From: Woeseiaceae bacterium
GTDB taxonomy: Bacteria; Pseudomonadota; Gammaproteobacteria; Steroidobacterales; Woeseiaceae
NCBI GenBank assembly: GCA_021773095.1
Contig: JAJFKR010000033.1
Location: forward strand, 1-64,000
DNA length: 64,000 bases
Reading direction: 5' to 3'
The notes below the pieces were generated by a model. That model was not told the origin of the DNA, did no database searches, and worked only from the letters and a program-made list of their open reading frames with translations. The position numbers and the translations under genes are program-made. Numbering within the stretch: position 1 is the stretch's first letter; each line of letters starts with the position of its first letter. Positions 1 through 64,000 of the stretch are shown here, in pieces.

Positions 1-59
1 GCGGATGATTCCTGCTGGCCGTTACTATTCGATAGTGGATATAGGCATCGAAAACATCT

Positions 60-1073
60 ATGAAAGCAATGCTCCTCAAGCGAATAGCAACACTGCAGGA
101 CAATCCTGAGCCACTGACGCTTGCGGATATTCCGGTTCCGAAACCGGCATCCGACGAGGTATTGATCCGGGTCAATGCCTGCGGCGTTTGCCACACGGAG
201 CTGGACGAGATTGAGGGCCGAACGTCACCGCCCAACTTACCGATAGTTCCGGGCCATGAAGTGATAGGGCGGGTTGCTGAGACAGGTAACCGTGTCACGA
301 GGCTTGAAGTCGGCGATCGTGTCGGTGTGGGGTGGATTTTCAAGTCCAGCGGCGAGGACAACGAGAACATCAGCGATCAGTTTGTTGCTACCGGCCGTGA
401 CGCGAATGGTGGCTACGCCGAGTACATGACGGCGCACGAGCGATACGCGTATCGCATTCCTGACAGTTTCAATGACTACGAAGCGGCACCGTTGTTATGT
501 GCAGGTAGCGTCGGTTATCGGGCACTAAAACTCACTAACATACGGAACGGTGACATTCTGGGCCTGACAGGCTTCGGTGGATCCGGCCATCTGGTGTTGC
601 AACTGGCCAGGTATCTGTACCCTGAAACACCTGTCTACGTTTTTGCTCGCAGCCCCGAAGAGCGCAAGTTCGCAATCGAACTGGGCGCGGCATGGGCAGG
701 CGATACAGATGATATGCCGCCGGAGCCGCCGCACGCGATTATCGATACGACGCCGGCGTGGCGTCCTGTACTTGCTGCCATGCGGTGCCTGCGCCCCGGC
801 GGGCGGCTCGTCATCAATGCAATTCGCAAAGAAGATCGGGACAAGTCACTGATGGCTGATATCGACTACTCGGCACATCTTTGGCAGGAGAAAGAACTCA
901 AAACGGTCGCTAACGTCACAGGCAATGACATCAAAGCTTTTCTGGAGATCGCCGCTGCGGCGGGTATTCGACCCGAGGCGCAGGTCTACCAACTTGATGA
1001 GGCTAATAAGGCGTTATACGACTTATATTCCGGTCATGTACGAGGCGCCAAAGTTCTCGCGATTGGCACATGA
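60..1073 (+). CDS. Zinc-dependent alcohol dehydrogenase family protein lacking the structural zinc site
   Basis: A medium-chain dehydrogenase/reductase of 337 residues, expected to oxidise or reduce alcohols and aldehydes with NAD(P). The GroES-like N-terminal domain keeps the catalytic zinc ligands: Cys44-His45 in CGVCHTE and His66-Glu67 in GHEVIG, plus a Cys in LLCAGSVGYR near residue 147. The Rossmann fold begins at GLTGFGGSGHLVLQ. The lobe that normally carries four structural-zinc cysteines reads GWIFKSSGEDNENISDQF and has none. That suggests a subfamily that does without the structural zinc. The gene stands alone and runs toward the convergent ferritin-like gene. The substrate cannot be told from sequence. 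Confidence 0.9.
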   Translation: MKAMLLKRIATLQDNPEPLTLADIPVPKPASDEVLIRVNACGVCHTELDEIEGRTSPPNLPIVPGHEVIGRVAETGNRVTRLEVGDRVGVGWIFKSSGEDNENISDQFVATGRDANGGYAEYMTAHERYAYRIPDSFNDYEAAPLLCAGSVGYRALKLTNIRNGDILGLTGFGGSGHLVLQLARYLYPETPVYVFARSPEERKFAIELGAAWAGDTDDMPPEPPHAIIDTTPAWRPVLAAMRCLRPGGRLVINAIRKEDRDKSLMADIDYSAHLWQEKELKTVANVTGNDIKAFLEIAAAAGIRPEAQVYQLDEANKALYDLYSGHVRGAKVLAIGT

Positions 1074-1096
1074 GTGCATCCGTTCTCTAGAGTCCC

Positions 1097-1618
1097 CTAA
1101 AGATAGGGGGTCTCGTCGAGGTCGAACTCGGCCTCGACGCTGGCGCTCGAGGGTAATTTGGCCCTTGCCTCTCGCAGCATCTCGACGTGCTCGGCCTCCT
1201 CGTCTCGAAGCTCAGTGAACAGTTCCCGAACCTCGGTATCGGTGATGCCGGGCAAGGCCATGTCGTAGAAGTCATAGGCCTTCTTCTCAGCGGCGAGCCC
1301 GACCTCGAACGCCTGGAGGGTGGACATACCGCGGTGCGGCGCCCCCATTTCCGGAGCTTCGACATCGTACAGGTCGTCAAGCGTCAGCCGCACGGGGGCG
1401 TCACCGAACAGAGCCTTGCGCCGGGCCTCCAGCTCCTGGCCGTGCTTGGCCTCGTTCTCGGCCATCGAGGCGAAGAAGGCTCCGGCATCGTAGCCGCCCG
1501 TGCGTCCGAGCTGCGAAGCGAACATTTGATAGCGGTGACAGGCCTCCATCTCGATTAGCTTCGCGAGGTCGAGGGCGTCCATCAGGCTGAGCTTGGACAG
1601 GTCAATACGGGTGGACAT
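1097..1618 (-). CDS. Ferritin-like / rubrerythrin-type diiron protein
   Basis: A 173-residue four-helix-bundle protein. Each half carries a Glu followed by an ExxH pair: EMEACHRYQ and ENEAKH in the first half, EKKAYDFYD and EEAEHVEML in the second. This is the ligand pattern of ferritin-like and rubrerythrin diiron centres. There is no rubredoxin CxxC domain and no signal peptide, so it is probably a cytoplasmic diiron or peroxide-handling protein. It is monocistronic and convergent with the alcohol dehydrogenase. Substrate and role are inferred from the fold only. Confidence 0.85.
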   Translation of the reverse strand: MSTRIDLSKLSLMDALDLAKLIEMEACHRYQMFASQLGRTGGYDAGAFFASMAENEAKHGQELEARRKALFGDAPVRLTLDDLYDVEAPEMGAPHRGMSTLQAFEVGLAAEKKAYDFYDMALPGITDTEVRELFTELRDEEAEHVEMLREARAKLPSSASVEAEFDLDETPYL

Positions 1619-1701
1619 TGAAATCGACTCCTGGTCTGGGTTTGACGTTCTGAAGCGGCCCGTCGGGCGTGCCCCAATGAATTCGTTTTTGCGGTGTTAC
1701 C

Positions 1702-2322
1702 TCAAATCAATAGGTCGATGCGCAGTTGGCGCACAATTGCGTTCGCCTCATCCAGCAGTGCGGTCGACATACTTGTCTTCTCAAAGCAGGTTGATTGAAT
1801 TGCCCATACGCGGTCTTGGCTACCAGCATCGTACAGATTCGTAATCACAACTACCTTGTGCGCCAGTTTGACTGAGTCTGGTTCGCGAATGACCCTATGG
1901 TCGTATAAGAAGTAATCGACAGGATCGCCACCTCGACACGTTGACTCAATTTCATCACGGCCTTTTACGATATCGATACTGGTATCTACACTGGCTATGT
2001 GCGTGACCAGAATTCCATCCGCTCCGACTGCTTTGCCTACCCGATTGATATCGTCCCGCAGTAGGCCGTCGCTGGCATCGAGGTATGCGTGGCTCGGAAT
2101 CGCATCAACCTGCTCTCGCCGGAGTCTCAGTACGATTTCGTTTTCGAATTGCTGTTGTTGGCTGTGGTCGTTGGAAATATCAACCACCAGCAGTCGTTTA
2201 TAGATTTTCGACGAGCGCGCCGGATCGTCATACAGTTTCACTACTTCGGTCTGCGGGGCGCAGCCGCCAGCTATAGTTGCGGCGATTGAGACCACTCCAA
2301 GCATTCGGACGACGCTTCGCAT
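1702..2322 (-). CDS. Putative lipoprotein of unknown function
   Basis: A 206-residue protein with a lipoprotein signal peptide. The hydrophobic stretch ends in a lipobox-like TIAGGC followed by APQTEVV. The mature part has an alternating alpha/beta pattern (YKRLLVVDISNDHSQQQQFE, ADGILVTHIASV) that resembles small periplasmic lipoproteins with a ferredoxin-like or DUF4136-like fold, but I do not recognise the family. Two conserved-looking cysteines lie at ESTCRGG and IQSTCFEK. The gene stands alone and is divergent from the PEBP-family gene. Confidence 0.7.
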   Translation of the reverse strand: MRSVVRMLGVVSIAATIAGGCAPQTEVVKLYDDPARSSKIYKRLLVVDISNDHSQQQQFENEIVLRLRREQVDAIPSHAYLDASDGLLRDDINRVGKAVGADGILVTHIASVDTSIDIVKGRDEIESTCRGGDPVDYFLYDHRVIREPDSVKLAHKVVVITNLYDAGSQDRVWAIQSTCFEKTSMSTALLDEANAIVRQLRIDLLI

Positions 2323-2480
2323 GACTATTCTCCCGCTGATACCCTACTCGACACCAATGCTACGACCTTTAAGCACGACGATCATCGGTACTTACCCGTA
2401 GATCCTCGGTCTCTGATAACCCAGAGACGAATTTATGCGATTATCCTGTCCCAGGGACAAGACCTAGAGGAGTTATCCTG

Positions 2481-2957
2481 ATGGGATTCGCATTATCAGA
2501 AATAGAGCTCGTTAGTTCAGCCTTCCAGCAAAGAGGAAACATCTCGAAAAGTTACACCGGGGAGGGCGATGACGTTTCGCCGCCGTTGTCATGGTCGCAT
2601 GTGCCCGAGGGGACGCGATCCTTCGCTTTGATCTGCCACGACCCCGATGCGCCGCTCGTAACGCCGGGCTCCTACGGTTTCGTGCATTGGGTGCTATACA
2701 ATATCCCGGCTTCGGTGACGCAGCTTGCCGAGGGCGAAAAAAACTTCACGAAAGGCGTCAACAGCTACGGCCGTAACGGCTACGGTGGACCCATGCCGCC
2801 GGAAGGACATGGTATTCATCATTATTTTTTCTGGATACTGGCCCTGGACGTCGAGTCTGATTTCGAGACTGGACTGTCGATGGAGGAACTCCTGAAAGAG
2901 ATCGAACCGAATGTGATCGGAATGAATCGCCTGGTAGGTACTTACTGCAGAGGGTAG
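2481..2957 (+). CDS. YbhB/YbcL family Raf kinase inhibitor-like protein (PEBP)
   Basis: A 158-residue phosphatidylethanolamine-binding-protein-family member. The anion-binding pocket motifs are visible: ICHDPDAP (the DPDxP signature), VHWVLYNIP and GPMPPEGHGIHHYFF (the GPxPP..HxYxF signature). There is no signal peptide, so it is probably cytoplasmic. A good ribosome site (GAGGAG) precedes the ATG. The physiological ligand of bacterial members is generally unknown. The family call is secure; the function is not. Confidence 0.9.
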   Translation: MGFALSEIELVSSAFQQRGNISKSYTGEGDDVSPPLSWSHVPEGTRSFALICHDPDAPLVTPGSYGFVHWVLYNIPASVTQLAEGEKNFTKGVNSYGRNGYGGPMPPEGHGIHHYFFWILALDVESDFETGLSMEELLKEIEPNVIGMNRLVGTYCRG

Positions 2958-2975
2958 TTCTTCCGACAGGAGAGC

Positions 2976-4058
2976 TTATTCGCCTAACGCTGCCAGCTGG
3001 TCGGCCTGATACTCATTGATCAGCGGTTCGACAACCTGATCTAGCCCACCTTCAACAATTTCATCGAGTTTGTAGAGGGTCAGGTTGATGCGGTGGTCGG
3101 TGACACGACCCTGGGGGTAGTTGTACGTCCGAATTCGTTCGCTGCGATCGCCGGAGCCAACGAGTAGTTTTCGCGTCGCCGCATGCTCGGCTTCCTGTTC
3201 AGCAACTTGCGTGTCGAGCAAGCGCGCCTGAAGTAACGACATCGCCCGCGCACGGTTTTTGTGCTGTGAACGCTCGTCCTGACACTCCACGACGATGCCG
3301 GACGGTAAATGCGTCAAGCGCACTGCGGAGTCCGTCTTGTTGACGTGCTGGCCACCGGCGCCGGACGCACGGTAAGTGTCAACGCGCAAGTCTGCAGGAT
3401 TGATTTCTGTTTCTTCAACTTCATCGGGCTCAGGCAAGACTGCAACGGTGCAGGCAGACGTATGTATACGGCCCTGAGACTCTGTTGCTGGCACTCGTTG
3501 CACACGATGTGCGCCCGATTCAAACTTCAGTTTTGCGAAGATGCTGTTGCCCGTGATGCGGCTGATAATTTCCTTGTAACCGCCATGATCACCTTCGCGT
3601 GCGGAAATAATCTCCAGCGACCAGCCCGATGTCTCTGCGTATCGCGAGTACATTCGAAATAAATCGCCCGCAAAAATCGCCGCTTCGTCGCCGCCCGTGC
3701 CAGCACGGATTTCGAGAAACACGTTGGCGTCGTCATGCGGGTCCGGCGGGATCAGGGACTTCTGCAGCTCCACCAGGAGAGCTTCCTGACGCGCAGTTAA
3801 TTCCTCAAGTTCTTCCCGTCCCATCTCGCGAACTTCTTTGTCAGAGTCACTCGCCATTTCTTCGGCAGCGGCGACGTCTCCAGAGAGGTTCTCGTATTCC
3901 CTGAACAGATTAACGATCGGCTCAACGCGCGCATATTCCTTCGACAGGTCCCGAAACTGATTCTGATCTCTGATCACATCCGGATCCGAGAGCAATCCCG
4001 CTATTTCCTCAAAGCGGTCGCTGACGGATTCGAGCTTAAAACGTATGGATTCTTTCAC
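2976..4058 (-). CDS. prfA: Peptide chain release factor 1
   Basis: RF1 recognises UAA and UAG stop codons and triggers peptidyl-tRNA hydrolysis on the ribosome. At 360 residues it is the family's usual length. It contains the catalytic [15 protein letters not shown] loop (GGQ) and the RF1-type PAT tripeptide in [12 protein letters not shown], which separates it from RF2. It starts 3 nt after hemA stops, so the two are co-transcribed and probably translationally coupled, as in many gammaproteobacteria. The usual third gene, prmC, which methylates the GGQ glutamine, is not downstream; the next gene is the convergent PEBP protein. Confidence 0.98.
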
Positions 4059-4061
4059 TGC

Positions 4062-5324
4062 TTAGGCTTTCTTGTCCGTGTCGAGGCTAAAAAGGGTACG
4101 CGCTGCCTCGATTAGCTCTTCATCGGAATGTTCAGCTGCTTTGCGCAGCGAGACGCTGGGGCTGTGCAGTATTTTTTTCATCAATGCAGCGGTCGCATAC
4201 TCAATAGCATCGTTCGCCGACTCACCGCGTGCCAGACGCCTAAGCGCCTGCGTGTTCACCTCGTCCCGAATGGTTTCGATTTGTTCGCGCAGCGCCGCGA
4301 TAACCGGGGCGGCCTGCTTCGATCGCTCAATGTTCTGATAGCGCCGTATCTCGTCATCCAGCAGTTTGCCGGCTTCAATCGCTGCAGCCTGGCGATTGCC
4401 TTGCCCTTGTTGAATGACCTTGTCCAGATCGTCGATGGTGTAGAGATACACATCCTCAAGGTCTGCGACGCCGGATTCGATATCCCGTGGCACAGCAATA
4501 TCGACCGCGAATATTGGTTTGCGTTTGCGCGCCTTGACGGCAGCTTTCATGTGATCGAGTCGAACGACCGGGTCGGGGCTTGCTGTTGAGCAGATCAAAA
4601 TGTCTGCCTCGGGCAAAGTGCCCTCGATTTCAGATAGCGGCAATGCAAAACCACCAAATCTTCCCGCCAGATCTTGCGCCCGATCAATGTTCCGGTTGGC
4701 AACAAACAATCGGCCGATATCGCGGCTCGACAAATGCTTGGCCAGTAATTCAACGGTGACGCCGGCGCCCACCAGCAAAGCCGTATGTTTCGTGAAGCCC
4801 GCAAAAAACTGGTTCGCCAGATTCACCGCCGCGGACGCGACCGATACCGGGCTTGCGCCAATTTCTGTGTCTGTGCGTATTTTTTTGGCCACGGCGAATG
4901 TGTGCTGCATCAGTCGGCCCAGCTGACGGCCCAGCGTGCCGGCATCCTGCGCGTAGCGGAATGCATCTTTCAGTTGTCCCAGGATCTGCGGCTCGCCGAG
5001 GACCATCGAGTCCAGGCCACAGGCCACCCGGAATATATGGCGTATCGCCGCGTCGTCATCAAGAGTGAACAGGGTCTCGCCGAAAGACGGATCGAGATTG
5101 CGATCACTGTGCAGCCACTCGCGCAGGCGGCCGCGACCATCGTCATCCGTAATGACATAAAACTCGGTGCGATTGCAGGTCGAGAGCAGCACGGCCTCAT
5201 CGACGCCGGGCAGCTCGATCATACTGCCGAGCGCACGCGCGACGTCGTTTCCCGAGAAAACAACTTGCTCGCGAATTTCGACAGGTGCCGTGTTATGGTT
5301 TAGCCCGAGTATTTGCAGCGGCAT
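4062..5324 (-). CDS. hemA: Glutamyl-tRNA reductase
   Basis: NADPH-dependent reduction of glutamyl-tRNA to glutamate-1-semialdehyde, the first step of C5-pathway tetrapyrrole synthesis. N-terminal motifs are LGLNHNTAPVEIRE and LLSTCNRTEFY (catalytic Cys); the NADP domain has LVGAGVTVELLAKHL; a helical dimerisation domain follows. The ORF track opens at a GTG at 5354, but family N-termini match MPLQILGLNHNTAP, so I place the start at the ATG at 5324 (420 residues). First gene of a hemA-prfA operon, divergent from the TPR-lolB genes. Haem supply matters here because the window encodes many multihaem cytochromes. Confidence 0.97.
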   Translation of the reverse strand: MPLQILGLNHNTAPVEIREQVVFSGNDVARALGSMIELPGVDEAVLLSTCNRTEFYVITDDDGRGRLREWLHSDRNLDPSFGETLFTLDDDAAIRHIFRVACGLDSMVLGEPQILGQLKDAFRYAQDAGTLGRQLGRLMQHTFAVAKKIRTDTEIGASPVSVASAAVNLANQFFAGFTKHTALLVGAGVTVELLAKHLSSRDIGRLFVANRNIDRAQDLAGRFGGFALPLSEIEGTLPEADILICSTASPDPVVRLDHMKAAVKARKRKPIFAVDIAVPRDIESGVADLEDVYLYTIDDLDKVIQQGQGNRQAAAIEAGKLLDDEIRRYQNIERSKQAAPVIAALREQIETIRDEVNTQALRRLARGESANDAIEYATAALMKKILHSPSVSLRKAAEHSDEELIEAARTLFSLDTDKKA

Positions 5325-5432
5325 AACGTCTTTATGGCGGCGCCGAAACGACACCGAAGGATTACAAAGTTCGTATCATAAGCGAACTGAACGGCTAGTT
5401 CCTTGTCTCTGTAGGAAACGGACGAAATATTT

Positions 5433-7127
5433 ATGCTAGAGAACTGCCGATGGCGGTCAGCAAAGACGCTGATTTCGCTATCTACCCTGATAAGTATTCT
5501 GAATCTTGCACCCGCACTGGCTGATGAGAACGTCTCATCGGAGGCCAGCGCGCACATTTTGCAAGCCGAAATGGCGCTGCAGCGAGATGAGTATCTCAAG
5601 GCAACCGTCGCATATCGCAAGGCAGCGGAGCTGAGCGGTAGTGTCGAAATCGCTCGCAAGGCGACGCGCATGGGTTTTACCTATGGATTCAATGACGAGG
5701 CGCTGCTGGCGGCCAAGCGTTGGGTCAAACTTGATAAGAATAGCGATGAGGCGCGCGCCTTTTTGGGCCAATTATACTTTCGCGTCGATGATCTGCGTAA
5801 TTCCCGGCGCCAGTTCGAACGCCTGATAAAGGCCGAACCGGATGATCCTGGCAAGCGGCTGCTGTCATTACTCGGCTACCTGGCTGACGAGCGCTTACCC
5901 GAACGCGCCGACAAACTCATGCGAATTCTTGCCAAACCCTACCCGAATTCTGCGATGGCACATTACGCGGTTGCGGTGCTCGCATTGCAGGCCGAAGACG
6001 TAGAGCACGCCAAGCAAAGTGCAACTCGCTCAATGGAGCTTGATCCCGACTATATGCGGCCGAAGCTGCTCTACGCACGGGCGCTGATGTTCGAAGGGGA
6101 CAACGACAAGGCGATCGAATATCTGGCCTACATCATTGGCGACAGTCCGCGACCCGATCCTGATGCGCGTATGGAGCTTGCGCTCTTGTACATGCTCTCG
6201 GGCCGTGACGACGACGCTTTGAGCCAGGTGAACCAGGTATTGATGGAACAAAGCGGGCGTCTGGATGCGCTGCGCCTGATGGCCATTATCAATTTCCGTC
6301 TGGAACGGCTGGATGCGGCCTGGGATGATTTCGAAGATTTGCTGGCCAGCGGCGAATATCGGATGGATGCGTTGTTCTACCTGGCCCGCATCGCGGATTA
6401 TCGTGAGCAATTCGACCGTGCTGTCCGTCTGTACAAGGAAGTTCGATTTGGCTCGAATACGGTGTTTTCCCAGCGCCGAGCCAGTGCGTTACTGGCGCAC
6501 CAGCTGGACGATGTCGATGGCGCATTTCAGTTACTGGATGAATTTGCTGACGCGTCGCCGAACAACGCGGTCGATGTGGTTGCGCTCAAAGCGCAATTGT
6601 TGATATCGCTTGAGCGATACGATGAAGGTCTGGCGCTATTTGATAAAGCGATCGAATACCGCCCTGACAACGAAGACATTACTCTCGGTCGCGCGGAGTT
6701 ACTGCTGAAGATCGGTCGGGTCGACGAGGCGGTTGCTGAGTACCGTCAGGCGATAAAGCAATGGCCGGACAGTGCCGCTGCACTCAATGCGTTTGGTTAT
6801 ACGCTGGCTGATCGGACTGATCAGTATGGGGAAGCAGAAAAACTGATCCGCAAAGCGTTGAAAATCGAACCGAATAGCGCCGCGATTATCGACAGTCTGG
6901 GTTGGGTTCTCTACAAACTTGGACACCATGAAAAGGCCTTGTTCGAATTGCAACGTGCTTACGAAAAACTCGATGATCACGAGGTGGCGTCGCATATTGT
7001 CGAGGTTCTCGCAGTGTTGGAGCGAACCGACGAGGCTATCGAATTTCTCGAGTCCGCAGAAAAGAAAACCCCTGACAGCGAGTTACTGAAAAGTGTTCGT
7101 GAACGTTTTTTCTCCGAAACACCCTGA
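5433..7127 (+). CDS. Secreted tetratricopeptide-repeat protein between hemA and lolB
   Basis: A 564-residue TPR protein with an N-terminal signal peptide ending near APALADEN. Successive degenerate 34-residue TPR units run from about residue 40 to the end, clearest in the C-terminal half (AALNAFGYTLADRT, AAIIDSLGWVLYKLGH). The same gene position, divergent from hemA and directly upstream of lolB, occurs in Pseudomonas and related gammaproteobacteria. It probably acts in the periplasm as a protein-interaction scaffold, perhaps in outer-membrane assembly, but no catalytic domain is present. Its end overlaps lolB by 35 bp. Confidence 0.9.
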   Translation: MLENCRWRSAKTLISLSTLISILNLAPALADENVSSEASAHILQAEMALQRDEYLKATVAYRKAAELSGSVEIARKATRMGFTYGFNDEALLAAKRWVKLDKNSDEARAFLGQLYFRVDDLRNSRRQFERLIKAEPDDPGKRLLSLLGYLADERLPERADKLMRILAKPYPNSAMAHYAVAVLALQAEDVEHAKQSATRSMELDPDYMRPKLLYARALMFEGDNDKAIEYLAYIIGDSPRPDPDARMELALLYMLSGRDDDALSQVNQVLMEQSGRLDALRLMAIINFRLERLDAAWDDFEDLLASGEYRMDALFYLARIADYREQFDRAVRLYKEVRFGSNTVFSQRRASALLAHQLDDVDGAFQLLDEFADASPNNAVDVVALKAQLLISLERYDEGLALFDKAIEYRPDNEDITLGRAELLLKIGRVDEAVAEYRQAIKQWPDSAAALNAFGYTLADRTDQYGEAEKLIRKALKIEPNSAAIIDSLGWVLYKLGHHEKALFELQRAYEKLDDHEVASHIVEVLAVLERTDEAIEFLESAEKKTPDSELLKSVRERFFSETP

Positions 7128-7734
7128 GGACTGGCTCAAGCGATTAGCCGGGCTCGGCGTGTCCCTGGTGTTGTTGTCCGGTTGCGCCGCGACCCGGCCG
7201 AGCGTCGATTTGCCGGAAATTTCAACCTGGGAGATTCGTCAGGAGGTGCTTGGCACTCTTTCTGACTGGAAATTTCGTGGTCGTATCGCGGTAAAGACGG
7301 GGACTGAGGGATTTAACGGCAAGCTCAACTGGACGCAGACCGGTAGCCACTTCTATGCCACTGTCAGCGGCCCGCTTGGCATCGGAACCGTAGTGATCGA
7401 AGGGTCACACGGCGCGATTGTCCTGACCGACAAGGACGGCGTCAAAACGGCGTTGGTCGATCCGGAAAACGAGCTTTATTATCGCTACGGCTGGACGATT
7501 CCCGTCGCCTCATTACGATATTGGGCACTGGGAATTCCGGACCCAAATAGTCAGGCGGCGACCGCTGTCGACGAAAACGGTCATCTGGTCAGCCTTGAGC
7601 AGGGCAACTGGACCGTAGAGATATCGCGCTATCGTGAGAATGCCGGACAGCAAATGCCACGCATATTAACGGCAAGCAACCCGGATACGCGTGTACGCAT
7701 GGTGATCGACAAATGGTTGTTCTTCGATCGTTGA
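7093..7734 (+). CDS. lolB: Outer-membrane lipoprotein LolB
   Basis: LolB accepts lipoproteins from LolA and inserts them into the inner leaflet of the outer membrane. This 213-residue protein has a lipoprotein signal with lipobox LLSGC and then the LolB-like beta-barrel core (WKFRGRIAVKTGTEGFNGKLNWTQ, RYWALGIPDP). The start is a GTG inside the TPR gene, a 35-bp overlap; a second GTG six bases later is an alternative. In many gammaproteobacteria ispE follows lolB; here a tRNA-Gln gene occupies that place. A working LolB fits the several lipoproteins in this window. Confidence 0.93.
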   Translation: MFVNVFSPKHPEDWLKRLAGLGVSLVLLSGCAATRPSVDLPEISTWEIRQEVLGTLSDWKFRGRIAVKTGTEGFNGKLNWTQTGSHFYATVSGPLGIGTVVIEGSHGAIVLTDKDGVKTALVDPENELYYRYGWTIPVASLRYWALGIPDPNSQAATAVDENGHLVSLEQGNWTVEISRYRENAGQQMPRILTASNPDTRVRMVIDKWLFFDR

Positions 7735-7789
7735 CAGTGACCAAGAGTGACAGCACACTACGCCCGAATCGTTACAACACCACCCTGAT

Positions 7790-7864
7790 TGGGGCGTAGC
7801 CAAGCGGTAAGGCATCGGGTTTTGATCCCGTGTACCGCAGGTTCGAATCCTGCCGCCCCAGCCA
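7790..7864 (+). tRNA. tRNA-Gln (anticodon UUG)
   Basis: A 75-nt cloverleaf beginning TGGGGCG and ending CGCCCCAGCCA. The acceptor stem pairs GGGGCG with CGCCCC, the D arm is GCCAAGCGGTAAGGC, the anticodon loop is TTTTGAT (TTG at 7822-7824) and the T loop contains GGTTCGAATCC. CCA is encoded. It lies 21 nt upstream of the prs start codon with no terminator between, so tRNA and prs are likely co-transcribed. Confidence 0.97.
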
Positions 7865-7885
7865 TCTCTTGCCCAAGGAGGCAAC

Positions 7886-8839
7886 GTGGATCTGGCAACA
7901 ACTGCGGTATTTACGGGCAATGCCCACCCGCAACTCGCGCAGGACATCGCTCGTTACCTGAGAATTCCGCTCGCACGTGCCCAGGTTGGCCGTTTTTCGG
8001 ATGGTGAGATCAACGTTGAAATTCTCGAGAACATTCGTGGGCGAGAGACGTTTATTATTCAACCGACTTGCCCGCCAGCCTCCGAAAACCTCATGGAATT
8101 GCTGGTGATGGTTGATGCGGCCAGACGGGCTTCTGCCGCGCGAATTACAGCCGTCGTCCCCTATTTCGGGTTTGCTCGTCAGGACCGCCGCCCGCGCTCC
8201 TCGCGCGTGCCGATTACGGCGAAGCTGGTTGCGAAAATGTTTGGCACTGCGGGTGTCGATAGAGTCCTGACCATCGATTTGCACGCAGATCAGATCCAGG
8301 GCTTCTTCGATGTGGCGGTCGACAATGTTTACGCCTCGCCGATATTGCTGGGTGATGTGTGGAAACACAAATACGAAGACATGGTCGTGGTCTCACCTGA
8401 TGTGGGCGGCGTAGTTCGTGCTCGAGCTTTGGCCAAGCGTCTTGGTGATGCCGATCTTGTGATCATCGACAAGCGCCGCGATAAAGCGAATCAGTCGGAA
8501 GTCATGAATATCATTGGTGAGGTTGAGGGCAAGAACTGCGTCATGATTGATGACATGGTCGATACGGCTGGCACCTTGTGCCATGCGGCAGGCGCGCTGA
8601 AGGACAACGGTGCGAAAAGCGTCGCGGCCTACATCACGCACGCGGTTCTGTCGGGCCCGGCCGTCGGTCGAATTACCGAGTCCGCCCTGGATGAGGTTGT
8701 GGTGACTGACACAATTCCGCTCAATGAGGAGGCACAGGCTTGCTCGACGATTCGGCAGCTGTCCACCGCCGAATTGCTGGGTGAGACGATGCGACGGATT
8801 TCTGACGACGAGTCTGTTTCTTCTTTGTATGTGGACTGA
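7886..8839 (+). CDS. prs: Ribose-phosphate pyrophosphokinase
   Basis: Makes PRPP from ribose 5-phosphate and ATP for nucleotide, histidine, tryptophan and NAD synthesis. The 317-residue length is typical of class I enzymes. Visible motifs are [10 protein letters not shown], the ATP-site [10 protein letters not shown], the metal-binding [14 protein letters not shown], a KRRD loop in [13 protein letters not shown] and the PRPP loop [13 protein letters not shown]. The start is GTG at 7886 because a strong AAGGAGG lies five bases upstream and the protein aligns from there. Confidence 0.98.
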
Positions 8840-8873
8840 TGCGTTTCGCGGCCTGACGGCCGCCGCTACGCTT

Positions 8874-8925
8874 CGCGCGCAAGGCGCGCTCCTACCCTTC
8901 CTCTCGGAGCGCGCCCTGCGCGCGA
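8874..8925. repeat. REP-like inverted repeat after prs
   Basis: CGCGCGCAAGGCGCGCTCCTAC is followed, after about ten bases, by its approximate inverse GGAGCGCGCCCTGCGCGCGA. The two arms can form a long hairpin like a paired REP/BIME unit. A single related unit (GTAGGAGCGCGCCCAGCGCGCGAC) lies after ychF at 11491. The remainder of the prs-rplY gap shows nothing else I can call. Confidence 0.7.
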
Positions 8926-9048
8926 CACGGTGGCAATTGCTGACACCATCAGTTAATATGCGCGCCCTTGCGTGGATTGGTCGCGATTCACGCGTTTTTA
9001 ATGTCTGAAATAAATTCAGCAAAATCAAGTAATTAGTGGAGAATAGTC

Positions 9049-9753
9049 ATGAGTGACGATTTCGATCTGATTGCGGAACTCCGGGAAGATCAGGGGAAAG
9101 GTGCGAGCCGCCGCCTGCGTCTTAAGGGAAAAGTTCCAGCAATCATCTACGGTGCCGGGCGTCCGCCGCGTTCACTGTCGTTTGACCAGAACAAAGTACT
9201 GCAGCAACTCGAGAATGAGTCGTTCTATTCGAGCATCCTGAACATCAAGGTCAATGACAAAAGTCAGGCTGCGATATTGAAGGATCTGCAACGCCATCCT
9301 GCCAAGCATATGATCATACACATGGATTTCCAGCGCATCGTTGATGACGTGGAAATCAAGATGAATGTGCCGCTGCACTTTGTGGGCGAGGAGGTCGCAC
9401 CGGGCGTGAAATCGGGCGGCGGAACAGTTGCTCGCCTCATAAACGATGTGGAAATTTTATGTTTGCCGAAGCATCTGCCGGAGTTCATCGAAGTCGATAT
9501 CTCCGAGTTGGAACTCGACGAGATGTTGCACCTCACGGATATCAAACTGCCGGAAGGCGTTGAGATTCCGTTGTTGGCGCAAGGTCCCGAGAATGACCAG
9601 GCTATGGTTTCGATCCACGTGATCAAGGAAGTAGTGATCGAGGACGAGGAAGAGATAGTCGAGGGCGAAGTTGGCGAAGAGGGCGAAGAAGGCGAAGGCG
9701 CGGCAGACGATGCTGCAACCGAGGCTTCAGGCGACGAGTCCAGCGACGAGTAA
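9049..9753 (+). CDS. rplY: 50S ribosomal protein L25/general stress protein Ctc
   Basis: Binds 5S rRNA in the large subunit. The N-terminal L25 domain (GASRRLRLKGKVPAIIYGAG) is followed by the TL5/CTC C-terminal beta domain (VPLHFVGEEVAPGVKSGGGTV), giving 234 residues rather than the 94 of E. coli L25. It ends in a very acidic Glu/Gly/Asp-rich tail after residue 200. An AGTGGAG ribosome site precedes the ATG. A strong terminator follows and separates it from pth. Confidence 0.96.
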   Translation: MSDDFDLIAELREDQGKGASRRLRLKGKVPAIIYGAGRPPRSLSFDQNKVLQQLENESFYSSILNIKVNDKSQAAILKDLQRHPAKHMIIHMDFQRIVDDVEIKMNVPLHFVGEEVAPGVKSGGGTVARLINDVEILCLPKHLPEFIEVDISELELDEMLHLTDIKLPEGVEIPLLAQGPENDQAMVSIHVIKEVVIEDEEEIVEGEVGEEGEEGEGAADDAATEASGDESSDE

Positions 9754-9771
9754 GGCGGTCATTAAGATCAC

Positions 9772-9800
9772 AAAAAGACCGCCTTTCGGCGGTCTTTTTG
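9772..9800 (+). terminator. Rho-independent terminator after rplY
   Basis: AAAAAGACCGCC-TTTC-GGCGGTCTTTTT is a perfect hairpin with a T run, 18 bp after the rplY stop and just ahead of pth. The symmetric A and T tracts could let it work in both directions. Confidence 0.93.
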
Positions 9801-9817
9801 TTTAAGATTGCCACGCC

Positions 9818-10396
9818 ATGGCCAACTCAATCCGAATAATCGCCGGTCTCGGCAACCCCGATGACAAGTACGAGCGCACGCTGCACAACGCCGGTTTCTG
9901 GTTTGTGGACGCAGTGGCGCGGAAATACGGCGGCGGCTTTCGCTACGAGAAGAAGTTCGATGCGGATTGCTGCAAAGTCAGTTTGCAGGGCGAGGACATA
10001 TGGCTTGTCAAACCGCAGAGCTATATGAACTTAAGTGGTGGCCCGATACGCAGCGTGCTGGACTACTACAGACTAAAAATTACGGAGTTGCTGGTGGCGC
10101 ACGATGAGATTGACTTGCCGCCGGGTACGACACGCCTGAAGCTCGGTGGAGGGCACGGCGGTCATAATGGACTTCGCGACATCATTCGGCATTGCGGCGC
10201 GGAGTTTATGCGCTTGCGGCTGGGCGTTGGTCATCCTGGTGAAAAGAACCAGGTGACGGGGCATGTTCTAAAGCGTGGTTCTGCCGATGTCGAACGCGCG
10301 GTTGAAGACAACATCGTCGACGCGATCGATGTGCTGACGCTGCTGGCTGATGGTGACCTGAATGCGGCGCAAAAAGCACTACATACTAAAGAGTAA
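9818..10396 (+). CDS. pth: Peptidyl-tRNA hydrolase
   Basis: Recycles tRNA from drop-off peptidyl-tRNA in the cytoplasm. The 192-residue protein carries the signatures GLGNPDDKYERTLHNAGF (catalytic His in the N/H-NAGF region), KPQSYMNLSGGP, VAHDEIDLPPG and GGGHGGHNGLRDI. It is followed 6 nt later by ychF, the pair common in gammaproteobacteria, so they form an operon. Confidence 0.97.
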   Translation: MANSIRIIAGLGNPDDKYERTLHNAGFWFVDAVARKYGGGFRYEKKFDADCCKVSLQGEDIWLVKPQSYMNLSGGPIRSVLDYYRLKITELLVAHDEIDLPPGTTRLKLGGGHGGHNGLRDIIRHCGAEFMRLRLGVGHPGEKNQVTGHVLKRGSADVERAVEDNIVDAIDVLTLLADGDLNAAQKALHTKE

Positions 10397-10402
10397 GAAA
10401 TA

Positions 10403-11494
10403 ATGGCAATTACCTGTGGCATTGTCGGCCTGCCGAACGTTGGCAAATCGACCCTGTTTAATGCACTGACCGCGAATGAGATCGCGGCCGAGAACTATCC
10501 GTTCTGCACCATCGAGCCGAATGTCGGCATTGTGCCTGTGCCGGATCTGCGCCTCGACGCGCTGGCTGGAATCGTAAAGCCGCAAAAAATCCTGCCGACG
10601 ACGATGGAGTTTGTAGATATCGCGGGCCTGGTCGCTGGTGCCTCGCAAGGTGAGGGCCTCGGCAATCAATTCCTCGCAAATATTCGTGAGACCAATGCGA
10701 TAGCACACGTAGTGCGTTGTTTCGAGAACGACGATGTCACACATGTAACCGGCAAGATCGACCCGCTCGATGACATCGAAACCATCAACACCGAGCTGGC
10801 ACTGGCCGATCTTGAGTCGGTTGAGAAGCAGTTTGACAAAGCTTCGCGTACAGCGAAAACCGGTCAGAAAGACGCGATCGCACTTCGCGATGCTCTGGCC
10901 GGTATCAAGGCTCACCTTGACGATGGCTTGCCGGTTCGCTCGTTGGAAAAGACCGACTTGCAGAGGGATATCTTGCGTGGCGTGCACCTGATAACCGACA
11001 AGCCCGTAATGTATGTGGCAAACGTTGACGAAGACGGTTTCGAGGGTAACCCGCATCTTGATGTCGTGCGAAAATACGCAAGCGAAGAGGGTGCCGAGGT
11101 CGTCGCGATGTGTGCGTCAATCGAGGCCGAGATCGCGTTACTGGATGATGAAGACAAAGCGGTGTTTCTGTCGGATCTTGGTTTTGACGAACCGGGTCTG
11201 AATCGTGTTATTCGTCACGGATATGCGTTGCTCGGTCTACAAACCTATTTCACGGCAGGCGAGAAAGAGGTGCGAGCCTGGACTACCAGGGTCGGCGCGA
11301 CGGCGCCACAGGCCGCCGGTGAGATTCACACGGATTTTGAAAAAGGCTTTATTCGCGCCGAAGTCATGGCCTACGACGATTTCGTCACCGGCAATGGTGA
11401 GCAGGGTGCGAAAGAAGCGGGCCGACTTCGGCTGGAAGGCAAGGACTACGTAGTCCAGGAAGGCGATATAATGCATTTCCGTTTCAACGTGTAG
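10403..11494 (+). CDS. ychF: Redox-regulated ATPase YchF (Obg-like)
   Basis: A 363-residue universally conserved P-loop NTPase of the Obg family, ribosome-associated and usually ATP-specific. G1 is [13 protein letters not shown]3 is [10 protein letters not shown] and the G4-like sequence is NVDE, the non-canonical form expected for YchF instead of NKxD. A central coiled coil follows (residues about 130-200), then the C-terminal TGS domain ([33 protein letters not shown]). The stop codon runs into a REP-like palindrome. Confidence 0.97.
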
Positions 11495-11514
11495 GAGCGC
11501 GCCCAGCGCGCGAC
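11491..11514. repeat. REP-like palindrome at the ychF stop
   Basis: GTAGGAGCGCGCCCAGCGCGCGAC overlaps the ychF TAG and closely matches one arm of the inverted repeat after prs. It may form a short GC hairpin. No T tract follows, so it is not a standard terminator. Confidence 0.6.
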
Positions 11515-11581
11515 CTGCAGGCGGCGACCGGATAGCCTTGACACCCACCGGCCGCATCAGCACAATCTGCGACCCAAATTA

Positions 11582-11658
11582 GGTGATGTAGCTCAGTTGG
11601 TTAGAGCGACGGACTCATAACCCGTAGGTCGGTGGTTCAAATCCACCCTTCACCACCA
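11582..11658 (+). tRNA. tRNA with CAU anticodon, probably elongator tRNA-Met
   Basis: A 77-nt cloverleaf beginning GGTGATG, with D arm GCTCAGTTGGTTAGAGC, anticodon loop CTCATAA (CAT at 11616-11618), T arm GGTGGTTCAAATCCACC and an encoded CCA. The acceptor stem has a T-T mismatch at the sixth pair (GGTGATG against CTTCACC) and the anticodon stem ends in an A-C mismatch. tRNA-Ile2 (lysidine-modified CAU) is an alternative identity. Its 3' end is the integration core repeated three more times downstream. Confidence 0.88.
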
Positions 11659-11660
11659 AA
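11634..11660 (+). repeat. Attachment core 1 (tRNA 3' end)
   Basis: GGTTCAAATCCACCCTTCAC plus CACCAAA, the tRNA T arm to 3' end. It is repeated exactly over 27 bp at 11842-11868, over 15 bp at 13408-13422, and over 19 bp (counting from 11644 to 11662) at 15217-15235. The repeated tRNA 3' end is the standard footprint of tyrosine-integrase insertion. Confidence 0.85.
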
Positions 11661-11698
11661 CAAGAAAGGCCACCCCGTTGGGGCGGCCTTTCTTGTTT
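11661..11698 (+). terminator. Rho-independent terminator of the CAU tRNA
   Basis: CAAGAAAGGCCACCCC-GTT-GGGGCGGCCTTTCTTG hairpin followed by TTTGT, directly after the tRNA CCA. By the tandem-element reading, this terminator was brought in by an element, since the chromosome's own lies after core 4. Confidence 0.9.
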
Positions 11699-11841
11699 GT
11701 GGAAGGCCGGATTTGTTTTCCGAGGAGTGTTTGCTAGTCGACGCGGCATCCCCGAACCGGCAGCTCATCTTTTTTTTCTGACGGGTACCCTATAGGGAAT
11801 GATATTAGAGCAGCCTGTGGCTTCATCTCAAGTAGACACTC

Positions 11842-11868
11842 GGTTCAAATCCACCCTTCACCACCAAA
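11842..11868 (+). repeat. Attachment core 2 (27-bp exact copy of tRNA 3' end)
   Basis: Exact 27-bp copy of 11634-11660. The roughly 180 bp between core 1 and core 2 has the tRNA terminator but no gene, so it may be the remnant of a third, internally deleted element. After core 2 an A-rich arm (AAAAAAGCC) and GGGGTTTTTC may form a weak terminator. Confidence 0.85.
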
Positions 11869-12083
11869 TGAAAAAAGCCTTGCGAATCAAATAGTTAGCG
11901 GGGTTTTTCGGTTGTGGACTACGGGATCGAACTGCGATTCCACATCGGCCTGAAAACGTTGCCCCAATCGGCCTGGATTCGTCCAAGAAAATACTACGAC
12001 CGCCGAAAGAGTCCATTGTCGTTCCGTGGCCCTGTTCGCCAAGTAATTGGATTGCGGTTGCAATTGACTGGCTAGCAAAAGTA

Positions 12084-12137
12084 TTTGGGGGCACTTTTGG
12101 GGGCATCTAATCTGAATGTCTCGCCAGATGCCCCCAA
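12084..12137. other. Left arm-type repeats of element A
   Basis: TTTGGGGGCA occurs twice 12 bp apart (12084-12093 and 12096-12105), with an inverted TGCCCCCAA at 12129-12137. The geometry fits integrase arm-binding sites. No open reading frame accounts for it. Confidence 0.6.
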
Positions 12138-12183
12138 TCGATTTTCTTGCCTTTGCGGCGTGCTGAATAGCAGTTATCATATT

Positions 12184-12220
12184 ACCTATTAAATAGGTTG
12201 AATAGAACTATAAAATAGGT
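12184..12220 (+). promoter_or_regulatory. Operator with AATAGGT half-sites upstream of the wHTH gene
   Basis: ACCTATTAAATAGGT is a perfect 15-bp palindrome (12184-12198), and a further AATAGGT lies at 12214-12220 within the repeated stretch AAATAGGTNGAATA. It lies 34-70 bp upstream of the wHTH start codon, a good position for autoregulation by that protein. Confidence 0.6.
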
Positions 12221-12253
12221 AGAATAAAGTATTCTCACAAGGAGGATATTTCG

Positions 12254-12601
12254 GTGGCTACACAAGCAACTCTCGAAGCCCTTTTTGGCGGCCAGGCTGC
12301 CGCCAAAGTGTTGCTCTTCATACAGAACTATGAAGAGGGGTACGCGAGTGGGATTGCCAAAACGTTCGAGATGCCAGTCAGCGAAGTCCAAAAGCAGCTG
12401 CAAAAATTCGAGGAGGCGGGTGTGTTGGTTAGTCGGATGGTCGGCACCAGTCGAATCTACACCTGGAATCCACGCGACCCGGCCCTAGATGGTTTGCGAC
12501 TGTTGCTTCAGAGCACGTTGGACCTTGGAATTCCGGATGAAAGGATAGAGAAATATTTTCGACAGCGCCGGCGACCGCGGCGCAAAGGAAAGCCGCTCTA
12601 G
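12254..12601 (+). CDS. Winged-helix regulator, likely partner of the downstream nucleotidyltransferase
   Basis: A 115-residue protein with a winged-helix core: KVLLFIQNYEEGYASGIAKT, then a recognition-helix region MPVSEVQKQLQKFEEAGVLV and a wing ending RIYTWNP. The C-terminus is very basic (RQRRRPRRKGKPL). The start is GTG at 12254 because AAGGAGG lies 8 bp upstream. It ends at the base before the nucleotidyltransferase ATG, so the two are translationally coupled. Such wHTH-nucleotidyltransferase pairs resemble AbiE-type toxin-antitoxin or abortive-infection modules. The antitoxin role is inference; the AATAGGT operator upstream supports self-regulation. Confidence 0.75.
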   Translation: MATQATLEALFGGQAAAKVLLFIQNYEEGYASGIAKTFEMPVSEVQKQLQKFEEAGVLVSRMVGTSRIYTWNPRDPALDGLRLLLQSTLDLGIPDERIEKYFRQRRRPRRKGKPL

Positions 12602-13165
12602 ATGCCAAACATCACTGCCAGTTCGACACTTGAAGACGTTGCAGCGATTGTTTCGAGCGCTCTGGATGACGCTGGAATCGCCGCAACATTGTCAGGTGGT
12701 GCAGCAGTATCGATCTATTCGAACAATGTGTATCAATCAAAAGATCTGGACTTCGTTACCGCAGCCTTAATTACCGATTTATCTCCGGTCCTGGTAGAGC
12801 TCGGCTTTGTTCACTCAGGCGTTCCCAGAATGTCGCAATTTTCTCACCCGCTCATCGAGTGGTTCGTGGAATTTCCACCAACCCCCATTTCGTTCGGCCA
12901 TCTGTACGTGACCCACGAGCAATGTGCCACGATCAAGCTACCATCTGGCACGCTGAGAATCGTTACACCGACGCAGTCGATTATGGATCGACTAGCGGCT
13001 GCCATCGCATGGAATGATGCCCAGTCGAGAGACCAGGCGATACTGGTCGCGGCGAATAATGAAATTGAATGGGCTGATCTGCGGGTGTGGTTCAAGAATG
13101 AAGGAGAGTCTGACGCAGAGTTCGAGCGATTTCGATCTGCGGTGAAGAAGGTAGCAGATAAATAG
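12602..13165 (+). CDS. Nucleotidyltransferase of the AbiEii-like/DUF6036-type superfamily
   Basis: A 187-residue protein with the minimal nucleotidyltransferase signature: LSGGAAVSIY (the GG motif) followed by SKDLDFV (metal-binding D48 and D50). A later conserved-looking segment reads TPTQSIMDRLAAAIAWND. There is no second catalytic domain. It is cargo of integrative element A and immediately follows the wHTH gene. By family analogy it could be a toxin that modifies RNA or protein by NMP transfer, but the target is unknown and a house-keeping role cannot be ruled out. Confidence 0.75.
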   Translation: MPNITASSTLEDVAAIVSSALDDAGIAATLSGGAAVSIYSNNVYQSKDLDFVTAALITDLSPVLVELGFVHSGVPRMSQFSHPLIEWFVEFPPTPISFGHLYVTHEQCATIKLPSGTLRIVTPTQSIMDRLAAAIAWNDAQSRDQAILVAANNEIEWADLRVWFKNEGESDAEFERFRSAVKKVADK

Positions 13166-13324
13166 CGTAGTACCGAACGCTGGGAGGGGCTAATAAGTTG
13201 CGCATTGAGTTCGAGCAATTGAGCTCAGAGGGCAGGAATATTAAACGTAAATCACGATGCGATATGGTGACCTGGATGCGCAAGCTGATACTTCCGATTT
13301 GGTCCGGAGAAAGCCGGATAACTT

Positions 13325-13343
13325 GGGGGCAACAGCGGGGGCA
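13325..13343. other. Right arm-type repeats of element A
   Basis: GGGGGCA twice with a 12-bp period (13325-13331 and 13337-13343), beginning 83 bp before core 3. The equivalent pair in element B begins 82 bp before core 4, so the spacing is conserved. Confidence 0.65.
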
Positions 13344-13407
13344 CCAACTTGAATTGATCAGTGGAAATCACAACCAAATCAGAAAGATACAGTGTTCCTG
13401 ACGTAGT

Positions 13408-13422
13408 ACCCTTCACCACCAA
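13408..13422 (+). repeat. Attachment core 3
   Basis: ACCCTTCACCACCAA, 15 bp identical to the tRNA 3' end. The bases before it (GTTCCTGACGTAGT) resemble those before core 4 (GTTCATACGGTAGC), so the right ends of elements A and B are related beyond the core. Confidence 0.8.
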
Positions 13423-13432
13423 TTCACCGTCC

Positions 13433-13470
13433 AGAGCCGCCCAGAGAAATCCGGAGTGGCTCTTTTTTTG
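13433..13470 (+). terminator. Terminator directly after core 3
   Basis: AGAGCC pairs with GGCTCT (13458-13463) and is followed by seven Ts. It stands 10 bp after the core, in the same relative place as the hairpins after cores 1 and 4, as expected if each element carries a terminator that restores the tRNA's 3' end. Confidence 0.7.
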
Positions 13471-13535
13471 ACCTAAATACAGTGAGTTACGGGGAAACCC
13501 CGTCCAATGCTGTCCAGGTATATTCATTGACAGCG

Positions 13536-13553
13536 GGGGGCATTTTGAGGGCA
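13536..13553. other. Left arm-type repeats of element B
   Basis: GGGGGCA at 13536-13542 and GAGGGCA at 13547-13553, an 11-bp period, about 114 bp inside core 3. This is a slightly degenerate form of the motif seen at the other three element ends. Confidence 0.5.
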
Positions 13554-13634
13554 TGTCACGACAATCCTTGGGAGTGCTTCCAGCTCTTGCTAAGCTTGAT
13601 TCATCACTTGTTAAGTCAAGAATAATAAAATAAA

Positions 13635-13660
13635 CTTGAATTAGTTATTAATAATTCAAG
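13635..13660 (+). promoter_or_regulatory. Palindromic operator upstream of the Fic gene
   Basis: CTTGAATTA (13635-13643) and its perfect inverse TAATTCAAG (13652-13660) lie 10-35 bp before the Fic ATG in an AT-rich promoter-like region. The Fic protein's own C-terminal winged helix is the obvious candidate ligand (inference). Confidence 0.55.
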
Positions 13661-13669
13661 GTTGTCACT

Positions 13670-14938
13670 ATGAGAAGAGATGAGTTGGCCGGTAGCCTGC
13701 GTCAGCCATATACCCAGCAACGGGGCCTCGGAGTCGAGAAGATTGACAAATCCGGCTACGAAAACGTGTGGTTCGTCGTTCCTCCGAAGCCGCCTGTTGC
13801 TATTGTTGAAAAGCTGGACCTGGTGCTGGTTCGTGATGCAATCCAGGCTATCCAGACACGGACATCGTTGTCGACGGCTGACGAAATTCAGAAAACGCTG
13901 GCTTACCTCCTGGTCCGACGGGAAGCCGTATCGTCTTCGAGAATGGAGGGTACCTGGTCTACCGTGGACGAGGTTCTGTCGCCGGCCATCTCCAGCGCTG
14001 ATCGTTCCGCCACGGCGGCTGTTCGCGGCTACGCTAATGCGTTGGCCCATGGGGTCGAGGCTGTCCAAATCGCCGGATTGGTGGCGACCACGCCGGCATT
14101 ACTGTGCAAATTGCACACACATGTGATGCAAAAAGACCCCGGCTTTGCAGGAGTCGCTGGCAGACTGCGGACGCCGGGCCAGCCAGGAGCGATCGTTCAG
14201 ATTGGCAGCTTCGGTCGCAAAGAGGATTCGATCTATAACCCGGCACCTCCGCACCACGTGGCTCGCTGCCTCGATGCAGTTCTTGGCTGGATGTCGGACG
14301 AATCAGTGCTTGAGCCTGGTGATGCTGGCATGGGTTTGTCCTTACCTGTTCGTATGGCAGTCGGTCACGCCCACTTTGAGGCTGTACACCCATTTAACGA
14401 CGGCAATGGTCGTATTGGCAGGATTTTGTGGGCGCTGCAGATGGTCGCTGCCGGCAAGCTGCCTTTGTACCTGTCAAGCTACGTGGAGACAGAACGAGCT
14501 GAGTACGGCGAGGCATTACAAGAGGCACAAAAGAAACTTAAGTATCGCCGAATCATTGAATTCGTCTGCCGCTCGGTCATCGCCAGCAGCGCGGAAGAGG
14601 GCGAGACGCAGCAGGCACTTTGTGATCTGCCCGCGGAGTGGCTTCGCCGAGGGAAGTTCCGTCGAGGATCCTCGGCCGAGCGTGCGCTCACCTTGTTACT
14701 AAGAATGCCGCTTCTAACAATCAAAGCAATGGCGAACGAACTCGAGGTGTCAGTGCAGGCCGCAAGTGACGGAATTAGACGACTTGAAAAAGCTTGTGTT
14801 GTTCGCGACCGTAGTGGTCACGGGCGGCGTAGGGTATATGCTGCCGAAGAAGTAATCAGTGTTTTGGCGCGACCTTTCGGAGCGGACCTCGATGTGGTGT
14901 TGGAGGGTGCTCGGAGCGTTCTGACAAACTCAGGCTGA
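13670..14938 (+). CDS. Fic family protein with inhibitory helix and C-terminal winged helix
   Basis: Fic enzymes usually transfer AMP (or another NMP or phosphate) to protein hydroxyls. This 422-residue protein has the full catalytic motif HPFNDGNGRIGR near residue 240, an N-terminal Fic_N-like region with the inhibitory motif SSRMEG ((S/T)xxxE(G/N), class II arrangement) near residue 88, and a C-terminal winged helix (LLTIKAMANELEVSVQAASD). All catalytic residues are present, so it should be active once inhibition is relieved. Sole cargo of integrative element B. The target and whether it acts in defence, toxin-antitoxin control or stress are unknown. Confidence 0.9.
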   Translation: MRRDELAGSLRQPYTQQRGLGVEKIDKSGYENVWFVVPPKPPVAIVEKLDLVLVRDAIQAIQTRTSLSTADEIQKTLAYLLVRREAVSSSRMEGTWSTVDEVLSPAISSADRSATAAVRGYANALAHGVEAVQIAGLVATTPALLCKLHTHVMQKDPGFAGVAGRLRTPGQPGAIVQIGSFGRKEDSIYNPAPPHHVARCLDAVLGWMSDESVLEPGDAGMGLSLPVRMAVGHAHFEAVHPFNDGNGRIGRILWALQMVAAGKLPLYLSSYVETERAEYGEALQEAQKKLKYRRIIEFVCRSVIASSAEEGETQQALCDLPAEWLRRGKFRRGSSAERALTLLLRMPLLTIKAMANELEVSVQAASDGIRRLEKACVVRDRSGHGRRRVYAAEEVISVLARPFGADLDVVLEGARSVLTNSG

Positions 14939-15134
14939 CGGATACGCGGCTGTTGCCATCACGCAGCGTCCTCTCAAGTTCTGACAAGGCTGTAACAGTA
15001 CTCATTGAAATGAGCGAATCACGCTGAAAACCGACGTAACTCAGGCCCTAATCTTCAATCAGCTCTCGCCAGATCTTGATGTTCGATTTGGAAAGAGTAA
15101 ATTCCGATAATGTCTGAAGACGACCGGAAATCAT

Positions 15135-15153
15135 GGGGGAAAGTCTGGGGGCA
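15135..15153. other. Right arm-type repeats of element B
   Basis: GGGGGAA (15135-15141) and GGGGGCA (15147-15153), a 12-bp period, beginning 82 bp before core 4. Confidence 0.6.
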
Positions 15154-15216
15154 ATTGGGCAAACGGGTAAGCACTAAAGCTATATTAATCAATAATGTAT
15201 AGAGTTCATACGGTAG

Positions 15217-15235
15217 CACCCTTCACCACCAAACA
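15217..15235 (+). repeat. Attachment core 4 (chromosomal side)
   Basis: CACCCTTCACCACCAAACA, 19 bp identical to 11644-11662. As the outermost copy it is probably the chromosome's original tRNA 3' end, displaced downstream by tandem insertions. Confidence 0.8.
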
Positions 15236-15238
15236 GAG

Positions 15239-15268
15239 AAAAAGGAAGCCAATTGGCTTCCCTTTTTT
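15239..15268 (+). terminator. Rho-independent terminator after core 4
   Basis: AAAAAGGAAGCC-AATT-GGCTTCCCTTTTTT is a strong hairpin with T run, probably the ancestral terminator of the tRNA before the insertions. Confidence 0.88.
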
Positions 15269-15349
15269 ATGGCTAAAGTCCTTAGCAAATAAACAATGAC
15301 AATATACGAATCGCCCCCAGACGAAATCGAAACCGGTCCTTCTCGGCGG

Positions 15350-17341
15350 TCAATCATCTCTGTCTGTCTGATTTCCTGCCGCAGTCAGGTGTTTGTTCAG
15401 AAAATTGATGGCGGCCTGAAGATATTCAACCTGATTGTCATTGTCATAAAATCCATGCGCTTCCCGACGTTTTACAAACCACTCATATTGCTTGTCATTT
15501 TGGTCCAATGCTTTTGTTAATCTCTTCGCATGTTCAAATGGTGCCCGGTCATCCATCTTTCCGTGCGCAACAAAAATCGGTCGTTCGAGCTGTGCGACCC
15601 GGTTGACCGGAGAAAATCGTTTCAGTTCGTCATCGTCCCGGCCGATCGTCTTTTCCAGGTACTCATCGCCCAGATACCGGGATTCAATATCACCTTTCCG
15701 GTACATGAGTGGCAGATCATAGATGCCCGCATTGGCTACTACGCAATTATATAGGTCCGGTGCAAGTGTTGCGCTTTGAACGGCTGAGTAAGCGCCGAAG
15801 CTACCGCCCATAATGCAGATATTGCCGGCATCGGCGCGTTGTTCATCGATAGCCCACCGGGTTCCTGCAATAATGTCTTTCTGAATCTCATTGCCCCACT
15901 GGCGATACCCCGATGACTCGAATTCGTGTCCGTAGCCGGTCGATCCTCGAAAGTTAATTTGCAGCACGGAAAACCCGTTCGTGGCCAGTGCCTGAACGTT
16001 CGCATCGTAGCCCCAGTAGTCCCGCGCGTGAGGGCCGCCATGAACCAGAACGACCAATGGCGCAACGCTCCCGGATACATTCTTGGCCGCCGTAAAGTAT
16101 CCGGCAATATTCCGACCGTCGAATGAGTTGAACTCAATCGGCTCCATGGCGGCCAGGTCTTCTGACTTGACGTCGGGCCTTGAGTCGAAAAGTTTGCCGA
16201 TCGTTTTCGCCTCGCGGTCGTACAAATGATAACTGCCAGGATCCACATCCGTTCCCGTCCGGACTATCCAATATCGACCGTCACGCGAACGGCTACGAAT
16301 GGAAACTGTGCTGCCCGAAAAATACTTGAGTAATAGTTTGAAGGTCTTCGCCTCTTCTCCTGGATTTGACAGGATCAGGTAACTTGGGTACCCGTCATCG
16401 ATCCGGACAGCAATCACACTGCGATCATCAGCGGTCATCACCAGGTTCGTGATATCGACATCTTGGTGAGTGTAAAGTTTCTCGTAGTTGTCACCAGCCA
16501 ATGAAAGGTCATACAGGCCAACCTTGTCGTCCTCGATGTTATCCAGAACGTAAACGGACTTCTTGTCGTCTGAGATCGCGATGGGTGTGAAATAACTTCC
16601 GTAATTCGTTTCCTCTATGTCGACCCATTCTTTTGCTTTGTCCGGGAGCCCCTGAATATGTATCGAAGTATCCTCGCTGTGGCTGGTGACGAGGCGCACG
16701 GTCCCGGTGTTGTCGGTATAGAACCGGCCCTCGGGAAACGGGGACCACATGATGCGCTTTTTCTCCAGGCCACTGTACACATCCAGGCGAACAGCCTTGG
16801 CCCGTTTATCATGCGCGCGCGACATTGCGACAGAAGAAATTAGTATTTGTTTCTTGTTGTCTGGCAATACATCAACGACTTCCGCCCAGGCATATTCCGC
16901 GTCCTTTCTTCGAGTACGTACGCCAACGCGCGACTCTCCAGACCGATAGCCGAAAATGAGCTCGCCTTTGCTACCATCGAAATTTGCAGCAAACAGTTCG
17001 CCAAAATACGCAGGTGCCTCCCTGCCATTGGAAGCATCGAGAACCTTGACTACGACACGCTCGTCGTTGACCCAATAATAGGCACCGACCTCATTGCTGT
17101 GCCCGAAAGAAATTCTTCCCAATACCTCAGATGATTCTCGGGATACGAAATTAATGTGGTGTTTGCCCTCCTGGAACATCCTGATTGCCAGATATTCGCC
17201 CGTCGGCGAAATCTTGATATCGGTGAAAACGGGTGTCGCAGTCAGTTCGTGCAACGTGGCCGGGTAGACAACAGGCAACCAGGCACAGCAGATGAAAAGA
17301 AGCGTTAACCGCACTTGATTTGAAGTTACAGGGTAGTCCAT
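15350..17341 (-). CDS. S9 family prolyl-oligopeptidase-like serine peptidase, secreted
   Basis: A 663-residue protein with an N-terminal signal peptide (hydrophobic LLFICCAWLPVVYPA), a beta-propeller region (about residues 40-400) and a C-terminal alpha/beta-hydrolase domain. The serine elbow is GGSFGAYSA; the Asp is likely in GKMDDRAPFEHA and the His in REAHGFYDN. The oxyanion region reads VLVHGGPHARDYWGY. This is the dipeptidyl/acylaminoacyl-peptidase layout of family S9, probably cleaving short peptides in the periplasm. It starts 6 bp after the broken flotillin gene, in the same direction. Confidence 0.92.
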   Translation of the reverse strand: MDYPVTSNQVRLTLLFICCAWLPVVYPATLHELTATPVFTDIKISPTGEYLAIRMFQEGKHHINFVSRESSEVLGRISFGHSNEVGAYYWVNDERVVVKVLDASNGREAPAYFGELFAANFDGSKGELIFGYRSGESRVGVRTRRKDAEYAWAEVVDVLPDNKKQILISSVAMSRAHDKRAKAVRLDVYSGLEKKRIMWSPFPEGRFYTDNTGTVRLVTSHSEDTSIHIQGLPDKAKEWVDIEETNYGSYFTPIAISDDKKSVYVLDNIEDDKVGLYDLSLAGDNYEKLYTHQDVDITNLVMTADDRSVIAVRIDDGYPSYLILSNPGEEAKTFKLLLKYFSGSTVSIRSRSRDGRYWIVRTGTDVDPGSYHLYDREAKTIGKLFDSRPDVKSEDLAAMEPIEFNSFDGRNIAGYFTAAKNVSGSVAPLVVLVHGGPHARDYWGYDANVQALATNGFSVLQINFRGSTGYGHEFESSGYRQWGNEIQKDIIAGTRWAIDEQRADAGNICIMGGSFGAYSAVQSATLAPDLYNCVVANAGIYDLPLMYRKGDIESRYLGDEYLEKTIGRDDDELKRFSPVNRVAQLERPIFVAHGKMDDRAPFEHAKRLTKALDQNDKQYEWFVKRREAHGFYDNDNQVEYLQAAINFLNKHLTAAGNQTDRDD

Positions 17342-17347
17342 CTCTCG

Positions 17348-18370
17348 CTAACTCCCGGTCGTCGGGCTTTGACCGCGGCCCAACCCAATGCGTTCCAGCA
17401 ACGCTGAGCCCTCGTCCGTCTGACGAATCGCCTCAACCATACCGGCGACGTTGGTACCGCCTTTGGTCGTGAGCAGGTCCAGCAAGTTGTCCATGCCGCT
17501 ATTCACGTCGCCGGAATTGACGATGACTTTGATTCCCGCATCCTGCAACGCTTTTGCCTGTTGCACGCCGACATTTTCGTCTTTCTCTACGCCACGTATT
17601 TTGATCAGGTAATCCTGATAGCCGTCGTTGCTGCCGATTTCATCGGCCAAGGCGATTTGCGGTGATACCGTCGCCATCTCTTCGAGTCTCTTAGCCTCAG
17701 CGGTCGACGTACCGATCGCGAGAATATCTTCTGCATTCTTCAATGAATCCTGCAGATCACCTTCGGCAACGATAATGGTTTTCTGCTTGGTAGCCTCCGC
17801 ATCGATAACTTCCTGCTGGCGCTGACCTTCAGCACGAATAACGACCGTCTGCTTGTCCTCGTCGGCCTTAACCACTTCCACGGAACGACCTATTTCGGCA
17901 GCCCGCACGTTCTTGACCATTTCAACGGCCATGTCACGTTCTGCGGTTTCCTTGCCTTGCGTTTTTATCTCTTGCAGTGCGTGCTCATCGGCAATACCCA
18001 CCGCTTGTTCTTTCTGTGCGGTTCTCAGTCCCACCAGCTCCTCAGCTTCCTGCTCTCGAACATCAACAACCTGGCGCGCCTCAATTTCTGCCGTCTCCGC
18101 GAGTTTTGTATTTTCTGCAACGACAACGCGAGACTCTCTGTCGATTACTGATTCTTTTTTCGCCATGATATTCGATACCGTCTTTGAATCCCGGCCGTCA
18201 CGAATATCCATCAATTCGATATTCTTCACATTTGTTACACCCCAGGCGACCAATTGATCGGCGACTTCGTCCGTGAACATCTTTCCGAATGTACTGCGTT
18301 CCATCATGATGTCTTCGATTTCGTGCTTCGCCAGAATCGTACGAACGGCACCTTGTAGGATCGACTCCAA
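17348..18370 (-). pseudogene. C-terminal fragment of a flotillin/SPFH-domain protein
   Basis: 340 codons encoding the late SPFH domain (ILQGAVRTILAKHEIEDIM, VTNVKNIELMDIRD) and the long Ala/Glu/Lys coiled coil of flotillins, ending with the IKVIVNSGDVNSGMDNLLDLL region. It lies in the same frame as the upstream fragment, separated only by a TAG codon, and can open only at the TTG right after that stop. The SPFH N-terminal half and membrane anchor are in the other fragment. Read-through or re-initiation could still make product, but with roughly 45 residues of the SPFH core absent it is probably non-functional. Confidence 0.75.
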
Positions 18371-18691
18371 CTAGGCCTGAAGCTCAAGCAGATTTTGATC
18401 AAACACTGAGAGGGGCAAAATGATGCGTTGTACACCGACAACCGGCCACCAATGAGGCCACTCGTAATAGCTGTTACCTCTCGACTCCCCGTCTTCATCC
18501 TGTTCGAATTGCTTGCCGTATATTGAGGTACGGTGCCGCGATTGCACGATATGGACTTCGTTGGGCTCGACAACCCTGCGATACGCCTTGGCTAGAAGGA
18601 TCGCCAAAAACAAGAGCGATCCGGCTCCCGCCGCAACTGATCCGGCAGTAGTTAGGCCAAAACTAAGGAAGCTGGTAAGTGTTTCAATCAT
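18371..18691 (-). pseudogene. N-terminal fragment of the same flotillin/SPFH protein
   Basis: 106 codons: one membrane segment (GAGSLLFLAILLAKAY), then the start of the SPFH domain (RVVEPNEVHIVQSRHRTSIY) up to LSVFDQNLLELQA, followed by TAG. The next in-frame codons resume at LESILQGAVRTILA. Intact homologues have about 45 residues between these points (the conserved VPFVVDV..FFRI block), so a deletion apparently joined the halves and made the stop. Flotillins scaffold membrane microdomains. Confidence 0.75.
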
Positions 18692-18801
18692 TGGTATGTC
18701 CCCTCAAGAATGGGAACAAACTACCATATGGAGCGCAGCAGAATCACGCAAATCTACAGATTGTTGCCGGTCGTGTATCGCTTCGTCTTTTCCGGCAGTT
18801 T

Positions 18802-21429
18802 TTATTGGCTCCTACTTGCGCCAGTTTGCGTAGCATCCAAAATTACACGAATTCCTTGCGCCAGTTGTGCTGAGGAATACGGTTTCGGTAATAACGGAAT
18901 TTTCTCTGCGCTTCTTGTTTCCTTATCGCTTTCTGGCTCCATCCCGGTAGTGAGCAAGACCTTGACGTCCGGCCAGGTTTCGAGGGTAACGTGCGCGAGT
19001 TCTCGACCGTTCATATCTCCCGGCATAACGATGTCGGCGAACAGAAGGTCTATTGCCTGGTCTTGTTGCAAAATGTTCATTGCGGAAGCGGCATCTTCGG
19101 CACTAAGAGTTTCATATCCGAGACGATTCAATGTACGGCAAGCAAATTGGCGTACCCTTGCACTGTCTTCCACAACGAGTATGATTTCCTCCCCCGTTGG
19201 AAGATCATCGTCCTCTTCGACTTTAATTAATAAATCATCCGCCGCTGCAACCGATGGAAACGACAGCTTGATGCTGGTGCCATTATCCGGGGCACTATCG
19301 ATGTGAAGTTTGCCGCCGCATTGTTGAACGAAATCACTCACCATCGTTAGTCCAAGTCCCGTGCCCGTCTCGACGGTTTTCGTCGTGAAGAACGGTTCAA
19401 CTGCTCGGCGCCTGGTTTCATCGTTCATTCCAATGCCATCGTCGGAAACTGTCAGTACAACAAAATCGCCGGAATCAAGATCAACCTTCCTTTGTGTCTC
19501 ATGCACCGTCTCCTGCATGGTGGAGATCACTATATTCCCTCCATCCGGCATAGCGTCACGAGCATTGGTGACCATATTAAGTACCGCACTTTCCAGGCGA
19601 TTTTTGTCAACAAGGATATTGTCGACGTCATTATCCAGCTCCATTTCTATACTAATCTCCGGAACCGATCGCTGTAAGAGTCTCTCCATGGCCACAAGAA
19701 TATTGTTGACATTCATTGAACTCACATCAAGTTCCTGACGCCGAGAATACGCCAGCAATCGCTTGATCAGGTCTGCCCCGTCCTGGGCTGCAGACAGGGC
19801 GTCCTCAAGCAGATCATTATGATCCTGGTCTTCATAAACCACGTCCTGCTTAAGAAATCTCAGATTGCCTCGAATGACCGTCAAAAGGTTATTGAAGTCG
19901 TGGGAAATACCGTCGGTCATTCGGCCGATAGCCTCAAGCTTCATGGCCTGGGTCAGCATGCTTTCCTTCTTGCGTGCATCGGTAATATCTTCATTGATCG
20001 AGATGTAGCGGGTGATTTCACCTTCCTGATTGCGGACGGGGCAGATCGTCGAAGATAGCCAGAACGGGTCGCCGTTTTTTTTCTTGTTTTGAAATACGCC
20101 CCGCCAAATGCCACCGTTTGAAACAGTTCCCCACAGTTCCTTGTAATTCTCCTTCGACGTCTGACCGGAACTCAGAAAGCGAGGGTTTTCACCGAGCACT
20201 TCCTCTTCACGATAACCGGTTACGTCGTAAAAACGGGGATTAACGTATTCTATGTTTCCGGCAGCGTTGGTAATCATGATCGACACAGGGCTTTGTTCGA
20301 CGGCGCTGGATAGTTGCTGTAGCTCCGCATTCATTTTCTCTTCAACTGACAGGTCGCGCATAATGCCGGTGAAGGAGATATTCCGCCCTTTCTGCACCTT
20401 ACTGACAGTAAGGTAAATTGGAATGAGATCACCATCCTTACGTCGTGCCTGCACTCGTCGACCCCTACCAATGATCTTGGCAATACCTGTTCGCAAGTAA
20501 TTTTCTATGGAATCATCATGTGTTTCATTGTCTGGCAAAGACATAAGCAGGGATACGTTTTGGCCCAATACCTGATTGGCCGCATAGCCGAAAATTGACT
20601 CTGCGGCCAGATTGAATGTCTGGATGACCCCCGTTTCATCGATCGTGACAATACCTTCACCTGCGTTATTCAGGATTGCTTCCAGGCGTAATTCACGATC
20701 CAGTATTTTCTCCTGTTTGCCGATCAGGCTCTGATGCATTACTTCCAGGTCTTCTGCGAGGCTCTTGAGTTCGGAAATCGTCGTGTCGACGCGGAGTTCG
20801 ACGGAATGCTCGCCAGCGGCAACACTGGTCGCCAGACTTCTCAGAGATGAAACGGGCCGGGTAAGAAACCGGCCAAAGAAAATCGCCAGCAAGATGCTGA
20901 ATATAATATAGCAACTCGCAATGAATGAACCGTACCGGTATGCAGTATTGATTTGATCCTGCACAGATAATTCGTCATAGCCTAATCTTAAAATACCGAG
21001 CGATCTGCCATCCACATCACTGAATATTTGCACTGCGATAAAATAGATCTGGTCTGCATGCTGACCGAAATCGAAATCCTCCCTAAAAATGATCGGTTCC
21101 TTAGTGCCATTCATTTCTGTTCCGATCGCCGAAGCATCGTTATTAAGAAATTCGGCAAAGATCACATCACCGCTGAATTGTGTCTCATAAAAAAAAGAGG
21201 CCTGTTTCTTTGTGTCCTGATTCTCGACGGCAGGCTTAAGTAATTCAGAATACAACAGGGTATCGTTGCGTACCTGATCGACAAATTGGGATTCAAAACT
21301 GCGTTCGACAATAAGCAGGATGCCGAAGAACAACAGCGGAGTAAGCATGATATGGACGATGATTACGCCAAGAATCATGCGACCGGTAATGCTGTGCCAG
21401 ATCCGTTTCAATTGTTCGATTCTGTCCAC
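18802..21429 (-). CDS. Hybrid sensor histidine kinase (TM-HAMP-PAS-PAS-HisKA-HATPase-REC)
   Basis: An 875-residue membrane sensor. TM1 (LGVIIVHIMLTPLLFFGILL), a periplasmic region of about 125 residues, TM2 (FIASCYIIFSILLAIFFG), then HAMP, two PAS domains, a HisKA H-box (GISHDFNNLLTVIRGN), HATPase motifs (NMVTNARDAM, VSDDGIGM, TGLGLTMVSDF) and a C-terminal receiver with phosphoacceptor Asp in LLFADIVMPG and KP at LLPKPYS. It overlaps the end of the PstS-like gene by 22 bp, so kinase, periplasmic protein and barrel form one operon. The second PAS (SSAVEQSPVSIMITNAAGNI) resembles redox or small-molecule PAS domains, but no cofactor can be assigned. Likely partner: the divergent OmpR-type regulator (inference). 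Confidence 0.93.
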   Translation of the reverse strand: MDRIEQLKRIWHSITGRMILGVIIVHIMLTPLLFFGILLIVERSFESQFVDQVRNDTLLYSELLKPAVENQDTKKQASFFYETQFSGDVIFAEFLNNDASAIGTEMNGTKEPIIFREDFDFGQHADQIYFIAVQIFSDVDGRSLGILRLGYDELSVQDQINTAYRYGSFIASCYIIFSILLAIFFGRFLTRPVSSLRSLATSVAAGEHSVELRVDTTISELKSLAEDLEVMHQSLIGKQEKILDRELRLEAILNNAGEGIVTIDETGVIQTFNLAAESIFGYAANQVLGQNVSLLMSLPDNETHDDSIENYLRTGIAKIIGRGRRVQARRKDGDLIPIYLTVSKVQKGRNISFTGIMRDLSVEEKMNAELQQLSSAVEQSPVSIMITNAAGNIEYVNPRFYDVTGYREEEVLGENPRFLSSGQTSKENYKELWGTVSNGGIWRGVFQNKKKNGDPFWLSSTICPVRNQEGEITRYISINEDITDARKKESMLTQAMKLEAIGRMTDGISHDFNNLLTVIRGNLRFLKQDVVYEDQDHNDLLEDALSAAQDGADLIKRLLAYSRRQELDVSSMNVNNILVAMERLLQRSVPEISIEMELDNDVDNILVDKNRLESAVLNMVTNARDAMPDGGNIVISTMQETVHETQRKVDLDSGDFVVLTVSDDGIGMNDETRRRAVEPFFTTKTVETGTGLGLTMVSDFVQQCGGKLHIDSAPDNGTSIKLSFPSVAAADDLLIKVEEDDDLPTGEEIILVVEDSARVRQFACRTLNRLGYETLSAEDAASAMNILQQDQAIDLLFADIVMPGDMNGRELAHVTLETWPDVKVLLTTGMEPESDKETRSAEKIPLLPKPYSSAQLAQGIRVILDATQTGASRSQ

Positions 21430-21890
21430 AATACACCCAGCGATCTTAGTTCGGATTGACGCTCAAGTTGTTCTGACCAAATATAGGACACGGATCCCCG
21501 TGTATTGAGCAATGCCTTAACCAGCACATCAAAATCTTTATATTCATCCGGCCGCGAGTCCCCGAGCCGAAAAGCGCGTGAAAGTAACTGACGTTCATAT
21601 TCACGCTTGGACATGAAAACTATCTGTTGCAGAAATACGTCGGTCGCGAGTCGATCACCGGTATTCAGCAAAGGTTTGAGTCGTACCTGATTTTTCGTCA
21701 TTGGTACGCCCAGAAACAACTTTCGTACCTCCGCATGGGAAAGTGATTCTATTGTCGAATTTTCGCTGCAGACAAGCAACAAGCTGCGTTGCGTTGTCTC
21801 GGCGTTAACGCTTGTGCAGACCAAACACAGACATACTAATAAGGCACTGAGTTTCGCTGCTTTCCTCCGCATCAGAACATCGCATCCCAC
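21408..21890 (-). CDS. PstS-like periplasmic substrate-binding domain protein
   Basis: A 160-residue protein with a signal peptide (LSALLVCLCLVCTSVNAET) and the short phosphate-ABC substrate-binding-like fold: LSHAEVRKLFLGVP, then DRLATDVFLQQIVFMSKREYERQ. It is much shorter than transport PstS proteins and has no ABC transporter next to it, so it more likely acts as a periplasmic sensing or accessory protein for the hybrid kinase encoded immediately after it. It overlaps the barrel gene upstream by 19 bp and the kinase downstream by 22 bp. Confidence 0.82.
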   Translation of the reverse strand: MGCDVLMRRKAAKLSALLVCLCLVCTSVNAETTQRSLLLVCSENSTIESLSHAEVRKLFLGVPMTKNQVRLKPLLNTGDRLATDVFLQQIVFMSKREYERQLLSRAFRLGDSRPDEYKDFDVLVKALLNTRGSVSYIWSEQLERQSELRSLGVLWTESNN

Positions 21891-22939
21891 TGCAGCATGA
21901 TTTGGCCAAAATTATCCCGCTGTGTACGATTACCGGAAATTTCGAGCTTAAAGGCATGCTGACCGAATGCACCCATACGAACGCCACCAAGAAGCCTGTC
22001 AGTGATGTAGTGCGGAAACAGGGTCAGATAAGCATCATTACTATCGCCAAATGTCCATTCACTGCGGCCGAAAACTGTCCATCGATCATCCAGGCTGTAT
22101 TCCGCCTGAAGGTAGCCACTAAAAAAATTATCGGTAATCGTTCCGGCCGGTTGTTGCAGGCGATTATCGACATAGAATGTCGAACCTAGTAATCGCCACG
22201 GGTGGGATTCCCAATTCCCGTACGCTCCTGCATTAATTTGGCGAATTTCTTCAAATCCCCGCCCGACGGCAGGAATCTCATTGTAATTGACATACAGACC
22301 GTATCGGGTCGGGCTGTATATCACCGGTTCAAGATAAACGTTTGCTGCGAGACTGAGATCCTGCGAGCCCGACGTCGGCTCCAGGACGTCCAGTGGTTCC
22401 AGTCTGTCGGAAAACTCAGGACCGGAGGCTACGGCCAGCGCATAACCAATCCCCTTCTTGGCGTATTCCTTGACGCCTTCAACAAGCAAACCCGTTAAAT
22501 GCATAGGCAGGATTCCGTCGTCGTCTTCGAACTCGACGACTGATGGTCGACTGATACTGGTTTCCATATAGGATCCGTGGTGGAATTGAGAATTCCAGTA
22601 ACCAACAGGATTGTGGAACCGTCCGAGCCAGACTTTGCTGTCGCCAACTCGCCAGCCTAACTGAATACGCTCAATTTCCTGTTCGTGTTTACTGAGTAGC
22701 AATTCACCGAGAAAAAGAAGCTTGCCGTGTTCGGCTGTCGCGAATAGATCGACACCGTACTTGTAATCGTCGTCATCCAGTACGGAGTCGGCTTCCAGAT
22801 CGGTGCGAAAAATTGCTCCTATGCGGGGGAATATCAGGTAATCAGCCGTAGACTCTCCGTGACTCGGTGGCGAATAGATCGTTGTTGCAGCAGCAGTCAG
22901 GACATAGAGCAATCCGCCTCCAAAATAATTACAGTTCAC
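21872..22939 (-). CDS. Outer-membrane beta-barrel protein (porin-like) of the sensor operon
   Basis: 355 residues with an N-terminal signal sequence and many amphipathic beta strands (KLLFLGELLLSK, ERIQLGWRVGDSKVWLGRFH, WTVFGRSEWTFGD). It ends in a C-terminal Phe (LQWDAMF), the usual outer-membrane assembly signal. No specific porin family is recognised. It is the first gene of the barrel - PstS-like - kinase operon, which suggests a membrane-spanning sensing or uptake module. Divergent from the response regulator with a 178-bp shared promoter region. Confidence 0.8.
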   Translation of the reverse strand: MNCNYFGGGLLYVLTAAATTIYSPPSHGESTADYLIFPRIGAIFRTDLEADSVLDDDDYKYGVDLFATAEHGKLLFLGELLLSKHEQEIERIQLGWRVGDSKVWLGRFHNPVGYWNSQFHHGSYMETSISRPSVVEFEDDDGILPMHLTGLLVEGVKEYAKKGIGYALAVASGPEFSDRLEPLDVLEPTSGSQDLSLAANVYLEPVIYSPTRYGLYVNYNEIPAVGRGFEEIRQINAGAYGNWESHPWRLLGSTFYVDNRLQQPAGTITDNFFSGYLQAEYSLDDRWTVFGRSEWTFGDSNDAYLTLFPHYITDRLLGGVRMGAFGQHAFKLEISGNRTQRDNFGQIMLQWDAMF

Positions 22940-23117
22940 TTAGTTATGCTCCCTCAATCAACCTACGTTATGTGCTGATCTACCTCATCGGCGGACATGA
23001 CGGGGCTGGCGAATGCCGAGTAATTATACTATGTTAATCGAGAGACAGCGTTTCAGTAGATCTACCTAGTCTTGCCACAGGGTTTCCATCGACCCGATCT
23101 CAACTCAGAATTCGAAA

Positions 23118-23846
23118 ATGACTGAATCCGCCAAAATACTAATTGTTGACGATGATGTTCGAATAGGCCGAACGCTGAGGCTGTATCTCAAGCGAGAAGG
23201 CTATCAGGTCCGAATCGCTACCGATGGCGAAGAAATGTGGAAATGTTTCGAAGACGATCTCCCGGATATGATCTTGCTCGATGTGATGTTGCCCGGCGAC
23301 GATGGAATAACCCTGGCGCGCGAGCTGCGGAAAATATCCGATGTGGGCATCATCATGCTGACCGGAAAAGATGACCCGGTGGATCAAATCATCGGCCTCG
23401 AAATGGGCGCGGATGATTACGTGACGAAACCATTTGACGAGAGACAATTGCTCGCCAGAATTCGCAGTTTGCTGCGCCGGCGAACAGCTCCACCCACTAG
23501 CACGAAAGCTGAATCCGGGGACGATAACCAGAAAATTCTTTTTGATGGCTGGGAAATGGATTTGTTTAGCCACGAACTGGTTTCCCCATCCGGCCACAGG
23601 ACGGAACTGACATCTCACGAATTCAGACTGCTCGAGATATTCGTACGAAATCCGGGAGGTGTCTTAAGCCGCGATCAAATTATGCAAAAACTGTACGAAC
23701 GCGACTGGTCTCTGAATGACAGAAGCGTGGATGTGCTCATCGGAAAACTGCGGAAAAAGATCGAAGAGGACTCCTCGCAACCAAAATTGATCCTGACTAT
23801 TCGTAATTTCGGCTACAAGTTTGCGGGCCGGACGACCAAAGCCTGA
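23118..23846 (+). CDS. OmpR-family DNA-binding response regulator
   Basis: 242 residues: receiver domain (ILIVDDDVRIGR, phospho-Asp in LLDVMLPGDDG, Lys in VTKPFDE) and a winged-helix Trans_reg_C domain (ELTSHEFRLLEIFVRNPGGVLS, RSVDVLIGKLRKKIE). It is the likely output partner of the divergent hybrid kinase. It also sits directly upstream of the triheme cytochrome genes, whose promoter carries phased TTACA repeats of the type OmpR/PhoB regulators bind. No strong terminator separates it from the cytochromes, but a 139-bp gap with that repeat array suggests a separate promoter. Confidence 0.93.
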   Translation: MTESAKILIVDDDVRIGRTLRLYLKREGYQVRIATDGEEMWKCFEDDLPDMILLDVMLPGDDGITLARELRKISDVGIIMLTGKDDPVDQIIGLEMGADDYVTKPFDERQLLARIRSLLRRRTAPPTSTKAESGDDNQKILFDGWEMDLFSHELVSPSGHRTELTSHEFRLLEIFVRNPGGVLSRDQIMQKLYERDWSLNDRSVDVLIGKLRKKIEEDSSQPKLILTIRNFGYKFAGRTTKA

Positions 23847-23899
23847 TATCGTTACATTGGGCTGCTTCCACAGTGCCGTGTGGTTTGTCTTCTGCGTTT

Positions 23900-23934
23900 T
23901 TACAAGCAGTTACAATAAGTAACCAATACTTACC
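23900..23934 (+). promoter_or_regulatory. Phased TTACA repeats upstream of the triheme cytochrome operon
   Basis: TTACA at 23900, TTACA at 23910, TAACC at 23920 and TTACC at 23930: four related pentamers exactly 10 bp apart, ending 51 bp before the first cytochrome start. The first part, TTACAAGCAGTTACA, matches TTACAAACAGTTATT at 27801. Direct repeats on one DNA face are typical for OmpR/PhoB-class regulators. Confidence 0.65.
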
Positions 23935-23985
23935 TGATATTGTTCTGTCGGTTACACAGATTCAATAAGATTGCATCCGGGATGA

Positions 23986-24372
23986 ATGAACGGGAACCGA
24001 ATCGTGGTCAAAACTAAAGACGTAAAAAAAAGTCATACGAAAAAACTCGTCGGAATGGTTTTCGTACTCATGATCGCATTTTCCACATCCTACTCAGAGT
24101 ACGGGGATGTGGTTCTGGACCGGTATAAGGAGACTATGGCGGAAGTTGGCCTGTCACCGGTTGTTTTCCCTCACTGGACTCATCGAATACAATTCAAGTG
24201 CAAGGCTTGTCATGAAAGCATCTTTCCCATGAAAAAAGGGGCGAGCGACATCACTATGTCAGCCATTATCGACGGCGAGTTTTGTGGCAATTGCCATAAT
24301 GGAAAAATCGCCTGGGATCCGCTTTATTGCGATCGATGTCATTCACTGTCAGAAACCGACGAAAAGCAGTAG
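23986..24372 (+). CDS. Triheme c7-type cytochrome (first of three)
   Basis: 128 residues with an N-terminal membrane or signal segment (KLVGMVFVLMIAFSTSYS) and one c(7)-type triheme domain. Hemes are at CKACH, CGNCH and CDRCH; FPHWTH before the first site supplies likely distal His ligands, and DITMSAI and NGKIAW are landmarks of the triheme domain. Such domains carry electrons in the periplasm of metal-reducing and related bacteria. First gene of a five-gene run (three cytochromes, helical protein, NrfJ-like), under the phased TTACA array. Start chosen at ATG 23986; an overlapping ATG lies at 23982 in another frame. Confidence 0.88.
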   Translation: MNGNRIVVKTKDVKKSHTKKLVGMVFVLMIAFSTSYSEYGDVVLDRYKETMAEVGLSPVVFPHWTHRIQFKCKACHESIFPMKKGASDITMSAIIDGEFCGNCHNGKIAWDPLYCDRCHSLSETDEKQ

Positions 24373-24378
24373 CCCGTC

Positions 24379-24975
24379 TTGTTCAGGAATTTTCCATATT
24401 TTGGCGGCATCGTGACCCGGTTTTGCATCTGCGCGGTCCTTGTGCTCTGCGGCGTTAATCAATTTGTGCTGGCTCAGGAGTCAACACCGCAGGCAACAAA
24501 ACCTGCGGCTGATGACGTGGTTGATCCCACAGAGCCAGATGAGTTCGTAGGAGAAATGTACAAGATTGGACTTGGCTGGCATCCCACTGACCTTGAAGAT
24601 TTCCCGACGGACAAATTCGGCCTGGTTGACTGGGTGGCAACATTGGACAAGGGACTGATCCATCCACGAGGCAGTATCGCTGCAAATGCTGTGGAGGGGA
24701 TGCCTTTCGATATGAATGTACTCATGCCGTCGAAAACCGGCATGATTGCTGGCGCTCACTTCCCACATAAAACGCATACGACCTGGATGGGGTGCGATAG
24801 CTGTCATATCAAGATATTTATTCCGCTTGCCGGCTCCAACGATCTAACAATGTCCACGATTGTTGCTGGGAAAGCATGTGGCGTCTGTCATGGAAAAGTG
24901 GCATTCCCACTCAATGACTGCGCTCGATGTCATGTGCCACCATCACAGCCTGGTGATAGCGGAGCTGCTAAATAA
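24379..24975 (+). CDS. Triheme c7-type cytochrome with N-terminal extension (second)
   Basis: 198 residues: signal peptide (CICAVLVLCGVNQFVLAQ), a roughly 100-residue extension, and a C-terminal triheme domain with CDSCH, CGVCH and CARCH plus FPHKTH. The extension (VDWVATLDKGLIHPRGSI) is shared with the next cytochrome (VDWERATSEGLIDPLASI), so the two are duplicates. The ORF begins at TTG 24379; GTG at 24412 is an equally good start and gives a neater signal peptide. The gene begins 6 bp after the first cytochrome stop, so it is co-transcribed. Confidence 0.87.
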   Translation: MFRNFPYFGGIVTRFCICAVLVLCGVNQFVLAQESTPQATKPAADDVVDPTEPDEFVGEMYKIGLGWHPTDLEDFPTDKFGLVDWVATLDKGLIHPRGSIAANAVEGMPFDMNVLMPSKTGMIAGAHFPHKTHTTWMGCDSCHIKIFIPLAGSNDLTMSTIVAGKACGVCHGKVAFPLNDCARCHVPPSQPGDSGAAK

Positions 24976-25009
24976 TGATCAATGACATGTCTTTTTCAAG
25001 CCTCTTATC

Positions 25010-25579
25010 ATGCGCACAACATCGATTTCAATTCGCGTAGGTCTGGCTATGCTGGGTTTCGTTTGCGGTGTCGCTGCAATAGGGAACATGTCAGCGGCGC
25101 AGGTAGAGGCCGATGATGATAACTCGTCGTCAATCGAAGATGCCGAAGCAGCCTTCCTGGAGTCATTGCATTATTCACACGAAGAGTTCGTGCGATTATA
25201 TGCATCTCTTCCAAGAGATGAAGACAATAAGGTTGATTGGGAGCGGGCGACCAGTGAGGGCCTCATCGACCCCCTCGCTTCCATCGATCTTGACAGTGGC
25301 GAAGAATTTATTATGGACCTCAAGGTCGTAATCAAATTCGACGACATGCTGATCAAGGATGTTGTCTTTTCCCATGCCGTTCATACCTACTGGCTCAATT
25401 GCAGTTCCTGTCACCCAAGGCTCTTCAGGCCGGAGATTGCCGCGAATCGCATGACCATGAAAGAGATACGTGCAGGAAAATATTGTGGCTATTGTCATGG
25501 AATGGTCGCATTCCCGACAGATGTTGTAGACGCCCCCAATTTTCGTGCCAATTGTCTAAGATGCCATCGCGCTCAATGA
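25010..25579 (+). CDS. Triheme c7-type cytochrome with N-terminal extension (third)
   Basis: 189 residues: signal peptide (LAMLGFVCGVAAIGNMSAAQ), an acidic stretch, the same N-terminal extension as its neighbour, and a triheme domain with CSSCH, CGYCH and CLRCH. FSHAVH supplies the distal histidines. Triheme periplasmic carrier by family. The spacing to the second cytochrome is 34 bp and to the next gene 12 bp, so it is part of the same operon. Confidence 0.87.
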   Translation: MRTTSISIRVGLAMLGFVCGVAAIGNMSAAQVEADDDNSSSIEDAEAAFLESLHYSHEEFVRLYASLPRDEDNKVDWERATSEGLIDPLASIDLDSGEEFIMDLKVVIKFDDMLIKDVVFSHAVHTYWLNCSSCHPRLFRPEIAANRMTMKEIRAGKYCGYCHGMVAFPTDVVDAPNFRANCLRCHRAQ

Positions 25580-25591
25580 GGATAATCCATA

Positions 25592-26215
25592 ATGCGAACC
25601 TACCTGATAACCCTCTTTCTAACGTCGATCTGGATATTGACCCCGGTTTCCACTCTTCTGGCCCAGGACGACGATCCAGTGGATATTCAAATCGTCATGG
25701 AAAGAGCCAATAACCTCAAAACTATGCTTGATCGCCTGCTTGTGGATTCAAATCACAGCAGTATTCAGAAGGTTATCAAAGAAGGGGGCGATTCAAGCGA
25801 GCCGCTAATTGCAGAAGCAATCAGGCTAAAATCGAACGGTGAGCAGTTGCTCGCAGAAGAAGAATATATGCAGGCTGCCATCGAGCTCCAGTCTGCCCTC
25901 GATCACGTTTTTCAGGCGATCAGGTCGGAGGATAGCCAGCATGAGCCAGCGGATGCGTTGGAGTTCAGGTTGGCAGAATATGTAGAGATAAATGACACGT
26001 TTATCTCGGCTGCGCAACGCGTTGTGAACGATGAGCCGAACAATGAAGCGTCGGGTTTACTTGAATTGGCCAAAGATGTTCGAGGTAAAGCGGACCTGCA
26101 ATCCGCCAATGGTGATCTTGCAGCGGCCGTTGAGAGTCTGCAACGATCAACTCAAATGGCGCAGCAGGCCATTATGTCGGTCAGGAATGGCAAGGTCATT
26201 GAGAGACGGCAATAA
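25592..26215 (+). CDS. Secreted alpha-helical protein of unknown function
   Basis: 207 residues with a signal peptide ending at STLLAQ. The rest is predicted helical, with two similar units (IAEAIRLKSNGEQLLAEEEYMQAAIELQSA and LELAKDVRGKADLQSANGDLAAAVESLQRS) that look like TPR-like or helical-hairpin repeats. No heme or metal motif. Being inside the cytochrome operon, it may be a periplasmic chaperone or assembly factor for the triheme proteins (inference). Confidence 0.7.
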   Translation: MRTYLITLFLTSIWILTPVSTLLAQDDDPVDIQIVMERANNLKTMLDRLLVDSNHSSIQKVIKEGGDSSEPLIAEAIRLKSNGEQLLAEEEYMQAAIELQSALDHVFQAIRSEDSQHEPADALEFRLAEYVEINDTFISAAQRVVNDEPNNEASGLLELAKDVRGKADLQSANGDLAAAVESLQRSTQMAQQAIMSVRNGKVIERRQ

Positions 26216-26268
26216 ACAGCTCGAGATCTTGCTAACGCACGATACATTGTAGAGGGAGCACAACTATC

Positions 26269-27009
26269 ATGATATTTCGGATCAAATACGTTTTGATATT
26301 ATGCGTGTGTTTATCCGTCGGCCTGTTCGTTACAAATATCATAGGCGCAGGCTACGCGGCACAAAAAAATAGTGAAGAGGAGTCACTCAAGGAAGTACCG
26401 GACACTATCGACGGAAAGGTATCAACCTCGATAAGTGTTCCGGGTTATACCTATGTTGAGGTTGATACCGGTAGCGATAAAGTCTGGGCTGCTGTGCCCG
26501 GCACCTCCGTAAACATTGGCGACAAGGTGTCATTTTCAATCGGGATACCGATGCAGAATTTTTACAGCAAGACTCTGCAGCGCAACTTTTCCGTCATCTA
26601 TTTTGTGGATCATTTCGTTACCGATGACGGAATCACGCAAATGAGCGCGTCAGCCGCTGCTGCGCACGGTCGACCAAGCCAGAATCCGGCTACGGAGCTG
26701 ATCGAGGAAATCAATAAGGTGGAAGGCGGCAATACGATTGCCGAAATCTATGCGGCGAAGGACAAACTGAATGGCGAGACTATATCTGTGCGCGGAAAGG
26801 TTACCCGGTTCACTGCCAGTGTCCTGGGTAAGAACTGGATTCATATCCGGGATAGCAGCACCACTGATGATCTCACTGTAACCACCGCAGCGACGGCTGC
26901 TATTAATGACATCGTCATTATTGAAGGAAAACTCGAACTGGATAAGGACTATGGTTATGGCTACGTCTACCCGGTTATTCTGGAGGAGGCGAAAATAACG
27001 AAAGACTGA
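26269..27009 (+). CDS. NrfJ-like OB-fold periplasmic protein
   Basis: 246 residues with an N-terminal membrane or signal segment. The first half matches the NrfJ-type domain (GYTYVEVDTGSDKVWAAVPG, then GIPMQNFYSKTLQRNFSVIYFV); the second is an OB-fold (LNGETISVRGKVTRFTASVLGKNWIHIRDSS). NrfJ-type genes accompany cytochrome c nitrite reductase and other multihaem systems, where the role is thought to be assembly-related, but this is not settled. Last gene of the triheme operon, with a good GAGGGAG ribosome site. Confidence 0.78.
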   Translation: MIFRIKYVLILCVCLSVGLFVTNIIGAGYAAQKNSEEESLKEVPDTIDGKVSTSISVPGYTYVEVDTGSDKVWAAVPGTSVNIGDKVSFSIGIPMQNFYSKTLQRNFSVIYFVDHFVTDDGITQMSASAAAAHGRPSQNPATELIEEINKVEGGNTIAEIYAAKDKLNGETISVRGKVTRFTASVLGKNWIHIRDSSTTDDLTVTTAATAAINDIVIIEGKLELDKDYGYGYVYPVILEEAKITKD

Positions 27010-27018
27010 ATAATCGAT

Positions 27019-27693
27019 TTAGCCAGCAGTGTGCGCCGCCAGCCATTCCCTGGCCAGCGCCTTTGCTTCCTCAATTTGCTCGGCATCCATTGCTTGTTCA
27101 AGAACAGATATCAGTCGTTTGGCAGACTCGTCGTCGCTGGTTGCTGCGATGTTGAACCACTTGTGTGCTTGCACGTTATCCTCCGGAGCACCCTCTCCGC
27201 GAAAATGCATCACGCCAAGCTGACTTTGTGCATCGGGAAGGCCCTGTTCTGCTGCTTTCAAAAACAGATCGAACGCTTGCGGATAGTCTTTTGTGAGACC
27301 AGTTCCCGAAAAATATCGCTTGCCAATCGCGAACTGTGCAATGGCAAGGCCCTGTTGCGCCGCTTTGAGCTGCCAGGAGACACCGAATTCAACATCTCGC
27401 GTGATGCCATTCCCGACGACGTACATCCTGCCCAGATCGAATTGCGCAATTGCGAGGCCTTGCTCCGCTGCTTTGGTATACCAGAGCACCGCGTTCCTAT
27501 CGTCTCTGGCTTTGCCCTTTCCCCTGCGTTGTTTGTTGCCATAGAAGCGTCCCAGATTGTACTGGGCGTCGGCATCGCCAGACTTCGCTGCTGACCTGAG
27601 CTCAGAAATCTCGTCCGCCGTTGCCAGAGAACTCAAGCAGAGATTAATGAACAAAAATATTGATATCGGGAACCGCACCATAGCCGTCGGCAA
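27019..27693 (-). CDS. Sel1-repeat protein beside the cytochrome genes
   Basis: 224 residues with a signal peptide (FLFINLCLSSLATA) and about five Sel1-like repeats of the form AAEQGLAIAQFDLGRMYVVGNGI. Sel1 proteins usually mediate protein-protein contacts. It is transcribed away from the tetraheme cytochrome, so the two share the intergenic region that holds the second TTACA array. It converges with the NrfJ-like gene. Confidence 0.85.
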   Translation of the reverse strand: MPTAMVRFPISIFLFINLCLSSLATADEISELRSAAKSGDADAQYNLGRFYGNKQRRGKGKARDDRNAVLWYTKAAEQGLAIAQFDLGRMYVVGNGITRDVEFGVSWQLKAAQQGLAIAQFAIGKRYFSGTGLTKDYPQAFDLFLKAAEQGLPDAQSQLGVMHFRGEGAPEDNVQAHKWFNIAATSDDESAKRLISVLEQAMDAEQIEEAKALAREWLAAHTAG

Positions 27694-27780
27694 TTTCTCA
27701 CTCGGATTGATTTCGGGAGAAATATCTTAGAACGATCTGGACGATGATGTCCAATATTACTCTGTAGCTGTCTGCCTCGT

Positions 27781-27815
27781 TTACATCCGTTTACATTTCA
27801 TTACAAACAGTTATT
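27781..27815 (+). promoter_or_regulatory. Phased TTACA repeats upstream of the tetraheme cytochrome
   Basis: TTACA at 27781, 27791 and 27801, and TTATT at 27811: direct repeats exactly 10 bp apart, about 100 bp before the cytochrome ATG. The arrangement and part of the sequence (TTACAAACAGTTATT) repeat the array at 23900, pointing to one regulator for both promoters. Confidence 0.65.
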
Positions 27816-27915
27816 GGCTAGTCATACGGAAATTACATGCACCCCATAGCATTACTGTCGATGGAGAAGGACATTCGTCCTACTCGGATTGGAAAACAAG
27901 GAAAGGGGAACTGTA

Positions 27916-28608
27916 ATGAAGACTTTAATCTCAGGCCAAGGGAATCGAGTGTTCACGACCCTGTTGTCGGGGTTATTGATGGGAATGGGTATCCTGTTCT
28001 CAACATCAGCGTTGGCCCAGGACAATACTACTATCGTGGGATCTCCTCACGATTTTCGTACTCAAGGCTGGGTTAACAATGGTAACAATGAAATTTGTGT
28101 GGTTTGTCATACACCGCATAATGCAATCTCCCCTCAGGACGGACCGCTGTGGAACCGCTCGCTGACGCTGTCGACATTTACGTTGTACATGCCCAACACA
28201 ACTCCTGGCAGTGATATTCAGGGTACCGGCTTCAATCAGCCGTCGGGCGTATCAAAACTTTGCTTGTCCTGCCACGACGGCACAATAGCTATCGATGCAT
28301 TTGGTGGCCTGACCGGAACGGAAACGATGGATGACATCAATGCTGCTGCAAATATCGGTGACGTGGTGGGTGGCGTCGGTGATTTGAGAAACGATCACCC
28401 GGTGGCCTTCACCTTCCCAACAACGGATGCTGAACTCTACGCTAATGTAAGCGGCGTGGTAAATGGCCAGATGCCATTGTTTGGCCCGAGCCAGGATCAA
28501 ATGGAATGTGCTTCCTGCCATGACGTGCATGCTACCAATACTTATGACCAGCTACTCAGGGTTGACAACACCGGAAGCGGACTCTGCCTGACCTGCCACA
28601 TAAAATAA
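27916..28608 (+). CDS. Tetraheme c-type cytochrome, candidate extracellular filament (OmcE-like) subunit
   Basis: 230 residues with a signal peptide (TLLSGLLMGMGILFSTSALAQ) and four heme sites CVVCH, CLSCH, CASCH and CLTCH. Extra histidines (SPHDF, TPHN, NDHPVAF, DVHA) could be the distal ligands. Size and heme number are those of OmcE-type tetraheme cytochromes that polymerise into extracellular wires; sequence identity to OmcE cannot be checked here, so that is inference. The same four-heme arrangement recurs at the N-terminus of both 12-heme proteins downstream. The start is the ATG at 27916, with AAGGGGAA upstream; the TTG at 27889 is unlikely. Own terminator follows. Confidence 0.88.
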   Translation: MKTLISGQGNRVFTTLLSGLLMGMGILFSTSALAQDNTTIVGSPHDFRTQGWVNNGNNEICVVCHTPHNAISPQDGPLWNRSLTLSTFTLYMPNTTPGSDIQGTGFNQPSGVSKLCLSCHDGTIAIDAFGGLTGTETMDDINAAANIGDVVGGVGDLRNDHPVAFTFPTTDAELYANVSGVVNGQMPLFGPSQDQMECASCHDVHATNTYDQLLRVDNTGSGLCLTCHIK

Positions 28609-28661
28609 CCTTGGGGTTCACTACAACCGCTGTCGACTCCGACAGGACTCAGGGAACGGCA

Positions 28662-28697
28662 ACACACCCCCTTCCGGTTGGATGGGGGTGTGTTTTT
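28662..28697 (+). terminator. Rho-independent terminator after the tetraheme cytochrome
   Basis: ACACACCCCC-loop-GGGGGTGTGT hairpin followed by TTTTT. It makes the tetraheme gene a single-gene transcript that can be expressed at a level different from the propeller/barrel operon behind it. Confidence 0.88.
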
Positions 28698-28773
28698 ATG
28701 AGACAGTAACATCTTCATGATCAGGAAAAATTTGTACGGCGACATCCTAAGATTTTAGTAATGGGGTAAGAAA

Positions 28774-29913
28774 ATGCAACGAATGCAAAGTAGAAACTTG
28801 AACTTGAAAATTCGTTTTCTGATTGCGTTTTTTCTGTCCGCCTGCATGGCTCCGGCTTTCGCGCAGGATTCGGCGGATAGCGCAGATGACACAAGCGCAC
28901 TTTTCTATCCATCGCTGCCGGATGCTCCACGTATCCAGTACCTGACCAGCTTCTCGGTAGCCGGAGACGTCAAAGAGAAAAAGAAAAAGAAAGGCGGCTG
29001 GCTGAGCGATTTTGTTCTGGGAGAGGAGAACCCCGAGGACGATGAGGGACCGGAAAAACCCTATGGCGTGTCGCTCAATAATGGCCAGATCCACGTCGTG
29101 GATACTCGTGGAGGTGGCTATGCGATCTTCGATGTGCCCGGCAAAGATTATCGCTTCGCTCTCGGGTCAGGCTCTGCTGTAATGTCGAAACCCGTCAACA
29201 TCGAAATTGACGATGCGGGACTCAAATATGTCACTGATACCGAGAGGGGCCAGATTCTTGCTTTTGACAGCAATGACAGGTTTTTGAGGGCATACGGCAA
29301 ACGAGGAGAATTCCGGCCAACGGATGTTTTGGTTGACGAAAATCGTTTGTACGTGGTCGATATTCAGACACACCGAATCATGGTGCTAGACAAGGAAACC
29401 GGTACCGAACTCAGTTCCTTTGGCGGGCCCGGCGCAGAGCAGAATAATTTCTTTCAACCGACCAACATCGCCCTCGGCCCGGACAAGCATCTCTACATTA
29501 GTGATACGGGTAATTTCCGGGTACAAAAATTTACCCGGGATGGTGAGTTTGTGCAAAGTTTTGGGGCGGGTGTTGGCACGGCCCCCGGGGACTTCGCACG
29601 CCCAAAAGGTGTAGCTGTGGATCGTATGGGCCGGCTTTATGTTGTAGACGCAGCCTTCGAAACCGTTCAAATGTTCAGCAACCAGGGTGACCTGCTATTG
29701 TTTTTTGGCGAGCCGGCATCGACACATCGAGGTGGTCTTGACCTGCCAGCAGATATCGACATCGACTATGACAGTGTGCCTTTTTTCCAGCATTACGCAG
29801 AGCCGGGTTTCAATCTCGAATACATCATTGTGGTTGCCAATCAGTTTGGCAATAGCAGTGTCAATGTCTTTGGCTTCGGGCGCTATGAGTCGATGAGCTA
29901 TGACGACGAGTAA
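28774..29913 (+). CDS. Secreted NHL-repeat beta-propeller protein
   Basis: 379 residues. N-terminal export signal (FLIAFFLSACMAPAFAQ) that contains both a lipobox-like LSAC and a signal peptidase I-like AFA-Q site, so lipidation is uncertain. NHL repeats follow (FRPTDVLVDENRLYVVD, FFQPTNIALGPDKHLYISDT, FARPKGVAVDRMGRLYVVD), giving a six-bladed propeller. A very basic KEKKKKKGGW segment precedes an acidic stretch near residue 75. First gene of the operon with the barrel, two other propellers and two 12-heme cytochromes. Probably a protein-protein or docking module at the outer membrane. Confidence 0.88.
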   Translation: MQRMQSRNLNLKIRFLIAFFLSACMAPAFAQDSADSADDTSALFYPSLPDAPRIQYLTSFSVAGDVKEKKKKKGGWLSDFVLGEENPEDDEGPEKPYGVSLNNGQIHVVDTRGGGYAIFDVPGKDYRFALGSGSAVMSKPVNIEIDDAGLKYVTDTERGQILAFDSNDRFLRAYGKRGEFRPTDVLVDENRLYVVDIQTHRIMVLDKETGTELSSFGGPGAEQNNFFQPTNIALGPDKHLYISDTGNFRVQKFTRDGEFVQSFGAGVGTAPGDFARPKGVAVDRMGRLYVVDAAFETVQMFSNQGDLLLFFGEPASTHRGGLDLPADIDIDYDSVPFFQHYAEPGFNLEYIIVVANQFGNSSVNVFGFGRYESMSYDDE

Positions 29914-29974
29914 TCGCACTCGCGGCGCATAAATTCTCCAGAGAGATCGGCAAGCGGATCTCTGAGATTTACTG

Positions 29975-31984
29975 ATGCGTGAAATCGTTCTTACTTGCGT
30001 TGCACTGCTCTTGATCCTGCCGCCTGAGTTTGCGTCCGCTGCTGACGAGCTGGCTATTTTCAGGCTGACAAATATACAGGCGTATATCGAACTGCTGAAT
30101 CGAAAGAACGTGTTTAATAATCAAGCAACCGGGATTGAGACTGCTGTTGACGATTTCAGATCACAAATTGAAATCGGCGCGTCCACCCGTAGTTACATCT
30201 TTCATCCAAAACTATTGCAGATCAGTCTCTCTGGGAGTCTGCTGTCCGATCGGCAGGATATTAGCCGGATGCAGTTCTCAGCAGCGACCAATAGGGCAAC
30301 GCAGTCGATCAGCCGTCAAAAACAAGTGTTACTGAATATTGACACAACGTTGCAGCTCCTCAAGGACAAGCCCTTTCCGACGACTTTTTCGTATCTGCGC
30401 GAAAATCCGGTCGTCAGAACCGGTCTGGAAGGTAGCTTTACGCAGACAACAGAAAGGTACGGCGTTGATTTTCAGTTGCGAGACGTTCTACCCGTAAGCC
30501 TTTCAATCAACGCGTTCACAGATTCATTCTTTGGAGAGTCCCTTGACCGGATAGTGGACTTTACCTCCGACCGTATAACGATAAAGTCGAGGAAAACCTT
30601 TTCCTCCGGAGACCGGTTTGCGCTGAGCTATGAGATGTCCAATCGAAGTTCCCGAAATGGGGATCCAAGGAGAACGATCCAGGAAACGCTGCGCCGATCG
30701 CGAAATTTGGCATTGACATCCAATTGGCGCCTGGGCGTCCGCGATCAGCTACATATTGACCAGGCCGCCAGCTTTAATCGGCGCGATAACCCGGATGTGA
30801 CAGATTTCAATTTTTCGCCCAGAATTCGCTGGCTACATTCCTCCACACTCCAGTCCAGGTATCTATACAGCTTCAATCAGTCTGAAAGACCGGAGTCGAT
30901 GATCAAGAACCGGACGGAAAGGGCAAGCGCTGCACTGCACTACGCACCGACGCCGAAAATGAATGGTTTCGTGCGCGCCAATGTTGATCAATCAGAGGAA
31001 AAAAACCGACTTCTGCAGAATGCTTTTGGGTTGACTTCAAGAGGTAGTTACAAGAAAGACTTGAAGATCGGTCAGCTCAATTTATCCCTTGGACTCGGTT
31101 ACGAACGCAAGGACCGGGAGTCCCTCGTAACGCAGATTGGTGTCATAGAGGAGGCCGTCGAACTGGTCGGTACAGTACCGATTAGCCTGTCGAGGGACTT
31201 CGTCATAATTGATACCGTGACGGTTCGCAATGAAACAGGCACCCAGATTCTTAGCGAAGGTATCGATTATCGCCTCATCGAGGTCGGTTCCCAGACACAG
31301 ATAGAACGATTGATCGGAGGCAGCATTCTTGATGGAGAAACCGTATTAGTCGACTACGATGCACAAACCGGCGGGACCTTCGAGTATTCACAGACAAGCC
31401 AGACAGCGAGCGCCGACTTCAAATTTGCGAAATATCATAATATTTTCTTACGCTACCGCAATAACAAGCAAACACTGGAATCTGGTTTCTCAACGCTGCC
31501 GTTTAATTCGGTCAGATCTGTGGAAGTTGGTTTGCGAGAACAGGTGCCTCTGCGCTGGATGGGGCTCCAGCTTTATGGAGAGGCAAGGTATCTTCATCAG
31601 GATGAAGATATCAACCCGTATGAGCAGAAAAGCGTTCTTGTTTCGGTACAGGCACCATTGCCGCATAGATTGAAGTTGAACTTGTCCGCATCGCGAAACT
31701 TTGTGGATAATCTGAATTCAGTTGAGGACACTGACATGACGGTATTCAATGCCAACCTCAATTGGCGAGCAAGAAGAAATCTGAACGTCCGGGCGGAAGG
31801 CTATTATGACAAGGACACAGGAGGGACAATATTACGCAGTACGACCAAAGGGAAACTGAGGGCGCAATGGCGATATCGAAAAATCATGGTTGCCATGGAT
31901 GCGATGTATGAAAAGCAACAGCAAGGAGATATCAAGAGTGATAATTACGAGATTTGGTTGCGAATAAGACGAGAGCTATTTTGA
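29975..31984 (+). CDS. Large outer-membrane beta-barrel, candidate conduit for the 12-heme cytochromes
   Basis: 669 residues with a signal peptide (TCVALLLILPPEFASAAD) and long alternating beta strands to the end (VLLNIDTTLQLL, LNLSASRNFVDN, NVRAEGYYD), ending in RIRRELF with a terminal Phe. The central part (EGIDYRLIEVGSQTQIERL, VLVDYDAQTGG) has a globular-looking segment. I recognise no named family (not MtrB/PioB by visible motif; those usually carry an N-terminal CXXC). Position between two propeller genes and upstream of the multihaem genes suggests the outer-membrane part of an electron conduit (inference). Confidence 0.82.
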   Translation: MREIVLTCVALLLILPPEFASAADELAIFRLTNIQAYIELLNRKNVFNNQATGIETAVDDFRSQIEIGASTRSYIFHPKLLQISLSGSLLSDRQDISRMQFSAATNRATQSISRQKQVLLNIDTTLQLLKDKPFPTTFSYLRENPVVRTGLEGSFTQTTERYGVDFQLRDVLPVSLSINAFTDSFFGESLDRIVDFTSDRITIKSRKTFSSGDRFALSYEMSNRSSRNGDPRRTIQETLRRSRNLALTSNWRLGVRDQLHIDQAASFNRRDNPDVTDFNFSPRIRWLHSSTLQSRYLYSFNQSERPESMIKNRTERASAALHYAPTPKMNGFVRANVDQSEEKNRLLQNAFGLTSRGSYKKDLKIGQLNLSLGLGYERKDRESLVTQIGVIEEAVELVGTVPISLSRDFVIIDTVTVRNETGTQILSEGIDYRLIEVGSQTQIERLIGGSILDGETVLVDYDAQTGGTFEYSQTSQTASADFKFAKYHNIFLRYRNNKQTLESGFSTLPFNSVRSVEVGLREQVPLRWMGLQLYGEARYLHQDEDINPYEQKSVLVSVQAPLPHRLKLNLSASRNFVDNLNSVEDTDMTVFNANLNWRARRNLNVRAEGYYDKDTGGTILRSTTKGKLRAQWRYRKIMVAMDAMYEKQQQGDIKSDNYEIWLRIRRELF

Positions 31985-33036
31985 CTGTGGCAACGAAATT
32001 TTCCGGATATGCAATGCCAATCGTCGTTTGCATAGCCGTCGTGCTCGCGGCTTGCGTGCCGGTTGTGCATGGGCCGATCTACGAAATGGAGGTTGCAGAG
32101 CCAGTGTGGCCGGCAGCTCCGTCCAGGCCACGATTGGCTTTCGTAATGTCTTTTTCGGGTACGGAAGAACTCGGAATCAGAAAAAACTTTTTGCAACAGC
32201 TACGAGAGTTGATCGGCGGTGCGCGGCAGGTCCGGTTGGTTCGGCCTGTGGCAATAGTCGAAAGCGCTGACAAGCAGTTGTTTGTTGCTGATCCCGGAGT
32301 GCGTGGAGTGCATCGCTTCGACCTTGAGCGAGGTGGGTATCAGCTGATTCGGGGAGAGAACGGCCAACCGTTACCATCGCCTGTCGCGCTTGCCGCCGGG
32401 TTGAGTGGTGAGGTCTATGTTACCGATTCACGTCTGGCCGCCGTATTTGTGATTGAGCCCGGCAAGAGCGTCGCCGTAAAGGTAGCTCTCGAGGCTTTAT
32501 TGGCGCGACCGACCGGGTTGGCGCTGGACCCCCCCAGCGGACGGCTCTATCTCGTTGATACGGGCAGTCATGAAGTAAAAATATTCGCTCGCGACGGAGC
32601 TCTGCTGAAGCGATTTGGTCGCCGTGGTGAAGGATCAGGTGAATTTAATTTTCCGACTATGATCTGGATGAACAGTAGTGGTGAAATACTGGTTTCAGAT
32701 TCCCTGAACTTTCGGACGCAGGTTTTCGATTCTGCTGGAAACTTTCTGCGTCAATTTGGTGAAGCCGGTGATGGCGCAGGACATCAGGCACAAGGCAAGG
32801 GCATAGCGACAGACAGTAACGGTCACGTATATGTCGTGGATTCAATGATGCACGCGGTTCAGATTTTCGATTCGTCGGGCACGTTTCTTTTCAAATTAGG
32901 CTATAGAGGGGAGGGTCCCGGAGAGTTCTGGTTACCTGCCGGCATCTTTGTCGGCGAGAGGGACACAATTTATGTGGCCGATTCCTATAACGGCCGAATT
33001 CAGGTGTTCCGGTATATTGGTGGTGATTTACCATGA
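31981..33036 (+). CDS. NHL-repeat beta-propeller lipoprotein
   Basis: About 351 residues. Lipoprotein signal with lipobox LAAC, then a conserved N-terminal segment VWPAAPSRPRLAFVMSFSG shared with the other propellers here, then six NHL-type blades (FNFPTMIWMNSSGEILVSDS, GKGIATDSNGHVYVVDS, WLPAGIFVGERDTIYVADS). The ORF track opens upstream at 31954, but TTG at 31981 overlaps the barrel's TGA in a TTGA arrangement and has GAGAG 5 bp upstream; GTG 31987 is also possible. It overlaps the next gene by 4 bp (ATGA). Likely anchored in the outer membrane next to the barrel. Confidence 0.86.
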   Translation: MTVATKFSGYAMPIVVCIAVVLAACVPVVHGPIYEMEVAEPVWPAAPSRPRLAFVMSFSGTEELGIRKNFLQQLRELIGGARQVRLVRPVAIVESADKQLFVADPGVRGVHRFDLERGGYQLIRGENGQPLPSPVALAAGLSGEVYVTDSRLAAVFVIEPGKSVAVKVALEALLARPTGLALDPPSGRLYLVDTGSHEVKIFARDGALLKRFGRRGEGSGEFNFPTMIWMNSSGEILVSDSLNFRTQVFDSAGNFLRQFGEAGDGAGHQAQGKGIATDSNGHVYVVDSMMHAVQIFDSSGTFLFKLGYRGEGPGEFWLPAGIFVGERDTIYVADSYNGRIQVFRYIGGDLP

Positions 33037-34724
33037 AATACACAGGTCCGTTTTGTCTGATCTTGTTAATGCTTTACCTGGCCTCGGATCTGTCTATGGC
33101 GCAACAGACATTCAATATAGAAGACAGCCGCCATGACCTGGCGATAGTTTTGTCGACCGGCTATGAAGGTGAGGCTAGTGATGCACAGTGTATCTTCTGT
33201 CATCCTCCCCGCAGTCACACGCTAAAGATCGGATTGTGGAACGAGGCGCCAGCGGAGAATCTTTTTGATTACCCTTATGGCAGGCAGGGTGAAGAAGGGC
33301 CACCGGGCAAACCGGATGGTTCTTCGCTTGTATGCCTTGGTTGTCATGACGGAACTATTGCTTTGGGCGACGTACGCAGTCGTACTCAGTCGATCAGCAA
33401 TAGTCGTGGCATAAAACGTACTGACTTGTCCGACGGTCACCCTATCTCGTTTTCGTATGACTCAATCCTGGTGGACAGTAATGACGAACTTGAAAATCCA
33501 AAGGAGTTAACGCAACAGGTGAGGCTTGACTCTACAGGCAAAATTCAATGTACGAGCTGCCATGATCCCCACGACGATACCAATGGTAAGTTCCTGGTAA
33601 TGGATAACAGTTCAACAGGGCTGTGTGTCACGTGCCATAAGAAGGCGGGTTGGGATGCGTCCTTGCACAATATTTCGTCAGCGACGTGGAACCATAGAGG
33701 ACGGGATCCATGGCCATTCAGCGATTTGGGAGGATCAGTTGCAGAGCACGGTTGTTCCAATTGCCACACGCCCCACGCGGCAGGGAATGGCCAATATCTT
33801 CTCAATTACAATGTCGAAGAAGACAACTGCATGGCCTGTCACAATGGCAATGTGGCTGATACGGACATCAATGCAGAATTCAATAAAATCTCACATCACC
33901 CCATTGAGCAGACGGCTGACATTCATGCGGCGGATGAAGCGATTATTGTGAACGCGGGAGATCGTCATGTTGAGTGCGTTGATTGCCACAACCCTCATTC
34001 CGTTAGCACAGCCGAGACGAATAGTACCCATGTCACCTGGAAAAATGTTCGTGGCGTGGATGTCAACGGCGGGGAAAAAACAGAAGCTACCGCGGAATTT
34101 GAATTGTGTTTTCGCTGCCATGGTGACAGCCCGGGGAAGGCCGCAATGCCAACGCCACGCCAGCATGATCAGAATAATGTGCGACTGCAGTTTGATAATG
34201 GTAATCCATCGTTTCATCCGGTAGTCGGCCCCGGCAATAACTCAAACGCCCCGTCTCTGATAGCACCATTGAGTGAGAATAGTACTGTCGCTTGCAGTGA
34301 TTGCCACTCCAGTGATACCGATTCCATCCTCGGTGGGAATGGACCCGATGGACCGCACGGGTCGATTTACCCGTCATTGTTAATTCGCGCCTACCAGACA
34401 CAGGACAAAACGCCTGAGAGTCCGGGCGCTTATTCCTTGTGTTATATGTGTCACGATCGGAACAGTATTCTCGGTGATGAAAGCTTTGAGCAACACAGCT
34501 TGCACATCAGCGATAACAGTACTCCTTGTAGTGTCTGTCATGATCCGCATGGCATAAGCTCTGTGCAGGGGAATACAGTCAATAACTCGCATTTGATTAA
34601 TTTCGATACATCGGTCGTTTTCCCAAACAACAATAATGACCTCCATTTTGAAGATCGTGGAAGTTTTAGCGGTGCCTGTTTCCTGGCATGCCACAACCTT
34701 GAACATGACGGTCTTTCCTATTGA
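33033..34724 (+). CDS. 12-heme c-type cytochrome (first of two paralogues)
   Basis: 563 residues with a signal peptide (LILLMLYLASDLSMAQ). Eleven CXXCH sites (CIFCH, CLGCH, CTSCH, CVTCH, CSNCH, CMACH, CVDCH, CFRCH, CSDCH, CYMCH, CSVCH) and a final CFLACH, i.e. CX3CH. The first four sites, with CHDGTIAL and GHPISFSY between them, reproduce the order of the tetraheme cytochrome. Many DPH, TPH and NPH histidines could be distal ligands. Translationally coupled to the propeller before (ATGA) and after (TTGA). Likely outer-membrane-associated electron carrier; the donor and acceptor are not known. Confidence 0.9.
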   Translation: MKYTGPFCLILLMLYLASDLSMAQQTFNIEDSRHDLAIVLSTGYEGEASDAQCIFCHPPRSHTLKIGLWNEAPAENLFDYPYGRQGEEGPPGKPDGSSLVCLGCHDGTIALGDVRSRTQSISNSRGIKRTDLSDGHPISFSYDSILVDSNDELENPKELTQQVRLDSTGKIQCTSCHDPHDDTNGKFLVMDNSSTGLCVTCHKKAGWDASLHNISSATWNHRGRDPWPFSDLGGSVAEHGCSNCHTPHAAGNGQYLLNYNVEEDNCMACHNGNVADTDINAEFNKISHHPIEQTADIHAADEAIIVNAGDRHVECVDCHNPHSVSTAETNSTHVTWKNVRGVDVNGGEKTEATAEFELCFRCHGDSPGKAAMPTPRQHDQNNVRLQFDNGNPSFHPVVGPGNNSNAPSLIAPLSENSTVACSDCHSSDTDSILGGNGPDGPHGSIYPSLLIRAYQTQDKTPESPGAYSLCYMCHDRNSILGDESFEQHSLHISDNSTPCSVCHDPHGISSVQGNTVNNSHLINFDTSVVFPNNNNDLHFEDRGSFSGACFLACHNLEHDGLSY

Positions 34725-35743
34725 GTGAGCATATTGTGACCAGGGCCCTGATAATATTGACACTTGCGATTGCTGTGGCCTGTGCGCCGGCAACGCTAAA
34801 GGATACAGATACCCCTGCTTCTTTGGCGCAGGCGGTCTGGCCTGATCCGCCACAGGAAGCCCGGATTCGGTATCTCTACTCTTTCAGCGAACCCGTTGAT
34901 CTTGGAATCAAACCCGGGGCGTTCTCACGTTTCCTACAGGTATTTACAGGTAAGGAAAGTCAGCGAATGCTGAGGCCGTATTCCATTGCTGCCGACGATG
35001 ACATGATTGTTGTCGCCGACCCGGGGCTCAAGGTCGTTCACCTCTATATGACCAAGCGAAAGAAATATGCGGTGATTAGCAATGCTGGTGGCGAAAACTT
35101 TGTATCACCGATCGGGATCAGCCTGGGGCATGACGCCATTTACCTCACTGACTCCGCCCTCGGCAAGGTTTTCGTTTTTGATCGGCAAGGTGAACATCAA
35201 AATACAATCACGGGCTTGGTGCGTCCAACCGGGGTTGTTTTTCACTCTGACAGTCGGCGCCTTTACGTCGCCGATACGCTCGAAAATCAGATTGTCGTAT
35301 ATGACGACGGAGGCGTACTCCTGAATGCATTTGGAACAAGAGGGGGGGCGGTGGGTGAATTCAATTTCCCGTCATTTCTCACTCTGCATGGCGATATCCT
35401 TTACGTGAACGACACAATGAACTTTCGCATACAGGCATTCGATCTGGATGGATCCCCTGTTACCTCCTTTGGTAAATCCGGCGACGGGTCTGGGCAATTT
35501 GCCCTCTCAAAGGGGCTGGGTGCAGATAGGCTTGGGCACGTCTATGTTGCAGATTCCCTGTCAAACTACGTTCAAATCTTCGATTCGGAGGGCCGCTTTT
35601 TATTGTCCTTTGGTGGCATGGGGGGGGGCATCGGACATTTCAGGTTGCCGGTCGGCATTCATATTTTGAAAAACAGGATATTCGTCGCTGATTCCCAGAA
35701 TCAGCGCGTGCAGGTTTTTGAATATATCGGCGGTGGTACCTGA
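34721..35743 (+). CDS. NHL-repeat beta-propeller protein, probable lipoprotein
   Basis: 340 residues; hydrophobic signal ending AIAVAC, a weak lipobox. It shares the VWPDPPQEARIRYLYSFSEP opening with its neighbours, and the DLGIKPGAFSRFLQVFTGKE stretch with the previous propeller (ELGIRKNFLQQLRELIGG). Six NHL blades follow (FNFPSFLTLHGDILYVND, LSKGLGADRLGHVYVADS). The TTG start at 34721 overlaps the cytochrome stop (TTGA); GTG at 34736 is an alternative. It overlaps the next cytochrome by one base (TGATG). Each 12-heme gene is thus preceded by its own propeller. Confidence 0.86.
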   Translation: MSEHIVTRALIILTLAIAVACAPATLKDTDTPASLAQAVWPDPPQEARIRYLYSFSEPVDLGIKPGAFSRFLQVFTGKESQRMLRPYSIAADDDMIVVADPGLKVVHLYMTKRKKYAVISNAGGENFVSPIGISLGHDAIYLTDSALGKVFVFDRQGEHQNTITGLVRPTGVVFHSDSRRLYVADTLENQIVVYDDGGVLLNAFGTRGGAVGEFNFPSFLTLHGDILYVNDTMNFRIQAFDLDGSPVTSFGKSGDGSGQFALSKGLGADRLGHVYVADSLSNYVQIFDSEGRFLLSFGGMGGGIGHFRLPVGIHILKNRIFVADSQNQRVQVFEYIGGGT

Positions 35744-37500
35744 TGCGACGCGAGGCGATCCTGATTGTTAGCTTGCTGTGCGTTTCGCCCAATGGATGGG
35801 CGTCGGATATATCTGCTACAAGGCATAATTTGTCCGTCTCCGGATCGGGTTCAGTGACGAGCGGAATGGTCGATGAGGTTTGCGTCTTTTGTCATACGCC
35901 GCACCATTCTTCACAAAGCGCGCCGTTGTGGAACCGCGAACTTCCTACCGGACAAACCTACCAGTTGTACGGCAGCAGCACTCTCGATGCGTCACCCGAA
36001 AACCCGCAACTGAGATCAGGCAATCATTCCCTGCTCTGTCTTTCATGTCATGACGGTACGATTGCATTAGGCGATTTTATTAATTCGCCCCAGGAAGATA
36101 CCGGTTTTGTATTTGGCATAAATGACAGGGGCAGGCTGGGCACGGACCTGAGTAACGATCATCCGGTTTCGTTTACTTACGACAACAGTTTGTCACTCAA
36201 CGATACACGTCTGCATCAGCCGGGAATCAATGGCGCGAATATCGCGCCTCTTCCCCTGCAGGGAGGGCAATACCTTGAGTGTACGACGTGTCACGACGTA
36301 CACGACAACACACTGCAGCCGTTCCTGTATGAGCAGACATTGAATGGTGACCTGTGTCTTAAGTGCCATGATTTCACAACCTGGGACTTCTCTGTTTCAT
36401 CGCATGCCACTCAAGCTGGAAATACGCCCGGTTCCCCCGGCCCCTGGGATAACAGGAGAGCGGAATGGCGTGGTTTCAACGTCGCCGAGAACAGTTGCTT
36501 CAACTGTCACACGCCACACAGCGCTCCATCACCGAAACGTTTGTTGAAAGATGTAGAAGAGGATACCTGCTTGCAATGTCACAACGGCAGTATCGCCAAT
36601 ACGAACATTGCAGCGGAGTTCAACAAGGCTTCCAGTCACCCGATTGACTTGACGACGGATGTCCACGATCCCAGTCCAGGCGTCGAGTCAGTCGTTGTCC
36701 AGTCCCGGCATGTGGAGTGTGTTGACTGCCATAATCCACATGCAGTCAGTGCCGCCGATATTGGAAATCTGCCCGGACCACTAAACGGTGTCAGGGGGCT
36801 CGACTCGTCCGGCCTTGGCGAACTAAATCCCATTACCGAGGTGTACCAGTTGTGTTTTCGCTGTCACGGTTACAGTGGCAGTAAACCGGCACCGCCGACG
36901 GCGCGCGTGCACGAACAGACCAACGTTGCGCTGGAATTCGATACCGGCAATCCTTCATTCCATCCGATACTGGGACCGAGCGTCAATCCCAATGTGCCCA
37001 GCCTGCTCATACCCTCGGGTAGTGTTATTACCTGTATCGACTGTCACAACAGCAATACATCCAGCACGGCCGGTGGCAGTGGGCCGGACGGACCTCATGG
37101 TTCTACGTTTCCGACATTGCTTGCTCGTCGTTATGTGACAGCAGACAATACGCGAGAGAGTCCTGCCGTCTATGCGCTGTGTTTTAACTGCCATGACTAC
37201 GACAGCATTCTTAATGATGACAGTTTCGGTGAACACTCAAGGCATCTTGAGAATGGCGATGTGCCCTGCAATGCTTGCCACGACCCGCACGGTGTTTCAT
37301 CGACTCAGGCGACCTCCAGTAATGGATTTCCCAACAATACGCATTTGATCAATTTTGATACCGGTATTGTCTCGCCTACGCTGGGCAACCCCACGCCACT
37401 TTATGAGGACCTTGGTACGTTTCAGGGCACCTGCACGCTCAGTTGTCACGGTGAGCAGCACTGTCCCGGCAACAGTTGCGATATCGATGCCCGCTATTAG
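35743..37500 (+). CDS. 12-heme c-type cytochrome (second paralogue)
   Basis: 585 residues with a short signal peptide (LIVSLLCVSPNGWAS). CXXCH sites are CVFCH, CLSCH, CTTCH, CLKCH, CFNCH, CLQCH, CVDCH, CFRCH, CIDCH, CFNCH and CNACH, then CTLSCH, the same CX3CH end as its paralogue. The first heme segment (CVFCHTPHHSS..PLWNREL) is almost superimposable on the tetraheme cytochrome (CVVCHTPHNAI..PLWNRSL). Near the C-terminus lies an extra cysteine pair, HCPGNSC, absent from the paralogue. Last gene of the conduit operon; 230 bp without a gene follow. The duplication suggests serial or alternative electron paths (inference). Confidence 0.9.
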   Translation: MRREAILIVSLLCVSPNGWASDISATRHNLSVSGSGSVTSGMVDEVCVFCHTPHHSSQSAPLWNRELPTGQTYQLYGSSTLDASPENPQLRSGNHSLLCLSCHDGTIALGDFINSPQEDTGFVFGINDRGRLGTDLSNDHPVSFTYDNSLSLNDTRLHQPGINGANIAPLPLQGGQYLECTTCHDVHDNTLQPFLYEQTLNGDLCLKCHDFTTWDFSVSSHATQAGNTPGSPGPWDNRRAEWRGFNVAENSCFNCHTPHSAPSPKRLLKDVEEDTCLQCHNGSIANTNIAAEFNKASSHPIDLTTDVHDPSPGVESVVVQSRHVECVDCHNPHAVSAADIGNLPGPLNGVRGLDSSGLGELNPITEVYQLCFRCHGYSGSKPAPPTARVHEQTNVALEFDTGNPSFHPILGPSVNPNVPSLLIPSGSVITCIDCHNSNTSSTAGGSGPDGPHGSTFPTLLARRYVTADNTRESPAVYALCFNCHDYDSILNDDSFGEHSRHLENGDVPCNACHDPHGVSSTQATSSNGFPNNTHLINFDTGIVSPTLGNPTPLYEDLGTFQGTCTLSCHGEQHCPGNSCDIDARY

Positions 37501-37729
37501 CGGTGGATTTCCTTCCGGTAAGGGTAGCAATAAGACAATAAGCCGAAAATTCGCTTATAACGACTGGCAATATGACTTTTTCACACTTCTACGCACCCGG
37601 GAAGCAAGTTACTATAGGGCACATAAGAAAATTAGGTAAATACCCGGATTGTCGTTGTTGCAGCATTTCGGGACTATACTAATCAGGATGACTCTGGTGC
37701 GTGAGCGCCGCTAAGGGAGGGTCTGGACG

Positions 37730-38329
37730 ATGAACGTTTTCCGTATACTACTGGCAATCTGTGGTTTATTGCTCGCCGTTTCGGCATGGGGCGGAGATGC
37801 TCAAAAAGGCCTCGACGCCTATAATTCCACCGATTATGAAACCGCACTGGCCGTCTGGCAGCCGCTGGCCGAGTCCGGCGATAGAGCGAGCCAATTCGGT
37901 CTCGGTATGATGTACGGCAATGGGTTCGGTGTTGCAATGGACGATGCGCTGGCCATCAAGTGGTATGGCATGGCAGCGGAGCAGGGTCATCCCGGCGCTC
38001 AATGCAATCTTGCCGTTATGCACCAGAATGGCTGGGGCGTGCCTCTGAACGAGGAAGAAGCCGTTCGCCTGTACATGCTTGCAGCCGAGCAGGGCACAGT
38101 GGAAGCGATGACTGCTTTGGGCCGGCATTATGCGATGGACTTTTCGGATGCCTTCGATCCGGTCGAAGCGTACAAATGGTTCACCCTTGCCATGATGATG
38201 GACGATATTGAGGCCGGTGCAAAACGCGAGATCCTTGAGGACCGAATGACCGCCGAGCAAGTGGCCGATGGCAATGCGCTTATCGATACGTGGTCAAATA
38301 GCCACTCGGAATTATTAGCCCGGCAATAG
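37730..38329 (+). CDS. Small secreted Sel1-repeat protein
   Basis: 199 residues with a signal peptide (ILLAICGLLLAVSAWGGD) and three to four Sel1 repeats (ASQFGLGMMYGNGFGVAMDD, AQCNLAVMHQNGWGVPLNE). Probable periplasmic scaffold. Starts after a GGGAGG ribosome site. It may mark the end of the cytochrome island, but its link to that system is only positional. Confidence 0.85.
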   Translation: MNVFRILLAICGLLLAVSAWGGDAQKGLDAYNSTDYETALAVWQPLAESGDRASQFGLGMMYGNGFGVAMDDALAIKWYGMAAEQGHPGAQCNLAVMHQNGWGVPLNEEEAVRLYMLAAEQGTVEAMTALGRHYAMDFSDAFDPVEAYKWFTLAMMMDDIEAGAKREILEDRMTAEQVADGNALIDTWSNSHSELLARQ

Positions 38330-38341
38330 CGTGCTAGAGTA

Positions 38342-38366
38342 GCCGCCCTCTGCATAAAGGGCGGAC
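38342..38366 (+). other. GC hairpin between the Sel1 and SDR genes
   Basis: CCGCCCT-CTGCATA-AGGGCGG forms a 7-bp hairpin just before the SDR start codon. Without a T tract it is not a convincing terminator; it could affect mRNA stability or translation of the SDR. Confidence 0.45.
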
Positions 38367-38370
38367 AAAC

Positions 38371-39339
38371 ATGATTCGATTCAAACTACTCGCCGTACTT
38401 CTGACGGCGACTTTTCTTGTATTCCCTGCACACCTCTTAGCGGACGACACAGCGACTCAAAAAGCTGTGCTGGTTACTGGTGCCAGTTCCGGCATCGGTC
38501 TCAAGATTACCGAGTACCTGGCGGATAGAGATTTCCACGTTTACGCCGGCGCGCGCAAAGATGCCGATCTTCAGCGACTAAATGCAATGAAGAATGTCAG
38601 CTCGGTGCGACTGGACGTCACTAAACAGGATGAAATCGATGCCGCGGTGAAATTCGTAGCATCAGAGGGCCGCGGTCTTTTCGGCGTCGTGAACAACGCG
38701 GGTGTGGCTGCGATCGGCCGCATGAGTGAAATGAAGGACGAGGATATTCTCTGGATTCACGACATCAACGTGATGGGTCCGCATCGGGTCAACAAGGCTT
38801 TCCTTCCCATGCTGATCGAAAGTAAAGGACGCACAGCGATCATCGGTTCTATTTCGGGATACGTTACTGGAGCCACCAGCGGTGCCTACAGCATGAGCAA
38901 ATTTGCGGTGGAAGCGTACACAGAATCGTTGGCTGCCGATCTTGAGGAATCCGCTGTGCGTGTCGGTATTGTGGATCCGGGCGGGTACAAGTCACGCATC
39001 CGGGAAAAGGTTGTGATGTACTCAATCACCAGTAGCGACGATCTCGGTCAGCAGGTATCGAAGGAGCGAGAGGCGGAAATTCAGGCAGCGAAGGAAAACA
39101 ATGACCAGCTCAAAGAGCCTGATGAGGTTGCTGAGGCGGTTGTGCATTTTCTCACGAGTGACGCGCCGAAGTTACGCTACATGGTTGCTCCACAAAAGGG
39201 TGCGGCCGATATCACTATTCGTACGACGTTGGGGCGCGTTGTGCAACTAAACGCGGATCAGCCGTATGAGTTCACTCGCGATGAACTCGTGGCTATTCTC
39301 GATGAGCTGTTGTCGGAAGATAGCGAGGCTAAAAAATAG
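38371..39339 (+). CDS. Short-chain dehydrogenase/reductase with a signal peptide
   Basis: 322 residues. After an export signal (KLLAVLLTATFLVFPAHLLA) comes a classical SDR: cofactor motif TGASSGIG, structural NNAG, catalytic Ser in IIGSISG and YSMSK (YxxxK). The NAD(P) cofactor is not normally found in the periplasm, so an exported SDR is unusual; the hydrophobic N-terminus might instead be a membrane anchor with the enzyme on the cytoplasmic side. Substrate unknown. Convergent with the tyrosine operon. Confidence 0.85.
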   Translation: MIRFKLLAVLLTATFLVFPAHLLADDTATQKAVLVTGASSGIGLKITEYLADRDFHVYAGARKDADLQRLNAMKNVSSVRLDVTKQDEIDAAVKFVASEGRGLFGVVNNAGVAAIGRMSEMKDEDILWIHDINVMGPHRVNKAFLPMLIESKGRTAIIGSISGYVTGATSGAYSMSKFAVEAYTESLAADLEESAVRVGIVDPGGYKSRIREKVVMYSITSSDDLGQQVSKEREAEIQAAKENNDQLKEPDEVAEAVVHFLTSDAPKLRYMVAPQKGAADITIRTTLGRVVQLNADQPYEFTRDELVAILDELLSEDSEAKK

Positions 39340-39975
39340 TTATGACGTAGCATCCGACTGAGCTTCGGGTGCTGCGTTTCTGAACGCCTCAAGCTCGTTG
39401 CAATGATCGACCGCTGCGACGAGTTTTGGGTAGTCGCCCAGTGGAATTTCGAATCGTCGTGCGTTGTACATTTGCGGTACGAGCAGCGCGTCGGCCAGCG
39501 AAACGGTGTCACCGAATACGAACGGCCCGTCGCTGACAAACTGTTCCAGCGCTTTGAATCCTTCGTGGATCCAGTGGCCATACCAGTGCGCAGCTGGGTC
39601 AGCGTTGAACTCTGTCTTGATGTACTTCAATATTCTGAGGTTCATAAGCGGGTGCATGTCGCACGCGATCATATTGCAGAACGCCCTGACCTGGCTGCGG
39701 AGTGGGTGTTCATCCGGTAGTAGCCGCACGTCAGGGTAAGTCTCTTCCAGATACTCCAGCATCGCCATTGATTGCCCGATCGCCACGCCGCCGTCCTCAA
39801 GAAATGGCACCAGCATTTGCGGGTTTTTCTGGCGGTAGGCTTCTTGCCGGTGTTCCGACTCACCGGGGGCCAGCGATACCGGTACGATCTCATGCGTCAG
39901 CCCTTTTAAGTTGAGAGCGATGCGTACGCGGTAGGCGGCGGACGAGCGCCAGTAGCTGTAGAGTTTGATGGACAC
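39340..39975 (-). CDS. maiA: Maleylacetoacetate isomerase (zeta-class GST)
   Basis: 211 residues. Glutathione-dependent cis-trans isomerisation of maleylacetoacetate to fumarylacetoacetate in tyrosine degradation. The zeta-class signature SYWRSSAAYRVRIALNLKG is present, including the SSC-like catalytic region (here RSSAAYR), followed by LEYLEETYPD. Adjacent to the fumarylacetoacetase gene with start and stop touching, last of the hppD operon. Confidence 0.93.
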   Translation of the reverse strand: MSIKLYSYWRSSAAYRVRIALNLKGLTHEIVPVSLAPGESEHRQEAYRQKNPQMLVPFLEDGGVAIGQSMAMLEYLEETYPDVRLLPDEHPLRSQVRAFCNMIACDMHPLMNLRILKYIKTEFNADPAAHWYGHWIHEGFKALEQFVSDGPFVFGDTVSLADALLVPQMYNARRFEIPLGDYPKLVAAVDHCNELEAFRNAAPEAQSDATS

Positions 39976-40980
39976 TTAAGTTTCGTATTTTGTTACGACC
40001 TGATCGATCGTACCGAATATCGACTCACCATTCGCGTCATTCATCTCGATTCGGATGCGGTCACCGAATCGCATGAATGCGGTGCCGGGCTTGCCGTCGT
40101 TAATGGTCTCGATCGTGCGGATTTCGGCAATACAGGAATAGCCGACGCCACCGTCCACAATGTGTTTTCCCGGGCCATCGTCGAGTTTATTGGAAACCGT
40201 CCCGGAACCGATAATGCAACCCGCGCTCAGCGGCCGTGATTTTGCGGCATGTGCGACAAGTTGACCGAAGTCGAAAGTCATGTCTACGCCGGCTTCAGGT
40301 TTGCCAATCAGCTTGTCATTGAGTGTCGATAGCAGCGGCAAGTGCACTTTGGCCTCAGACCAGCTGCTCCCCAGGTCATCGGGGGTGATCGCTATCGGCG
40401 AGAAAGCGCTTGAGGGCTTGGACTGGAAGAAACCAAATCCCTTACCCAGTTCACCCGGTATCAGGTTTCTTAACGACACGTCGTTGACCAGCATGATCAG
40501 CTGAATGTGATCGACGGCATCAGCGGCCGACACACCCATCGGCACATCGTCTGTTACCACCGTGACCTCAGCTTCGAAATCGATGCCCCAGGCTTCGTCC
40601 GCCATTGGGATGTCTTCGCGCGGGCCCAGAAACGAGTCGGAGCCGCCCTGGTACATCAATGGGTCAGTCCAGAACGACGCCGGCATCTCCGCACCACGCG
40701 CCTTGCGAACGAGTTCAACGTGATTGACGTAGGCGGACCCGTCCGCCCATTGATAGGCGCGGGGCAATGGCGATGCACAGGCCGCCTGCTCGAACGCTTC
40801 GCCACCACCGGCTTCGAGCTCTTTGGCGATCGTTTCGAGTGCAGGACGTGTATTCGCCCAGTCGTCCAGTGCCGCTTGCATTGTTTGCGCAACGCTTGCT
40901 GCTGACGTGCAACGTGTTAAGTCATTGGATACAACAACGAGGCGGCCGTCACGGCCGTCTTTCAGAGATGCAAGTTTCAT
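39976..40980 (-). CDS. Fumarylacetoacetate hydrolase family protein
   Basis: 334 residues of the FAH family: final step of tyrosine catabolism, cleaving fumarylacetoacetate to fumarate and acetoacetate. Metal-site features are visible in WGIDFEAEVTVVTDDV (ExE) and the SAGCIIGSGTVSNK stretch. Shorter than the eukaryotic fumarylacetoacetase and like the bacterial two-gene-cluster enzyme. The operon context with hppD and maiA fixes the role. Confidence 0.9.
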   Translation of the reverse strand: MKLASLKDGRDGRLVVVSNDLTRCTSAASVAQTMQAALDDWANTRPALETIAKELEAGGGEAFEQAACASPLPRAYQWADGSAYVNHVELVRKARGAEMPASFWTDPLMYQGGSDSFLGPREDIPMADEAWGIDFEAEVTVVTDDVPMGVSAADAVDHIQLIMLVNDVSLRNLIPGELGKGFGFFQSKPSSAFSPIAITPDDLGSSWSEAKVHLPLLSTLNDKLIGKPEAGVDMTFDFGQLVAHAAKSRPLSAGCIIGSGTVSNKLDDGPGKHIVDGGVGYSCIAEIRTIETINDGKPGTAFMRFGDRIRIEMNDANGESIFGTIDQVVTKYET

Positions 40981-41523
40981 TTAGCTATCGCCCCTGAATT
41001 CCAGTTCGTGCAGCCAGGCTGCGTGGCGCGGAGCTTTTTTGGTTTGGCTCCATTCTTCGAGCATCGCCGGGGCGACACGTTTTAGTTCATCAATTTGTTC
41101 CTGCGTTTGCGTATTCGCAACCAGTTCGAGTCGGTGTCCATTGGGGTCGAAGAAATAAATGGATTGAAAAATACCGTGATTCGTCGGGCCGATCACGTCC
41201 AGGCCTTCGTTCACAACGTGCTCTTTAGCCGCGAGCAATGCCTCGTAGTCTTCGACTTCGAACGCGATGTGTTGTACCCATTCAGGCGTGTTGTGATCGC
41301 GATCCATGTCTGGCTGCGTCGGTAGCTCGAAGAACGCCAGTACGTTGCCCATGCCGCAATCGAGAAAGACGTGCATGTAGGGATCCGGTTCTTTGGTCGA
41401 TGGCACCTGATCTTCCGCAAACGCAACTGTGAACTCCATGTTCAATATACGCTCATAAAACTCCACCGTTTCCTTTGCATCTTTGCAACGGTAGGCGACG
41501 TGGTGAATTCGTTTCAGATTCAT
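40981..41523 (-). CDS. VOC-superfamily dioxygenase/glyoxalase-like protein
   Basis: 180 residues, two babbbb units. Metal ligands of the vicinal-oxygen-chelate fold are likely His in IHHVAYRCKD, His in WVQHIAFEV and Glu in GHRLELVAN. Located between hppD and the FAH gene, where homogentisate 1,2-dioxygenase (hmgA) would be expected, so it may supply a ring-cleaving or related step. That assignment is inference; no classical cupin hmgA is seen in the window. Confidence 0.78.
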   Translation of the reverse strand: MNLKRIHHVAYRCKDAKETVEFYERILNMEFTVAFAEDQVPSTKEPDPYMHVFLDCGMGNVLAFFELPTQPDMDRDHNTPEWVQHIAFEVEDYEALLAAKEHVVNEGLDVIGPTNHGIFQSIYFFDPNGHRLELVANTQTQEQIDELKRVAPAMLEEWSQTKKAPRHAAWLHELEFRGDS

Positions 41524-41535
41524 GTTTCGTTCCTC

Positions 41536-42615
41536 TCAGGCGTCTGCCGTTACGACGCCGCGTGCAACCTGGTCGCGCTCGATCGATTCGAAAAGTGCTT
41601 TGAAGTTGCCTTCGCCGAATCCCTCGTCCTGCTTGCGCTGAATGAACTCGAAAAAGGTCGGTCCGACCATGTTGGCCGAAAAAATCTGCAACAACAAGCG
41701 CGGCTCGTCGCCATCGGTCGTACCGTCCAGCAAGATGCCGCGCGGCTGCAACTCATCGATGGGCTCGCCATGTCCGGGAAGGCGCTCTTCCAGCATTTCA
41801 TAGTAGGCCGCAGGCGGCGCTGTCATGAATTCAATGCCCTGTTTTTGTAGCCGATCCCAGCATTCAATCAGGTTGTCGCAACTGAACGCGATGTGTTGAA
41901 TGCCTTCGCCATTGAAATCCATTAAATACTCTTCGATCTGGCCGACACCCGCCGATGCTTCCTCGTTCAGGGGAATGCGAATCTTGCCATCGGGCGCGGT
42001 CATAGCTTTTGACAGCAGACCCGTGTACTCGCCCTTGATATCGAAGTAACGAATTTCGCGGAAGTTAAACAGCTTCTCGTAGTAACTGGCCCAATACTCC
42101 ATGCGACCCCGGTAGACGTTGTGCGTCAGGTGATCGATGACATCAAATCCACAGCCTTCGGGGTGCCTATCGACACCATCGAAGAAATTGAAATCTATGT
42201 CGTAGATGGAAGTTCCGTCTTCATAGCGGTCGATCAGGTAAACGGTCGCGCCGCCAATACCTTTGATGGCGGGCAAACGCAGTTCCATAGGCCCCGTCCT
42301 AATTTCAACAGGTTGCGCACCTTGTTCAAGCGCCCGTGCGTACGCCGTGTGCGCATCCTTCACCCGAAACGCCATGCCGCAGGCACAAGGACCGTGTTCT
42401 CTGGCGAAAAAGTAGGCGGGACTATCGGGCTCGTTGTTGATAATGAAATTGATATTGCCTTGCCGCCACAGGGTGACGTTCTTGGAGCGATGCTTTGCGA
42501 TTTCGCTAAAGCCCAGCAGGGCGAATGCGCTCTCGAGTACGGCCGGGTCCGGTGCGGCGAATTCTACGAACTCAAAGCCATCGAGACCCATGGGGTTTTC
42601 AAACAAGTCTGCCAT
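41536..42615 (-). CDS. hppD: 4-Hydroxyphenylpyruvate dioxygenase
   Basis: 359 residues from the ATG at 42615; the track's longer start at 42681 adds residues without homology, and the trimmed N-terminus [20 protein letters not shown] is the usual one. Converts 4-hydroxyphenylpyruvate to homogentisate with Fe(II) and O2. The conserved C-terminal metal region includes DHLTHNVY (His), [11 protein letters not shown] (His) and TFFEFIQRK (Glu). First gene of the operon with a VOC protein, FAH and maiA, divergent from an Lrp-type regulator. Confidence 0.95.
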
Positions 42616-42668
42616 TGAACTGTCCTTTGTCTTACAAAACTTTTCGACAGTATGCGCGGAATTATGAG

Positions 42669-42723
42669 AAACAGTGCCCAAATTGCACCGTTTTGATAGA
42701 ATATATGAACCGAACGTTTCATA
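42669..42723. promoter_or_regulatory. Two palindromes between hppD and its Lrp-type regulator
   Basis: AAACAGTGC (42669-42677) and GCACCGTTT (42685-42693) are inverse copies with one mismatch. A second palindrome, TATGAAC..GTTTCATA, spans 42704-42723. They lie in the shared promoter region of the divergent genes, a likely binding area for the regulator. Confidence 0.5.
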
Positions 42724-42752
42724 TTAGTACCAAATATGGTTAGGAAGTGCGA

Positions 42753-43211
42753 ATGAAGTTGTCCAGAACTGATCGACGGCTACTGAATGAATTACAAACC
42801 GATGCGACACGAAATCAAAGCGAGCTTGCCGAGATTGTCGGCATGTCCAGAACCTCTTGCTGGCGTAGGATCCGGGATTTTGAAGAGGCGGGATTGATCG
42901 AACGGCAGGTCGCATTACTCAACCCCAAAGTAGCGGGTTTTAATATTCAGGTTTTGCTACTGGTTGCAATGACCGAGCATACTGATGAGAACCGCCAGAA
43001 CTTCGAACGTCATGTGTCCTTGTTGCCGGAAGTTACCGAGTGTTTCTCCGTGTCCGGTGATCGCGACTACGTGCTGCATGTGGTCGTACAGGATATGGAC
43101 ACTTATAACGAGTTCCTCAACGCGGAGGTACTCAAACACTCTGCAGTTCGATCAGCGAGCTCCACTTTTGTCCTGCGGCGCGTAAAGTATTCGACGGTAC
43201 TGCCGCTGTGA
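42753..43211 (+). CDS. Lrp/AsnC family regulator of the tyrosine operon (probable)
   Basis: 152 residues: N-terminal HTH (LLNELQTDATRNQSELAEIV, MSRTSCWRRIRDFEEAGLI) and C-terminal RAM/AsnC ligand domain (VLLLVAMTEHTDENRQNFE, VSGDRDYVLHVVVQDMDTYN). The start is the ATG at 42753, with AGGAAG upstream; the track's GTG at 42747 is less likely. Divergent from hppD, and a close paralogue of the regulator at 56107, which faces the indolepyruvate oxidoreductase. Aromatic amino acids or keto-acids are plausible ligands (inference). Confidence 0.9.
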   Translation: MKLSRTDRRLLNELQTDATRNQSELAEIVGMSRTSCWRRIRDFEEAGLIERQVALLNPKVAGFNIQVLLLVAMTEHTDENRQNFERHVSLLPEVTECFSVSGDRDYVLHVVVQDMDTYNEFLNAEVLKHSAVRSASSTFVLRRVKYSTVLPL

Positions 43212-43239
43212 TTGTGTATATGGCTCGCCTTTGCAGGAA

Positions 43240-44079
43240 TTAATGGGCGTGGTCTGGTAGCGAATTCAGGGCATTCTTGCTTGTGCGCAGCCGGTCGACC
43301 GCAGTTTCACCGCTCGCCAGCGCCAGTGCGACATGGATTGCGTCGAGTAGTGCGAGCTGAGCGAGGCGCGAACTCATCGGCGTATAGACGCTGGTGTCCT
43401 CGATTACCTGGCAGGGGAAGAGCAAAGTCGCTTTGTTCGCCAGCTCCGACTCGGGATTGGTGATCGCGATAACGGTGGCACCGCGACCACTGGCGAGCTC
43501 TGCAGCGCGCGAAAATTCCGTCCAGCGCCCCGTGTGCGAGAGCAAGATCAGCACATCATCGGGCTCTGCTATCGATGCGAATTGCAGGATCATCGGAGTG
43601 TCGTTCAGCGACGAGCAAGGTACGCCAAGCCGAAAGAATTTATGGCATGCGTCTCTGGCAACGTGGCCCGATGCGCCAAGCCCTGCGAAGGCAATTTGCC
43701 GGGCATTCGTCATCGCTGCTACGGCTTTGTCGATGGGCATGGCGGACAGCTGCGAGCGCATCTCGATCAACGATTGAATGGACGCATCCATTACCTTAAG
43801 AACGGCGTCAGCGCTGGAATCGTCGGGACTTACATCGCGATGCACGTAGCTCGCTGGGCTGCTGAGCGACTCCGCCAGGCGTACGCCGAGATCCCTGAAT
43901 CCATTCAACCCGACGCGCCGGCAAAATCTGACGACCGTCGGTTCACTGCTGCCACTCTCTCTTGAAACGAGTGCAAGAGTCGCCCCGACTGCCTCCTTGG
44001 GGTGGGCGAGTATCCATTGGGCAACACGTTTTTCGGCGCTGCTCAGGTCGCTGACTGACTGTTGGATCGTGACAAGCAT
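43240..44079 (-). CDS. hexR: HexR, RpiR/MurR-family repressor of central carbon genes
   Basis: 279 residues: N-terminal RpiR HTH (SAEKRVAQWILAHPKEAVGA, SSEPTVVRFCRRVGLNGFRD) and a SIS sugar-phosphate domain (RQIAFAGLGASGHVARDACH, DVLILLSHTGRW). HexR-type repressors release DNA on binding KDPG, the Entner-Doudoroff intermediate. It faces zwf across a 96-bp gap with palindromes of the TGTAG..CTACA type, matching that role. Confidence 0.92.
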   Translation of the reverse strand: MLVTIQQSVSDLSSAEKRVAQWILAHPKEAVGATLALVSRESGSSEPTVVRFCRRVGLNGFRDLGVRLAESLSSPASYVHRDVSPDDSSADAVLKVMDASIQSLIEMRSQLSAMPIDKAVAAMTNARQIAFAGLGASGHVARDACHKFFRLGVPCSSLNDTPMILQFASIAEPDDVLILLSHTGRWTEFSRAAELASGRGATVIAITNPESELANKATLLFPCQVIEDTSVYTPMSSRLAQLALLDAIHVALALASGETAVDRLRTSKNALNSLPDHAH

Positions 44080-44158
44080 GTAGTAAAGCTACAACAAAAT
44101 ATAAGGAAATGCGATGTGAAATAGCTAATTTGACGAAATATATAGTAAACTTTCACTA
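44079..44158. promoter_or_regulatory. Candidate HexR operator region between hexR and zwf
   Basis: TGTAGTAAAGCTACA (44079-44093) is a near-palindrome with TGTAG/CTACA arms, and TAGTAAACTTTCACTA near 44143-44158 is a degenerate second copy just ahead of zwf. Both resemble known HexR-type sites (TGTARTAAA..TTACA). The first overlaps the hexR start codon, consistent with autoregulation. Confidence 0.5.
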
Positions 44159-44175
44159 ATTCGTAAGGAAATCGC

Positions 44176-45648
44176 ATGGCTCAACTCGTTCCAGTCGACC
44201 CGTTCGACCTGATTATCTTCGGCGGCACCGGCGATCTCGCCATGCGCAAGTTATTACCTGCGCTTTACCATCGCGATTGCGACGGGCAACTGACCGCCGA
44301 TAGCCGCATCATTGCGGCCAGTCGTGGCGCACTGTCACAAGACGAGTACCTGGCGAGCGTCGAAGCGGCGCTGCGAGAAAATCTCGGAGAGGGCGACTTT
44401 GACGAGACTCACTGGAGTCAGTTCAGCAAGCGATTGCATTACGCACAAGCCGATGCATTTGATCACGAAAACTGGAACGACCTGGTCGATGTGCTTGCTG
44501 GCCGTGAAGACCGAGTCCGCGTCGCTTATCTCGCGACAGCGCCGAGTTTATTTGGCCCTTTGGCAAACGGACTAAAGACGAACGGTCTGGTCACCGACTC
44601 AAGTCGTATTGTTCTTGAGAAACCTCTGGGTCGCGATCTCGAGTCGGCACGCGAGATCAACAACGCAGTTGGCGAGTGTTTTCGCGAGAACCAGATTTAT
44701 CGCATCGATCACTACCTGGGTAAGGAAACGGTACAGAATCTGCTGGCATTGCGTTTCGGCAATTCGCTGTTTGAGCCGTTGTGGCGACGTAGCGCTATTG
44801 ACCACGTGCAGTTTACAGTTGCCGAAGACCTCGGAGTCGGTGGACGTGTTGAGTTTTACGATGGAGTGGGCGCGTTACGCGACATGGTCCAAAACCACCT
44901 TCTGCAACTGGTTTGCTTGTTCGCGATGGAGCCACCATCAAGCCTCGACCAGAATGCCGTTCGCGACGAAAAGATTAAGGTGTTGCGTTCGCTAAAACCT
45001 GTTTCGGCAGAAAATGCCCGTACGAATACCGTTCGTGGCCAATACACCGAAGGTGCTGTCAAAGGTAAGGCCGTTGCCGGATTTCGGGATGAGCTGTCGG
45101 CCAAAGACAGCACGACCGAAACATTTGTCGCACTCAAACTCGAAATCGAAAACTGGCGCTGGTCCGGTGTGCCCTTTTATCTTCGAACCGGGAAACGCCT
45201 GAAGGCCAAACACTCCGAAATTGTCGTCCAGTTCCAGGACGTTCCGCATTCGATTTTCCCGGAACAGGAATACAACGTTTCACCGAATCTGATGCGCATT
45301 CGCCTGCAGCCCGATGAGGGAGTGCAGCTGTCGGTGATGGCGAAAGAGCCAGGTCCGGGCGGATTCGATCTGCGACCAGTGTCGCTGGATCTTAGTTTCG
45401 CCGAAACGTTTGGCATTCGTTATCCGGATGCTTACGAGCGCCTGTTGATGGAAGTACTGCGCGGCAACCCGGCACTGTTCATGCGGCGCGACGAGGTGGA
45501 GGCCGCCTGGGAATGGATCGACGGCATTATCGAGGGCTGGCAGGTATCGAAGCTGAAAGTCGATTCTTACGTTTCAGGCTCCTGGGGGCCAACGGCATCA
45601 TCAATGTTACTCGATCGTGATGGTCGTGCGTGGCATCAGGAAAGCTGA
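44176..45648 (+). CDS. zwf: Glucose-6-phosphate 1-dehydrogenase
   Basis: 490 residues, full length. Oxidises glucose 6-phosphate to 6-phosphogluconolactone. The nucleotide-binding N-terminus is IIFGGTGDLAMRKLLPALY and the active site RIDHYLGKETVQNLLALRF. First gene of zwf-pgl-edd-eda-glk, which runs the Entner-Doudoroff pathway. Confidence 0.97.
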   Translation: MAQLVPVDPFDLIIFGGTGDLAMRKLLPALYHRDCDGQLTADSRIIAASRGALSQDEYLASVEAALRENLGEGDFDETHWSQFSKRLHYAQADAFDHENWNDLVDVLAGREDRVRVAYLATAPSLFGPLANGLKTNGLVTDSSRIVLEKPLGRDLESAREINNAVGECFRENQIYRIDHYLGKETVQNLLALRFGNSLFEPLWRRSAIDHVQFTVAEDLGVGGRVEFYDGVGALRDMVQNHLLQLVCLFAMEPPSSLDQNAVRDEKIKVLRSLKPVSAENARTNTVRGQYTEGAVKGKAVAGFRDELSAKDSTTETFVALKLEIENWRWSGVPFYLRTGKRLKAKHSEIVVQFQDVPHSIFPEQEYNVSPNLMRIRLQPDEGVQLSVMAKEPGPGGFDLRPVSLDLSFAETFGIRYPDAYERLLMEVLRGNPALFMRRDEVEAAWEWIDGIIEGWQVSKLKVDSYVSGSWGPTASSMLLDRDGRAWHQES

Positions 45649-45649
45649 A

Positions 45650-46333
45650 ATGGCGGAAGTATTAAAATTCGAAAGCAAAGAGGCTGCATCCGCCGCGGCA
45701 GCAGCGCGTATCGCTGGCCGGATTAGCGCGCAACTGGATCGCGACGATAAGGCAAGCTTTGTCGTCAGCGGTGGCACGACGCCGGCACAATGCCTGGATT
45801 ACCTGTCGGGCTACTCTCTGGATTGGGACAAGGTGCTGGTTGCCTTGTCTGACGAGCGCTGGGTTTCAGGCGACCATGAGGATAGCAACGAACGACTGGT
45901 ACGGGAGACCTTGATCAAGGACGAGGCGGCTTCGCTGAACGTATTATCCGTTTATCAAGATGACCTGACCGTCGATGAGCGATGCGACTCACTGCAGTCC
46001 CAATTACCGGCGTCCGGCTTCGCCTGCTCAATGGTCGGCATGGGTACGGATGGACATTTTGCGTCGTTGTTCCCCGACTCCGACAGCTTGGGCGCTAGCT
46101 TGAATCCTGACAGCAAACGGTTTTACGTGCCGGTTCGCACGACCTCCAGCCCGCATCCAAGAATTAGCATGACCCTGAGCGCATTGTTGAAAAGCGATGA
46201 GATCTTGTTGCTGTTCTTCGGCGCAGAAAAATTCGCTGTTTACGAACAAGCCGAAGCAGGCGACAAAACCTATCCGATCGCAGCGTTACTGGCGCAACAG
46301 AACGTTCCGGTCAGCACTTACTGGGCACCCTGA
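45650..46333 (+). CDS. pgl: 6-Phosphogluconolactonase
   Basis: 227 residues from the ATG at 45650 just after the zwf stop (the track's 45617 start overlaps zwf). DevB-type enzyme: [25 protein letters not shown] and [17 protein letters not shown] are characteristic. It converts the lactone to 6-phosphogluconate, which edd then uses. Confidence 0.94.
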
Positions 46334-46355
46334 ACCTCACAGAGAGATTGCAGAA

Positions 46356-48161
46356 ATGAATCCCGTTATAGAAGAAGTGACGCTGCGCATTACCGAGCGC
46401 AGCAAAGACAGTCGCGCCGCCTATCTTGAGCGCATAACGGCGGCTGCGAATAAAGGTCCGGCGCGCGGAACACTATCCTGCAGCAACCTGGCGCATGGAT
46501 TTGCAGCTTGTGGTGCCGCTGACAAATCGGCGCTATCCGGCGATGTCGTACCCAATATTGCGATCGTGTCCGCGTACAACGACATGCTTAGTGCTCATCA
46601 GCCGTTTGAGGGCTACCCGGCAACGATTCGTGATGCGGCGGCCAAACACGGCGCGGTCGCACAATTTGCAGGTGGCGTGCCGGCAATGTGCGACGGGGTT
46701 ACGCAGGGGCAGGATGGTATGGACCTGTCATTGTTCAGTCGTGACGTGATCGCATTGTCGACGGCCATCGCCCTGTCTCACAACATGTTCGACGGCGTAT
46801 TGTGCCTGGGCGTTTGCGACAAGATCGTCCCCGGCCTCCTAATTGGCGCGTTGTCGTTCGGTCATTTGCCGGTCGTATTTGTGCCGGCCGGGCCGATGGT
46901 GTCCGGCCTGGGCAACAAGGAAAAGGCGCGTATTCGGGAAGAGTATGCGACAGGAAAGATCGGCCGTGATGAGTTACTCGCTGCGGAGTCGGCTGCCTAC
47001 CACTCGCCCGGAACCTGCACGTTTTATGGCACCGCAAACACGAATCAAATGCTTATGGAATTCGTCGGCCTGCAACTGCCGGGTGGCTCTTTCGTTAATC
47101 CAGGCACAGAGTTAAGAGATAAGCTGACCGCGGAAGCCGTTACTACGGTTCTCAACAAGACACATCTTGGCAATGACTACTTGCCACTGGCTAAAGTCAT
47201 TGACGAAAAAGCGATCGTGAACGGCATCGCTGGTCTTCTGGCAACGGGAGGCTCAACCAATCACACCATACACATCGTCGCTATTGCTGCCGCGGCTGGC
47301 ATCAGGATTGACTGGCAGGATTTCTCCGACTTGTCGGCCGTGATACCTCAGCTATCACGTGTGTATCCGAACGGGACTGCCGATGTGAATCACTTTCACG
47401 CAGCCGGAGGGCTCGGATTCATAATGTCCGATATGCTGGACAACGGATTGCTGCACGAAGACGTAAATACGATTCTCGGTTCCGGCCTACGACGATTTTG
47501 CCAGGAGCCGCATCTCGACAATGGCGATCTGGTTTGGAAAGGCACGCAAGAGCAGTCGCTGGACGACGACATAGTGCGGTCGTGCGCTGCGCCTTTTAAT
47601 AGTGAGGGTGGATTGCAGCTCGTTTCCGGTAACGTCGGTCGTGCGATGGTCAAAGTGTCCGCGGTGGACCTGCAGTACCAGGCGATCGAGGCGCCGGCAA
47701 AAGTATTCCGGTCACAACAGGCATTTGTTGATGCGTTTAACGACGGTGAGCTGGAACAGGATTTTGTCGCTGTATTGTCGTGCCAGGGGCCACGCGCGAA
47801 CGGCATGCCGGAACTGCACAAATTGACGCCGTATCTCGGTGTATTGCAAAACCGCGGGTTCAAGGTCGCGCTGGTAACGGATGGCCGCATGTCGGGCGCG
47901 TCCGGGAAGGTGCTCGCGGCGATACAGGTGTCGCCTGAGGCGACCTTCGGCGGCGTGATCGGAAAAATCCGCGATGGTGACATGATCACCGTCGATGCGA
48001 CGAGTGGCCTGTTGTCAGTCGCCGCCAGTGACGATATCGAGTTGCGAGAGGCCGTATTAGTTGAAGCACCGCAACAGGGTATGGGCCGTGAATTATTCGG
48101 TGTATTTCGTGAGCGGGCAGGGAGTGCCGAAGTCGGCGCCAGCCTGTTCACTGGAGCTTAG
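46356..48161 (+). CDS. edd: Phosphogluconate dehydratase
   Basis: About 601 residues from the ATG at 46356; the track's earlier start runs through pgl in another frame. Dehydrates 6-phosphogluconate to KDPG. IlvD/Edd-family [4Fe-4S] cysteines lie in [12 protein letters not shown] and GVCDKIVPG, with further motifs GSTNHTIH and [10 protein letters not shown]. It is followed 2 bp later by eda. Confidence 0.96.
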
Positions 48162-48163
48162 CC

Positions 48164-48787
48164 ATGGATGCAAGCAAATTACTCGCCGGTAGCAGGGTCG
48201 TTCCGGTTGTTGTTTTGGCAAATGCCGATATCGCTGTGCCATTGGCGGAAGCGCTGCTCGAGGGCGGTCTTGGCGTCATCGAAGTCACGCTCAGGACGGA
48301 CGACGCGTTGCAGGGCATCGAAAAAATTGCGAAATCCGTTCCCGAGATGATTGTCGGTGCCGGCAGCCTGCGGCGTCCGGAGCAGTTCGCAGACATTGCA
48401 GCGGCGGGAGCGAGATTCGCCGTAAGTCCGGGTTCGTCGTTGCGACTACACACCGCCGCGAACGACCACAAGATGCCATTTATTCCGGGTGCAGCGACGC
48501 CTTCAGAAATGATCGCGCTTTTCGAACACGGCTATCAGCTGCAGAAATTTTTTCCGGCAGAGCTGGCGGGTGGCCGACCTTTCCTCAAGGCCGTTGGCGC
48601 ACCATTGCCCGAAGTGAGTTTCATGCCGACCGGCGGAATAACACCGGACAATGCGATGGATTACCTGAAAATGGATAACGTTGCCTGCATCGGCGGTTCG
48701 TGGATTACTCCCGCCAAGCTACAAACCAGTGGAGATCTTGACGCCATCCGGCAGATCGCAGTCGGTGCGGCCAGCCTGATGGTGTGA
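48164..48787 (+). CDS. eda: KDPG aldolase (bifunctional 4-hydroxy-2-oxoglutarate/KDPG aldolase)
   Basis: 207 residues. Cleaves KDPG to pyruvate and glyceraldehyde 3-phosphate. The Schiff-base lysine lies in QKFFPAELAGG, the general base Glu in VIEVTLRT, and the phosphate site in PTGGITPDN and IGGSWI. The usual GAGTV loop reads GAGSLRRPEQ here. Confidence 0.96.
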   Translation: MDASKLLAGSRVVPVVVLANADIAVPLAEALLEGGLGVIEVTLRTDDALQGIEKIAKSVPEMIVGAGSLRRPEQFADIAAAGARFAVSPGSSLRLHTAANDHKMPFIPGAATPSEMIALFEHGYQLQKFFPAELAGGRPFLKAVGAPLPEVSFMPTGGITPDNAMDYLKMDNVACIGGSWITPAKLQTSGDLDAIRQIAVGAASLMV

Positions 48788-48798
48788 GAGCATGAGGA

Positions 48799-49776
48799 AT
48801 GACAGACAGAACATTACTGATCGGTGACATTGGTGGCACGAATGCGCGATTCGCGATAGCGGACCCTGAGCGCCCAGGTTTTTCCAATGCGATGACCCTG
48901 CAGTGTGCTGACTACGCTTCTGCAGACGATGCGATCCGTCATTTTCTCAGCGAGTTATCGGTCAGTGCGCCGGACGTGATTTGTCTTGCGGTCGCCGGCC
49001 CCGTCGTTGGCAACACCGTGCAGTTTACCAATAATCACTGGACGCTAAACGCTGAGGAGATTGCTTCTGACTTCAGTATTGATGACATAAGACTGCTGAA
49101 TGACTTCGAAGCGGTCGCTTATTCGATTCCGCGATTGTCTGCGGAAGACTCGGTGGTGGTCGGTTTACCGGATCGACGGCCGGCACTTGACGACGATTTT
49201 AACATCGCGATTCTCGGTCCGGGAACAGGATTGGGCACTGCCGGGCTCATACGGCGCGGGCCAGCTGTTATGCCCATCGTCGCGGAAGGCGGCCATGTCG
49301 GCTTCGCGCCGAAGTCCCAGGTGCAGGTCGATATTCTCAACGCATTACGCGGTAAATTTGATCGTGTTTCGGTTGAGCGCCTGCTGTCAGGATCGGGAAT
49401 CGAGAACATTCACTGGGCGCTGACGCGAATTCATGGTGAGCAACGGACGCAGTTATCTGCAGAGGAAATATTTGCACAAAGTGGTGCCAATGGTGACGCG
49501 CGTGCCACCGAGACGACGCAAATGTTCTTTGAAATACTGGGACAGGTTGCCGGCGATCTGGCCTTGATCCTCGGAGCCGTAGACGGTGTTTACATCGCCG
49601 GCGGAATCGCAAAACGCTATCCAGCCTTGCTGCAGAAAAGCGGCTTCCGCAACGCGTTTGATAATAAGGGTAGGTATCGTACCTACATGGAACGCATTCC
49701 AACGCTACTCATTACCCACGATGAACCGGGTTTGCTGGGCGCCGCTTATTGTGCGCTGGAGCTGTCATCTTCCTGA
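48799..49776 (+). CDS. glk: Glucokinase
   Basis: 325 residues of the bacterial Glk family: ATP/phosphate motif IGDIGGTNARFAIAD, the sugar-binding LNDFEAVAYSIP, and LGPGTGLGTAGLI. Phosphorylates glucose at the entrance of the pathway encoded by the preceding genes. Its last 31 bp overlap the convergent DUF2189 gene. Confidence 0.95.
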   Translation: MTDRTLLIGDIGGTNARFAIADPERPGFSNAMTLQCADYASADDAIRHFLSELSVSAPDVICLAVAGPVVGNTVQFTNNHWTLNAEEIASDFSIDDIRLLNDFEAVAYSIPRLSAEDSVVVGLPDRRPALDDDFNIAILGPGTGLGTAGLIRRGPAVMPIVAEGGHVGFAPKSQVQVDILNALRGKFDRVSVERLLSGSGIENIHWALTRIHGEQRTQLSAEEIFAQSGANGDARATETTQMFFEILGQVAGDLALILGAVDGVYIAGGIAKRYPALLQKSGFRNAFDNKGRYRTYMERIPTLLITHDEPGLLGAAYCALELSSS

Positions 49777-50597
49777 GTGTTTTTCTCCGCGCGCGGCACT
49801 GACGTAATACCAACCTGATGACGCGGAAATGCGTCCGCGTCGATAGTCTCGAGATAGCCGTGCCAGGCGGCGTAGCCGATGACCGGTATGATGACGATCA
49901 GCCCGACAAACGCCGTCGCTACGCCTACCAGTAGTGACAGCACAACGATCGTGAGCCAAACGAACATCGCCCCCTTATTGCGCAATACGGCATTCACCGA
50001 CGTGACGATCGATGTAATGCTATCGACATCGCGATGCATGATCATCGGTAGCGAAAAGGCGCTGGCGGAGAAAGTGACAGCGGCGAATACGGCGCCTATC
50101 GTCGTGCCAAAAGCGAAAAAGCTGACGAGGTCCATTGTTGTCGTGTCGCCGTCCGTCGGAAAAAACACGCTGACCATGACCGCTGCTCGTGCCCAGACAA
50201 GAAAGATGATCATCAGCACCAGCGCGAAAACCATCTCATTCCCGAAATGTCGCTTAAACGCCGCGCGAATGCTGCGCACCATCAGGGGGCGTTGGCCGCG
50301 CTCGAGTTGGGCGCTGATGGCATAAAGACCAATACAGGTGAGTGGCGCCAAAAACACAAAACCGCCGAGCATCGCGAACATGATCCACTGACTGCCTCGA
50401 ATCCACGCCAGTAAACAAACGATGCCGATCAGGGTGGCAACGGTCAGTCCGTAGGTGAGGCTTTGTTGCGGTGCTTGCATCAGGTCATTGATGCCGGCCC
50501 GGACCCATCCAAAGGGTGCCCATGGGGATAACTTCCGGCACGGAGCGGCGAACGGTAGTTCATCGCGGTTAATCGGCGTTCGGTCTTCCTCTGTCAT
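49746..50597 (-). CDS. DUF2189 multi-pass membrane protein
   Basis: 283 residues with about six hydrophobic segments (LTYGLTVATLIGIVCLLAWI, WIMFAMLGGFVFLAPLTCIG, MVFALVLMIIFLVWARAAVM). The PFGWVRAGINDLMQAPQQSL entry and the repeated small-residue TM pattern fit the DUF2189 family, which has no known biochemical function. Overlaps the end of glk in the opposite direction and is 15 bp after the methyltransferase stop, so probably co-transcribed with it. Confidence 0.85.
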   Translation of the reverse strand: MTEEDRTPINRDELPFAAPCRKLSPWAPFGWVRAGINDLMQAPQQSLTYGLTVATLIGIVCLLAWIRGSQWIMFAMLGGFVFLAPLTCIGLYAISAQLERGQRPLMVRSIRAAFKRHFGNEMVFALVLMIIFLVWARAAVMVSVFFPTDGDTTTMDLVSFFAFGTTIGAVFAAVTFSASAFSLPMIMHRDVDSITSIVTSVNAVLRNKGAMFVWLTIVVLSLLVGVATAFVGLIVIIPVIGYAAWHGYLETIDADAFPRHQVGITSVPRAEKNTQEDDSSSAQ

Positions 50598-50612
50598 TGC
50601 CGATTATTGGCA

Positions 50613-51305
50613 TTAAGCAGACGGATTTTCAAGCACCCGGACGGCCACCTGTTGTCCGGTCACGGAATAAGCGATGTACTCATAAGTCAGCCCGGACTTA
50701 TCGACGTACTCCTGAAACGCTTTGAACTCGTGTTGTTGCCAACGGTGGAAATTATAGTACTCGTCGAACAGGATGATCGAACCTGTCTGTAGCCTGTGGC
50801 CTAGCAGGTCGAAAATTGTGACGGTTGATGAATACAAATCGCAGTCGACGTGCAGGAAAGCGATCGGGTCGGTATGCGATTCGAGAAAGCCCGGCAGGGT
50901 TGCGTCGAAATAACCCACGTGAAATTCGACATTATCCGGCACCTTGGGCATTTGTTTCTGTGCGAACGCGCCGATCGGATTGCCGTTCCAGTGCTCCTGA
51001 ATACCTTCAAACGAATCGAAGCCGTGCACGGCGCCATCAACCACGGATGCGATCCAGCGCATTGATTTACCTCTGCCGACGCCGAACTCCAGAGTCAGGC
51101 CGTCGGATTTGACCTGATCAAGCGCGTACCTGACCAGCTGCGGGTGCTTTTCAAAATACGGCGCGTCGACCATATTTGCACTGATGTAAGCCAGCGTGTC
51201 TTTTTTGGCCGCGAGATTCATGTCAACGAGGAGATTGGACGAGTAATGCTTGAGCATGAATCGCCTGAAAATGAACTCACTCAGGGTGCGTTTGAATAGG
51301 GGCAT
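50613..51305 (-). CDS. TylF/macrocin-type class I SAM-dependent methyltransferase
   Basis: 230 residues. SAM motif I is LTLEFGVGRGKSMRWIAS; an acidic HGFDSFEG follows, and AFLHVDCDLYSSTVTIFDLL is typical of TylF-like methyltransferases; FDEYYNFHRW is a further family mark. Likely methylates a small molecule or sugar; no biosynthetic cluster surrounds it. Confidence 0.85.
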   Translation of the reverse strand: MPLFKRTLSEFIFRRFMLKHYSSNLLVDMNLAAKKDTLAYISANMVDAPYFEKHPQLVRYALDQVKSDGLTLEFGVGRGKSMRWIASVVDGAVHGFDSFEGIQEHWNGNPIGAFAQKQMPKVPDNVEFHVGYFDATLPGFLESHTDPIAFLHVDCDLYSSTVTIFDLLGHRLQTGSIILFDEYYNFHRWQQHEFKAFQEYVDKSGLTYEYIAYSVTGQQVAVRVLENPSA

Positions 51306-51460
51306 TTGCAGGTCTCGGGATCGCTAATTTAACGCCGCGTACGGTATCACATGATTCGCCGGAAAGTGCGCTACATCCTATTTGACAAGGGCTGGGGCCG
51401 TATTGCGGTCAGGCTGCAGGAAGGTCCACCGCTCCTGAAAGTCCTTGGCCCCAAACGCTT

Positions 51461-52480
51461 TCAGGATCGCTCGTACCAACGCGCACCGTCCCTCCGATCC
51501 GCACGCAACTCACCGGTCTGCACGAGAAAATGCAAGTGCGCCAGCGCCTCGCCCGTCGCCATGATGCGGTTCTTGTCGTCAATTCTGGTTTTGTAAAGAG
51601 CCGGAAAAACATCGATTGCTCGCTGTGGATCGACGCAATACTCGCGCAGAATATCGAGCCGCTCCTCGTGCTCGCGAATCAAAGCAACGATTCGAAAATG
51701 AGCGCCGCGAAAGGGTTTGCCGTGCGCCGGTAGCACCAGCACGTCTTCCGGAATGGCAGCTTTTAATCTGCGCAGAGAGTCAAACCAGTTCCGCAACGGA
51801 TTCGCCAAGGGCTCCGTCGGCCAGACGCTGACGTTTGGAGAAATGGTGGGCAATAACTGATCGCCTGCTATCAACACATTGTGATCCCGATCATAAAGAC
51901 AGGCGTGCTCGGGTGAATGGCCACCGCCGGTGATGACTTCCCACTTGTGTTCACCGATCAGAAGTATGTCGCCGTCACTCAGTCGCTTGTAGGATTCGGG
52001 CAATGTGGTAACAAATTTACCGAAAAATCCGAACGCCGCCTGATAGCCTGCGAGTTGCTCGTCCGTATATCCTGCGTCCTTGTAAAACCGGACGCCTTCT
52101 TCAGGTGCTTCCCGGCCCGTGTCGGCGACGAGAATTCGGCACAACATGTATTCATCGCGCGGCATCCACAAATCGACGTCAAAATGGCGTGCCAGGAAAC
52201 CGGCGCAGCCAACGTGATCCGGATGCATGTGTGTCGCTATGACATGCGATGCCGGATCGCCACTCATCGCATCGTCAAAGACTTTTTGCCAGAGATCCTG
52301 CGTCTTGCTGGTGCCGACACCCGTATCAACAATCGCCCAGCGATCGCCGTCCCGGACCAACCAGAGATTGATATGATTTAACGAGAAGGGCAGCGGCATG
52401 CGCAGCCATTCGATTCCCTCAGCAATCGTCAACGTCTCACCGTTGTCCGGTCTGGCGTCAAATTCGTATTCGATACTCAT
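51461..52480 (-). CDS. MBL-fold metallohydrolase
   Basis: 339 residues of the metallo-beta-lactamase superfamily: THMHPDHVGCAG (HxHxDH), later His in GGHSPEHACLYD and Asp in VLIAGDQLLP, and VLPAHGKPF. A C-terminal helical domain after residue 270 resembles that of the bacterial hydrolases annotated with MBL plus BLACT_WH. Substrate unknown. It lies next to the indolepyruvate oxidoreductase and in the same direction. Confidence 0.88.
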   Translation of the reverse strand: MSIEYEFDARPDNGETLTIAEGIEWLRMPLPFSLNHINLWLVRDGDRWAIVDTGVGTSKTQDLWQKVFDDAMSGDPASHVIATHMHPDHVGCAGFLARHFDVDLWMPRDEYMLCRILVADTGREAPEEGVRFYKDAGYTDEQLAGYQAAFGFFGKFVTTLPESYKRLSDGDILLIGEHKWEVITGGGHSPEHACLYDRDHNVLIAGDQLLPTISPNVSVWPTEPLANPLRNWFDSLRRLKAAIPEDVLVLPAHGKPFRGAHFRIVALIREHEERLDILREYCVDPQRAIDVFPALYKTRIDDKNRIMATGEALAHLHFLVQTGELRADRRDGARWYERS

Positions 52481-52519
52481 ATCTCTATGGTGGCACGGCA
52501 GCCACCAAAAGCCGAGCAG

Positions 52520-55500
52520 CTAAGCAGCGGCAGGGCTGACAGCGACCAGATTCCGCAGGCGTTCGGCTACCTGCAGGCGCACGAGATCAACCGAATCGTC
52601 TTTAACCGGGCCGTATCCGCGGATATTCATATAGAGCGATACCAGTTCGGCTGCATCCTGAAGTCTGTCTTCTCGCAGGACCGGCAGAAGTTCGTCGATC
52701 AGTTGCTCGAATTCCTGGATCAGTGCTCGTTCCATTCGCCGTTCCGTGCTGTGGCCGAAAATATCGAAGGCCGTTCCGCGCAGACCGCGCAGTCCGGCGA
52801 GTATTCGGAATACTGGCAGCATCCATGCGCCAAACTCTTTCTTTCGGGGGCGGCCTCTGGCATCGGTTTTGGAATTCAAGATCGGTGGTGCGAGATGGAA
52901 TCGAAACTTTGCTTTCGTACCGAATTCGGCGCGCACTGCGTCGATAAAATCTCTTCGCGTGTGCAATCGGGCAACTTCGTACTCGTCTTTGTAGCTCAAC
53001 AACTTGAAGTAGCTTCTGGCTACTGCATCCGCCAACACGCCTTGTCCACCGATGGCGATCTCGCACGCGCGGGATTTCCCGACCAGTGCTTCGTATCGCA
53101 AAGCAAGGGCTTCGTTTTGATAATCTTGAAGGAAGTCCCGTCGTCGCGCGATGACTGCGTCGAGCGTCTCGTCGTCTGTCGTGCCGCCATTCAATGCCCG
53201 CTCGATTTGTCCTGGATCAACGACAGCCAATCGTCCCAAACTGAATGCGGCCTTGTTGTTATCAACAGCAACAGCATTTAGCTCGATCGCGCGCAGCAAA
53301 GCGCCAAGCGATACCGGGACCAGTCCGCTTTGCCATGCATAACCGAGTAGCAGTACGTTCGCGTAGATGGTGTCGCCAAGTAACACATTGGCAACATTGT
53401 TGGCGTTAAGCGTTGACAGATTTTCAGCGCCGATGGCGTCGCTTATGGCATTTATTCTGTCATCTACATGAAGATCGGCATCTCTGTGTTGAACGAAATC
53501 TGCGGTCAGCATTTCGGCGCTATTGACGACGGCCCGCGTACGATTCTTACGGTAGGTGATAGAGGCCTTCGGCGAGGAACTGACAACGAGATCACAGCCA
53601 ATGAGGGCATCAGCACGCGCCGGTTCGATACGAACCTGATTGATGACGGCCGGACTCGATGCAATGCGGATGTAGCTCAGCACCGGACCGAACTTTTGAG
53701 CAAAGCCCATGAAGTCCAATACGCTGGCGCCTTTGCCTTCAAGATGCGCGGCCATCGTAATCAATGCACCGACCGTAACAACGCCCGTCCCACCGACTCC
53801 TGTGACGAGCAGGTCAAAGCATGAATTGATCTCAGGTATCTCTGGCTCGGGAAGCGTGTCGTCCGACGACAGGATAATTGGGTTCACAGAATCCGCAGCC
53901 GCGTTGCGTGCAACATGTCCCTCGACCGTCACGAAACTCGGGCAGAAACCGTTGATGCAGGAATAGTCTTTATTGCAGGAATTCTGATCGATTTGCCGTT
54001 TGCGACCGAACGGAGTTTCTTTGGGAACAACCGACAGACAATTAGATTCGACGGAACAGTCGCCGCAGCCTTCACAGACGAGGTCATTGATAACGACAAA
54101 CTTTTTCGGGTCCTCCATCTTGCCGCGCTTCCTCCGGCGTCGCTTTTCGGTTGCACAGGTCTGCGCGTAAATGAGGATTGTTACGCCGGGTATGTCGCGC
54201 AGTTCGCGCTGCACGGTGTCCATATCCTGCCGATGCGAAATCGTCATGCCCGTCGGAAATTCGCTGGCATCAAAGAGTTCGGGTTCGTCAGAAACCAGTG
54301 CGATGCGATCGACGCCCTCGGATCGCACGGTATGCGCAATTGCATGAATCGAAATTGGTCCGTCGACCGGTTGGCCGCCAGTCATCGCGACCGCGTCGTT
54401 GTAGAGGATCTTGTACGTGATGTTGGTCTTCGCGGCAATCGCCTGTCGAATGGCCAGTGATCCGGAATGATAGAAAGTTCCATCACCCAGATTCTGGAAG
54501 ATGTGCTTACCGCCATTGAATTTCGAACGCGTTATCCAGTTGACGCCTTCGCCGCCCATTTGAATCAGACCATCGGTATCGCGGTCCATCCAGCTAGCCA
54601 TGAAATGACAGCCGATGCCGGCGAGTGCCTTTGAGCCTTCGGGCACTTTTGTTGAGGTATTGTGGGGGCAGCCGGAGCAAAAGTACGGCTTGCGTTTCGC
54701 GCCGGCGACTTCAATGATCGCACCGCGATCATCCGACAATCGTTGTGCGCGCAGTGTGTAAGTATTGCCGCCAAATTCATGATCAAGGCGCTGTGCAACG
54801 ATTGTGGCTAGTTGCAAAGGAGATAATTCGCCGACCCAGGGAATCAACCGCTTACCATTTTCATCTTCCTTGCCTACCATGCGTTTGGGTTTGCGACCGG
54901 GGTAGTCGTAAAAGTATTCTTTGAACTGACTCTCGATGATGCCGCGCTTTTCTTCAACGACGAGCACTTCGTGTTTGTTCTTTACGAACTCGAGTGCGCC
55001 ATCGTGTTCCAGCGGCCAGACCATGCCCACTTTGTATACGTCGATACTGACTTTGTCGGCATTGTTGCTATCGATGCCAATCAGTCGCAGTGCCTCCATC
55101 AAGTCAAGATGGGCTTTGCCGGTTGTTACGATGCCGAAGCGTGCATTTGCGACATCGAATATTTTCTTGTCGATCGGGTTTGCTGCGGCGAACGCGAGAG
55201 TTGCCGCTTTCTTGGCTTCCAGACGCTCTTCGATCTGCGGACCTGGAAAATCGGGCCATCGATAGTGCAGGCCATCGGCGGGTGGCTCGAAGTTTCTCGG
55301 TATTACAAACTGCGGATACGGCGGCAGTTCGACCGACATAGCTGACTCGACGGTTTCCGAGATCGCCTTGAAACCCACCCACGTACCCGAGAATCTCGAC
55401 AGCGCAATGCCGTACAGACCAAACTCGAGGTACTCGGCGACACTGGACGGATTCAGGTTGGGCATCATGAAGGTCATGAAGGCGACATCCGACTGATGCG

Positions 55501-55972
55501 GCATGGATGATGAGACACAGCCGTGGTCGTCGCCCGCAACAACCAGCACGCCGCCATGCGGGGAACTGCCGTAGGCGTTGCCGTGCTTTAGTGCATCACC
55601 GGCGCGATCGACACCTGGTCCTTTGCCGTACCAAATACCGAACACACCGTCGACCTCTCGATCCGGGTCTGTTTCCACCTGCTGCGAACCGAGAACGGCC
55701 GTTGCGGCAAGATCTTCATTCACGGCGGGCAGGAACTCGATGTTGTTTTCAGCAAGAAAAGACTGCGCCCGCCAGAGCTCCATGTCGACCGCGCCGAGTG
55801 GCGATCCGCGGTAGCCGCTGATGAAGCCGGCGGTGTTCAATCCGGCGGCCTTGTCTATGGTGCGTTGCATCAGCGCGATGCGAACCAGCGCCTGCGTACC
55901 TGTCAGAAAAACTCGTCCGGATTCGCGACGGTAGCGGTCCTTGAGTTCGTAGTTATCGAGGGGGAAAGTCAT
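52520..55972 (-). CDS. Fused indolepyruvate ferredoxin oxidoreductase (IorA-IorB type)
   Basis: 1150 residues. Oxidative decarboxylation of aryl-pyruvates to aryl-acetyl-CoA with reduced ferredoxin. TPP-enzyme halves occupy about 1-600 (ALVRIALMQRTIDKAAGLN, CSGCPHNTSTKVPEG), then an iron-sulfur stretch VCEGCGDCSVESNCLSVVP near 640, then the gamma/IorB-like domain (LLVTGVGGTGVVTVGALIT) near 720-880 and a C-terminal DUF6537-like region. All in a single polypeptide, as in many aerobic proteobacteria. The divergent AsnC regulator probably controls it. Confidence 0.93.
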   Translation of the reverse strand: MTFPLDNYELKDRYRRESGRVFLTGTQALVRIALMQRTIDKAAGLNTAGFISGYRGSPLGAVDMELWRAQSFLAENNIEFLPAVNEDLAATAVLGSQQVETDPDREVDGVFGIWYGKGPGVDRAGDALKHGNAYGSSPHGGVLVVAGDDHGCVSSSMPHQSDVAFMTFMMPNLNPSSVAEYLEFGLYGIALSRFSGTWVGFKAISETVESAMSVELPPYPQFVIPRNFEPPADGLHYRWPDFPGPQIEERLEAKKAATLAFAAANPIDKKIFDVANARFGIVTTGKAHLDLMEALRLIGIDSNNADKVSIDVYKVGMVWPLEHDGALEFVKNKHEVLVVEEKRGIIESQFKEYFYDYPGRKPKRMVGKEDENGKRLIPWVGELSPLQLATIVAQRLDHEFGGNTYTLRAQRLSDDRGAIIEVAGAKRKPYFCSGCPHNTSTKVPEGSKALAGIGCHFMASWMDRDTDGLIQMGGEGVNWITRSKFNGGKHIFQNLGDGTFYHSGSLAIRQAIAAKTNITYKILYNDAVAMTGGQPVDGPISIHAIAHTVRSEGVDRIALVSDEPELFDASEFPTGMTISHRQDMDTVQRELRDIPGVTILIYAQTCATEKRRRRKRGKMEDPKKFVVINDLVCEGCGDCSVESNCLSVVPKETPFGRKRQIDQNSCNKDYSCINGFCPSFVTVEGHVARNAAADSVNPIILSSDDTLPEPEIPEINSCFDLLVTGVGGTGVVTVGALITMAAHLEGKGASVLDFMGFAQKFGPVLSYIRIASSPAVINQVRIEPARADALIGCDLVVSSSPKASITYRKNRTRAVVNSAEMLTADFVQHRDADLHVDDRINAISDAIGAENLSTLNANNVANVLLGDTIYANVLLLGYAWQSGLVPVSLGALLRAIELNAVAVDNNKAAFSLGRLAVVDPGQIERALNGGTTDDETLDAVIARRRDFLQDYQNEALALRYEALVGKSRACEIAIGGQGVLADAVARSYFKLLSYKDEYEVARLHTRRDFIDAVRAEFGTKAKFRFHLAPPILNSKTDARGRPRKKEFGAWMLPVFRILAGLRGLRGTAFDIFGHSTERRMERALIQEFEQLIDELLPVLREDRLQDAAELVSLYMNIRGYGPVKDDSVDLVRLQVAERLRNLVAVSPAAA

Positions 55973-56106
55973 CCCGCTAGTGTCGCAGAATCAAGGCGGG
56001 TATCGATTCCAATCATCCCGTAAAATGGAGTATAAATGGAATAATGTCCCGAAAACGTCAAAAAAACGGTAAAATAGTCCAACAAAATTGTCGCTGGGGA
56101 AAAATA

Positions 56107-56568
56107 GTGCTCGAGGCCAAAGATCGCCAGCTGCTGGCGGAACTGCAGCGCGACAGCCGACTGACCATGCAGGAGCTCGCCGATCGAGTCGGCATGTCAA
56201 CGTCGGCGTGCTGGCGTCGCGTAAAGGCACTTGAGAGTGAGGGCATTATCAGTCGCTATGCTGTCATCGTGGATACGAAAAAAGCCGGTTTCGGATTGTC
56301 GTCAATGGTGCACGTATCACTCGCAAGACATGAGCAAAAAAACGTCGACAACTTTGTTCGCGAAGTATCGCGGCACCCGGAAGTGCTCGAATGTTTTGCA
56401 ACCAGTGGCGAAGCAGACTTTCATTTGCGCGTCGTCGTCGAAGATATGGATGCTTACAACGCGTTTCTTGACGACTTCATATTCAAACTGCCGGGTGTTT
56501 CGCAAGTACGATCGAATATCGTACTGAAAGAAATTAAATCGGATACGGCATTGCCTTTTCGCGCTTAA
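56107..56568 (+). CDS. Lrp/AsnC family regulator of the indolepyruvate oxidoreductase (probable)
   Basis: 153 residues from the GTG at 56107, where GGGGA precedes it; the track's upstream ATG at 56044 adds unrelated basic residues. HTH (LLAELQRDSRLTMQELADRV, MSTSACWRRVKALESEGII) and RAM domain (VHVSLARHEQKNVDNFVREV, SGEADFHLRVVVEDMDAYNA). Paralogous to the regulator facing hppD. Its position suggests control of aromatic keto-acid oxidation. Confidence 0.9.
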   Translation: MLEAKDRQLLAELQRDSRLTMQELADRVGMSTSACWRRVKALESEGIISRYAVIVDTKKAGFGLSSMVHVSLARHEQKNVDNFVREVSRHPEVLECFATSGEADFHLRVVVEDMDAYNAFLDDFIFKLPGVSQVRSNIVLKEIKSDTALPFRA

Positions 56569-56875
56569 GTATGATCGGTGCAGGGGAGCAGGATGTGTGC
56601 CAATATTTCATCCGGTATCATGGGGGAAGATCATTTGGCATCTGAAGCCTAACGGTTTCGGATAGGCGACAGTCGCTACCGACCACCCTGCACCGAGATA
56701 TCTATTAATAGGTTTTGGATGAGTTCCTTGCCGAATACCTTACCCCCGCTTACAGCGCCACAATTCCGTTGGCGGCGCTTCGCCGATCGCCAGTGTGTCG
56801 CGTCGGTCCCGGTATTCTTCCTTTTCGGTCTGCGGCATTACTTTTTTGCCTTATCAAGGAGACCCTTGTCAAATT
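56569..56875. other. Gene-free stretch between the AsnC and SUMF1-like genes
   Basis: About 300 bp with no supportable ORF (the track's 56719 and 56795 ORFs lack a ribosome site and a family) and no terminator that I can call. It probably holds the 3' ends of both convergent transcripts. Confidence 0.5.
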
Positions 56876-57844
56876 CTAGGGAATGGTCCTGGCCAGGCGG
56901 AATCCAGTACTGTCGTTTCGGGCGGTCGGTTTGTCCCTGAAGCGGCTGGCGGAGCGAAAATACCTCGGGCTGCCGCTCCAGGCACCGCCGCGAACGACGC
57001 GAGTATCGCAGTCTTCGTGTTTTCTCTCTGATCCGTCGACCGGGGCACCTTGATAGCTGTCAACCCAACAGTCTTCTACCCACTCCCATACATTGCCGCT
57101 CGAGTCGTAAATGCCAAACTCGTTGGCGGCAAAATGGCCGACCGGCGCCGTGTGAGCGTGGCCATCAGAACAATGTCTGTTCACATAGGTATCCAATGGA
57201 TACTCGAGGGCGTAGCTAAGGTCTGACGAATTTGCATTTCCGCAATTTTCGACGAGACCAGAATCCAGCCCCCACCAATATCGCGTCGTCGAACCCGCTC
57301 TGGTGACATACTCCCACTCAGCTTCTGTCAATAACCGATACGTCTCTCCGGTCTTTCCTCCGAGCCATAGGGCATAAGCCTTAGCATCATTCCAGCTCAC
57401 GCAGACCACCGGGTGCAAATCAGACTGGGAGAACCCCGGCTTCTCCCAGCTGCCCCCTTTTCTGAGCGTCTTTTCGCCTCCAGCGAAGGAAAGGCACTCG
57501 TCTCCGGTAGCGTGCCCGCTCTCCTGCACAAATCGTGCAAACTCGCCACGAGTCACTTCATGTATTGAAACCGCCAGCTTGTAGTCGATATTCACTTGGT
57601 GAGCCGGCTGCTCGCGTTGCATCCGGGAAGCGGAATAGCCTTCACGCTTCGACTGCTCGACTTCGACCGCAATCTCCGCATCTGTTGTTCCCATCATGAA
57701 ACTACCTGGAGGGATTACCACCATTTCCGGGCAGTTCTCACAATCGCGAAACGTCGCACCCGGGTTCATTTCCGCCCCAAATGGCACACAGGCAGTTAGC
57801 GCCACCGCCACAAAACCAAGTGTGAGTGTTGAAATGCCCCGCAT
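56876..57844 (-). CDS. Formylglycine-generating-enzyme (SUMF1)-like lipoprotein
   Basis: 322 residues from the ATG at 57844, which starts a signal peptide ending in lipobox-like LTAC. The SUMF1 fold signatures are clear: MVVIPPGSFMMGT, ISIHEVTRGEFARFV-type start, HPVVCVSWNDAKAYALWL, YRLLTEAEWEY, and NVWEWVEDCW with VVRGGAWSG at the end. The C-terminal WVEDCW holds one of the two catalytic cysteines of true FGEs; I did not find an obvious second, so it may be a non-catalytic sugar- or protein-binding relative. No sulfatase gene is in the window. Confidence 0.83.
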   Translation of the reverse strand: MRGISTLTLGFVAVALTACVPFGAEMNPGATFRDCENCPEMVVIPPGSFMMGTTDAEIAVEVEQSKREGYSASRMQREQPAHQVNIDYKLAVSIHEVTRGEFARFVQESGHATGDECLSFAGGEKTLRKGGSWEKPGFSQSDLHPVVCVSWNDAKAYALWLGGKTGETYRLLTEAEWEYVTRAGSTTRYWWGLDSGLVENCGNANSSDLSYALEYPLDTYVNRHCSDGHAHTAPVGHFAANEFGIYDSSGNVWEWVEDCWVDSYQGAPVDGSERKHEDCDTRVVRGGAWSGSPRYFRSASRFRDKPTARNDSTGFRLARTIP

Positions 57845-57970
57845 CGTATTGCCCAAATCACGTAGCCTCTACCGTGAGTGAAGATAGCAGTTTCGTGGAC
57901 TAATTCAAAAGTTCCACATCTCTGCAATTGGCCGCGTCAGGCCGGACATTTCCATGGTTGGTAGCGGCAA

Positions 57971-57984
57971 CTCCTGACCCGGGG
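57971..57984. repeat. GGGTCAGGA-type dispersed repeat (copy 1)
   Basis: CTCCTGACCCGGGG in the gap upstream of the HigBA-like pair; related motifs occur at 58871, 60884, 60925 and 60991. Short motifs of this form are often leftovers of REP-associated transposase elements (inference). Confidence 0.4.
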
Positions 57985-58132
57985 TAGTCCCTGAGTCAGT
58001 GGTAAGTCGGGGTCACGACTTTCTCCCGGGCGAAAACGTCCCGCTCATGATGGGTGCCTTTGCTCCTAAGGAAACGGTGGTCTAATGTGAGGTCGCCCAT
58101 ACGGACGTGGCAGTTTACATGGTATTTGTTGG

Positions 58133-58162
58133 TTGACTGACTATACGGCATTGACGTATAGT
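58133..58162 (+). promoter_or_regulatory. Promoter and inverted-repeat operator of the toxin-antitoxin pair
   Basis: TTGACT (58133-58138) and TATAGT (58157-58162) form a good -35/-10 pair with an 18-bp spacer. The inverted repeat ACTATAC..GTATAGT (58140-58162) spans the spacer and the -10, a classic autorepression layout. Confidence 0.65.
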
Positions 58163-58163
58163 A

Positions 58164-58493
58164 TTGACTGTGCGCCATCGCTTATTCATTGAGTCTCGGA
58201 TCTTCACCAAACTCATTGGCGAATACTTGGACGACAATGATTATTCGATGCTTCAGCAACACTTGCTGGAGCACCCCGAGGCGGGCCCCATAATTCGTGG
58301 TTCCGGTGGTGTCAGGAAGCTGCGCTGGAGCGTGTCGGGCAAGGGAAAAAGCGGTGGTGTGAGGGTTATTTACTACATTCCAGATGGCAGCTCATTTTGG
58401 ATGTTGACGATCTACAGCAAAGGCGAAGTAGACACCATTTCAGGGTCGGTGCTGAAAAAGATCAAGGAGGCAATGAAAGATGGCCAAGCGTGA
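58164..58493 (+). CDS. RelE/HigB-like toxin
   Basis: 109 residues of the RelE/ParE superfamily (HigB2-like): FTKLIGEYLDDNDYSMLQQH, then GVRKLRWSVSGKGKSGGVRVIYY and WMLTIYSKGEVDTIS. The toxin gene comes first and the antitoxin second, the order of HigBA. It overlaps the antitoxin by 14 bp. Start uncertain: TTG 58164 or GTG 58170; the -10 is so close that the mRNA may be nearly leaderless. Such toxins cleave mRNA at the ribosome, but activity is inferred. Confidence 0.86.
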   Translation: MTVRHRLFIESRIFTKLIGEYLDDNDYSMLQQHLLEHPEAGPIIRGSGGVRKLRWSVSGKGKSGGVRVIYYIPDGSSFWMLTIYSKGEVDTISGSVLKKIKEAMKDGQA

Positions 58494-58761
58494 TATCGGT
58501 CAGGAAATTCTAGACTCGATCAATGACATTAAGGCCGGCAATGTTGGTCGGGTACACGTGTACATTACGCCGGCTCAAATCAAAGCGGTGCGGCAGAAAG
58601 TCGGCGTGTCGCAAAGTGCATTCGCGGCAATGTTGAACGTGTCGCTGCGTACCTTGCAGGAGTGGGAGCAAGGTCGACGCCAGCCAAATGGACCCGCACG
58701 GTCTTTACTTGCGATCGCTGCCAAGCGGCCTGAAGTAATGCAAGAGGTATTTGCCGCTTAG
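58480..58761 (+). CDS. HigA/NadS-like antitoxin
   Basis: 93 residues with a C-terminal Cro/C1-type HTH: ITPAQIKAVRQKVGVSQSAFA, MLNVSLRTLQEWEQGRRQPNGPARSLLAI. It binds and neutralises the RelE-like toxin and, as in other pairs of this kind, probably represses the promoter through the inverted repeat upstream. Starts at an ATG inside the toxin gene. The pair stands between accessory genes and dispersed repeats. Confidence 0.88.
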   Translation: MAKRDIGQEILDSINDIKAGNVGRVHVYITPAQIKAVRQKVGVSQSAFAAMLNVSLRTLQEWEQGRRQPNGPARSLLAIAAKRPEVMQEVFAA

Positions 58762-58870
58762 ACAAGCACCGATTTGATCACAGAGTAGTTTGCCAGACAC
58801 GTACTCCCTAAAGCAGGCACCAGAACGGCAAGTTTCGGACAAGAAGATCTTCAACCTAGGTGCGAAGAAT

Positions 58871-58885
58871 GGGTCAGGACTTGCC
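58871..58885. repeat. GGGTCAGGA-type dispersed repeat (copy 2)
   Basis: GGGTCAGGACTTGCC, between the antitoxin and the convergent 640-residue gene. It is in the opposite orientation to the copy at 60884 (GGCAATTCCTGACCC), so the pair flanks that gene as inverted repeats. Confidence 0.45.
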
Positions 58886-58940
58886 TCTGATGAATGCCTG
58901 TCTACCTGGCGAGGCGGGACAAATAGCGGGTACGACTGGA

Positions 58941-60839
58941 CTAGTTTACCCAGACAACCTGCATCAATGAGTCAATACGGGTTTCGCCTGACTCCAGGTT
59001 GATCAGGTGACCATTGCCTGATGACGAGCATGGATGCACCAACAAGTAGCGGCCGAATGATGATGCGCCACAAGTTGCTACGCTGAAGGATCTCAATTCC
59101 TCACCATCAACAACGATGCGCATCGAATACGTTCCTATCAGGCCGGTGTCTTGACCGTAATTGCCCCTCGCAACGACAGACGACGATATCCCATCAACGT
59201 CAAACCTCAGTTCCTTTTCGGCCATAGGGTGGCCGAATTCATTAAGCGGGCTTCGAGATTCGACAAATTTCAAGAAGTCATTGTGTTCCGGCGATTGCGA
59301 CCAGACGGACCGCCCATTTTGCATTTCCCAGTAGTAGCTGACATCGGAGTCAAGAGTCTCGAAGGTGCATGGAAACTCGAATCTGTGGCACCACTTCTGG
59401 TCTTCTATGTCCCAATGGTCGTCGTTGCGAACAAACAAATATGAGTACTGATCGTCCGCCGGCATGTCGATTCCCATAACGATCGCGATACGCCCATCAT
59501 TCAGTGTGCCGGCTAGCGTGGGTAATAGGCGATTCGACTCCCGTGACGGAAAGTACTGGTCATTTGGCTTTACCGCCAGCGAGGCCCGATATGTCTCGAA
59601 ATTATCGTCAGGCAGGGGTAGTCGATGAATTTCGCCGACGCTCTCGGAAAGGTGGACGAAATGTAGCTCCTTTTCCAGGACAAAGTAGATCGTCTCAGGC
59701 GCGGTAGATACAAATAACCGGTCCGGGCACTCCGGTGCGTGGGCAAGTGATCTTGTCTGACCTGTTGCCGGATCGAAAAAGAACACGCCACAGTCTCCGG
59801 AACCTCTCTTCGTGAATGCTAAGCCTGCCACGCGAGCCCGATCAGTCGGATCCAGACCGTTCAGTTTTCGAACATACTGCCAGGCGAAGTTTGGTCGAAG
59901 CTCGCTGACGCGGCCCCACAGTACGGCGTACGGTGCCCCGTCATCGTTTGCCGGTGCATTTGCAAGCTCTTCGGATTCGAACAACTCCTCGTACACCTCA
60001 TCGCAAGTGACCTCCCGCATCGGGTTCTCGGCGTCTCCGGTAGGGACGTAGTTGGTCCAGGCGAACTTTTTGTAGTGGTATCTCGAGCCCGAAAGCGAGA
60101 CCTTGCTTAGTCCAAGCTCGGTTGCGATCCAAAGAGCATCTGAATGTACAACCATGTCGGAAACCTGGAATCCGCACGTGCCGGCTCCCAGGGTCCAATC
60201 GGCGTACATCTCGTCATTGTCAAAAAAGGCAGACAACACACCAACCCCGACCCCGGTTCCGCACTCGCCGTACCAGGCAGTCCCGATCCAGAGATTGTCT
60301 CCGAAGTAGGCGAGGTGGCTGGTCGAGCGATCGAGCAATTTGAGGGGCCGATAGTAGCGAATCGACCCTGTCTCAATGTCTTCCTCGACGATGCCCCCGA
60401 CCCCGCCATAGCCCTCTCCGCCATAAAACGATATCCCGCCCCAACGCTTCCCGCCGCCTGTCGCGCATACGCCGATCTTCTGCTGAAAATAGTGGTTCTC
60501 GGGATCCCACCAAGGTTGATTGGCTCTCAGCCATTCCTCGTCGGGCGGCGGGTCCATACAGGCATCGGCATACACAGAAGCTGTTCTTATCGGTACCTCC
60601 GATCGAGGCTGAACGGTCCAGTTGCCCTGCGCATCGACGGAGACCACAGTCGCGCCTGCCCCGTCTTCACTTCGCTCGATGGGCCCGACATAGGCCATAA
60701 GTCGGTCATCAATTACCTCCAGTGCGTAGACCTGGGGCAATAGAGATTCGTCGATCCCGCAACTCCAGCCCGCAATGGCTTGGTCAGGTAGACCCACACA
60801 AGCAACAACACAAATAGGAAGAAGTCGATCCGGCCGCAT
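58941..60839 (-). CDS. Secreted protein of unknown function with propeller-like segments
   Basis: 632 residues from the ATG at 60839, which starts a signal peptide (LLPICVVACVGLPDQAIAGW). The mature protein is rich in Trp, Tyr and Gly with repeated beta motifs (HLAYFGDNLWIGTAWYGECG, SDMVVHSDALWIATELGLSKVSL) like the two-component-regulator or reporter propeller repeats. I do not recognise the family. It is flanked by GGGTCAGGA repeats on both sides. Confidence 0.7.
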   Translation of the reverse strand: MRPDRLLPICVVACVGLPDQAIAGWSCGIDESLLPQVYALEVIDDRLMAYVGPIERSEDGAGATVVSVDAQGNWTVQPRSEVPIRTASVYADACMDPPPDEEWLRANQPWWDPENHYFQQKIGVCATGGGKRWGGISFYGGEGYGGVGGIVEEDIETGSIRYYRPLKLLDRSTSHLAYFGDNLWIGTAWYGECGTGVGVGVLSAFFDNDEMYADWTLGAGTCGFQVSDMVVHSDALWIATELGLSKVSLSGSRYHYKKFAWTNYVPTGDAENPMREVTCDEVYEELFESEELANAPANDDGAPYAVLWGRVSELRPNFAWQYVRKLNGLDPTDRARVAGLAFTKRGSGDCGVFFFDPATGQTRSLAHAPECPDRLFVSTAPETIYFVLEKELHFVHLSESVGEIHRLPLPDDNFETYRASLAVKPNDQYFPSRESNRLLPTLAGTLNDGRIAIVMGIDMPADDQYSYLFVRNDDHWDIEDQKWCHRFEFPCTFETLDSDVSYYWEMQNGRSVWSQSPEHNDFLKFVESRSPLNEFGHPMAEKELRFDVDGISSSVVARGNYGQDTGLIGTYSMRIVVDGEELRSFSVATCGASSFGRYLLVHPCSSSGNGHLINLESGETRIDSLMQVVWVN

Positions 60840-60883
60840 GTCCTGATTATACGCACGTGCCAAAGTTTCATGCGGATCTCAGA

Positions 60884-61009
60884 GGCAATTCCTGACCCTG
60901 AGTTAGTACTCGTACCAGGGGAAAGACAGGACTTGCCATTGACCGAAACATACGCAACTCAATAATTCCGAATATGGGTGAATGGCATTTCGGGGTCAGG
61001 AATTTTCAT
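60884..61009. repeat. Cluster of GGGTCAGGA-type dispersed repeats (copies 3-5)
   Basis: GGCAATTCCTGACCCTG (60884-60900), GACAGGACTTGCC (60925-60937) and CGGGGTCAGGAATTTTCAT (60991-61009), in alternating orientation within 126 bp. No transposase ORF is nearby. Possibly a RAYT/REP-type remnant. Confidence 0.5.
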
Positions 61010-61033
61010 AACCGGCCAACAGCGACCGTCATT

Positions 61034-62680
61034 CTAGAACTCCGCGACAGCAACTGAGCGCGCTGGAAGTGTGAACGTAGCGCCCGGAGCCTGCACAGTC
61101 GGCAGGCTGTCGGCCGGGTCTGCGCTGGCATCGAATACAAACAATTCTCCGGGTGTTGAATCCGCTCCATCCAGCGTGATCTTCACCGTTCTGGCGGCGG
61201 CGTTGCGATTAACCAGCAGAACACGCACGACACCGCTTTGAGTATCCCGTGCGACGAGCGTTGCGCCCATTCCCGCATCCAGGCGCCCGTCCGGAAGTCC
61301 TGTAACTGCTAATCGTTCGGCAGTATCTGTAACGAGTTTGGCCATCAGTTCATAGGCCCGGTATAACGGGCGCGGCGTACCCGAGTTGTCGATCAGGCCT
61401 AGTGCGACTGCCGGAAAAAAGTCGTAGAAAATAGCGTTATGAGACCGATCGAGGCCGCGGGAAGCGCCAAGCGCCACGACGGTCGCAGCGTGCAGGGCTG
61501 GATCCATTGTCGCCGCATACTGTTGGTCACCGGCACGAGTTGCAAGGTCCGGCCCCCACTCCGCGAACACCAGTTCGATATCCTGGTAGTTGGTCGAATT
61601 CTCACGCGCAGTCGCAACGCGTCCGATTGCGTCGACTAACGTCAGTGGGTCGTCCGCGTAACCATGGAACGAAATGAAATCCATCGGAATATTGACCGAG
61701 TCAAAACCCTGAATGGTTGCAACCGCCGTGTCCGCACTAACGAAGCTGCCGAGCCCAATCCGAATCGCCTGTCCGTTCGTGTCTGCGGTTATACTGCGAT
61801 ACGCATCGAGTTCATTCAACGTTGCTATGGCCATGTTGAAGAATAAGTCCGGCTCTGGAACCAGCGTCGGCTCCCAGAATATTCCAAGCTCCGGCTCGTT
61901 CCAGACCTCCCAGTACTGCACAGGGCGAGGCCGCTCATCTCCGGTCCTGGTGCCGGTGCCTTCGACAACGCGCTCCACCATGCCAGCGACCGCCCGGGCG
62001 AAAACAGCCGGGTTGACCGGCTCATTGTTCGAGACGCTATTCATGAATGACACACCGCAGTCCGGTCGATTTGGCGTTTGATTGATGGACAGTGCGCGGG
62101 GCATCAGATCAATGGACAGATATGCCGTAGCGCCGAATGCGGCAGCGTTGTCGATGACGGAACGCACGTAATCGAGGTGAAAGCGGCTATCGACGATATC
62201 AGCGTCAGCAACCGGCGAGCCGTCTGTGTAAGTAAACCAATCCCGACTCGCCAGCAGCTCGATGTCTGTTGCAAACGAAGATTGGTTTTCGGGTGTCACA
62301 TTGGGGCACACCGAGGTATCGGTCAGCATGCCGAATAACTCCGTGGAGTTTTCCCAACGACCGACACCGATGCGCCAATCGGTTCCGGCACCACTTGGCG
62401 CCGCGAACCCGACCTCGTTCATTTCGGCGATCAGGTCGGGGACGTTCTCGTAATCGTATAACGCGCCCGACAGGTCGTAGTAACCAATCAGCGATTGATT
62501 CAGAGGCGCTGCAACATCGGCCGTATTAACGACAATGTTCCAATCTGCCGCAGCCGGCGGCGGAGGTGGCGGTGTTGGCTGACTTGAGCTTCCACCGGAC
62601 CCGCCGCAGCCGGCCGCTAAAATGCTGGTTAGTGCGGTCAGCACCAACGCATAGCGTGTCCTTGGTCGAACAATCGTCAT
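61034..62680 (-). CDS. Glycoside hydrolase family 39-like lipoprotein
   Basis: About 548 residues from the ATG at 62680, starting a lipoprotein signal with a lipobox ILAAGC, followed by a Gly/Ser/Pro-rich linker (GGSGGSSSQPTPPPPPP). A TIM-barrel region has the acid/base motif EVWNEPELGIFWEP and a possible nucleophile in VFAEWGPD, typical of clan GH-A enzymes such as GH39/GH79. The C-terminal part is a beta domain (LVARDTQSGVVRVLLVNRNAA). Probably acts on an oligosaccharide at the cell surface; substrate unknown. The track's longer start at 62770 is unlikely. Confidence 0.82.
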   Translation of the reverse strand: MTIVRPRTRYALVLTALTSILAAGCGGSGGSSSQPTPPPPPPAAADWNIVVNTADVAAPLNQSLIGYYDLSGALYDYENVPDLIAEMNEVGFAAPSGAGTDWRIGVGRWENSTELFGMLTDTSVCPNVTPENQSSFATDIELLASRDWFTYTDGSPVADADIVDSRFHLDYVRSVIDNAAAFGATAYLSIDLMPRALSINQTPNRPDCGVSFMNSVSNNEPVNPAVFARAVAGMVERVVEGTGTRTGDERPRPVQYWEVWNEPELGIFWEPTLVPEPDLFFNMAIATLNELDAYRSITADTNGQAIRIGLGSFVSADTAVATIQGFDSVNIPMDFISFHGYADDPLTLVDAIGRVATARENSTNYQDIELVFAEWGPDLATRAGDQQYAATMDPALHAATVVALGASRGLDRSHNAIFYDFFPAVALGLIDNSGTPRPLYRAYELMAKLVTDTAERLAVTGLPDGRLDAGMGATLVARDTQSGVVRVLLVNRNAAARTVKITLDGADSTPGELFVFDASADPADSLPTVQAPGATFTLPARSVAVAEF

Positions 62681-62933
62681 CGCAATGAACCTCAGGCAGT
62701 TTTGGCCACTAATGAGAAACGCCTCAATTAGTGAAACTTCATTGCTATTGATATGACATTCGACGCGCAAAATCGATGATGCGCCTCACACCCGCGCTAT
62801 TCTAGAGTGGCGCCCCGCTGCCAGCGGTAATTTTCGGGCAACGACCACGGAACGCGAGTGACGAATATTGACCCATTTTTCGCGCTGGCGCTGAACGGCA
62901 GCTATCAATACTTGTCATTCCGGTGACTGCGAA

Positions 62934-64000
62934 TCACTTTCCTTTCACAAACGACCGGACATTGGCAATATCTCGTCGATGATTTTCAGCATTGTCGGCG
63001 ATAAGAATGAGCTCGTTGAAATACTCCACCGCAGTGGGACTGTCCCCTGTGGCCCTGGCGGACTGTCCCGCACCATGTAGGCTGTTGTATCGACCTGGTG
63101 CTCTTCGCAATGCCGACCGATAAGCCTCCAGCGCTTCCTCAAAGTGCCCTGTTTCAAATAACAGGTCACCCAACAGCTCGGCAGCCGGCAAGACTTCTCC
63201 TGGTGTAACAGCATGCTTCTCCGTCGACGCTTCAAGTGCTGCGGCTTGCCGCATTGTCCTAAGCGCTTGTTCAGTGTCGCCATGGGCATGCGCTTGCCAC
63301 GCTCGTGCCGCCATTTCCTGGATTTCGATTTGTTGCGCCCAGTATGGGATTTCGACGCCGGCACGAAGTGACTTCAGTGCTTCAATATCTGCAGTCGCAT
63401 CATCAGGCCGGCCGAGGCGGGACGCGGCCAATGCACGAGCAAAGTGTGTGATCGCAACATATGGATCGTGTGCGACTTCCCACGGAAACGTTGTAGGAGT
63501 CCGCGGCTTCAAGTTCGCCGCTGCCTTCCAGTCGCGGCGCTCCAGAGCATAGCGTGCAGGCAACGCGGCAAATGCATAAGCCGAGCCGGCCCTGCCCATC
63601 TCGCTATACGGGGGTTGCAGTTCCTCGGCGTCCCGCATTATTTCTAGCGCGGCGCTATCGTTACCCTTCTGCAGATAGGCGTACGCGAGGTAGTCCAACG
63701 CGTGCGTATAGTGGACGTTGATTTCACCGTTTTGAAGACAGAGTGCCAAGGCCGTGTCAGATGAAATAGTATTCCACTCAATGGCTTTCCCCCACTGGCC
63801 GAGTCTCGTATAGATATGCGTCATCATATGAGCGGCGTGAGGCACGCGCGGCGTGATCTTGCCGTAGTTATCCGCTGTTGCCAGCGCCTTTTCAGCGAGC
63901 CCGGGAAAGTCGTACGCATGAATGATGTAGTGATGTGCGCCGGGATGATTTGGGTTTTCGGCGAGCACGCTCTCAGCGATCAAGCCTGCGGCCTTTTGCG
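62934..64000 (-). CDS. TPR-repeat protein, 5' end cut by the window
   Basis: The frame is open to the window edge; the track's start at 63983 is only an internal TTG, since upstream codons (KAAG) continue the frame. TPR-like units throughout (HPGAHHYIIHAYDFPGLAEK, HAAHMMTHIYTRLGQWGKAI, FEEALEAYRSALRRAPGR). The HPGAHHYIIHAYD and HMMTHIYTRLG segments are typical of a family of large TPR proteins often annotated as hypothetical. Function unknown. Confidence 0.82.
   Translation of the reverse strand, partial: QKAAGLIAESVLAENPNHPGAHHYIIHAYDFPGLAEKALATADNYGKITPRVPHAAHMMTHIYTRLGQWGKAIEWNTISSDTALALCLQNGEINVHYTHALDYLAYAYLQKGNDSAALEIMRDAEELQPPYSEMGRAGSAYAFAALPARYALERRDWKAAANLKPRTPTTFPWEVAHDPYVAITHFARALAASRLGRPDDATADIEALKSLRAGVEIPYWAQQIEIQEMAARAWQAHAHGDTEQALRTMRQAAALEASTEKHAVTPGEVLPAAELLGDLLFETGHFEEALEAYRSALRRAPGRYNSLHGAGQSARATGDSPTAVEYFNELILIADNAENHRRDIANVRSFVKGK

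Follow-up and report, generated by a model that had tools for sequence, protein, structure and literature searches.

The tetraheme cytochrome T4 and the N-terminal thirds of the two 12-heme cytochromes D1 and D2 are, with near certainty, one homologous module of the OmcE family, and the fusion of this module to a large cytochrome is, on sequence comparison, an old and very widespread design and not a local copy of a neighbouring gene. The locus that holds the three proteins is very probably a Uet-type trans-outer-membrane electron conduit. The Uet (undecaheme electron transfer) complex is found in Ca. Tenderia electrophaga and also in Gallionellaceae, and it comprises the tetraheme UetA, the porin UetC, the trihemes UetDEG, the NHL proteins UetHI and the undecaheme UetJ (PMC10734462). 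In the window, which is the whole analysed stretch of 64,000 nucleotides, the order on the forward strand is three trihemes, T4, an NHL protein, a barrel candidate and two pairs of an NHL and a 12-heme gene, and the 12-heme gene starts overlap the NHL genes:

23986..24372, + strand, triheme c7-type cytochrome, UetD/E/G-like (PF14522)
24379..24975, + strand, triheme c7-type cytochrome, UetD/E/G-like (PF14522, TIGR04257)
25010..25579, + strand, triheme c7-type cytochrome, UetD/E/G-like (PF14522, TIGR04257)
27916..28608, + strand, T4, tetraheme c-type cytochrome of the OmcE family, UetA-like (four CXXCH; OmcE match)
28774..29913, + strand, NHLa, NHL beta-propeller (Pfam PF01436), a conserved neighbour of the tetraheme in related loci
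29975..31984, + strand, outer-membrane beta-barrel candidate, UetC-like porin of 669 aa with a C-terminal Phe (synteny, size)
31954..33036, + strand, NHLb, NHL beta-propeller and apparent lipoprotein (LAAC; PF01436), overlapping the D1 start
33033..34724, + strand, D1, first 12-heme cytochrome, UetJ-like, J12 subfamily (11 CXXCH and one CX3CH; PF09699)
33060..33644, + strand, OmcE-type N-terminal module of D1, hemes 1-4 (matches T4 and the tetraheme profile)
33210..33212, + strand, Arg60 of D1, at the CHTPH His that is otherwise conserved (79/82)
34721..35743, + strand, NHLc, NHL beta-propeller and apparent lipoprotein (PF01436), overlapping the D2 start
35743..37500, + strand, D2, second 12-heme cytochrome, UetJ-like, J12 subfamily (11 CXXCH and one CX3CH)
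35758..36372, + strand, OmcE-type N-terminal module of D2, hemes 1-4 (phmmer, fold, tetraheme profile)
36016..37353, + strand, predicted MtrA-like ten-heme core of D2, hemes 2-11 (model fold, motif register)
37432..37449, + strand, CX3CH motif of heme 12 of D2, shared by almost all of the J12 set

The start of T4 is taken as the ATG at 27916; the ORF program places it at the TTG at 27889. The first-pass annotation had reported the same landmarks in the same order in all three cytochromes, and this is borne out. In T4 they read CVVCHTPH, PLWNR, CLSCHDGTIAIDAF, NDHPVAF, CASCHDVH and CLTCH; in D2, CVFCHTPH, PLWNR, CLSCHDGTIALGDF, NDHPVSF, CTTCHDVH and CLKCH; and in D1, where the His of CHTPH is lost, CIFCHPPR, GLWNE, CLGCHDGTIALGDV, GHPISF, CTSCHDPH and CVTCH. 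The module had been described as a quarter of the 12-heme protein; it is a third by heme count, occupying approximately residues 20-212 and holding 4 of the 12 hemes. For a wider comparison, 80 relatives of the 12-heme protein were collected with their surroundings, and each was split into thirds by heme. An hhalign comparison of 65 tetrahemes with 83 N-terminal modules gave an E-value of 3.8e-70 over 203 columns, against 2.6e-16 for the tetraheme profile with the middle module and 5e-5 with the C-terminal module. Likewise, the median score of the tetraheme HMM was 183 bits on the N-terminal modules, 17 bits on the middle third and 8.5 bits on the C-terminal third. That the shared blocks are merely the generic CXXCH pattern of multiheme cytochromes can be put aside almost entirely: all the proteins do match Paired_CXXCH_1, but the tetraheme profile stays at background on the other modules and on 162 other multiheme ORFs from the same loci (15 bits). 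The few high scorers among those ORFs are of two kinds: relatives that are truncated or have 11 hemes, and proteins resembling the tetraheme, of which some have five hemes. The pattern of a very broad family, named beforehand as the outcome that would undo the proposal, was thus not what emerged.

The family assignment is drawn from sequence and predicted fold alike. A phmmer search places residues 63-239 of T4 on OmcE (7tfs) with an E-value of 1.8e-21, and the homology to the family extends over the whole mature tetraheme with its four CXXCH motifs in register (profile E-value 5.6e-48). For the N-terminus of D2, the corresponding values are 5.7e-39 against OmcE and 1.6e-50 for the tetraheme profile on the module. 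The superposition of predicted folds, suggested in the first-pass annotation as a check, agrees: the AF2 model of T4 aligns with 7tfs over 167 residues at 3.1 Å (Z 11.5; Foldseek E-value 8.7e-8), and residues 27-210 of the D2 model (pLDDT 79.8) do so with Z 10.9, the heme geometry of the predicted models being compared by fold alignment.

The common module does not imply that the adjacent tetraheme gene was taken up into the 12-heme genes. The landmarks common to all three proteins might suggest such a local duplication, as might the greater closeness of D2 to T4 (40% identity and 172 bits, against 33% and 148 bits for D1), a point on which the first-pass annotation was correct. However, T4 ranks only 39th of the 65 tetrahemes as a match to the D2 module, and OmcE of Geobacter ranks first. 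The cognate tetraheme in general ranks like a random one (median 30 in 56 pairs). In a tree of 56 modules, built with a careful search after removal of the longest branches, every N-terminal module lies on one side of a branch (support 95/89; 96% of bootstrap trees), and a further branch (99/95) sets these modules, OmcE and two tetrahemes of related loci apart from the other tetrahemes. A tree constrained to group T4 with the D2 module is worse by 45 log units (p-AU 0.0005), and local duplication, which is rejected on this test, is left with a very slight probability. The conclusions on origin rest on this tree, the other large trees being quick searches; the first large quick tree had been searched too little, since an AU test turned up a better one in which T4 and D2 were kept as a group. 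Taken together, the branch position, the AU test and the random cognate ranks show that the join is old and family-wide, and the reuse of the tetraheme supposed in the first-pass annotation, read as a local event, gives way to one old origin. The N-terminal unit would have joined the conduit family in a single ancient event, its source being that part of the OmcE family which includes (or gave rise to) OmcE. It is also a possibility that a freed end module of such conduits was the ancestor of OmcE wires.

With regard to the surrounding genes, counterparts of UetA, UetC, UetDEG and UetHI are all present, the porin being assigned by synteny and size without a family model. Homologues of the 669-aa barrel candidate sit between NHL genes in most related loci; the candidate itself has no match in Pfam or NCBIfam and no credible match in the PDB. 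No peptidylprolyl isomerase (UetB) was found among the genes tested at 23-38 kb of the window; such an enzyme is present in the one locus of Uet order that was checked for it (L099). In nearly all related loci the gene immediately upstream of the 12-heme gene encodes an NHL protein. As for UetJ, D1 and D2 do not have the undecaheme form, as they carry 12 motifs (11 CXXCH and one CX3CH); exactly 12 motifs, 11 of them CXXCH, are found in 82 of the 85 sequences of the J12 set. In a quick tree, the 12-heme J12 proteins and the 11-heme undecahemes of approximately 900 aa form separate clades (support 100), and the locus is therefore Uet-like and not Uet in the strict sense. Loci of Uet order with the 11-heme protein of approximately 900 aa occur in other Gammaproteobacteria, and there the large protein also starts with the OmcE module.

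The order tetraheme, NHL, barrel, NHL, 12-heme protein recurs across about 14 phyla, and a tetraheme is present, within the DNA retrieved, in 37 of the 39 loci that have at least 8 kb on both sides. In a class-wide draw of Gammaproteobacteria with the module, a lone tetraheme accompanies a large module-bearing cytochrome in 47 of the 51 genomes listed, and in 40 of these 51 the two lie within 15 kb of each other. Among the nearest 60 genomes searched, only 5 have a 12-heme-like protein, which marks the locus as accessory. Elsewhere in the genome (3.41 Mb, 42 contigs), a different contig carries another locus of this kind that encodes a single tetraheme and a single 12-heme protein, and a related genome whose D2 is 92% identical is a Woeseiaceae MAG.

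Beyond the N-terminal module, the 12-heme protein reads, from its model, as a ten-heme wire resembling MtrA, extended by a single heme at either end. Residues 92-537 of the D2 model superpose on MtrA (6r2q_A) with Z 10.3, 234/265 residues and 29% identity, and the register in which MtrA heme n corresponds to D2 heme n+1, scored outside CXXCH, is the best one in 81 of 83 sequences. On the other hand, the scores against TIGR03508 (MtrA/DmsE) are 55.6 and 50.4 bits, short of the cut-off of 192.2; given fold and register, the protein works like MtrA/DmsE and is not a member of that family. Hemes 2-11 would thus form a wire threading the barrel, its fold and register being predicted and its insertion deduced; heme 1 and the N-terminal segment would add to hemes 2-4 what is needed for an entire OmcE unit, and the CX3CH heme 12 would cap the opposite end.

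It is in the ligands of the hemes that the OmcE likeness may bear on function. In OmcE filaments, one axial ligand of heme 2 is a His supplied by the adjacent subunit (PMC12203936). T4 has exactly four conserved His outside CXXCH, kept by 57, 61, 63 and 63 of 63 T4-type proteins, and in the N-terminal module these four are retained by 82, 79, 82 and 82 of 82 sequences. The number in T4 would fit polymerization in which a His of the adjacent subunit ligates one heme, and T4, as a UetA-like OmcE-family tetraheme, probably polymerizes or at least would dock end to end. By analogy with OmcE, a terminal module with all its ligands could supply or receive such a His and so complete a neighbour's heme like a filament subunit. 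Since Arg replaces the CHTPH His in D1, and also in its orthologue, D1 and D2 may differ in this respect.

The N-terminal unit would likely offer its OmcE-type face (heme 1 and the CHTPH His) to another OmcE-type subunit, and the heme chain of the conduit would then continue into T4. The whole picture, a Uet-type conduit with an MtrA-like wire and an OmcE-type end unit continuing into T4, is the explanation that we favour by a modest degree of belief. Its individual steps are less secure: docking of the N-terminal unit to T4 is a tentative proposal, seeding of the wire by the conduit, the speculation of the first-pass annotation, is doubtful to about the same extent, and a built-in filament subunit serving as anchor or nucleation point of the tetraheme wire, and in about 14 phyla as a general membrane anchor of OmcE-type nanowires, is rather unlikely. 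The loss of the CHTPH His in D1 counts against docking to T4, and so does the finding that cognate pairs of tetraheme and module are no more alike than random ones. Orientation presents a further difficulty. The first heme of MtrA faces the periplasm (PMC12203936). The MtrA-like register therefore puts the module by default at the mouth on the periplasmic side, but OmcE wires lie outside the cell; this counts against an anchor on the outside. The anchor reading requires either that UetJ is inserted opposite to MtrA or that the wire begins in the periplasm, and in general one of three concessions is needed: UetJ inserted the other way round, a tetraheme located in the periplasm, or the absence of docking.

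A competing explanation, tentative but worth serious consideration, is that the module does no more than form the mouth, on the periplasmic side, of an MtrA-like wire with an ancestor in common with the tetraheme; it would exchange electrons with the triheme carriers, while the tetraheme meets hemes 9-12 on the outside. The MtrA-like register and the known orientation of MtrA speak for it, as do the trihemes within the window. A mirror-tree analysis of 27 loci also points this way, as the tetraheme co-varies best with the C-terminal module (M3) in that set, where its signal is strongest, and after removal of three background proteins the partial r is 0.69 for M3 and 0.22 for the N-terminal module (M1). 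In 49 loci, however, the tetraheme signal is alike for the N- and C-terminal modules and least for the middle one; with the lead of M3 gone, coevolution singles out neither end, and the equally strong signal of the C-terminal module also weighs against the favoured reading of the N-terminal unit. The explanation also leaves unaccounted for the four conserved OmcE-type ligands and the heme-1 landmarks, which are absent from MtrA. A role of the tetraheme as a soluble one-to-one partner or shuttle, forming a heterodimer with the module and no filament, is improbable. The same homology facts apply to it, polymerization of UetA rests on likeness to OmcE, and there is dispute over what cytochrome filaments do physiologically (PMC11077965); against it stand the filament form of OmcE, the nearest relative with a solved structure, and entry 9yuq, which has the look of an assembly with its 16 identical chains.

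How nanowires are anchored to the outer membrane and supplied with electrons from it has been stated as an open question (PMC12307469). No statement on the relation of UetA, UetJ and OmcE was found in the literature searched, a search without the original Uet description. A filament-type subunit and a trans-membrane wire with the same module lie here in one gene cluster conserved in many phyla, and the UetA/UetJ-type pair provides concrete proteins, an interface and a residue for testing a nanowire anchor. If the anchor reading is true, the built-in subunit would be the general membrane anchor of OmcE-type nanowires. In any case, Uet, OmcE and MtrA, usually handled separately, become linked.

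Compared with Uet, this locus likewise clusters a tetraheme, a porin candidate, three trihemes, NHL proteins and a large UetJ-like cytochrome, but the large cytochrome has 12 hemes, is of the J12 form of approximately 570 aa and is present in two copies. T4 and the N-terminus of D2 share with OmcE of Geobacter sulfurreducens (PDB 7TFS) the four hemes, the landmarks and the predicted fold; in D1 and D2, however, the module is fused to eight further hemes, and whereas OmcE is a filament former, T4 is known here from sequence and predicted fold. Compared with MtrCAB (PDB 6R2Q), hemes 2-11 of D2 superpose on hemes 1-10 of MtrA with a register of +1, while the 12-heme protein has two extra hemes and an OmcE-type N-terminal segment, and the porin differs in that no homology to MtrB was detected by sequence, its profile giving only spurious matches in the PDB.

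The CHTPH histidine of the OmcE-type N-terminal module, near-universal otherwise, is replaced by Arg in the first 12-heme cytochrome, D1 (Arg60, 33210-33212), and likewise in its Woeseiaceae orthologue (L007:7291-8979); L068 is a third case of loss. Unlike D1, the second 12-heme cytochrome, D2, retains this histidine. At the chain end, CX3CH is the heme 12 motif in nearly all 12-heme proteins of the UetJ-like subfamily of D1 and D2 (37432-37449 in D2), which would come out as "undecaheme" if CXXCH alone were counted; their C-terminal residue is frequently Tyr.

The conduit cluster may be under the control of the two regulators that flank it, and an uncharacterised protein is found repeatedly near conduit loci of several phyla:
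18802-21429, (-), hybrid PAS histidine kinase
23118-23846, (+), OmpR-type response regulator
26269-27009, uncharacterised protein (also L006:14249-15037, and at L025, L028, L042, L043, L046 and L048)
Searches of Pfam and NCBIfam gave no match for this protein.

A further Uet-like locus, L006, lies on a second contig of the same genome; it encodes a single tetraheme protein (51% identical to the window's tetraheme cytochrome, T4), a single 12-heme protein and, in addition, octaheme proteins. The HMM of T4-type proteins gives strong scores, 173-221 bits, on the five-heme proteins L053:20476-21162, L012:20135-20818 and L058:3613-4275, which are possible OmcE relatives. Chain N of PDB 9yuq ("putative multiheme cytochrome c", 16 identical chains) is a second OmcE-family entry, and 9yuq is likely another assembly of this family.
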